The notes under the pieces: generated by a model
Databases searched by the model: none
Told to the model about the DNA's origin: nothing
The model's input: only the letters and a program-made list of their open reading frames with translations
Shown here: in pieces, positions 1-38,357 of the stretch
Position numbering within the stretch: the first letter of the stretch is position 1
Layout of the letters: each line of letters begins with the position of its first letter
NCBI GenBank assembly: GCA_021806235.1
Contig: JAJZXU010000015.1
Coordinates: 1 to 38,357 of the forward strand
DNA: 38,357 bases
From: Thermoplasmata archaeon
GTDB taxonomy: Archaea > Thermoplasmatota > Thermoplasmata > Thermoplasmatales > Thermoplasmataceae
Reading direction: 5' to 3'
Translations under genes and position numbers: made by a program

Positions 1-17
1 ATATTGTTATTCTCCAT
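1..17 (-). CDS. Possible 5' end of a gene leaving the window
   Basis: A minus-strand ATG at 17-15 is followed by four open codons before the window edge. The reason to suspect a gene is a strong Shine-Dalgarno sequence, GGAGGT, at 31-26, eight bases upstream. Only M-E-N-N is visible, so no product can be suggested. A second ATG at 24 runs into a stop after five codons and is not the start. Confidence 0.25.
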
Positions 18-56
18 ATTTCATTACCTCCTTGTTGGTTCAGAGAGGTATTTCCT

Positions 57-91
57 CCTGTTATTTAATAGATTATTCTATCTGTAACAGG
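57..91. repeat. Inverted repeat CCTGTTA / TAACAGG
   Basis: Seven-base arms at 57-63 and 85-91 flank a 21-nt AT-rich loop, just upstream of where the permease reading frame becomes recognisable. It could be a terminator-like hairpin or the relic of an element end that truncated the permease. No transposase is visible nearby. Confidence 0.3.
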
Positions 92-206
92 GGGGTTTAT
101 ATTTACACAAAATTATACACACAACCAACAGTCTGTACTTAATAGTAGGGAAACACTCTTTCAGGGGATTGCTGCTTCTGCACCAGCAGGAGCCGCAGTC
201 GCGACA

Positions 207-2410
<2,204 letters not shown>

Positions 2411-2577
2411 TTACATATTGCTTATATAATATGTGGCTCTCTCATCCATTAAACATATCTTCATGAACTTTTTCTCTGCCATGGTGTGATGAATGAAGGT
2501 CTTCTGGGTGTTGTTCAAAATGATAGGAACATGGTATACTATTAAGGTATTTGTTCAGCAGAGCATAAAAAATAAAA

Positions 2578-2588
2578 ATATTTAAATA
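2578..2588 (+). promoter_or_regulatory. TATA box for cbf5-nop5
   Basis: An AT-rich element with the core TTTAAATA lies about 60 nt before the cbf5 ATG, implying a start near 2610 and a leader of roughly 30 nt. The rest of 2411-2642 shows no gene I can support. Confidence 0.4.
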
Positions 2589-2642
2589 CGGATATTAATT
2601 AAAAAGAAAGGTTAAAATGAGTTTTATAATAGAGTATTAGTT

Positions 2643-3689
2643 ATGGATAATTTAAATAAAAATGAACTGAATGGCTTTATAATAATAGATAAGCCCACGG
2701 GACCTACAAGCCATCAGATAGATTCGTGGGTTCGTGATATAACAGGGGAAAATAGGGTTGGACATGTGGGAACCCTTGATCCAAACGTTTCCGGAGTTCT
2801 TGTAATGGCACTTGGAAAGGCAACAAAACTTATAGATATTATACATGAAAAACCTAAGGAATATATTGCAGTTATGAGATTATATAATGAGGTTGATAAA
2901 ACCATTATAAATAACGTTTTCAGTGAATTTACAGGTAAAATATACCAGCTGCCGCCAGTAAGGTCAGCGGTTGCAAGGGAATTAAGGGAGAGGACCATAT
3001 ATAATATGAACATACTGGAAATAAAGGATAAGTTAATTCTGTTTTCTGTTAAATGTGAATCAGGTACATATATAAGGACATTATGTACTGATATGGGATA
3101 TGTTATGGGTACGGGTGCCCAGATGGCAGACCTGAGAAGGCTATCCACCGGTGATTTCACCGAGGATAATATACATACATTGCAGGAACTGAGTGATTCG
3201 GTAATTTTAAAAAACAGTGGCAAACCCTCAAAATTTGAAAGTATTTTTATACCCATGGATTTTGTTTTCAAAAATAGCCCGAAGGTAATAGTAAAGAATA
3301 CAGCAGTGAAGAATATAGAGAACGGTTCAGATATATTTCCACAGGGTATTAAAACATTAATAGGCAATCCAAAAAAGGGAGATACTGTTGCAATATATAC
3401 TGATAATAATGAATTAATAGCATATGGTAAAATGCTGGTAAATGAAATAAACGATTTAAAAGTTGTAGATATAACTGGCGTATTGAGGGATAACAATGGA
3501 AAAAATAATGTGGTTCGGAAAAATAATAAACGGAAAAATATACAGATACAGAAACCTGGAGAAAAATTACATGGAAATATTCACAATGCTGAGAAATGGA
3601 AAAATACCGGAAATAGAGGAAAACCCTTCAGAGGAAATTCCAGACCTAAGAACAATGCTTTTAACATTCGAAAGAGAAAGGATAAATGA
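2643..3689 (+). CDS. truB: Cbf5/TruB-family RNA pseudouridine synthase
   Basis: Catalytic subunit of archaeal H/ACA RNPs, converting uridine to pseudouridine in rRNA and also acting on tRNA U55. The TruB core covers about residues 10-200, with motif I (GTLDPNVSGVL) carrying catalytic Asp46 and a KPTGPTSHQ motif near the N terminus. A PUA domain spans about 211-284. Residues 285-348 are a basic Asn/Lys/Arg-rich tail that is entirely overprinted on the start of the next gene in another frame. Family members are usually about 330-340 residues, so the core is complete without the tail. Its partner is the C/D-box protein gene nop5 directly downstream. Confidence 0.88.
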   Translation: MDNLNKNELNGFIIIDKPTGPTSHQIDSWVRDITGENRVGHVGTLDPNVSGVLVMALGKATKLIDIIHEKPKEYIAVMRLYNEVDKTIINNVFSEFTGKIYQLPPVRSAVARELRERTIYNMNILEIKDKLILFSVKCESGTYIRTLCTDMGYVMGTGAQMADLRRLSTGDFTEDNIHTLQELSDSVILKNSGKPSKFESIFIPMDFVFKNSPKVIVKNTAVKNIENGSDIFPQGIKTLIGNPKKGDTVAIYTDNNELIAYGKMLVNEINDLKVVDITGVLRDNNGKNNVVRKNNKRKNIQIQKPGEKLHGNIHNAEKWKNTGNRGKPFRGNSRPKNNAFNIRKRKDK

Positions 3690-4299
3690 AGAATTTTCCG
3701 GAGACCAGTATATAATAAAAATATATTCTGTGGAAAAGGAACTAAACGAAATTATAAATCTATACCTGGAGAAATTAATATCAATTTATTCATTAATGGA
3801 TATAAAATATAATAATGATCCATGCACATATTTCTTTAAATTAAAGAACATGGATTTAACGGAAGTGGAAATAAAGATTGCCTCAATGGGATATGAACTG
3901 TGCAGTTTCAGGTCATATTTAGATAATTATTTAAATAATGAATTAAATAATTATATGCCGAATACAGTAAAATTGATCGGTTATAAATTAACACTTGAAT
4001 TTCTCCTGAAAAGCGGCGGAATAAAAAATTTAATAAAATATCCGTCAAGCACATTGCAGATACTGGGTGCAGAAACTGCATTTTTCAACCATATGAGGAA
4101 GGGTACTCCAATGCCAAAGCATGGAATAATATTTAATTATCCTGGATTATCAGCACTGCCACCAAACAGAAGAGGCAAGGTTGCAAGGACCATAGCAAAT
4201 AAAATGGCCATAACGATAAAAATGGATTATTATAAGAGATCCGGCGATATTGATTCAATGAAAAAAATTATAGATGATAGAATAAAGGGTCAGGTATAA
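3496..4299 (+). CDS. nop5: Nop5 (Nop56/58) C/D-box RNP core protein
   Basis: Scaffold of archaeal C/D-box RNPs, bridging L7Ae-bound guide RNA to the 2'-O-methylase fibrillarin. The Nop domain is clear at about residues 160-250: LGAETAFFNHMRKGTPMPKHG followed by a PPNRRGKVAR-type segment. The N-terminal domain (1-75) is divergent and a coiled-coil region follows. At 267 residues it is a short family member. The first ATG is 3496; Met5 (3508, MWFGKIINGK) is an equally plausible start. Either way about 180-194 nt overlap truB in a different frame. Fibrillarin, often next to nop5, is absent here. The 3' end overlaps purF tail to tail by 10 nt. Confidence 0.85.
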   Translation: MEKIMWFGKIINGKIYRYRNLEKNYMEIFTMLRNGKIPEIEENPSEEIPDLRTMLLTFERERINEEFSGDQYIIKIYSVEKELNEIINLYLEKLISIYSLMDIKYNNDPCTYFFKLKNMDLTEVEIKIASMGYELCSFRSYLDNYLNNELNNYMPNTVKLIGYKLTLEFLLKSGGIKNLIKYPSSTLQILGAETAFFNHMRKGTPMPKHGIIFNYPGLSALPPNRRGKVARTIANKMAITIKMDYYKRSGDIDSMKKIIDDRIKGQV

Positions 4300-5687
4300 T
4301 TTGGTTTTGCACCTGCAGGTATAATATCAGGATAATTATCCGTTAAACAGCCAAGGCAGAGGTCATTTATGCCTATACTTTCCTTTAGTCCCTCTATGGA
4401 CACATAACCCAGAGAATCTGCATCTATTTCTTTCCTTATCTCCTCAATGTTTTTATTGCCTGCGATGAAATCATCCTTTGTCTTCATATCAACACCGAAA
4501 TAGCACGGTGCAATTATCTGCGGTGACCCTATTCTCACATGGACCTCCCTTGCGCCATCCCTTTTCAGTAATGATATTATATATTTCATGGTGTTTCCAC
4601 GTACTATGCTATCGTCCACCAGAACTATTCTTTTATCTCTTATCACAGATTTTATCGTATTTAATTTTATTCTTATTGCATCGTATCTCTCTTTCTGGTT
4701 CGGCAATATAAAGGTTCTATCAGAATATCTATTCTTTATTAAACCCTCACTGTACGGTATTTTTGAATAAACAGAATAACCCAGGGCCTGGGATCTGCCT
4801 GAATCAGGAACTGGTATTACAACATCGGCATTGCATGGGTACTCCTTTGCGAGTTTTACCCCTAAGTTATACCTTACATTAAAAACTTCCTTTCCGTCTA
4901 TTATACTGTCAGGTCTGGCAAAATAGACATATTCAAACATACAGTGTGATATCTCATGGTTCACAACAAATATGCTTTTATATCCATGACTATCAATTTC
5001 TATTAATTCTCCGGGTTTTACATCCCCTATGACCTTACCGGAAACGGAATCTATTGCTGTACTTTCAGAGGCAATTATATAACCGTCAGTATTTTTACCG
5101 AAAACCAGCGGCCTGAATCCAAATGGGTCTCTCAGGGCATACAGTTTATCATTTATCATAATTGCACATGCATATGATCCTTTTAATTTAAACATGGCCT
5201 TTTTTATGCCATCGTATACCCCATATTTGTTTATTTCATTTATCATTTCTACTAACATTACTTCCGTATCACTTGAACTGAAGAAAATATACCCCTTGTT
5301 TTTTAATTCCTCCCTGAGTGAATGTGTATTTGTTATTTCCCCATTATGCGAAATACCCATATACCCAAGGGAAGATGATATTATAAACGGTCCTGCATTC
5401 TCAAGCCCCTTTGATCCTGATGTTGAATATCTATTATGGCCTACCCCGATATTTCCAGGCAGGTTAACATCTGTAAAAACTTCAGAAACTAATCCCATGC
5501 CCTTTTTTATATGCACTTTTCCATCATACGTGGCTATGCCAGAGCTTTCCTGTCCTCTATGCTGTAAGGCCTTTAATGCAAAAATTATATTGGTAAAAGC
5601 ACTGCTGCCTATATATCCTGCAACAGCGCATTCCTCACTTGGCTTTTGCCCAGTTGTAATGTCTAATTCTTGGTGATGGAAATCCAC
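4290..5687 (-). CDS. purF: Amidophosphoribosyltransferase
   Basis: First committed step of purine synthesis: transfers ammonia from glutamine to PRPP to make phosphoribosylamine. The class II glutamine amidotransferase domain starts at Cys20, preceded by a short propeptide-like stretch expected to be removed to expose the nucleophile. The PRPP-binding motif IVLVDDSIVRGNT is at 354-366. Cys249, Cys395, Cys444 and Cys447 occupy the places of the four cluster ligands in the Bacillus-type iron-sulphur PurF, so a 4Fe-4S enzyme is likely. The chosen start is a GTG inside rpl37e, giving 53 nt of out-of-frame overlap; no later start lies before Cys20. Last gene of the lsm-rpl37e-purF operon. Confidence 0.92.
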   Translation of the reverse strand: MDFHHQELDITTGQKPSEECAVAGYIGSSAFTNIIFALKALQHRGQESSGIATYDGKVHIKKGMGLVSEVFTDVNLPGNIGVGHNRYSTSGSKGLENAGPFIISSSLGYMGISHNGEITNTHSLREELKNKGYIFFSSSDTEVMLVEMINEINKYGVYDGIKKAMFKLKGSYACAIMINDKLYALRDPFGFRPLVFGKNTDGYIIASESTAIDSVSGKVIGDVKPGELIEIDSHGYKSIFVVNHEISHCMFEYVYFARPDSIIDGKEVFNVRYNLGVKLAKEYPCNADVVIPVPDSGRSQALGYSVYSKIPYSEGLIKNRYSDRTFILPNQKERYDAIRIKLNTIKSVIRDKRIVLVDDSIVRGNTMKYIISLLKRDGAREVHVRIGSPQIIAPCYFGVDMKTKDDFIAGNKNIEEIRKEIDADSLGYVSIEGLKESIGINDLCLGCLTDNYPDIIPAGAKPNYT

Positions 5688-5799
5688 AGTATGAACACCT
5701 TTTGTCCCTTAAATTATAACTGTTGTGCCCGCATCTCCTGCATCTTATATGCACCTTGTGCCTGTTGTGCTTTCCCATTGAAGCTGTTCCATTACTCAT
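5635..5799 (-). CDS. rpl37e: Ribosomal protein L37e
   Basis: A 54-residue zinc-binding protein of the large ribosomal subunit. I found it by translating the short interval between lsm and purF. It reads MSNGTASMGKHNRHKVHIRC at the start, carries two CxxC pairs (Cys20/23 and Cys35/38) and ends near the characteristic RIRHYNW. The Shine-Dalgarno GGAGGTG lies inside the last codons of lsm. Its 3' end overlaps purF in another frame. The lsm-rpl37e order is a known archaeal arrangement. Confidence 0.92.
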   Translation of the reverse strand: MSNGTASMGKHNRHKVHIRCRRCGHNSYNLRDKRCSYCGFPSPRIRHYNWAKAK

Positions 5800-5801
5800 T
5801 T

Positions 5802-6053
5802 TTATTCACCTCCTGAAGGGGAAATAAATATTATATTATCTCCTCTCAATAACATCATATTAAAAGTTCCCTTATTTTCATCACTTATTGTTTCAGAAAC
5901 ATTTTTTAAAACAAGGTTCATATAAACATCATAGCCTTCGAGTATGCCGGAATATGTTCTCCTACCCTTTACATCTATCATTATATTCTTTTCCAATGAA
6001 TTCTTTAACGTATCCATGGGTTTTGCAACATATGTTGTTTTATTGTTAGCCAT
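5802..6053 (-). CDS. lsm: Sm-like archaeal protein (LSm)
   Basis: Small RNA-binding protein that forms heptameric (or hexameric) rings on U-rich RNA. Its 83 residues show the Sm1 motif (IMIDVKGRRTYSGILEGYD, about 24-42, then NLVL) and the Sm2 motif (LLRGDNIIFISP, about 68-79). It leads the operon; rpl37e starts two bases after its stop. A T/A-rich element on the minus strand (TTATTATATTATT, near 6110-6125) is a candidate promoter. Confidence 0.92.
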   Translation of the reverse strand: MANNKTTYVAKPMDTLKNSLEKNIMIDVKGRRTYSGILEGYDVYMNLVLKNVSETISDENKGTFNMMLLRGDNIIFISPSGGE

Positions 6054-6163
6054 ATAAACTTCACCATCCAGATAATAATTCTATTATCAACAAAAACTGT
6101 ATTAGAAAATAATATAATAACTTTTATGAAATTTATAGAAATTTATTTACTGTTAATTTAATG

Positions 6164-6631
6164 TTAAGTATGATCGGTATGGTCTTCCTTCCGTAATAAA
6201 ATGTAATGCGTTAATGCCAGGGCAACGATCAGAGTAGCTAATCCCATCATCTCATATATATCCATGGCATTATATACGGTGATTGTGAAAATGGTCAGAA
6301 TTATTTCCCGTGCAACAAATGATATGGCAGCATTTATTATATAGGAAATAGCCTTTCCCTCACCGCTAAAAAAATCAACTATACTCTCATATACCTCAAA
6401 AATAACCACGGTAAGCAATGAATCCTCAACAATTATATCTATTAGTGAATAGATAAGCGTTTCTACACTGGACGGTGTTACTATAATCCCAAGCATTACA
6501 CTATAAATACCTATAATCATATGTACTATAACGGCCATAAATGCTATAATCAGTGCAAATCTCAGTACGAATGAGATAATTACTATAAGCTTGTTATCCA
6601 GTTTATCCAGGCTTTTAATATTTATACCCAT
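6164..6631 (-). CDS. PsiE-like four-helix membrane protein
   Basis: A 155-residue protein with about four hydrophobic helices. The C-terminal half has a stretch of the type AISFVAREIIL preceded by an acidic FEVYESIVDFF helix, as in the PsiE (phosphate-starvation-inducible E) family. Function in that family is not established. The short charged C terminus ends in KEDHTDHT. It is monocistronic, with an AT-rich upstream region at 6650-6700. The assignment rests on pattern recognition only. Confidence 0.55.
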   Translation of the reverse strand: MGINIKSLDKLDNKLIVIISFVLRFALIIAFMAVIVHMIIGIYSVMLGIIVTPSSVETLIYSLIDIIVEDSLLTVVIFEVYESIVDFFSGEGKAISYIINAAISFVAREIILTIFTITVYNAMDIYEMMGLATLIVALALTHYILLRKEDHTDHT

Positions 6632-6866
6632 ATTACCGTATCTATATACACATTTAAAATTTTATCTATAATTGTTTAATATCTTTTTATTTATTTGATA
6701 CTGTTACATTTTAGTTGATAGGTATGGAATCATTATCGCAGGACATAAAACAATCATGGATATTTGTTCCGTATAGAGAAGGACCAAAAAAGATAGTTAT
6801 TAAGTGATATTATAAAAGATTTAATCTGGCTCAATATGAGGTTTAAATAACATCTGTGTGCATAAG

Positions 6867-6902
6867 TTTACAAAAAAATGTAAATTTAAATACATATATG
6901 TA
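6867..6902 (+). promoter_or_regulatory. Two tandem dyads (candidate AbiEi operators) around a TATA box
   Basis: TTTACA-N6-TGTAAA occupies 6867-6884, and a perfect 12-bp palindrome TACATATATGTA occupies 6891-6902, ending 14 bases before the abiEi ATG. A TATA-like ATTTAAATA lies between and within them. AbiEi antitoxins are known to repress their own promoters through inverted repeats, so autoregulation is the obvious reading. Confidence 0.5.
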
Positions 6903-6916
6903 ATATAATTAATAGC

Positions 6917-7606
6917 ATGCCAAATATAAAAACACAGTCTATAATTGACTACTTTCTTGGTCTTAATAAAAAAGTATTCACCATTAACGATGTTGCCAGG
7001 CTTACAGGAAAGAGAAAGGCTTATTTATCCCGACTTTTGCCCACAAATTCAAAATTCAAAAGGATTGAAAAAGGTAAGTATTATGTGGATGACCCGGACG
7101 TGTATGAGATTGCATCGAATATTGTAAACCCCTCATACATAAGCCTGATGAGTGCTTTTACATACAACGGGCTCACAACGCAGATGCCGGTGAAGATAAG
7201 CGTCATAACCACACTGAGACACAAAAAAATGAATTTCAATGGAATGGCAATAGACTTTATAACACTTGATGCAGGAAGGATTTTTGGCTATAAGAAGGTT
7301 GAAAACATAAGAATTGCTACCGCAGAGAAATCTTTTGTTGATTCCCTATACCTTTCTGATCCGCCATATGCCGATATAGAGGAGGCATTTGAAAAAGCAG
7401 TGTCAGAGGGGATCCTGAATTTTGACAGGCTGAAAGAGTATGCGATAGAGATGATGTCAGGGCCGTTGATAAACAGACTGGGCTTTTTACTCGATTCGTT
7501 TGCTGTAGATGCTGGAAGTCTCCTGCAGTATAAAGCAAAGCGTCCAGTTTTGCTATTCGGGAAAGGTACAAAGAAAAATAAGAAGTGGGGTGTTCTGTAT
7601 GATTAG
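6917..7606 (+). CDS. AbiEi-family antitoxin / transcriptional regulator
   Basis: A 229-residue protein with an N-terminal winged helix (about 1-60: FTINDVARLTGKRKAYLSRL and KRIEKGKYYV wing) followed by the AbiEi-type domain that starts PSYISLMSAFTYNGLTTQMP and includes an ATAEKSFVDSLYL motif. In type IV AbiE systems this protein represses the operon and antagonises the AbiEii nucleotidyltransferase toxin encoded next to it. Here an ATG overlaps its stop (7599-7606) exactly as expected for the partner, but that second frame breaks down at once. Two palindromes precede the gene. Base composition is richer in G+C than the housekeeping genes, consistent with recent acquisition. Confidence 0.7.
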   Translation: MPNIKTQSIIDYFLGLNKKVFTINDVARLTGKRKAYLSRLLPTNSKFKRIEKGKYYVDDPDVYEIASNIVNPSYISLMSAFTYNGLTTQMPVKISVITTLRHKKMNFNGMAIDFITLDAGRIFGYKKVENIRIATAEKSFVDSLYLSDPPYADIEEAFEKAVSEGILNFDRLKEYAIEMMSGPLINRLGFLLDSFAVDAGSLLQYKAKRPVLLFGKGTKKNKKWGVLYD

Positions 7607-7806
7607 CTCGGGAGACCTGCTGGAATACAGAAAAAGGAAAAACAATAGAAGCGCCCGGTGCAATACTGGAAATAACAAAAGCACTGATATAGAAGGCACT
7701 GGAAGCATTTAAACCCAAACTGGTTGAAGGTGTTTTAGAGGAGATATTAAAGGATCCTGAACTGTTAAAGAAATATTTATATAGTGCCACACAATATTTA
7801 TTTATC
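7599..7806 (+). pseudogene. Decayed partner of the AbiEi-type gene
   Basis: An ATG at 7599, overlapping the abiEi stop, opens MISSGDLLEYRKRKNNRS, then the frame is lost near 7650. The next frame reads APGAILEITKALI, a TAG at about 7693, and then ALEAFKPKLVEGVLEEILKD and LLKKYLY before running into the next gene. This looks like a coding region with at least one frameshift, one in-frame stop and large deletions. Position argues for a former AbiEii toxin; the surviving residues are too few to prove it. Confidence 0.4.
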
Positions 7807-7998
7807 ATGGCATCGAACAGTAATAAAAAAGATGATAAATTAGCTCAGGGGCTTGCCACTGGTATAGGTGCGGGTGCGGTATTAGGATTAGCCGGAGGAC
7901 CAGTTGGTGTAGTAGTTGGTGCCATTTTAGGCGCTATTGTTGGCGGTATTGCAGGGCAATCAACTCAAGAAAAAGACAAAAAACATCTATCACATTAA
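7807..7998 (+). CDS. Glycine-zipper membrane miniprotein
   Basis: A 63-residue protein: a charged N terminus (SNKKDDK), a long hydrophobic core with many Gly-x3-Gly repeats (residues 14-50, for example GIGAGAVLGLAGGP and GAILGAIVGGIAG), and a Lys/His tail. Glycine zippers pack tightly in membranes and occur in pore formers, bacteriocin-like peptides and membrane anchors; I cannot choose among these. A TATA element at 7773-7783 sits about 29 nt before the ATG, so the transcript is probably leaderless. The frame is open upstream into the decayed region but has no start there. Confidence 0.55.
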   Translation: MASNSNKKDDKLAQGLATGIGAGAVLGLAGGPVGVVVGAILGAIVGGIAGQSTQEKDKKHLSH

Positions 7999-8126
7999 AG
8001 TTACGGTGTATTTTATTTGGATTTTAATATATATTTAATATTAACATACATAATAGTTTTTTTGTTGTTTGGGTTTTTTTATATGTAGAACACAAAAATG
8101 AAATTAAAATAGATTTATCTGAAGAA

Positions 8127-8330
8127 GTGGGAATATTTTTTACAATTGTCACAATCGTTGGAGGGGTATTTTTGTTGGTATCCTCGTTTTTACTTTTACT
8201 AAACGATGCTCCATTTCCAGGAATTGATCTGCCTACATATTACGCATTTGTTTCTATCTATATGTTTCCCACACTTTATTTTCTTAGTAGGATTCCTATA
8301 AATAGACTCACCACGAATTCAATACATTAA
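8127..8330 (+). CDS. Small two-helix membrane protein, possibly 5'-truncated
   Basis: From a GTG at 8127 the frame encodes 67 residues with two hydrophobic helices separated by NDAPFPGIDLPTYY. The frame stays open upstream and encodes a further hydrophobic stretch and EHKNEIKIDLSEE, but without ATG, GTG or TTG, so the gene may have lost its start. No family recognised. Confidence 0.35.
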   Translation: MGIFFTIVTIVGGVFLLVSSFLLLLNDAPFPGIDLPTYYAFVSIYMFPTLYFLSRIPINRLTTNSIH

Positions 8331-8535
8331 TTGGGATCTTATATTTAGGGTTCTCTGTCATTTCAGAAGCACTGTTATAAGAGAATTCTGTGTTGCAGAT
8401 AAAGCATTTTACATTGATACCACACTAATCTTCCGGAATAATACGGTTAATATAACCATAATTCGGGCGATTTGGAACACTGTCTTCATATTCCTTTCTG
8501 CACGATTTACAGATAATTTTTTTCTTCCTTAATTT
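8308..8535 (-). pseudogene. Zinc-ribbon-like reading frame split by a TAG
   Basis: On the minus strand a frame reads KKKIICKSCRKEYEDSVPNR, continues to a TAG at 8427-8425, and resumes in the same frame with VKCFICNTEFSYNSASEMTE to a TGA at 8310-8308. The two CxxC pairs (CKSC, CFIC) would make one zinc-binding domain if read together. No start codon precedes the first half. It is most likely a decayed gene. The remainder of this gap (8536-8721) holds a short TAGTGTT/AACACTA dyad and no gene I can support. Confidence 0.35.
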
Positions 8536-8721
8536 TTAATAAGGAATATTATAAAAATAAGATGACAGTTATGGGTATTATAGTGTTGAGCATAAGAAAT
8601 TATCCCTTATATATATTAGGAATGGGCTATCCGCAACGATTTGCTAAACTTAAAGATAGCAAAATGAAGTGCCTATGACTATAACACTAACGGGGATTTG
8701 GGTTTTATGGCTCCACCTGTA

Positions 8722-9696
8722 TCAGCAATTTAACACAGCAAATTTTGATCTCATATGCCAGTAATTTGGCCCAACAGATTTAACCTTTATATTTTCAATG
8801 CTGCCAAGAATATAGCCACATCTTCTTGCCCTGGCTATTATTGTTTTATAATAATTATCAACATTTTCAGTGGTGGTTAAATAATGCATGGATATTACAG
8901 TTCCTTTTTTTGACCTTATCAGTGCGGTGGCTAAATAATCCACGGATTTAAAATTACCCATGATTATGTAATCCGCTTCAGTATGTGGTAATAAAATCCT
9001 TGAATCGCCATTATAAATCTCAATGTTATTTTCTATTTTATTTAGTTCTATATTTTTTTTAAGATAATGTATTGAATCGCCATTAATATCGCATAATAAT
9101 ATCGTTCTTAATTTACTGTGTTTCATCACGGGAAGTGAAAAATAGCCGATGCCGCAGAACATATCCATAACGATTTTATCATTTAGATTTTCTTTTTTCA
9201 TATTGCTCCTCACGTTTATGTTCCCGGGAGAAAACATTATTCTTTCAGGGTTAAGCATGTATTTTATATCATCTTCCAGAACTATATCATCACCACCATT
9301 GCCGTATAATAATTTCAGGGTTGGTATTCTCATATCTCCTTTTATTCTGCCACTTTCTACGTAAACATTTTTTATCCTCAATTCCTCTGCAAATACCCTG
9401 GCAACGTATCTGTTTTCCAGATCCGTTTTCAGTATTACTGAGTTTTCATATCTTATATATTTAGGTATGTTTTCTATTTTATGTTTATTCAATCTTTTTT
9501 TTATGTTTTCCACAGGATTATTTTTTCTTTTAAAATTAAACATGATTGAGTTATCAATATAATTTTTTAATGGTATATACACATATTTTTTATTATGATG
9601 TATAATATAATTGCTATCCACAAGGTTTTTACCGTTAAGGTTTTTAATCTCATTTTCTCCATACTCCCTTTTAACCCTGATGCAATATCTTTTCAT
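8722..9696 (-). CDS. Trm5/TYW2-family tRNA-modifying enzyme, probably Taw2-like
   Basis: A 324-residue SAM-dependent enzyme of the Met-10+ family acting at position 37 of tRNA. The SAM-binding motif MDMFCGIGYFSLPV is at 177-190, the acidic loop LLCDINGDSIHYLKKN at 200-215, and GDSR at 230-233. Where Trm5 methyltransferases carry an NPP/NLP motif, this protein has IMGNF (245-249), as in TYW2/Taw2, which transfers the aminocarboxypropyl group of SAM during wybutosine synthesis. That favours Taw2 over Trm5 but I cannot exclude a divergent Trm5. The N-terminal domain (1-150) is consistent with the family. Monocistronic and divergent from the esterase gene. Confidence 0.7.
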   Translation of the reverse strand: MKRYCIRVKREYGENEIKNLNGKNLVDSNYIIHHNKKYVYIPLKNYIDNSIMFNFKRKNNPVENIKKRLNKHKIENIPKYIRYENSVILKTDLENRYVARVFAEELRIKNVYVESGRIKGDMRIPTLKLLYGNGGDDIVLEDDIKYMLNPERIMFSPGNINVRSNMKKENLNDKIVMDMFCGIGYFSLPVMKHSKLRTILLCDINGDSIHYLKKNIELNKIENNIEIYNGDSRILLPHTEADYIIMGNFKSVDYLATALIRSKKGTVISMHYLTTTENVDNYYKTIIARARRCGYILGSIENIKVKSVGPNYWHMRSKFAVLNC

Positions 9697-9790
9697 TACC
9701 AGATTATTACATTCTATGATTTAATTTTTAAAACTTTAAAATAAATGCAATATATAATTAATAATAAATATTTTTCTGTAATTATAGCCC

Positions 9791-10741
9791 ATGTCACTGA
9801 ATCAGAAAATAATTAAAATTAAAAGCAGGGAACTTGAAAATAACTATTTAAATGACCCTGTTGAAAGGGAAATACTGGTGTTTCATCCTGATAAAATCGT
9901 CGATAATGCACCATTATTAATAGAACTTGCAGGTTTAAACGGCACACCTAAATTGAACAACAGGTTCTCACAGGTACTGAATAAACTATATAAAAAGGAT
10001 TTATTAAAAAATTCAGTGGTAATAAATCCGAACTTTTCCACGAAATATCACGTTAACCAGTATATGAATTCACCTGCTGCCGGCAATTATGAGGATTTTA
10101 TAATAAATGAAATTATACCATATATATCTGATTTATACCATACCGGCAGTGTAGCCTTATTCGGTAAATCTTCCGGCGGTTTCGGTGCATATACACTGGC
10201 GGTAAATCATCCGGATGTTATCAGTGGCTTTGCCGACCATTTCGGGGATAGCTGTTTTGAATATGTTTATATTCCGGATATACCGGTAGCATACAGGGAA
10301 TTACATGATAGAGATATAAGCGATTATTTAACAGAAAAATCCAAAAAAGATGACTTAACTGATAATGAAACAAGAGCATTGAATATTATAGGTATGTCTG
10401 CATTTTATTCATATAATGAGGATTCTGAACTGAAATTTGACCTCCCATTTGAAATGGATACCGGTTCATTTAAACCTGATATATGGAATAAATGGATAAA
10501 ATATGACCCCGCAAAGAATGTTGTAAATTATACAGACAGTTTAAAAAAATTAAAGGCAGTATATTTAGATGTTGGTACAGAGGATGAATATAGCCTGTTT
10601 ATAGGAATGAGCACACTGCATAAAAAAATGGAAAAGAATGGCATAGAACATAAATACGAAGAATTTAAGGGGGGCCATTTCTATAACACCACAAGATATG
10701 AAACGTCCCTGCCATTTTTAATAGATAGGTTAGGTGAGTAA
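9791..10741 (+). CDS. Alpha/beta-hydrolase of the esterase type
   Basis: A 316-residue soluble hydrolase. The nucleophile elbow GKSSGGFGAY at 125-134 gives Ser127. Candidate acid and base are Asp265 (VGTEDEY) and His296 (GGHFYNT). The N-terminal part (VEREILVFHP, LIELAGLNG) matches the esterase D/acyl-esterase-like layout in which an oxyanion strand precedes the elbow. Substrate unknown. The stop lies three bases from the end of padR on the other strand. A leaderless or near-leaderless start is likely, with an AT-rich region at 9750-9775. Confidence 0.65.
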   Translation: MSLNQKIIKIKSRELENNYLNDPVEREILVFHPDKIVDNAPLLIELAGLNGTPKLNNRFSQVLNKLYKKDLLKNSVVINPNFSTKYHVNQYMNSPAAGNYEDFIINEIIPYISDLYHTGSVALFGKSSGGFGAYTLAVNHPDVISGFADHFGDSCFEYVYIPDIPVAYRELHDRDISDYLTEKSKKDDLTDNETRALNIIGMSAFYSYNEDSELKFDLPFEMDTGSFKPDIWNKWIKYDPAKNVVNYTDSLKKLKAVYLDVGTEDEYSLFIGMSTLHKKMEKNGIEHKYEEFKGGHFYNTTRYETSLPFLIDRLGE

Positions 10742-10742
10742 T

Positions 10743-11201
10743 TTAATTTAAATTATTCAGCCTATTAACGGTGCTCTTTATTTTATCTTTCTGTCTATCA
10801 TTTAAATTTTCATAGTTATCAATTAAATACTGTATATATCCCTCAATTTTATCAATGGCATCATCGACATTACTATATTCCCGCATTCCAAGTATTTCCT
10901 TCCATGGGAAATATGAGTTATCAAGGAATTCCTTTCCCTTCTCTGTTGTTCTATAATATTTTTTGTTATTACGTTCTTCCATTGTTAAATATTCCCCACT
11001 GTACATTGATGATAACGCCGGATATATTATGCCCGGTGATGGTACCCATCTGCCATCAGTTTTCTCTGATATTTTACTGGCAATATCCACGCCAGTTACA
11101 TCATTATCCATGGCTATTGCAAGGATCCAGTATTTCAACCCAAAGCCATGCATATGGTGATTACGCTGCATATTATTGTGCCCGCACCCCGGCCTGAACA
11201 T
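10743..11201 (-). CDS. PadR-family transcriptional regulator
   Basis: Winged-helix repressor of 152 residues from the preferred start. The PadR signature SPGIIYPALSSMYSGEYL lies in the first half, followed by the wing KKYYRTTEKGKEFL and a C-terminal dimerisation helix. I chose ATG 11201 because GAGGTG stands five bases upstream, at the end of the preceding small gene; ATG 11237 would add 12 residues. The N terminus RPGCGHNNMQRNHHMHGFG is Cys/His-rich, suggesting metal sensing. It overlaps or abuts the His/Cys-rich gene and probably shares its promoter, which contains a 13-nt-period GATATC array. Confidence 0.8.
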   Translation of the reverse strand: MFRPGCGHNNMQRNHHMHGFGLKYWILAIAMDNDVTGVDIASKISEKTDGRWVPSPGIIYPALSSMYSGEYLTMEERNNKKYYRTTEKGKEFLDNSYFPWKEILGMREYSNVDDAIDKIEGYIQYLIDNYENLNDRQKDKIKSTVNRLNNLN

Positions 11202-11202
11202 T

Positions 11203-11388
11203 CTAACACCTCTGGTGAAATTCATGGCCACCGGCATGCCCGCAATTCATATTTCTTCCATGGTTGCATTCATGGTGTGCTCCATTCATGCTTTTGTTTT
11301 CCATCTGTTCATTTTTATCTGTTTCTCCTTCCGTTCCACCCTGATTTTTCATATATTTTCTATTACATTCTCCACACATATCTATCAC
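11203..11388 (-). CDS. His/Cys-rich small protein, candidate metal binder
   Basis: Sixty-one residues with CGEC at 5-8, a polar middle, and a C-terminal cluster HHECNHGRNMNC and GHAGGHEFHQRC. The density of Cys and His suggests binding of a soft metal such as copper or zinc; no known family recognised. A GGTGA Shine-Dalgarno lies just before the ATG. Its stop leaves one base before the preferred padR start, so it is the first gene of a two-gene operon. The regulator's own N terminus has a similar Cys/His flavour. Confidence 0.5.
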   Translation of the reverse strand: MIDMCGECNRKYMKNQGGTEGETDKNEQMENKSMNGAHHECNHGRNMNCGHAGGHEFHQRC

Positions 11389-11389
11389 C

Positions 11390-11434
11390 GATATCTCTTA
11401 ACGATATCTAATATAGATATCTTATTTAGATATA
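11390..11434 (-). promoter_or_regulatory. Four-fold GATATC/GATATA array, exact 13-nt period (candidate PadR operators)
   Basis: GATATC occurs at 11390, 11403 and 11416 and GATATA at 11429, each start exactly 13 bases from the next. Two of them form a perfect 19-bp palindrome, GATATCT-N5-AGATATC (11403-11421). The array sits between the TATA box (minus strand, about 11430-11442) and the ATG at 11388, where a bound repressor would block transcription. Confidence 0.6.
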
Positions 11435-11507
11435 TAAATATTATCATCATAAAAATTAAAAAAAATTGAAACGTAAAAGAATAAATCCTTAAAAATAATT
11501 ATCACAC

Positions 11508-12770
11508 ATGAAATCTGAAGAATTATTTAATGAGGCATTAAAACTGTTTCCAATGGGTGTTAATTCGCCCGTACGTTATTATTCACCGGTACCTGTGATG
11601 TTTTCCCAGGGAAAGGGTTCAAAAATCATTGATGTTAATGGCAATGAGTATATAGATTACTCAATGGGATTCGGTCCAATGATTCTCGGGCATGCAAACG
11701 GCGAAGTTGCATCTGGAATAAAATCACAGATCGATAGTGGCATATTATTCGGTTCGCTCACAGAAAATGAAATTACCCTAGGGAAAATTATAAAAAATGC
11801 AGTAAAATCTATTGAGAAAATGCGTTTTACCAATTCAGGAACAGAGGCAACAATGCATGCAGTAAGACTGGCAAGGGGTTATACAGGTAGAAAATACATT
11901 TTAAAAATGGAGGGCGGTTACCACGGGGCACATGATTATGCGTTGATAAAATCCGGCAGCGGTACAATGACCTTTGGCACACCATCATCCGCGGGTATTC
12001 CAGAGGAGGTTTCAAAAACGGTTTTAGTGGGGCAGTACAATGACAGATCAAACATAGAGAGTATATTCAGGGAATTTGGCAGTGAAATAGCGGCTGTTAT
12101 AACTGAACCCGTTTTAGGAAATACCGGTGTAGTTAATCCAGAAGATGGCTTTTTAAAGTTTTTAAGGGAAATAACAGAAAGGTATTCATCACTGTTAATA
12201 TTCGATGAGGTTATAACAGGTTTTAGATTTGGCTTTAAGGGTTATCAGGACATTGTGAATATAAAGCCTGATTTAACAACCTTAGGTAAAATAATAGGCG
12301 GCGGTGCACCCGTAGGATTATTCGGTGGCAGGGAAGATATAATGAATAAAATAAGCCCGGGAGGAAATGTGTATGAGGCAGGTACATTTTCCGGCAATCC
12401 ATTAACTATGAGTTCGGGCATAGCAACATTAAATATATTAAAAAATAAGGATTATGGTTATATAAATAACTATACGGATAAACTGGTAAATGGCATAAAC
12501 GAAATAATAGAGGAAAATAAAATTACTGCAGGCATAAATAAATGTTATTCCATGTTCCAGCTATTCTTCAATAATAAAAGGGTTAATGATTATAATACCG
12601 CAAAATTATCGGATGCAGTTAAATTCAAAAAGATGTTTGAGTTATTATTAAAGGAGGGGATATATCTACCACCAAGCCAGTTTGAAACAAATTTTATCAG
12701 CTTTGCACATAACAGTGTGGATTTAAACAGTACTGTAAATGCATTTTCAAGGGTATTAAAATGTCTTTAA
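11508..12770 (+). CDS. hemL: Glutamate-1-semialdehyde 2,1-aminomutase
   Basis: PLP enzyme that converts glutamate-1-semialdehyde to 5-aminolevulinate in the C5 route to tetrapyrroles. Class III aminotransferase fold of 420 residues, close to the family length (about 425). The PLP lysine is Lys261 in [10 protein letters not shown]; the cofactor-binding Asp233 is in [10 protein letters not shown]; the gate/substrate motifs NSPVR (19-23) and SGTEA (110-114) are present. It opens the hemLCD operon; hemC starts inside its last codons. The promoter is in the divergent region shared with the PadR operon, close to the GATATC array. Confidence 0.95.
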
Positions 12771-13639
12771 TTCTTGGTACAAGGAAAAGCAAACTGGCGA
12801 TGATCCAGGCAGAAAAGGTTAAGAATTCACTTGAAGCAGAAGGTTATGATATAGAAATAAAGGGTTACACGTCAAAGGGTGATTCAGTAAATTCGGTACC
12901 GTTATATAAAATGGAGTCCACCGGTGTTTTTGTGGATGAATTAAATAATTTAATAATAAATAATGAAATAGATTTTGCAGTTCACAGTGCCAAGGATATA
13001 CCATCAAAGATCGATGATAGGCTGGAGATTTCAGGGGTATTAAAAAGGGATGATTGCCGGGATTTACTCATATCAGATTATGATTTATTTTCCCTGGATG
13101 ACAGGGTTATAGGTACCTCAAGCATGAGGAGAATAAAGGAACTAAAAACACTGAATAAACACATAAAAATAAGGGATATAAGGGGAAATATAGACACACG
13201 GGTCTCAAAATATACTGATAAGGAATTTGATGGAATTATCATGGCTAAGGCCGCATATGACCGAATGAATTTACAGTTAAATCACACCACGTTAAGCGTA
13301 GATGATTTCATTCCATCTCCAAATCAGGGAATAATTGCTATCGTATCAAAAAGGGATTCTGAAATATCCAGAATGATAAAAAAAATAAATGATAAAAAAA
13401 CCCTCAGTGAAATGAATACCGAGAGGTCAATAATAAAGGCCTTAAATCTTGGGTGCTCAATGCCAGTTGGAATTCTGGCACAGGATAATAATCTAATTAC
13501 CAGGTTCTATTCCTTGAATTCAGAAGAATATAAGGATATGCATTTTGATTTAAATGGAAATATAGATGATATTATAAATATAATAATGGAGGAAATAGGG
13601 GATTATGGATACAAAATATCTTATAACAACAAGGCCTGA
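12761..13639 (+). CDS. hemC: Porphobilinogen deaminase (hydroxymethylbilane synthase)
   Basis: Joins four porphobilinogens into hydroxymethylbilane. The 292 residues contain the N-terminal GTRKSKLA, the catalytic Asp79 in AVHSAKDIP, the substrate-binding SSMRR and [10 protein letters not shown] segments, and Cys232 in GCSMPVG, which anchors the dipyrromethane cofactor. The start overlaps the end of hemL by 10 nt, and hemD begins 35 nt before its stop, so the three genes are tightly coupled. Confidence 0.95.
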
Positions 13640-14312
13640 GATTAAATTCAATAAAATACGTACAGAAAATATAAAGATTATAAACTTTCCATTAACAGTG
13701 ATAGTTGATATGAAATTAAGTGGAGAATGTATAAACAGGATAAAAACAGAGGATCCGGATATAATTATATTAACAAGTTCATACGGTGCTGAACTGTTCT
13801 TTAATAATTATTATATATATGTAAAAAGACCTGTTTTTATACCTGTTGGCGATAGAACATTAGATGTAATAAGGAGGTATACAGATAATTACATCATTCC
13901 GTACGAAAAGGATTCATACGGAATAATAGATCTAATAAAAAAATACAGGAATAAGAAAATTGCATTATTTAGAAGTAAAAAATCAAATAATATATTAAGC
14001 AACTATCTAAAGGATAATAATTATAATTTCCATGAATATTATATCTATGATATAGAAGGCATATATGATGATAAAATCCTTGAATTATTAAACAACAATA
14101 ACTGCATAGGGATATTTTTCACATCATCACTTGAGGCAGATATATTTTTTGATATATTAAAGAATAACAGAATTAAAAAAAATATCTTTGCAATAGGGAA
14201 AATAACAGAGAAAACTATAATGGATCACGGGTATAATGTTAATTTTACAGGGAACTCAAATTTTGAGGAAACAGTAAGGGAAATAGATAAAAATAGCGGG
14301 GAATGGATTTGA
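13605..14312 (+). CDS. hemD: Uroporphyrinogen-III synthase
   Basis: Cyclises hydroxymethylbilane with inversion of ring D. HemD sequences are poorly conserved; the assignment rests on length (235), the two-lobed pattern with TSSYGAELFF in the first half and FFTSSLEADIFFDIL plus FAIGKITEKTI in the second, and its place after hemC. It starts inside hemC. Its last six codons and stop are antisense to the 3' end of the initiator tRNA gene. Confidence 0.85.
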   Translation: MDTKYLITTRPEIKFNKIRTENIKIINFPLTVIVDMKLSGECINRIKTEDPDIIILTSSYGAELFFNNYYIYVKRPVFIPVGDRTLDVIRRYTDNYIIPYEKDSYGIIDLIKKYRNKKIALFRSKKSNNILSNYLKDNNYNFHEYYIYDIEGIYDDKILELLNNNNCIGIFFTSSLEADIFFDILKNNRIKKNIFAIGKITEKTIMDHGYNVNFTGNSNFEETVREIDKNSGEWI

Positions 14313-14368
14313 ACCATTGGTCTACGGGTTATGAGCCCGTCGGGATCTCCTGACTACCCCACCCCGCT
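14294..14368 (-). tRNA. Initiator tRNA-Met (anticodon CAT)
   Basis: A complete 75-nt cloverleaf. The acceptor AGCGGGG pairs with CCCCGCT, giving the A1-U72 pair typical of archaeal initiators. The anticodon stem ACGGG/CCCGT holds the three G-C pairs (29-31 with 39-41) that mark initiators; the loop is CTCATAA. The T arm is AATGG-TTCAAAT-CCATT. The discriminator is A and CCA is not encoded. No intron. A T-rich stretch follows. Confidence 0.95.
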
Positions 14369-14390
14369 TTACAGGTGTATTACTAAAAAG

Positions 14391-14400
14391 AATATAAACT
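14391..14400 (-). promoter_or_regulatory. TATA box of the initiator tRNA
   Basis: AGTTTATATT on the minus strand is centred about 26 nt before the tRNA 5' end, the normal archaeal distance. It argues that the tRNA has its own promoter although it lies only 41 nt after the dim2 stop. Confidence 0.6.
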
Positions 14401-14409
14401 TTGAGAGAG

Positions 14410-14979
14410 CTACTCATCATCACCGAATGATTCTTCCATCCTCTTAAATTTAAGCTCACCCACATTTTTTTCGAGATATGAGTATACCGTTTTATGTTTT
14501 CTTCCCTGCAGGAGCATATTTATGGCTTCTCTGGAATACTGTATTGAAACAAAATCACCTATTATGGACACAGTATTTCCACTGATAGAAATATATGTTC
14601 TTGTTAAATCCTCTATGATCTCCCTTGTGTGTCCATCCCTGCCTATTAGCCTTCCCTTTATCTCTGTAATTCTTTTTGAATCTTTATTTGCGTATTCCTT
14701 TATAGATATTACTATCAGCTGCATGTTTTCATCAAACAGCAACATGGCCTTCTCGGGATTAAATCCCCTCGCTATTGCCTGTATAACATTTAATGCTAAC
14801 ATGGCCTTTATTGCATCATTTTTCTGAAATACTGTTACCGTGCCACTACCGGAATCCACCTCTAACTTCACATTACCGTATTTTTCTATCTGGTCTTTCG
14901 TTGCTCCATTTTTACCTATTATGGCTCCCAGCCGGTTAAACGGCACCTTTAAATTGCCTATCTCATACACTGCTATCAC
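14410..14979 (-). CDS. Archaeal Dim2/Pno1-like KH-domain protein
   Basis: Small-subunit assembly factor with two KH domains that in archaea associates with aIF2 and the 3' end of 16S rRNA. 189 residues. The first KH has LGAIIGKNGATKDQI (about 17-31), the second GRLIGRDGHTREII (about 107-120), each with a GxxG-type loop. Acidic C terminus. The start overlaps rio1 by 17 nt, and aIF1A-rio1-dim2 is a widespread archaeal ribosome-assembly/initiation operon. Confidence 0.85.
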   Translation of the reverse strand: MIAVYEIGNLKVPFNRLGAIIGKNGATKDQIEKYGNVKLEVDSGSGTVTVFQKNDAIKAMLALNVIQAIARGFNPEKAMLLFDENMQLIVISIKEYANKDSKRITEIKGRLIGRDGHTREIIEDLTRTYISISGNTVSIIGDFVSIQYSREAINMLLQGRKHKTVYSYLEKNVGELKFKRMEESFGDDE

Positions 14980-15736
14980 CCTTTATGTAATTATATAGAT
15001 TATTTTCATCACACATTACATTTTTCTTAATAAAAAATGAGGTTATATTTTTTATATCCCTCCTTAAAAATTCCTCTGCCATCGGGTGTTTAACAGATAC
15101 AGATTGGCCCACATCTATTATATATGGTTCTTTTCTATAGTATAATATATTATACTCACTTAAATCTGCATGCACAATTTTTGCAGTATTGTACATCCTC
15201 CACAGATTAATTTTCAGTTTATTATACAGTATGGTAAAGTCCGTGCTTATGTCCTTTATCTGCCTTGCCGGACTGTTTTTTGTTCCTAAATATGATAATA
15301 ATAAAACATTTTTATAAAAACCGTATGGCTTTGGTGCTTTTACCTTTGAATTTACAAGTGCATTAAGATTTGTGTACTCTTTCTGAGCCCATACATACAC
15401 AATGTTTGTTCTGTTTATCTTTTCCTTATCAAATCTATAATCACCCTTTATATATTCAAGGGTATTTGAGAATTTTAATGTTGACATTTTATAAATTTTC
15501 ATAACCTTTGATGTTCTATCATTCATTATTACCTTAAATATTAGGGACTCCTTACCGCTTGATATGGGAAAATCTATGTAATTTATATTATACTTTTTTA
15601 TTATCTCATATATGGAATTTAATGTTCTCCTGTCAAAAACAAGTCCATAGGTTTTTCTATCAAGGTTCAGGCGGTTTGAAAATTCATCCGATTCTATTAA
15701 TTCTTTTAATGCACTTTTATCTCTCATTGAATACAT
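14963..15736 (-). CDS. rio1: RIO1-type atypical serine kinase
   Basis: Atypical kinase/ATPase acting in late 40S/30S maturation. 257 residues. ATP-binding Lys80 lies in the strand VMKIYKM; the flexible-loop region carries WAQKEYTNL (116-124); the catalytic loop HADLSEYN (189-196) gives Asp191, and the metal-binding loop IDVGQS has Asp208. RIO enzymes lack the classical activation segment and substrate lobe, as here. It overlaps aIF1A by 20 nt upstream and dim2 by 17 nt downstream. Confidence 0.93.
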   Translation of the reverse strand: MYSMRDKSALKELIESDEFSNRLNLDRKTYGLVFDRRTLNSIYEIIKKYNINYIDFPISSGKESLIFKVIMNDRTSKVMKIYKMSTLKFSNTLEYIKGDYRFDKEKINRTNIVYVWAQKEYTNLNALVNSKVKAPKPYGFYKNVLLLSYLGTKNSPARQIKDISTDFTILYNKLKINLWRMYNTAKIVHADLSEYNILYYRKEPYIIDVGQSVSVKHPMAEEFLRRDIKNITSFFIKKNVMCDENNLYNYIKGDSSV

Positions 15737-16052
15737 CTATTATTTCCGGCAACATCTTATTCCTGCTTAAATAGGACGCCTGTGTTCTTGTGTATCTATA
15801 TACTATATCGCCCTTTTCATTCTGGAAATCCCACGGCTTAACTATCACAAGGTCGCCTTCACGTATCCACATTCTTTTTTTCATTTTACCCGGTATTCTG
15901 CAATTTCTTGTTGATCCATCCTCGCACATGACAGTTAATCTGGATGCACCGGATAATTTTTCAACTATGCCGTATATTTCGCCCTTTCTTTTATTTGGAG
16001 TTATAACTCTTGTAATATTTTCTTCATTATTATTATAATTTTTTTGATTCAT
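15717..16052 (-). CDS. eif1A: Translation initiation factor aIF1A
   Basis: Binds the ribosomal A site during initiation and helps place initiator tRNA. 111 residues: a short Asn-rich N-terminal tail, then an OB fold with GEIYGIVEKLSGASRLTV (24-41), CRIPGKMKKRMWIREGD and VKPWDFQNEKGDIVYRYT, then a C-terminal helix. It is the first gene of its operon; a minus-strand TATA (GTTTATATTAA, about 16080-16090) precedes it. Confidence 0.95.
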   Translation of the reverse strand: MNQKNYNNNEENITRVITPNKRKGEIYGIVEKLSGASRLTVMCEDGSTRNCRIPGKMKKRMWIREGDLVIVKPWDFQNEKGDIVYRYTRTQASYLSRNKMLPEIIDVFNER

Positions 16053-16113
16053 ATTTGATTACATAATTCATTACATTAATATAAACATAATCAATTTTAG
16101 GTTCTGTTACGGC

Positions 16114-16137
16114 CGGTATAAGTTTGATTAGATACCG
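16114..16137. promoter_or_regulatory. Dyad CGGTAT-N12-ATACCG between divergent genes
   Basis: Six-base arms at 16114-16119 and 16132-16137 lie between the promoters of eif1A and the downstream permease. It could be an operator for either. No regulator gene is adjacent. Confidence 0.3.
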
Positions 16138-16220
16138 TATAAAACATATATATATTACTATTATAAATATACTAAATTATATAAATATGTCCGGCAATTA
16201 TCTGATATCTATTAGGAAAA

Positions 16221-16230
16221 CTTTATATAT
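16221..16230 (+). promoter_or_regulatory. TATA box of the permease gene
   Basis: CTTTATATAT is centred about 25 nt before ATG 16250, which both suggests a leaderless transcript and decides the start codon against the upstream ATG at 16124. Confidence 0.6.
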
Positions 16231-16249
16231 AAGAGATAAATGCTATCAC

Positions 16250-18007
16250 ATGGCAGTTAACGAAAACGAGAAAGTCGTAAAGAGCAGTCTAAAACAGGAC
16301 AAAAGATTAAGAAAGGCCTTAACTACATGGGATTTGTATTTTTTGAGTCTCGGTGGTATAATTGGGTCTGGATGGTTGTTTGCAGCATCTGCAGCATCAA
16401 GTACTGCAGGTCCGGCAGCAATATTGTCATGGCTCATAGGTGGAATAATTGTTCTATTCATAGCCCTGGTATATGCAGAACTCGGATCAATGATTCCGAG
16501 ATCCGGTGCTATTAGTAGATACGGTCATTACTCACACGGTGGTGTCGCCGGTCTATTTTTTGGATGGACATATTTCCTGTCGGCAGTATCTGTTCCGACA
16601 ATAGAAGCAGAGGCGGTTATAACATACGCAGGCTCATACATACCTGGTTTATCATATAGTGCAGTGAATCCCCTAACCGGGTCACCAATGCTGTTACTTT
16701 CGGGATATGGTATAGGGCTTGCAGCATTACTTATAATAGCATTCTTCGGGTTAAACTATACGGGTGTCAGATTAATGGGAAAAACCAATACAGGCATGAC
16801 ATGGTGGAAGCTTATAATACCTGTAGGCACAATTATATTAATTGGTGCACTTGTATTCCATAGCTCAAACTTTAACAATCCCGCTCTTGGTGGATTCCTT
16901 CTAAAGGGGCATACACAATATATATTCCAGGCTGTCGCCACCGATGGAATTGTATTCTCATTCCTTGGATTCAGGCAGGCATTAGACTATGGAGGAGAGG
17001 CAAAAACACCGCAGAGGTCAATACCCAGAGCAACAATATTTTCAGTTTTAACTGGAATCGTGGTTTATGTATTATTACAGGTTGTATTTATAGGTGCAAT
17101 TGATCCTGCAAAACTTGCAACTGCCGGTGGTTTTGGGAAAATATTGTCCGCAAAAACAAGCTATACTGCTGGTCTTGCATCAGCACCGTTTGCATTCCTT
17201 GCAAATAGTTCTGGCATACTGATACTTGCAGTTTTAACGTATATATTATATGCAGATGCCTATGTATCTCCATCTGGAACATTAAATGTCTATGCAGGTA
17301 CATCAATAAGAACATTATTCGGTTTATCTGAGAATGGTTATTTCCCGTCTGCATTAGGACAGGTAAACAAGAAAACTGGTGTTCCTATATATTCACTAGT
17401 AATATCCCTGATTATCGGTTTACTATTTTTAGCACCATTCCCATCATGGTATGCACTGGTTGGTTTAATAACTGGAGCCACAGCATTCACATACATAGTT
17501 GGTGGTTCTGCATTAATGGTATTCAGAAGGGAAGCTGATGAATTAAAAAGGCCATTTAAATTACCATATGCAAAATTTCTGGCTCCAATAGCATTTGTAG
17601 GTGCATCCCTAATTGTTTACTGGACAGGCTGGCCAACCGTGGGTTATCTCTCAGTAGGTATATTCCTTGGAATAGTTGTGTATTCAGTTATGCTTATACT
17701 CGGTAAGATAAATTTAACCAGTAAGGTAAACAATGTATTTACAGCACAGAATATAAAAGCCGGTTACTGGGTACCATTATATATAATAGTACTTGTAATA
17801 CTGTCATACCTTGGCGAAGCAGGCTATGGAGGAACAAATGTATTTCCATACCCCTATGATTTTATTGTTGTGGTACTGGTAGCAATAATATTCTATCTAC
17901 TATCAATACATTCAGGATATAAAACGGAAGAAATATCCGATATAATAGAATCAGGAACACAGTATATAACAGAAGAGGAACCTACAGCACCAGCAGGAAA
18001 GAAATAA
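16250..18007 (+). CDS. APC-superfamily amino-acid permease
   Basis: Twelve-helix or larger secondary transporter of amino acids in the cytoplasmic membrane, 585 residues from the preferred start. Transmembrane segment 1 has the family signature GGIIGSGWLFA (35-45); segment 6 region has FSFLGFRQALDYGGEAKTPQRS, with the GEAKTPQRSIPRA loop typical of APC proteins. The frame is open upstream to 16124, but the TATA box and the composition of that extension favour ATG 16250. It is unlike the truncated permease at the left edge in its longer C-terminal part. Substrate not predictable. Confidence 0.88.
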   Translation: MAVNENEKVVKSSLKQDKRLRKALTTWDLYFLSLGGIIGSGWLFAASAASSTAGPAAILSWLIGGIIVLFIALVYAELGSMIPRSGAISRYGHYSHGGVAGLFFGWTYFLSAVSVPTIEAEAVITYAGSYIPGLSYSAVNPLTGSPMLLLSGYGIGLAALLIIAFFGLNYTGVRLMGKTNTGMTWWKLIIPVGTIILIGALVFHSSNFNNPALGGFLLKGHTQYIFQAVATDGIVFSFLGFRQALDYGGEAKTPQRSIPRATIFSVLTGIVVYVLLQVVFIGAIDPAKLATAGGFGKILSAKTSYTAGLASAPFAFLANSSGILILAVLTYILYADAYVSPSGTLNVYAGTSIRTLFGLSENGYFPSALGQVNKKTGVPIYSLVISLIIGLLFLAPFPSWYALVGLITGATAFTYIVGGSALMVFRREADELKRPFKLPYAKFLAPIAFVGASLIVYWTGWPTVGYLSVGIFLGIVVYSVMLILGKINLTSKVNNVFTAQNIKAGYWVPLYIIVLVILSYLGEAGYGGTNVFPYPYDFIVVVLVAIIFYLLSIHSGYKTEEISDIIESGTQYITEEEPTAPAGKK

Positions 18008-18013
18008 ATTTAT

Positions 18014-18055
18014 AATTTTATTTATTAAAACTTTTAATTTTTTTTTAAAAAATAT
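18014..18055. terminator. AT-rich bidirectional terminator between convergent genes
   Basis: The 48 nt between the permease and nusA contain T-runs on both strands, including nine consecutive T on the plus strand next to six A, matching the oligo-T signals that end archaeal transcripts. Confidence 0.5.
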
Positions 18056-18487
18056 TTATCTCTGTTTTATTATAACGTTTTTAATTTTAAAATACCTGGC
18101 TATTGCATCCCTCATCAATTTAATATTCCTGCTATCCTTGCCGATAGCCTTTCCTATATTCTCAGGTGCTATTGCTATGAATACATTTGTTATATTTTCC
18201 TTCCAGATTAAATCTATCTCCCTAACATCATATCTGTAAAATAGATTGTGTATAAATGTAAGTAAATCGGAGGAAAATTCTGCCATTATAATTCTTTTAT
18301 TTATTTTAGTTTTTAAATCGGCAATTATATTCTCATGTTTTTTAAAAATATCAGCTAATTTTCTTTCGCCGACAACAAAAAGAACCATTTCCTCGTTTTC
18401 AAGGCATTCATATACATTTGTCCTGGCATAGCTCTCAAACAATTTTATATACCCTATCGTCTGGTTATCTATAGTTATTTCATTCAT
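18056..18487 (-). CDS. nusA: NusA-like transcription factor
   Basis: Archaeal short NusA of 143 residues consisting of two KH domains and lacking the bacterial N-terminal and S1 parts. The second KH carries ENIGKAIGKDSRNIKLMRD (about 109-127). It is the last gene of the RNA polymerase operon, eight bases after rpoA''. In many archaea the operon runs on into ribosomal protein genes; here a convergent permease follows instead. Confidence 0.9.
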   Translation of the reverse strand: MNEITIDNQTIGYIKLFESYARTNVYECLENEEMVLFVVGERKLADIFKKHENIIADLKTKINKRIIMAEFSSDLLTFIHNLFYRYDVREIDLIWKENITNVFIAIAPENIGKAIGKDSRNIKLMRDAIARYFKIKNVIIKQR

Positions 18488-18495
18488 GTTATCCC

Positions 18496-22669
<4,174 letters not shown>

Positions 22670-22673
<4 letters not shown>

Positions 22674-25600
22674 TTCATATCACCCAGTTCCAGTCTCATC
22701 GCAATTCCCATTGAACCAAGCTCATCACGCATTAATTTGAATGCATAGCTTGTTTCTATAGGATATATATTTCCTGTGTTTCCGCATACAGGGCATCTTA
22801 GAGTACCCTTTCTGAAATCATAAATTGCTATGTGGCCGCATGTTGGGTTGCCACACACATATAAAATTGTGCCATCACTCTGGTCCAGTAAACGGTCTTT
22901 TATTACCATTGAGGCACCGTGTGCAATTAATGTATCCCTCTCCATTTCACCGAAACGGAGTCCTCCCTGCCTGGATCTTCCTTCAGTCGGCTGTCTTGTT
23001 AATATCTGTACAGGTCCTCTGGATCTGGCATGGAATTTGCTTGCAACCATATGATGCAGTTTCTGGTAATATATAACACCAATAAATATATCGACCTTAA
23101 ATTTTTTACCCGTTATGCCATCATACATAACATCATTTCCTGATTCCCTGAATCCATATTTCTTTAACTGTTTCCTTAAACTCTTTTCAGGTTCGCCGTC
23201 AAATATGGTTGAATCGATATTTTCGCCACTCATTGTTGATACCTTTGCACCCATCATTTCAAGTACATGTCCCAGTGTCATTCTTGATGGTACTGAATGC
23301 GGGTTGAATAGTAAATCAGGTATTATTCCATCCTCTGTGAATGGCATATCCTCCTGCGACACAACATGGCCTATAACTCCTTTCTGACCATGCCTTGATG
23401 CAAATTTATCTCCGGGCTGCGGTATTCTATCACTTCTTACCTTTACCTTTATTATTCTGCTATTGCTTTCTGAAACTGTTAGGAATACATTGTCAACGTA
23501 ACCCGATTCTGTTGGCCTTACCGTTACCGATGATTCTCTTCTCCTTAACGGTCCGAGTTTATCTGCATTTTCTTCCTCTAAGAACCTTGGAGGTGAGGTC
23601 TTTCCCACTAAAACATCGGATCCTTCAACCCTTGATTCTGGATATATTATACCGTTTTCATCAAGATTTTTATAGAAATCCTCTGCCCTTGCACCTAGAA
23701 CATCATGGCTCGGAATCTCAAATCTATCCTCCTGCCCACCGGGATATCTTCTCTCCTCGGCAGTATATGTTCTGAAGAAATCACTTCTTCCGAGGCCACG
23801 CTCTATTGATGCTTTATTCATTATAATTGCATCCTGCATGTTATAACCATGGTATGATAGTATTGCAACCACAAAGTTCTGTCCTGCAGGTTTTCTCCTG
23901 TATTTTATGAAATCCATAACCTTGGTTGTTACCAGTGGTATCTGGGGGTAATGCAGTAAGTGTCCCCTTGTATCTGTCCTTATTCTGTAGTTTGATTGTG
24001 GCAGACCTATTGACTGTTTAATCATTGCAGATGCTATTGTGATTCTTGGAGACGAATTATGTTCCGGATACGGAATTAACGATGCAACAACACCTAAAAT
24101 CATTGATGCATCAATTTCACAGTGTGTATGATCCTTTTCAATTAAATTTATTCCCTTAAAATGGGAATGGCATTTATCACATTCCAGTACTATATCATCA
24201 GATCCTGGATTTATCCATGTAACATAATTCCTGTACAGGACTGCACCGCAGTTGGGGCATTTGTCTGGATAATTGAATGGATAAACCGATATATATGTGT
24301 TTTCTTCCTCCTCAGCATCCAGCCATTCTATTGCACCCTTATCCACAAGGTCATTAATGGTATATTCTCCCATCTTTAATTTTTCAAGCATCTCCTCGTT
24401 CATTACGGTCTTACCATTCTTTACAACAAACAGTGGCCTTCTTAACCTTCCCCTATCACAGTTTATAATAACCTCATTTGTATTTTTATCGTATTTAACA
24501 TTTACTTCATTTGATAATTTTCCTGATCTTCTTAAATCCCTTACTGTATCTGTAAGCATTACAGGGTCATCATGGTATCCAATGAAATCACCATTCAGGT
24601 ATACCCTTCCGGAGAACTGTTCTTTTGTAACCTCATATATGTCAAAGTTCCTTAATTCCTCCATGACCATATCAGGGTCCACACCCTGTGTAACATTTAT
24701 GATCAGCGAGGCATTTTTTACTAAACCACAGTTCTGTCCCTCAGGCGTTTCATTCGGGCATATCCTTCCCCACTGTGTTGGGTGCAAATCTCTTGCCTCA
24801 AAATGTGGCTGTGATCTTGTTAATGGTGATATAATCCTTCTCAAATGGCTCAGTGTTGACATGTTTGATGTCCTGTCAAGCAACTGTGATACACCGGTTC
24901 TTCCACCTATCCAGTTGCCTGTTGCCATTGAATGTAAAATTTTCTGTGTTAATAAATCCTGCCTTACCGCAGGCCTTAATCTTATTCCTCTCTTTTTATT
25001 GTATGTTTTTTCCAGCTGGTATTTCAAATCCTTCATCACAGACTGGAAAGCATTTCTAAATAATTCATCCAGTAAATCCCCGGACAGTTTTATTCTTTTA
25101 TTTGCATAATGATCCTTATCATCCACATGCCTTATCCCGAGATTTAATTCCAGTAATGACCTTGCCATCCTACCAAGGTAAATTGCCTTTTTAAGCCTGT
25201 CAGAAACATCATCTCCAAGGTGTGGCAGTAGGGCACGGTCAAGCATCTGTGTTATTTTTTTATCCCTGAATTCTTTTGCCTGTCCTGCAGCGAATCTTTT
25301 TTCCAGATATGAAATTGCATCCTCATTATTATTAACACCATTGGGCGGCAATATTTTTGGGTTTTTTGAATCCTCTATATTTGCATATATGATGGGGTCC
25401 ATTCTCATATCTGAATATATTGAATCATGAATGTCCACATCCTTGTCAATGCCAAGTGCTTTCATTAATATTGCTAATGGTATGGTTCCTGCAACGGTTG
25501 GTATTGAAACGTTAATTATGCCATCGCTTCCCTTCTCCATTGATATTAAAGCCCTGAAACCACCTCTCTGTGAAAATATTTTTGCAACCTCAACCCTGCT

Positions 25601-26257
25601 ATCATACTTTTCCTCATACTCAACCAGAATTTTATTTGGAGCCAGGTCTTCAAGAGAAACTATTACCCTCTCAGATCCGCCAATTATAAAATATCCTCCG
25701 GGATCGGTTGGGTCCTCATCAACATACCTCAATTTTTCCTCCTTTGTTGCATTTATCGGGCCATTATTTTTTTCTATGTACTGATCCAGGTTCTCCCTGG
25801 ACAGTGTACATATTTTTGATCTTACCATTACTGGTATTTCACCAATTTTTATTGTATTTATATCCTTCTCTATGCCATCCTCAACGATTTTTAATCTCAG
25901 CATTATGGGTGACATATAGTTTAAATCCCTTAACCTTGCTTCCTGCGGTGTTATCTGGTTTGAGGCACCGGATGCCTCCTTTATTTCCGGCCTTTCCACC
26001 CATATTGTTGGGTCACCCGTGGGTTTGCCATTATCCAGCTCACGGCCAAAATATATTTTTATTTCCTTACCGCGTGTTTTTGCAGAATCAAGTTCAATAA
26101 CTCCCGGTTCAGCATCATCTGAAATTTTGGTCTCATCAACAATCTGCTGCATAATATTATCCGGATTGGTTTTTGAAGCATAAAAATAGTTTATTGAATC
26201 AATCTGATAATTTACAACGCTTTCTGCCTTAAAAAATGCATCTAAAATTGGGTTCAT
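22670..26257 (-). CDS. rpoB: RNA polymerase subunit B, unsplit
   Basis: Second largest subunit (Rpo2), 1195 residues in one piece; many other euryarchaea split it into B' and B''. Visible hallmarks are [10 protein letters not shown], the hybrid-binding [30 protein letters not shown], and a C-terminal zinc site CGNPTCGH...CPVCGN about 35 residues from the end. The ATG at 26257 overlaps the iscB stop (ATGA), and its GGAGG ribosome-binding site lies seven bases upstream inside the last iscB codons. In relatives rpoH precedes it directly. Confidence 0.97.
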
Positions 26258-27495
26258 CTGGTCGCCTCCAGGGATACTCCATTCTTTAAGAGTGGGAGGA
26301 ATTGGAGATTAAATTTCAAGCCTTTACCATACCTTCTTAACTCTACCTTCTTTACATTTACATCCATCTTTTTTTCACCTTTTTTAATAATTACACTTTT
26401 ACCATAACTGTGTGTTCCCACTACGTTCCACTCCTTTTTCTGGAAGATAACAGTATCTCCCGGTTGCAATGAATACCTTCTCCTCCGTATAGAGGGTTTA
26501 AACCCCTTCCTGTTCAGTTGCAGGCAGCGGTTATTCCTTCTTCTCTGGGAAACCATAAACAATGGTGCTCTGTTCTGTACTGATCCACCGGCTATAACGA
26601 ATGCATCGTTTGCATGTGTTTTTTCTATTCCAAGGGAAATGCGGTTTTTCTTTGTTATGGAACCTAAAGTAGTTTTACATCCCAGTAGCCATGCTATTTT
26701 TTGCTTTACAACATTCATAAATGGGGTTTCTTTAAGAGACCTCTGTGCATTCTTCAATGTTTCGGGATGATTAAACTCCTCTGCTGTCATATTTCCCTTC
26801 CTCTGGTTGCATTTATGACATGATATGGTAAGGTTTGATACCATATTTGAACCTCCTCTTGATTTCGGAATGATGTGCTCTACCTCCAATGGTGTATTTT
26901 CTTTTCCACAGTATGCACACTTCCTGTGGAATTTTTCAAGAAGGTATTCCCTTATTTCATACCCCTGGAGTTCACCCTGCTGGTACTCTATGCCAGATAT
27001 TTCCGGAGCTTTCATTTTATGTGCATCAAATTTTGCAATTTCAATAATGGTTTCAGATACAGGAATGATTTTTTTAATCTTCTCAATCAGTCTAATATGG
27101 GCTTCGAGCTTGTGTTCAATGCTTGGTGCCAGCCACCCTTCTCTATGATTCCTGTTCATGAATCTTGATTTTCTGTACCATGTGTTACGGTTTCTTCTAT
27201 TTCTTCTGTACATGGACTTTTCCTTCATGAGATCTGGAATATCAGTTCTTATTACAGCTTCTCCAGAGAGTAATTCTGCCTTTGCCGTCACTGTCGAGAA
27301 TCCTATGTGCTTATACCCGGGGTCTATTCCAAGCTTAACAGGCTGTTTCGTCTCACCTGTTGCGTATAGTAGCTGTATAGTGAATGGTGATCTCTGTACA
27401 ACCTTTGCCTTGCCTTTTTTTAAGAGTTTTCTCGCCTTAGCTGGTGTTGTTGGCATTAATGGTTGGTTTCGCATGTTTAAAACGGGAACTCTCAT
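26254..27495 (-). CDS. iscB: IscB RNA-guided nuclease
   Basis: Transposon-encoded ancestor of Cas9 that uses an omega-RNA to cut DNA. From the preferred ATG 27495 it has 413 residues: PLMP domain ([20 protein letters not shown]), RuvC-I with Asp58 (LGIDPG), Arg-rich bridge helix ([19 protein letters not shown]), RuvC-II with Glu152 (IIEIAKFD), an HNH domain with CAYC and CHKC zinc pairs and His207 ([12 protein letters not shown]), RuvC-III with His294/Asp297 (EKTHANDAF), and a basic target-binding C terminus. All these residues look intact. The frame is open from 27681, but the extra 62 codons coincide with hairpins of the omega-RNA. The last 18 codons run over the element's right end into the rpoB ribosome-binding site. 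G+C is higher than in rpo genes. Confidence 0.92.
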
Positions 27496-27756
27496 GTCCC
27501 GTACAGTCATGCCTGACTGTAGGTCCACATCGGGGCCGTTAGAAGAGGTTTTTAAACCATGCACACTGAGAGTTTCCTCTCTGTTTAATGCACTGTCACA
27601 GTTGCCACAGGCTTGTGGAGCACCCGTGGGTGTGTATGTATCTCTCTTTCCTAACTTCTGCTTTTCCTTTATGTTTTTCATATTTTCAAAGCCCCCTAAT
27701 CAACTCTTTCGTTGCCCTCACGGGACAAGCCCACGCTTTAGTGGTGGGCAGTCGGT
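26258..27756 (-). mobile_element. IscB-type (IS200/IS605-like) element inserted between rpoH and rpoB
   Basis: The whole interval between the rpoH stop and the rpoB start is element sequence: omega-RNA on the left, iscB, and an imperfect right-end hairpin around CTCCCACTCTTAAAGAATGG at about 26275-26297. There is no TnpA transposase here or elsewhere in the window, so the element is non-autonomous. Exact ends cannot be set without an empty-site relative; these limits are the maximum. Confidence 0.75.
27483..27756 (-). ncRNA. Omega-RNA (HEARO-type) scaffold of IscB
   Basis: A run of strong hairpins begins right after the rpoH stop: GCCCAC/GTGGGC (27749-27729), CCC-GTGA-GGG, CAAC/GTTG, CCACA/TGTGG, GAGAG-GAAA-CTCTC with a GNRA loop (27581-27568), ACAGTCA-GGCA-TGACTGT (27520-27503) and CGGGA/TCCCG (27501-27483), the last enclosing the iscB ATG. 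A 5' ACCGACTGCCCACC segment and a start codon buried in the last helix are what I recall of HEARO RNAs. In IscB systems the guide is the sequence immediately 5' of the scaffold. Confidence 0.8.
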
Positions 27757-28017
27757 TCATATCACGCTCTTAACAATAACTCTATAATACTCATAATAGC
27801 CTGCCGTAGGGCTTTTCCGTATAATTTTTATAATTCTTCCCGGTTCAAGTTTACCATGAATTTCCTCCAGAGCCTTAATAGCCGGATCGTTTATACTGAT
27901 CTTCGGTAGATTATCCCTGGTAACATTAAGTTTCTTTAAAACACTCATCTCCTCATCCAGTGGTACCAAATGATGCTCCGGTACAATTTCGTGCTCAAGC
28001 ACATTGAACTTACTCAT
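27757..28017 (-). CDS. rpoH: RNA polymerase subunit H
   Basis: Rpo5, the archaeal homologue of the C-terminal part of eukaryotic RPB5, 86 residues. Typical features are EHEIVPEHHLVPLDEEM near the start, DPAIKALE in the middle and GRIIKIIRKSPTAG near the end, followed by YYRVIV. It starts only 11 nt after the tRNA-Lys 3' end, with GGTGAT as ribosome-binding site. It is normally followed directly by rpoB; here the IscB element intervenes. Confidence 0.95.
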   Translation of the reverse strand: MSKFNVLEHEIVPEHHLVPLDEEMSVLKKLNVTRDNLPKISINDPAIKALEEIHGKLEPGRIIKIIRKSPTAGYYEYYRVIVKSVI

Positions 28018-28028
28018 ATCATCACCAA

Positions 28029-28102
28029 CGGGTCCGAGGGGGTTTGAACCCCTGACCGCCTGGTTAAAAGCCAGACGCTCTACCTAGCTGAGCTACGGAC
28101 CC
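28029..28102 (-). tRNA. tRNA-Lys (anticodon TTT)
   Basis: A full 74-nt cloverleaf: acceptor GGGTCCG/CGGACCC, D stem GCTC/GAGC, anticodon stem TCTGG/CCAGG with loop CTTTTAA, and T arm AGGGG-TTCAAAC-CCCCT. Discriminator G, CCA not encoded, no intron. The gene sits at the head of the RNA polymerase operon. Confidence 0.95.
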
Positions 28103-28130
28103 ATAACATGTAGTCAGCTATATTACTCAG

Positions 28131-28140
28131 ATAAATATAA
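28131..28140 (-). promoter_or_regulatory. Candidate TATA box of tRNA-Lys and the RNA polymerase operon
   Basis: TTATATTTAT on the minus strand lies about 33 nt before the mature tRNA end, allowing a short 5' leader. No comparable element fits in the 11 nt between the tRNA and rpoH. The rest of 28141-28335 shows no gene. Confidence 0.45.
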
Positions 28141-28335
28141 TCCTTTTGTATTATGATATTACTCAATAGTATTTTTAATTTATTGTTTTTCCTGGGAATT
28201 ATCCACCGGCATTTTTTAACCATTAGATGTCAATGTATTCTGTTCATGAATTTTTATGTATATTATTATTAATAAGCTGTTATGGCATTCCATATCATTC
28301 ACAGGTATCATAGCTCTTTTAATAGTTTTCTACAT

Positions 28336-28878
28336 TTAGTGAATGATAGATATGTAATCACCTGATTTATAAAGGTCTGTACCACATTTCTTAATTAAAA
28401 CCTGTTCTAAGCATTTTTCTTTACTGGCTAAGCCAATAAATCTATTTTTCTGTTTTTTTATTAAATGTTTCATCTGATCTATAATATTATATGTGTCTTC
28501 GTAAATATATAGCACATAGCAGATATTTTTATTTTCATAACAATTTTTATTAAGCAATTTTTTTATTTTCTCAAATGCTTTTTTAGTGCCATCATACTTA
28601 TTATACATACTTTTCATAATCTCTGATATCTCTCCCCCCTTTTTCGTATTTTTTGTATATTTTAATTCTATAAAAAATATATATTTATCATTAATTAATA
28701 TGGAATCACAGTGTTTCTGGTTATTATATATTTTGCCATCCAATTTTTCTACATTGATTATAAGATTTAATACTCCTTTATAAGCAAATCCACAATTATT
28801 CTCACATATTTCAACACTGTTTGAATCTGTACCGGACCCAATTGAAAGTGTATCATTGCTAATTTTTATCACCATCAT
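28336..28878 (-). CDS. PD-(D/E)XK-type nuclease partner of the ATPase
   Basis: A 180-residue protein with no family I can name. A nuclease core is suggested by CDSILINDKYIFFIELK: Asp58, then a hydrophobic strand ending Glu71-Leu-Lys73, which matches the D...ExK arrangement of restriction-endonuclease folds. Helices rich in Lys follow (KSMYNKYDGTKKAFEKIKKL). The first 20 nt overlap the end of the ATPase gene in another frame, so the two are coupled. Low G+C with many ATA and AAA codons. A decayed relative of its N terminus lies at 31066-31155. Confidence 0.55.
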   Translation of the reverse strand: MMVIKISNDTLSIGSGTDSNSVEICENNCGFAYKGVLNLIINVEKLDGKIYNNQKHCDSILINDKYIFFIELKYTKNTKKGGEISEIMKSMYNKYDGTKKAFEKIKKLLNKNCYENKNICYVLYIYEDTYNIIDQMKHLIKKQKNRFIGLASKEKCLEQVLIKKCGTDLYKSGDYISIIH

Positions 28879-30508
28879 TTTTTAAGGAATCGAATGCCCA
28901 GTTAAACAGGTCATCTATTACATCTGTTATGCCGGGAATATTATTTTTCATATCATTCCTGCTTACCTCTCTGGAATTACCCTTATCAATATAATAAAAA
29001 ACCAGTTCATCTTCCGGTTTATTGGCCAGGGCATGGAATGAATTTTTAGGTATTTCTTCCTTATATATTTTTTTTATTAACTCTATTATCTCTGATTCAC
29101 CTATGTTATTGGTTATAATATGCTGTATAACAAATGCCATAGTATCGCTATGTGTTGAGAAAATTATCTTTATATTCATTTTTCTGGAAATGTATATCAA
29201 AAATATGCCCATTATAATCTGTGTAGTTATATGCAACTGTGCCTCCGGTTCTTCTATTATAATTAAATCATTCGCATTCGATGATATTACCGGCAGCATT
29301 ATTCCTGTAATCTCTTCCACCATAGCAGAAGATAAGTTTAAGCTTATTGAGCCATCTTTTGAATATCTATATTTTAATTCACCGCTATTCTTATCGTTTT
29401 CTATGTTGCCCCGCATTATTACCTCAAAAAATCGTTTGATATCATCGTTAAGGTCCTTAAGTGAAGATTTACCGGTATTCAACCATTTAAAATAGGTTGA
29501 AAATGGGGCATTTTTAAGATTGCTTAAAACATCTAAAGCCTCCATGGGTTCATAAATATCTCCTGCTGAATTGTTAAAAAGTTGAACTATGATATTTCTA
29601 CCATACGGTATGAATTTAACGGAACTTAATCCGGATATGTCTAAGATGGATGATCTAAGGTTGGTGAGATAAAAATCTATAAGATAATCAACTATCCTTG
29701 ATGTCATTTCAGATATAAAGATACTTGTGTATGGGAAATCATGATAAACTAATATAGGGTTTCTGCCTGTTATATAAGGTTCTCCAAAAATAATTTGATT
29801 TGATTCGTTTTTATCCACAATTAATTTCAAATTAAAGTTTGCACTTATCCCCTTTTCAGAAAAGTTGAATTTTACATTTTCAGGATTTACCTTTAATGGA
29901 TATTTTCTTAATGCCCTGCTTATTTTATAATATTCCTCCGGGTTACCAGTTCTGGCCAGATAATATGTAAATACATTTCTTTTATCCTGTTCCGCATATA
30001 CTTTTACGCCTTCTGGGCTCTCTGATATCGCCTCTTTTATTAATGTATTAATGTTTTTTCCATTGACCTTTATAGCACCTAACTTACCGGTATTCACGTA
30101 ATCCGTTAATGTTTTTGTAAAAACCGATTTTATTATATTCATTATACCATCGGATTTTAATTCATAATTAAGTTCTATCTCCTGATTGTATAGAGTTATG
30201 TTATCATGGACGCTGGCCTTAACATGTTCCGACACAATGTTTTTAATTTCTTCTTCTATAGATTTATTCATGTTTGTAACTTCAAATTTAGCTACTTCAT
30301 CAGGAAGAACGTTTTTTCTGATCATGCTCTTAATTTCCTGATACCGTTTGTCATCAAGCAACTGGAAAAACCAGTATATAGACCTTAAAATATAACCTTT
30401 CCCGGTATTTGGCAGACCCAAAATACCTGTTAAATCCTTTACATTAAAGGATGCATGTTTAATGCTCCCGATTTCATTTATTTCAATTTTAATTCTATTT
30501 TCCACCAT
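28859..30508 (-). CDS. ABC/OLD-type AAA ATPase of a two-gene module
   Basis: A 549-residue ATPase with the split architecture of OLD, RecF and AAA_15/21 proteins: Walker A GLPNTGKG at 31-38, a long insert (about 55-390), a signature-like SSAMVEE (393-399), Walker B LIIIEEPEAQLH at 415-426 and the switch STHS at 451-454. The residue after the Walker A lysine is Gly38 rather than Ser/Thr, which is unusual for a magnesium-binding P-loop. No TOPRIM domain is present; the catalytic partner is presumably the overlapping nuclease. ATPase-nuclease pairs of this shape (Septu, PARIS, Gabija) defend against phage; a similar role is inference. Its leader is duplicated at 32485-32570. Confidence 0.65.
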   Translation of the reverse strand: MVENRIKIEINEIGSIKHASFNVKDLTGILGLPNTGKGYILRSIYWFFQLLDDKRYQEIKSMIRKNVLPDEVAKFEVTNMNKSIEEEIKNIVSEHVKASVHDNITLYNQEIELNYELKSDGIMNIIKSVFTKTLTDYVNTGKLGAIKVNGKNINTLIKEAISESPEGVKVYAEQDKRNVFTYYLARTGNPEEYYKISRALRKYPLKVNPENVKFNFSEKGISANFNLKLIVDKNESNQIIFGEPYITGRNPILVYHDFPYTSIFISEMTSRIVDYLIDFYLTNLRSSILDISGLSSVKFIPYGRNIIVQLFNNSAGDIYEPMEALDVLSNLKNAPFSTYFKWLNTGKSSLKDLNDDIKRFFEVIMRGNIENDKNSGELKYRYSKDGSISLNLSSAMVEEITGIMLPVISSNANDLIIIEEPEAQLHITTQIIMGIFLIYISRKMNIKIIFSTHSDTMAFVIQHIITNNIGESEIIELIKKIYKEEIPKNSFHALANKPEDELVFYYIDKGNSREVSRNDMKNNIPGITDVIDDLFNWAFDSLKNDGDKN

Positions 30509-30569
30509 ATGTAAGCACTTGTTTCTTTAATGGATTATGATAATGTTATATTTACATATTCACACCCAA
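30484..30569. repeat. 86-nt direct repeat, copy A (ATPase promoter and first codons)
   Basis: It covers the ATPase promoter region, its ATG and first eight codons. By eye 78 of 86 bases match copy B at 32485-32570 without gaps, in the same orientation, 2001 nt apart. Confidence 0.85.
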
Positions 30570-30868
30570 GCATACCTGAAGGTTATCCCTGTACGGTTTA
30601 AATCTGGCATAGTTTTGATAAGATCCGAATCTGAACTGGCTGAAGATATGCTGAAGAATATGGAGATCGAATACCCTGAGAAGGTAGTGGATGGTGCACA
30701 GACAAAATGACCTAACTCTCACATAGGAAAGCAGTAAAATATTAGTTAAAACTATAATCATACAAAAATTTATGTGCGGAAATCAAGTTGGAATCAAATA
30801 AATGCATAATACTATTTAAAACCTTTATATAAATAATAGTTAAATAATTCCAAAATCTATAAGAGAAA

Positions 30869-31015
30869 TTAGTTCTTAGAATTCTTTATATTTACTATTC
30901 CCCATCCAATAAGATGACCGGTAATAAGACCTAAAAGCTCATCATCGGATTGCTTGCCGATTTCGTATCCGGCTACCGTTGAAACTCCCAGTATAAGTAG
31001 GTCCCATGCATCCAT
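30869..31015 (-). CDS. Small hydrophobic protein of 48 residues
   Basis: The frame reads MDAWDLLILGVSTVAGYEIG, then KQSDDELLGLITGHLIGWGI and a short polar end. It suggests one or two short hydrophobic helices. A strong minus-strand TATA (31046-31031) is centred about 25 nt before the ATG, supporting a leaderless gene. It lies just downstream of the decayed nuclease relic on the same strand. No family recognised. Confidence 0.4.
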   Translation of the reverse strand: MDAWDLLILGVSTVAGYEIGKQSDDELLGLITGHLIGWGIVNIKNSKN

Positions 31016-31065
31016 AATTATATATCATTATGATATTATATATAACATTTTGCCGTTAGACTTTT

Positions 31066-31203
31066 TTATTGTTCAATATCTATAATCATGTCCACAGAAC
31101 CTTTACAGGAAAAGCCACAACTATTTTCAGATATTACAGCAGAATATGAATTGCCGCTAATCTTGAAATTTTTCTGGAATTGCTCTTATCAATATAATAA
31201 AAA
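31066..31203 (-). pseudogene. Remains of a second ATPase-nuclease copy
   Basis: On the minus strand 31203-31162 reads FYYIDKSNSRKISR, matching FYYIDKGNSREVSR near the C terminus of the intact ATPase (residues 504-517). Then, after a deletion, 31155-31066 reads SAVISENSCGFSCKGSVDMI and IDIEQ, matching SVEICENNCGFAYKGVLNLI and INVEK at the N terminus of the intact nuclease. The order and strand are the same as in the intact pair. Confidence 0.75.
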
Positions 31204-31642
31204 CGTGTACCTGTATAACTTTGTTGCAATATTCATTAAAGCCTCATTATACACAGCCAGAGAAAATTTATTGAATTTATTTTAATATAAATATTTTCAT
31301 AGGCAATTCCAGAATAAATAGTTACGGGTTCAGTAATATGTAATGTATTAACAGGCAGTGTTTCCATATTTATCGAAATATTATCTAATCATTCATCAGG
31401 TACAGTAACAATATTGAGGAGACGGTTGTTCCATGGGTTTTTAGTAAATGTCTGATGAAGCTATACAAATATAAAATGTGTATTGTGCAAACTTCGTAAT
31501 GCGATCTTCCGGGAGTTAAAGGATAATATGGCATCTATATCTATTTTGCCTGGTGAAAAATAACGAAAAAAACGGCACAGGAATATAGCACAATACTTAA
31601 ATACTGATAAATAATTGATTTTTATAAGGGAGCGACAATAAT

Positions 31643-32407
31643 ATGATGGATTATAACAAAATGAATGAAATAATAAAAAGGGTAGATGGTCACAGAAAGA
31701 TGCCGGATTTTGAAGATGAATATAACAGGAGGGTGAATAGATCAGTTCGTGGTATTGACACTCACAGTCTAATAAAAACCATGGCAGAATTAATATGCTA
31801 TAGCCAGAATGCCAGGGCACAGCAGGTTACCGATATGATAGACAAAGGATATCTTGATATGGCATTTAACAACTTTAACCAATCAGGAATAGCGGATCTA
31901 AACTCTCAGGGTATTATAGATAAATACTGGAAATATCTATCACCCATAAGATTCAAAAACAAGGTTCAGAGAATTATAGATTGCTGTGAAATAATTTCTG
32001 ATGGTTTTCCTATTGTAGATCTCATTGAGAAATTCCCGGGACAGATACGTAACATGAATGATATTAACTTATTCTGGAAAAATTTTAGAGAACTCCAGGA
32101 TTCGATGAAGAACGTTAAAATGCCATTTTATCAAAGCTCAACAACATTACTTCATCTTCTAATGATGCTTGGATTTGATTGCATAAAACCCGATACTATA
32201 GTAATGAGGGTTGCTATAGAAGAGCTTGGCATTGTGGGGAGTGAAAAGAGGGAAAATGATCGGATTGGAGTGGTCAGGGATATTCAGGATTACTCAGTAA
32301 ATAATAAAATAAAACCCTCTATAGTTGATTTTTATCTGTTGATTGAGGGGGGTCAGACCTGGGCAAGAAAATTTGTTGATAATGAATTTAAATCTGTATT
32401 CTACTGA
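31643..32407 (+). CDS. HhH-GPD/Tag-like DNA glycosylase homologue (tentative)
   Basis: A 254-residue, mostly helical protein. The segment LLHLLMMLGFDCIKPDTIVM at about 169-188 recalls the helix-hairpin-helix region of DNA glycosylases, where a loop of the type GxxKPD precedes a helix. AELICYSQNARAQQVTDMID at 48-67 could be the base-pocket helix. A clear catalytic residue cannot be named. GGGAG precedes the tandem ATG codons. The gene runs opposite to the ATPase module and occupies the space between the relics of its second copy. If a glycosylase, it could repair alkylated bases or act on modified phage DNA. Confidence 0.4.
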   Translation: MMDYNKMNEIIKRVDGHRKMPDFEDEYNRRVNRSVRGIDTHSLIKTMAELICYSQNARAQQVTDMIDKGYLDMAFNNFNQSGIADLNSQGIIDKYWKYLSPIRFKNKVQRIIDCCEIISDGFPIVDLIEKFPGQIRNMNDINLFWKNFRELQDSMKNVKMPFYQSSTTLLHLLMMLGFDCIKPDTIVMRVAIEELGIVGSEKRENDRIGVVRDIQDYSVNNKIKPSIVDFYLLIEGGQTWARKFVDNEFKSVFY

Positions 32408-32484
32408 AAATTAATTTTTTGATTGCTGTACTTTATTATGATTTTAAAATTTTAGTTCCAGCCGGCATTATATATTTTTATCCG

Positions 32485-32570
32485 CAATTTTAATTCTATT
32501 TTCCACCATATGTAAACACCTGTTTCTCTAATATATTGTAATAATGTTATATTTACACATTCACACCCAA
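32485..32570. repeat. 86-nt direct repeat, copy B (orphan ATPase leader)
   Basis: The copy keeps the promoter-like part, ATG and the codons MVENRIKI, then diverges (ADKNI) to a stop after 13 codons. It marks the 5' end of a lost second ATPase gene on the minus strand. Confidence 0.85.
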
Positions 32571-32622
32571 TCAATGGCATTATTTTCTGTTATGGTATAT
32601 TCCCTGAATAGCCCTAAAATTT

Positions 32623-32634
32623 TTTATATAAAAA
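32623..32634 (+). promoter_or_regulatory. TATA box of mtnA
   Basis: TTTATATAAAAA lies 30-40 nt before the mtnA ATG, the only clear promoter element in this gap apart from repeat copy B. Confidence 0.5.
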
Positions 32635-32662
32635 CTTTAATACGTTTTATAAATGTTGTAAT

Positions 32663-33679
32663 ATGAAAGTTAATATAAATGGTGAAACAAAGACAATATT
32701 AGCAGTATGGTATGAGAATAATGAGGTAAAATTAATAGATCAGAGGAAAATTCCAGAAAGTGTGGAAATCTTTTCGGCAAAAAATAGTGATGATGTATAC
32801 TATGCCATAAAGGATATGGTTGTCCGTGGTGCACCGGCAATAGGTGTAACCGCTGCCTATGGCCTGGCTATGGCAAATAAAAATAAGGAGGATATGGATG
32901 AAGCCATTAAAAAGATATCATCATCAAGGCCAACCGCATATGATTTATTCAAGGCGGTAAATTATATGAAGGAGAATAAATTTTTAGAATCATCAGCAAG
33001 GAGATATGCAATGGAAATAACGGAAAGGTCAAAGAAAATAGGGGAGTTTGGAAATGAATTAATAGGGCCAGGTGATAAAATTTTAACACACTGCAATGCC
33101 GGAGCCTTAGCCGTTGTTGACTGGGGTACAGCGCTGGCCCCAATGAGAATTGCACATGATGCCGGCAAAAATATATTTGTTTACGTGGACGAAACCAGGC
33201 CGAGATTGCAGGGGGCAAAATTAACGGCATGGGAACTGCAGCAGGAGGGAATCAATTATTCAATTATAGCTGATAATGCCGCAGGATATTTCATGCATAA
33301 AAATGAGATAGACCTCGCAATTGTCGGTGCGGATAGAATTGCATCAAATGGTGATTTTGCAAATAAAATAGGCACATATGAAAAGGCTGTCCTGGCAAAG
33401 GTTAATAACATACCTTTCTACGTTGCTGCCCCTGGAAGTACCTTTGATTTCTCATTAAAATCCGGAGATGAAATACCAATAGAGGAAAGGGATGAAAACG
33501 AGGTTTTAATAGTAAATGATAAAAATCTTGGTCCAAAGGAAGGACATGCTAAGAATCCGGCATTCGATGTAACACCGCATGAATACGTTACCGCATTTAT
33601 AACCGAGTACGGCATTTTCAAGCCTGAGGAATTAAATAAACTACATAAAATAATTCAAAAGGATTTATTTATGAGGTAA
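32663..33679 (+). CDS. mtnA: Methylthioribose-1-phosphate isomerase
   Basis: Isomerises 5-methylthioribose-1-phosphate to the ribulose form in methionine salvage. Rossmann-like fold of the eIF2B-alpha family, 338 residues. Signature segments are VRGAPAIGVTAAYG (54-67), THCNAGALA with catalytic Cys144, DETRPRLQGAKLTAWEL (176-192) and GADRIASNGDFANKIGTY with catalytic Asp224. These motifs favour MtnA over the related ribose-1,5-bisphosphate isomerase. The 3' end overlaps trpS tail to tail by 25 nt. Confidence 0.92.
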   Translation: MKVNINGETKTILAVWYENNEVKLIDQRKIPESVEIFSAKNSDDVYYAIKDMVVRGAPAIGVTAAYGLAMANKNKEDMDEAIKKISSSRPTAYDLFKAVNYMKENKFLESSARRYAMEITERSKKIGEFGNELIGPGDKILTHCNAGALAVVDWGTALAPMRIAHDAGKNIFVYVDETRPRLQGAKLTAWELQQEGINYSIIADNAAGYFMHKNEIDLAIVGADRIASNGDFANKIGTYEKAVLAKVNNIPFYVAAPGSTFDFSLKSGDEIPIEERDENEVLIVNDKNLGPKEGHAKNPAFDVTPHEYVTAFITEYGIFKPEELNKLHKIIQKDLFMR

Positions 33680-34947
33680 TCGCTTAATTTTGATAGTGAC
33701 TCATCCTTTTTATCCCTTAAATTTTTTAAAAACATTGATATATTCTCGGCAGCCTCTTTTTTACATGGACCACACATTCTGGCCCCACCCTTGCATTCGT
33801 CATATACCCTCTGGACATAATCATTATCCTTAACATGGTAATTATATAATTCAAATACCGGGCATATATCAGGATTTCCACCATACTGTTTCTGTTCCTC
33901 TACTGTTTTTCTGCCACCTGTAACTGCATGTTTTATCTTCCTTGTAGCCTCCTCCTCGCTGTCATTTAATGCTATTAATGAATCCGGCACTGATGATGAC
34001 ATTTTTCCTCCCTTTAATCCTGTTTCCAGTCTCTGGAATGTTGCCGAAGGCCCTATAAAGGTAAAATCATTGTAATTCTTCTCCTCATTTGCCAGCAGTA
34101 AATCTATTTTGATTTTATCATTTGCCGTTGAATTTTTAATGTTTATTGATCTGTATTCATAGTTCTTTTCAGTTTCATAATTATTTTTTCCCAGCACATC
34201 CACTGCATTATCTATGTATTTATGCGGGTCATCCTTACCCTTTATATAAACTGCAATTCTGTTATTTTCTATTTTTACATTATATATCCTCAGCCTCTGG
34301 GCTATATCACGCATTAATCTTATATGTGGATCCTGATCCACACCAACAGGAACTATTGTCGGTGCAGCCCCTCCAAATTTCCTTAACTGTGAATGCAGCA
34401 CATCTGAAGCCTGTATTATCGGTGAATTAACATGCAGTATGGATGATGAGTCATCAAGTCCGTATATTGCCTTTAGCTCACTCATATTTGTTTCATTGGA
34501 TAATATAAAGGATAAACCCTGTGTATCAGAATCATTCGATTGAAAATATATTCTGCAGGGTTTTAATCCCATTGAAATATAATTGGTAATATACTCATTT
34601 ATAGCTATTTCCTTAGCCTTTTCCAGTGATATATTTCTTGTTGCATATGATTCGAGGTCGGCAACGGTAATAAACACATCGGCACCCAGACTCTGAAAAT
34701 AAATTAACTGGTCTATTGTTACCTTATTGCCAAGATGCATATGTCCGGATGGCATTAAACCGGTTACAGCATTAAATTTCATCTTATTGTTTATGGCATA
34801 TTCGATATAGTCCAGTGACCTCTGGCCGAATATTAAATGTCTTTTAAAAAGGTAATTATCGAAATAATCATCGGTATCCTCTATACCAAAATCCTTTTTT
34901 AATTTATTATAATCAAAATACTGCTTTGAACTCCACGGGTTTATCAT
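33655..34947 (-). CDS. trpS: Tryptophan--tRNA ligase
   Basis: Class I aminoacyl-tRNA synthetase of the archaeal/eukaryotic-type length, 430 residues. The HIGH-type motif is PSGHMHLG (66-73), and KMSSS is at 315-319. Near the C terminus Cys362, Cys385, Cys392 and Cys395 are spaced C-x22-C-x6-C-x2-C, the same spacing reported for the 4Fe-4S site of Thermotoga maritima TrpRS, where it recognises the anticodon. The gene starts 45 nt after the 5S rRNA 3' end on the same strand. Confidence 0.93.
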   Translation of the reverse strand: MINPWSSKQYFDYNKLKKDFGIEDTDDYFDNYLFKRHLIFGQRSLDYIEYAINNKMKFNAVTGLMPSGHMHLGNKVTIDQLIYFQSLGADVFITVADLESYATRNISLEKAKEIAINEYITNYISMGLKPCRIYFQSNDSDTQGLSFILSNETNMSELKAIYGLDDSSSILHVNSPIIQASDVLHSQLRKFGGAAPTIVPVGVDQDPHIRLMRDIAQRLRIYNVKIENNRIAVYIKGKDDPHKYIDNAVDVLGKNNYETEKNYEYRSINIKNSTANDKIKIDLLLANEEKNYNDFTFIGPSATFQRLETGLKGGKMSSSVPDSLIALNDSEEEATRKIKHAVTGGRKTVEEQKQYGGNPDICPVFELYNYHVKDNDYVQRVYDECKGGARMCGPCKKEAAENISMFLKNLRDKKDESLSKLSDYLINKSF

Positions 34948-34991
34948 AGAAGTTCATAATAAAATGGTTAATTAATCTTTTTAATAAAAAT

Positions 34992-35111
34992 AACGACAAC
35001 GAAACATAGTTCCCATCCCCTCGCGGAAGATAGTACAGTATGCAACACACCGGGCTTAACCGTCGGGTTCGGAAAGAGACCTGGTATTTCACCGGCGTTA
35101 TGGCCGTCGTC
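34992..35111 (-). rRNA. rrf: 5S ribosomal RNA, stand-alone gene
   Basis: About 120 nt. Terminal helix ACGACGGC pairs with GTTGTCGT. Conserved internal stretches include GAACCCGACGGTTAAG and GCGAGGGGATGGGAACT. No 16S or 23S is nearby, as in Thermoplasma, whose rRNA genes are unlinked. A T-rich stretch follows the 3' end. Ends are placed from helix pairing and could be off by one or two bases. Confidence 0.93.
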
Positions 35112-35130
35112 AAATCTTAATTACTGAATG

Positions 35131-35140
35131 CTATATAAAT
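35131..35140 (-). promoter_or_regulatory. TATA box of 5S rRNA
   Basis: ATTTATATAG on the minus strand is centred about 25 nt before the 5S 5' end. Confidence 0.65.
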
Positions 35141-36040
35141 ATTATTATTCTGACCTATGGCGTGTACTTTCCGGTAAATATTTCCTTTATATTTTTTTAT
35201 TTCATGTAACTGGCCAGTGTTGTGTGCATGGAAAAAATTAAACTCTTCCCATAGTATTGTGTTTTACTGGTTTTTATGTGTTTTTTCTACATCCATGATT
35301 GAAGTCCGGGTATTATGATGCTTCTATCTGCGAAAACTCTGATAATCTCTGAATTTATAATGAATTAACTCAAGTTTACAGGGAAGTAAAATAGAGAATT
35401 TCTATCATTCAGTATTTTAGGGGTTTTTCCTGATGTTATTATCCTTACCTTTCTGTATTACCTACCGGCCTGTAAAGGAACGTTTTCAGGTTAAGGAGAT
35501 CTATTAGCTTTTCTGCATTTTCATCCATCTCACTTAGATTCCATTCCATCCTCATTTTTTCGTATAAGAATCCTGTTGCATAAACATTTCTACTGATTTT
35601 ATCACCGACAAAGAATTAATAGAGCCATATGAAGAATATACACATATAGGGTAATACAATTAATGATACTCTGAAATCCCATGAAAAAACATGGTGGGGA
35701 TTAAAATAAAATTCCTAAAAATGAACCTATTTGTAAACTTGAGAATGATCCAATATTGTGTATGTCTGCACATTTCAGTGACTACTTACTAAATCCATAC
35801 TGGTGTAGCCTTTGCTTTACCTTTAAAATGTTTTTAATAATCCTATGGCGATTATCAAGTGTTAGATCTATAGTGGTTTTTCGCAACGAGAAACCTGTAA
35901 TTTACGCCTTTTTTAGCATAATTTTTCCTACACTGTAATGTAGTTTCTTTGAAAATTTCTCCCAGAGTCCGAATATATATCGTTAAATTCAACTTTTGGT
36001 TCACCAAAAATAACGGTTAATAATCGCCATAGTAATGAAT
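35141..36040. other. Gene-poor stretch with one degraded reading frame
   Basis: About 900 nt without an intact gene. On the minus strand 35617-35445 is open for nearly 60 codons, including LYEKMRMEWNLSEMDENAEK and LIDLLNLKTFLYRP, with coding-like composition but no start codon near its beginning, so it is probably the tail of a lost gene I do not recognise. The rest (35141-35440 and 35620-36040) contains only short, AT-rich chance frames. Confidence 0.4.
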
Positions 36041-36388
36041 CTATTCTAATTTTATTCTTTTAATATTGAACTGATCATAAATATGATCTGAACTTATGAT
36101 TTCACCATTGCAATGTGCAGCATGAAAGGCATCAAAAACATTCATACCGTTTTTTATATATTCTGCAGCTATCAAATATATGCTGTTATTATCATTGCAT
36201 ATAGCCATTACATCTTTTGTTATTTTCAGATAATCCAGATCATACTTCTTTGCAAGCAACATTAATTCTATATATGTTACCTCAGAGGTAGTAATGCTAT
36301 TATGCTTTAATATTTCTAAGGCATTATTTTTAAGCCAGTCTGAATCTTTCATAATTGCAAGAAAAAAATCTGCATCAGCGTAGATCAT
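36041..36388 (-). CDS. vapC: PIN-domain toxin VapC
   Basis: RNase toxin of a type II toxin-antitoxin pair, 115 residues. The acidic PIN residues are in place: Asp5 (MIYADADFF), Glu41 (TYIELMLLA), Asp86 (NVFDAFHAA) and Asp101 (ISSDHIYDQF). It overlaps the antitoxin gene by 14 nt, the normal coupling. Targets of VapC enzymes are usually tRNA or rRNA. Confidence 0.85.
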   Translation of the reverse strand: MIYADADFFLAIMKDSDWLKNNALEILKHNSITTSEVTYIELMLLAKKYDLDYLKITKDVMAICNDNNSIYLIAAEYIKNGMNVFDAFHAAHCNGEIISSDHIYDQFNIKRIKLE

Positions 36389-36611
36389 GATACGCCTTGT
36401 TATTAATATCTTCCTTTAATTTTTCCAATGATATATCCTTTATCTTTTCACCTATCTTAACCAAATCACCAACGGGGTCATCCGGTACATTATATAAAAC
36501 AATTTTATCTGGATATGGTACTATAAAAAATTTTTTGCCCAATTTTTCCCTTATTTCACTTGGAATGTAAATTTTTCCATTTTTTTCTATTTTTATTAGT
36601 TGATTTACCAT
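36375..36611 (-). CDS. vapB: AbrB-type antitoxin VapB
   Basis: A 78-residue antitoxin. The swapped-hairpin AbrB/SpoVT DNA-binding fold is at the N terminus (LIKIEKNGKIYIPSEIREKL), with a charged C-terminal arm that should wrap the toxin. I chose ATG 36611 because the fold begins there and a TATA-like element ATATTTATATTTA (about 36630-36642) stands upstream; the open frame extends further without merit. TCAACT-TTT-AGTTGA at 36661-36675 is a possible operator. Confidence 0.8.
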   Translation of the reverse strand: MVNQLIKIEKNGKIYIPSEIREKLGKKFFIVPYPDKIVLYNVPDDPVGDLVKIGEKIKDISLEKLKEDINNKAYHDLR

Positions 36612-36719
36612 AATTAGTAATTTTTTACCTAAATATAAATATTTTGCATTACCGACATTGTCAACTTTTAGTTGATACGGTGACACTGATAGAAAGGCCG
36701 GATCAACTTTCCATTGCAG

Positions 36720-36945
36720 GAGTTAGTTAAATTGCCATTCTCCATCATTCTGCGAGGATAGTGATTGTGGGAGTTTATAGAAATCAACTAAAATGCGACA
36801 ATGTCGCATTACCTTATGCGGTTTTCTTCCATTATTCCATCTATTTTTATAAAAACCATAATATTTATTTATTATTCCGTGTGTGCAGGGGTTATATTCC
36901 CCACATCCAGTAGTAAATTGGGGGATTTCAACTGGCGTTGACACT
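36720..36945 (-). mobile_element. Right-end fragment of an IS605/TnpB-type element
   Basis: The minus strand reads PVEIPQFTTGCGEYNPCTHG, resembling the C-terminal tail of archaeal TnpB proteins. It is followed by a hairpin with 9-bp arms AATGCGACA/TGTCGCATT (36792-36810), of the kind recognised by IS200/IS605 transposases near element ends. No TnpB catalytic part is left. The fragment joins the truncated vapC at about 36945. Confidence 0.45.
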
Positions 36946-37008
36946 ATCTCCGAGTCCCTCATTATTAAGTGCAGCAAAAATAAACACATTCGAATCTAAA
37001 TATATCAT
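36928..37008 (-). pseudogene. VapC toxin truncated after 26 residues
   Basis: The frame opens MIYLDSNVFIFAALNNEG with the first PIN aspartate (Asp5), then runs out of homology and stops at 36930-36928, where TnpB-like sequence takes over. Its ATG overlaps the vapB stop (ATGA), as in intact vapBC pairs. Confidence 0.7.
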
Positions 37009-37253
37009 AATTCAGTCCGTTTAGACATTTCAGCCTCATATTCGTGAGGTGATATTTTCCTGATAGATTTTCCTTTCCTGGCTATAACCCTGAACGTGCT
37101 TACTGGGTCTGTTTCTAATCTTTCCAGTATTATTTTATTTTTTTCTATCCTGAAAACTACTTTTGAGCCAGGCAGAATTTTAAAAGCCTTTCTTAATGGG
37201 CTTGGTATTACTACCTGTCCCTTTGGTCCAACAGTCATTTTTTCTTCTAACAT
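37005..37253 (-). CDS. AbrB-type antitoxin VapB, toxin lost
   Basis: An 82-residue antitoxin with KMTVGPKGQVVIPSPLRKAF and SKVVFRIEKNKIILERLETD, typical AbrB-family strands, and a charged C-terminal arm. ATG 37253 is preferred; a TTG at 37274 would fall inside the operator palindrome. Its stop overlaps the start of the truncated vapC. An antitoxin left alone can persist as a regulator or as protection against related toxins. Confidence 0.75.
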   Translation of the reverse strand: MLEEKMTVGPKGQVVIPSPLRKAFKILPGSKVVFRIEKNKIILERLETDPVSTFRVIARKGKSIRKISPHEYEAEMSKRTEL

Positions 37254-37282
37254 GTATAACTCACAATTATACAAATGTATAA
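37253..37282 (-). promoter_or_regulatory. Palindromic operator of the orphan VapB
   Basis: TTATACA-TT-TGTATAA at 37282-37267 is followed by a third half-site TTATACA (37259-37253) abutting the start codon. A TATA (GTATAAATAC, 37294-37285) lies just upstream, so a bound repressor would sit on the transcription start. Confidence 0.5.
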
Positions 37283-37405
37283 CGTGTATTTATACTTCAA
37301 GCACGGATCTATGATGGAAATTAACCGCCAGGAATTTCATATAATTTTCCCTTCCCGACCCTGTGATTCACTACCTGATAGAAAGGTTATATGTATTCCA
37401 TACAC

Positions 37406-37510
37406 ATGGCATATATGACACTGGTTGTAAAAAAGGTAAAGATACAGGGTAAAAACGGCTATTATAAACCTGTTGACGAAAAGAGGGTTAATGAACCTGG
37501 AGATTACTGA
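37406..37510 (+). CDS. Mini-gene 1 of three overlapping small frames
   Basis: Thirty-four residues, MAYMTLVVKKVKIQGKNGYY then KPVDEKRVNEPGDY. Two short strands and a polar end; no family recognised. It overlaps the next frame by 20 nt. Support comes only from the chained arrangement and coding-like composition. Confidence 0.35.
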   Translation: MAYMTLVVKKVKIQGKNGYYKPVDEKRVNEPGDY

Positions 37511-37628
37511 TACTGAGCTTCATGAAATACTGAAGAAGATAGGCATAGATTCCGATATAACTCCCATAACAAAGTTCGTGCTGGAGAATGACAGAAAACT
37601 GAAAAAGGCATTCATGAGGATAAAATGA
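37491..37628 (+). CDS. Mini-gene 2 of three overlapping small frames
   Basis: Forty-five residues: MNLEITDTELHEILKKIGID, SDITPITKFVLENDRKLKKA, FMRIK. Amphipathic helices with alternating charges suggest a folded regulator-like or adaptor peptide, unassigned. It ends ATGA with mini-gene 3. Confidence 0.4.
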   Translation: MNLEITDTELHEILKKIGIDSDITPITKFVLENDRKLKKAFMRIK

Positions 37629-37711
37629 ATATACACTACAGAACCACATCCAGCAATTGCCCTGCATGTGGTTCATTGCTTAAGCCATATGCAGTAAGGA
37701 GGAGAATATAA
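37625..37711 (+). CDS. Mini-gene 3, half zinc knuckle
   Basis: Twenty-eight residues, MNIHYRTTSSNCPACGSLLK then PYAVRRRI. One CPACG motif gives half a zinc site, so a dimer or a truncated zinc-ribbon is implied. The ATG overlaps the stop of mini-gene 2. It may be the remaining start of a longer zinc-ribbon gene. Confidence 0.35.
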   Translation: MNIHYRTTSSNCPACGSLLKPYAVRRRI

Positions 37712-37868
37712 AAAGGACAACATTTATATGAAAATAAATGAATAACCACTTATTTCCACCACGGTAACCAACTAACTGGACAATATACCTGTCAATTTTT
37801 TGCCCTTTTTATAATCAATTGTCAGATATGTGCTTGAGCGTTATTATATGCCGCGCATAGTCATTGAG

Positions 37869-37885
37869 AATAGTTATATACTATT
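37869..37885 (+). promoter_or_regulatory. Dyad AATAGT-TATAT-ACTATT over the TATA box of the RelBE-type pair
   Basis: The inverted repeat embraces the TATA core about 25 nt before the antitoxin ATG, the expected place for antitoxin autorepression. The interval 37712-37868 shows no gene. Confidence 0.45.
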
Positions 37886-37901
37886 ATAATATTAATATAT
37901 T

Positions 37902-38087
37902 ATGAATCAGACTACCATACAGGTTTCCAGAGAAACCAGGGAGAAACTTAAAAGAGTTGGAAGAAAGGGCCAGACATATGATGATATTATAGAAAATCTC
38001 CTTGAGATCAGCAGGAGGGCAATTTTCTTCAACGATCTTGACAGAATAGCAGATACTGAGGAGTTTGTCCCTCTTGACAGGTTATGA
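37902..38087 (+). CDS. RelB-like antitoxin (ribbon-helix-helix type)
   Basis: Sixty-one residues. MNQTTIQVSRETREKLKRVG is a typical ribbon-helix-helix start (strand TTIQVS followed by a helix), and TYDDIIENLLEISRRA is the second helix. The C terminus (DTEEFVPLDRL) would contact the toxin. It overlaps the toxin gene by a few codons. Confidence 0.75.
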   Translation: MNQTTIQVSRETREKLKRVGRKGQTYDDIIENLLEISRRAIFFNDLDRIADTEEFVPLDRL

Positions 38088-38352
38088 TGTACTCCTCTCA
38101 ACCACAGCAGCAAAGGAGTTTAAATTACTGCAGGAAATAGTGCGAAACAGGATCAGGGAAAAGCTGAACGAACTTGCAAAGGATCCATATAACAATTCTC
38201 ACGGATTAGACACTAAGAAACTTTCAGGTACCGACCGCATTTATTACAGGTTAAGAGTAGGAAATTACCGAATTATTTATTTTCTGGATGAAAACACGAT
38301 AAAGGTAGTGAGGATTGCAACGGGATCAGATGCATATTCATGGCTGGAGTAG
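38074..38352 (+). CDS. RelE/ParE-superfamily toxin
   Basis: About 92 residues from a TTG start (38074) placed 10 nt after GAGGAG; an alternative TTG is at 38065. The RelE fold shows in TGYDVLLSTTAAKEFKLL, the helix IREKLNELAKDP and the C-terminal strands RLRVGNYRIIYFLDENTIKV with Arg residues used for mRNA cleavage in RelE enzymes. No ATG exists in frame at the start. Paired with the upstream antitoxin. Confidence 0.8.
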   Translation: MTGYDVLLSTTAAKEFKLLQEIVRNRIREKLNELAKDPYNNSHGLDTKKLSGTDRIYYRLRVGNYRIIYFLDENTIKVVRIATGSDAYSWLE

Positions 38353-38357
38353 GAGAT

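What the first reader, a model, noticed from the sequence alone, without database searches (positions are those of the whole stretch)
31066..32570. Ghost of a second ATPase-nuclease copy beside the intact one
Three relics lie in the right order on the right strand: the 86-nt leader repeat with the first eight ATPase codons (32570-32485), an ATPase C-terminal scrap FYYIDKSNSRKISR (31203-31162), and a nuclease N-terminal scrap (31155-31066). The sequences have diverged from the intact copy, so this was an old tandem duplication or a second acquired paralogue, not a recent error. It shows rapid turnover at the locus.
Basis: seen in the sequence. Interest (0 to 1): 0.75.

Follow-up and report, generated by a model that had tools for sequence, protein, structure and literature searches.

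The report
Decayed second defence operon in hotspot
Beside an intact ATPase-nuclease gene pair that looks like an antiviral system in an archaeon's genome lie real but tiny remains of a second, related pair, in a spot where such genes come and go; this is a good example of a known kind of process rather than a new one.

Summary
The leader repeat is 89 nt (30484-30572 / 32485-32573, 90%). The ATPase C-terminal scrap (31161-31202; 11/14 aa) and nuclease scrap (31069-31152; 13/28 aa) are matched by 1/1000 and 0/1000 shuffles. They lie 8 nt apart, on the right strand and in the right order. They are remnants of a second ATPase + PD-(D/E)XK-like nuclease operon, resembling PD-T4-4/WonAB systems.

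Three refinements:
(1) The site is a hotspot. tRNA-Lys and mtnA lie 149-303 nt apart in eight of ten genus genomes. The window and G002 carry about 4.6 kb there, sharing the ATPase/nuclease pair but not the genes beside it; a neighbouring genus carries a DpnII-type restriction-modification system.
(2) The relic stretch is a mosaic: IS1634-family transposase tail, 48-codon ORF, a MITE at the edge of the ATPase scrap, and an intact glycosylase-like gene where the ATPase body should be.
(3) Ages disagree. Relative to the window-G002 split, the scraps are 3.0 times as diverged (1.7-5.7), the leader copy 0.64 times (0.2-1.6), bootstrap P 0.003. One simple tandem duplication fits poorly; a divergent paralogue whose leader was later converted fits better.

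No genome searched has two intact adjacent copies.

The parts
28028..28103 (-). tRNA-Lys(TTT), left edge of the insertion hotspot
   Evidence: ARAGORN; Rfam; synteny
28336..28878 (-). intact nuclease-like gene, 180 aa, PD-(D/E)XK-type motif D58...E71-x-K73; weak NERD match
   Evidence: model pLDDT 79.6 in one of five models; Foldseek top hits include restriction endonucleases but none is significant
28859..30508 (-). intact AAA_15/OLD-type ABC ATPase, 549 aa, overlapping the nuclease gene by 20 nt
   Evidence: Pfam AAA_15 E 7e-9; PADLOC PD-T4-4_A E 1.3e-19
30484..30572 (-). leader copy 1 (promoter-side sequence plus first 8 codons of the intact ATPase gene)
30573..30793 (+). truncated IS1634-family transposase C-terminus and probable element end, starting where leader copy 1 stops
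   Evidence: homologous fragment in G001:C137 matches IS1634 family transposase, E 1.9e-17
30872..31015 (-). 48-codon ORF with one 66% paralogue at G000:C20
31069..31152 (-). relic of a nuclease N-terminus (matches residues 18-45), followed by a stop
31161..31202 (-). relic of an ATPase C-terminus (matches residues 504-517)
31207..31472 (.). MITE-like dispersed repeat with terminal inverted repeats (GTAYCTGTATAGCTTC), at the edge of the ATPase relic; imperfect target duplication AAAACGT / AAAATGT
31643..32407 (+). intact 254-aa ORF in place of the relic ATPase body; likely a 3-methyladenine DNA glycosylase I-like protein; its one relative in the order lies in an island with Dam methylase, PD-(D/E)XK nuclease and type III-like restriction genes
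32485..32573 (-). leader copy 2, of the relic operon, abutting the native mtnA flank
32663..33679 (+). mtnA-like gene (IF-2B family), right edge of the hotspot

Best explanation
31069-31202 plus 32485-32573 are the decayed remains of a second, related ATPase + nuclease operon that once lay between the intact operon and mtnA, in an insertion hotspot between tRNA-Lys and mtnA. The second copy was most likely a divergent paralogue rather than a fresh tandem copy. It lost its middle and 3' part by deletion; a MITE landed at the edge of the ATPase remnant, an IS1634 element left a tail beside leader 1, and a glycosylase-like gene now occupies the place of the ATPase body. Leader copy 2 is younger in sequence than the scraps, most simply through local gene conversion or recombination between the two leaders. 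The intact pair probably works like PD-T4-4/WonAB systems: an ABC ATPase senses infection and controls a PD-(D/E)XK nuclease. The relic has no coding capacity left and no function of its own. Shown here: the relics, the mosaic, the hotspot and the age discordance. Inferred: defence function, paralogue origin, gene conversion, order of events.
For: Three collinear relics, the two scraps beyond shuffles. Hotspot by synteny: 149-303 nt in eight of ten genus genomes, about 4.6 kb in the window and G002, a DpnII-type restriction-modification system in G026. Mosaic of IS, MITE and ORF pieces. Joining the flanks of the MITE extends the ATPase match upstream (score 63 to 68; 13 of 1000 shuffles of the far flank do as well), as expected if the MITE landed inside the relic. 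Divergence relative to the window-G002 split: scraps 2.97 (1.71-5.71), leader 0.64 (0.22-1.63), bootstrap P 0.003. PD-T4-4_A profile matches in all six family members; nuclease motif conserved in all six except K to R in one.
Against: The scraps total only 126 nt, so age estimates are rough, and the ATPase scrap alone (ratio 1.5, 0.5-5.3) does not exclude a younger origin. Nothing of the ATPase middle is left, so leader 2 is tied to the scraps only by order, strand and distance. No relative closer to the scraps than the window's own operon was found.
Confidence: 0.72

Rival explanations
1. Simple tandem duplication of the operon, then decay of the distal copy by deletion and insertions.
For: Order and strand of leader, ATPase end and nuclease start match a tandem copy; leader 90% identical and found nowhere else in the genome.
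Against: Scraps and leader differ in age relative to the window-G002 split by about 4.6-fold, bootstrap P 0.003. Nuclease scrap and intact nuclease differ at 30 of 84 nt, while the orthologues differ at 9 of 84.
Confidence: 0.17
2. Leader 2 and the scraps are unrelated: the leader was duplicated by a later local rearrangement (for example during insertion of the glycosylase segment), and the scraps are debris of another, older related operon.
For: Age discordance; leader 2 directly abuts the native mtnA flank while leader 1 abuts a truncated IS1634 element, so both outer ends of the repeat look like rearrangement junctions.
Against: Requires two independent events to give the order, strand and spacing expected of one operon.
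Confidence: 0.08
3. Chance matches in AT-rich DNA.
For: Scraps are short; one of 1000 shuffles reaches the ATPase score.
Against: 0 of 1000 for the nuclease; both lie adjacent, in order, on one strand; no other genomic site matches the scraps as well as the intact operon does.
Confidence: 0.02

Closest known systems
PD-T4-4 and WonAB type systems (OLD-type ABC ATPase + PD-(D/E)XK nuclease; PMC12137116, PMC9519451, PMC10952713)
   Same: Two-gene organisation, ATPase paired with a small nuclease; ATPase profile match E 1.3e-19; PD-(D/E)XK-like motif in the small protein
   Different: Archaeal; nuclease too diverged for a significant match to the known B components; Walker A reads GLPNTGKG (Gly where Ser/Thr is usual) in window and G002; activity untested; the feature in question is a dead relic
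Chromosome hotspots littered with remnants of earlier insertions (PMC8791490)
   Same: Defence genes of different kinds at one conserved site; pseudogene debris and mobile-element fragments around an intact system
   Different: Here the relic belongs to the same system type as its intact neighbour, and its leader and coding parts have different apparent ages; no integrase was seen in the window's island
PARIS (AriA AAA_15 ATPase + AriB)
   Same: AAA_15 ATPase match, E 1.8e-11
   Different: The partner carries a PD-(D/E)XK-like motif; AriB is predicted to carry a Toprim domain (PMC10952713)

Membership tests
PD-T4-4 / WonAB-type two-gene systems (intact pair) | OLD-type ABC ATPase with Walker A, signature, Walker B and H-loop motifs | tested here: met
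   Invariant G31/P33/G36/K37, S394-A-M396, E419-E-P-E422 and T452-H-S454 across six family members; PADLOC PD-T4-4_A matches all six. The Walker A Ser/Thr is Gly in window and G002.
PD-T4-4 / WonAB-type two-gene systems (intact pair) | Adjacent PD-(D/E)XK nuclease | tested here: inconclusive
   D58 and E71 invariant and K73 (R in one) in six members; one of five models confident; best Foldseek hits include restriction endonucleases but E 0.06 at best
PD-T4-4 / WonAB-type two-gene systems (intact pair) | Anti-phage activity | not testable with these tools
   needs an infection assay
Pseudogene of the same operon (the relic) | Similarity beyond chance, right order and strand, broken reading frames | tested here: met
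   codons 9-503 missing; the two scraps are 8 nt apart where the intact operon has 130 nt
Simple tandem duplicate | All parts of the copy equally diverged from the intact copy | tested here: not met
   leader 0.64 versus scraps 2.97 times the orthologue distance, bootstrap P 0.003; gene conversion of the leader could mask it
Insertion/defence hotspot | Conserved flanking genes with variable content, including defence genes, between related genomes | tested here: met
MITE (31207-31472) | Short dispersed non-coding repeat with terminal inverted repeats and target duplications | tested here: met
   At least ten copies in two genomes; inverted ends and 8-bp duplications visible in copies L075, L076, L078, L079; the window copy's duplication is imperfect

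The most novel reading that the evidence does not exclude
The shared leader (promoter plus first codons) acts as a recombination anchor, so that different ATPase-nuclease bodies are swapped behind one conserved start at this site, with the relic as the discarded body.
Probability: 0.07. Interest if true: 0.6.

Novelty: new member of a known kind. Interest (0 to 1): 0.3.

Why it matters
It documents, in an archaeal genus, a conserved tRNA-Lys/mtnA site with an empty state, two filled states sharing one defence-like system, and the debris of an earlier related system. It also shows that a conserved leader repeat should not be used to date the rest of a relic.

Tried and rejected
A trace of the ATPase middle by nhmmer, tblastn and blastn: none. 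Relics in the corresponding G002 spacer: none. Two intact adjacent copies: none in 61 relatives or 390 genomes of the phylum; the second operon in this genome, at G000:C12, is a distant paralogue at another site. One genome per species is held, so other strains could not be checked. Relatives in viral contigs and plasmids: none found. A structured RNA in the MITE: no (z 0.3). Homology of the sequence beyond the G002 leader with the mtnA flank, to find which leader is the original: not significant. Structure of the 254-aa protein: model too poor to use (pLDDT 46). The frame 31245-31192, which resembles ATPase 422-439, lies in the MITE and overlaps the scrap, and was rejected as chance.

Full report
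Observation. The leader repeat is real, 89 nt long, 90% identical, and occurs twice in this genome and once in G002. The ATPase scrap (31161-31202) and nuclease scrap (31069-31152) score E 4.6e-4 and 9e-6. Only 1 of 1000 and 0 of 1000 dinucleotide shuffles reach these scores. nhmmer built from the two intact operons finds the same three places and nothing more. In the intact operon 130 nt separate the corresponding codons; in the relic 8 nt do. Almost all of the ATPase, and everything after nuclease residue 45 including the catalytic motif, is gone.

Surroundings. The nearest named record that carries the same ATPase is a Thermoplasmata MAG, TL2-1.bin13. tRNA-Lys and mtnA are neighbours, 149-303 nt apart, in eight of the ten genus genomes. 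The window and G002 carry about 4.6 kb there. They share the ATPase-nuclease pair (ATPase 95% aa, nuclease 79% aa), but between its leader and mtnA G002 has two helix-turn-helix genes where the window has the relics and the 254-aa ORF. G026, of another genus in the family, has two DNA methylases and a DpnII endonuclease at the same site. G019 and others carry other genes there, such as an ABC transporter and a transposase. The site is an insertion hotspot with defence genes in several states.

Mosaic. From leader 1 to leader 2 there are: an IS1634-family transposase tail (30573-30793); a 48-codon ORF with one paralogue elsewhere in the genome; the nuclease scrap; the ATPase scrap; a MITE at 31207-31472 whose relatives are dispersed in this genome and G002 with inverted ends and 8-bp duplications; and an intact 254-aa ORF. 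Joining the flanks of the MITE lets the ATPase match run on upstream (score 63 to 68), matched by 13 of 1000 shuffles of that flank. This suggests that the MITE landed inside the relic.

The 254-aa ORF. It has one relative among 117 genomes of the order, 45% identical. That relative matches methyladenine glycosylase weakly (Pfam E 7e-4; NCBIfam E 6e-3) and sits near a Dam-type methylase, a PDDEXK_11 protein and type III-like restriction genes (the methylase and restriction genes named from the sequences; PDDEXK_11). The gene is therefore probably a defence-island glycosylase-like protein, and not part of the relic.

Age. At the leader, the window copies differ from each other at 8 of 79 sites and leader 1 differs from G002 at 12 of 79. 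At the nuclease scrap the relic differs from the intact copy at 30 of 84, the orthologues at 9 of 84. As a ratio to the orthologue distance: leader 0.64 (0.22-1.63), both scraps 2.97 (1.71-5.71), bootstrap P 0.003. Neutral decay since the species split is not enough: synonymous divergence between the orthologues, over both lineages, is 0.22-0.35, and the nuclease relic stands at 0.49. The scraps therefore come from a copy that had diverged before the split, while leader 2 is younger or was homogenised.

What the intact pair is. The ATPase matches AAA_15 and best PD-T4-4_A, with weaker matches to AriA, Old and GajA, and in the PDB an OLD-family endonuclease. The small partner carries a D...ExK motif across six family members, with weak fold support. 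The nearest described systems are PD-T4-4 and WonAB, which PMC12137116 places in a larger family of ABC-ATPase sensors paired with nuclease effectors. Function here is inferred only.

Verdict. The reading 'second copy, old, turnover' stands. 'Tandem duplication' is the weaker of its two options, and leader and scraps should not be treated as one event. Review literature already describes hotspots as littered with remnants of previous transfers (PMC8791490, read), so this is a clear example of a known kind.

Noticed in passing
26254-27756: IscB gene (NCBIfam E 2e-113) with its HEARO/omega RNA (27519-27756) inserted cleanly between rpoB and the rpoH-like gene; absent from G002 and every other genus member compared.
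   Followed up: partly
31207-31472; L075-L087: A MITE family of about 275 bp with 8-bp target duplications, at least ten copies in G000 and G002; two G002 copies are 98.6% identical, so it was active recently.
   Followed up: partly
30872-31015 and G000:C20:27597-27737: Two 48-codon ORFs, 66% identical, found in no other genome of the family.
   Followed up: partly
28859-30508: Walker A reads GLPNTGKG in window and G002, where the other relatives have Ser after GK.
   Followed up: no
L042 7448-9696 (G000:C12): A second, distant ATPase-nuclease operon of the same type elsewhere in this genome (23% ATPase identity in the alignment).
   Followed up: partly
L059 2830-10385 (G078:C28): Island with Dam-type methylase, PDDEXK_11 protein, glycosylase-like gene and type III-like restriction genes; a possible glycosylase-containing restriction system.
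   Followed up: no
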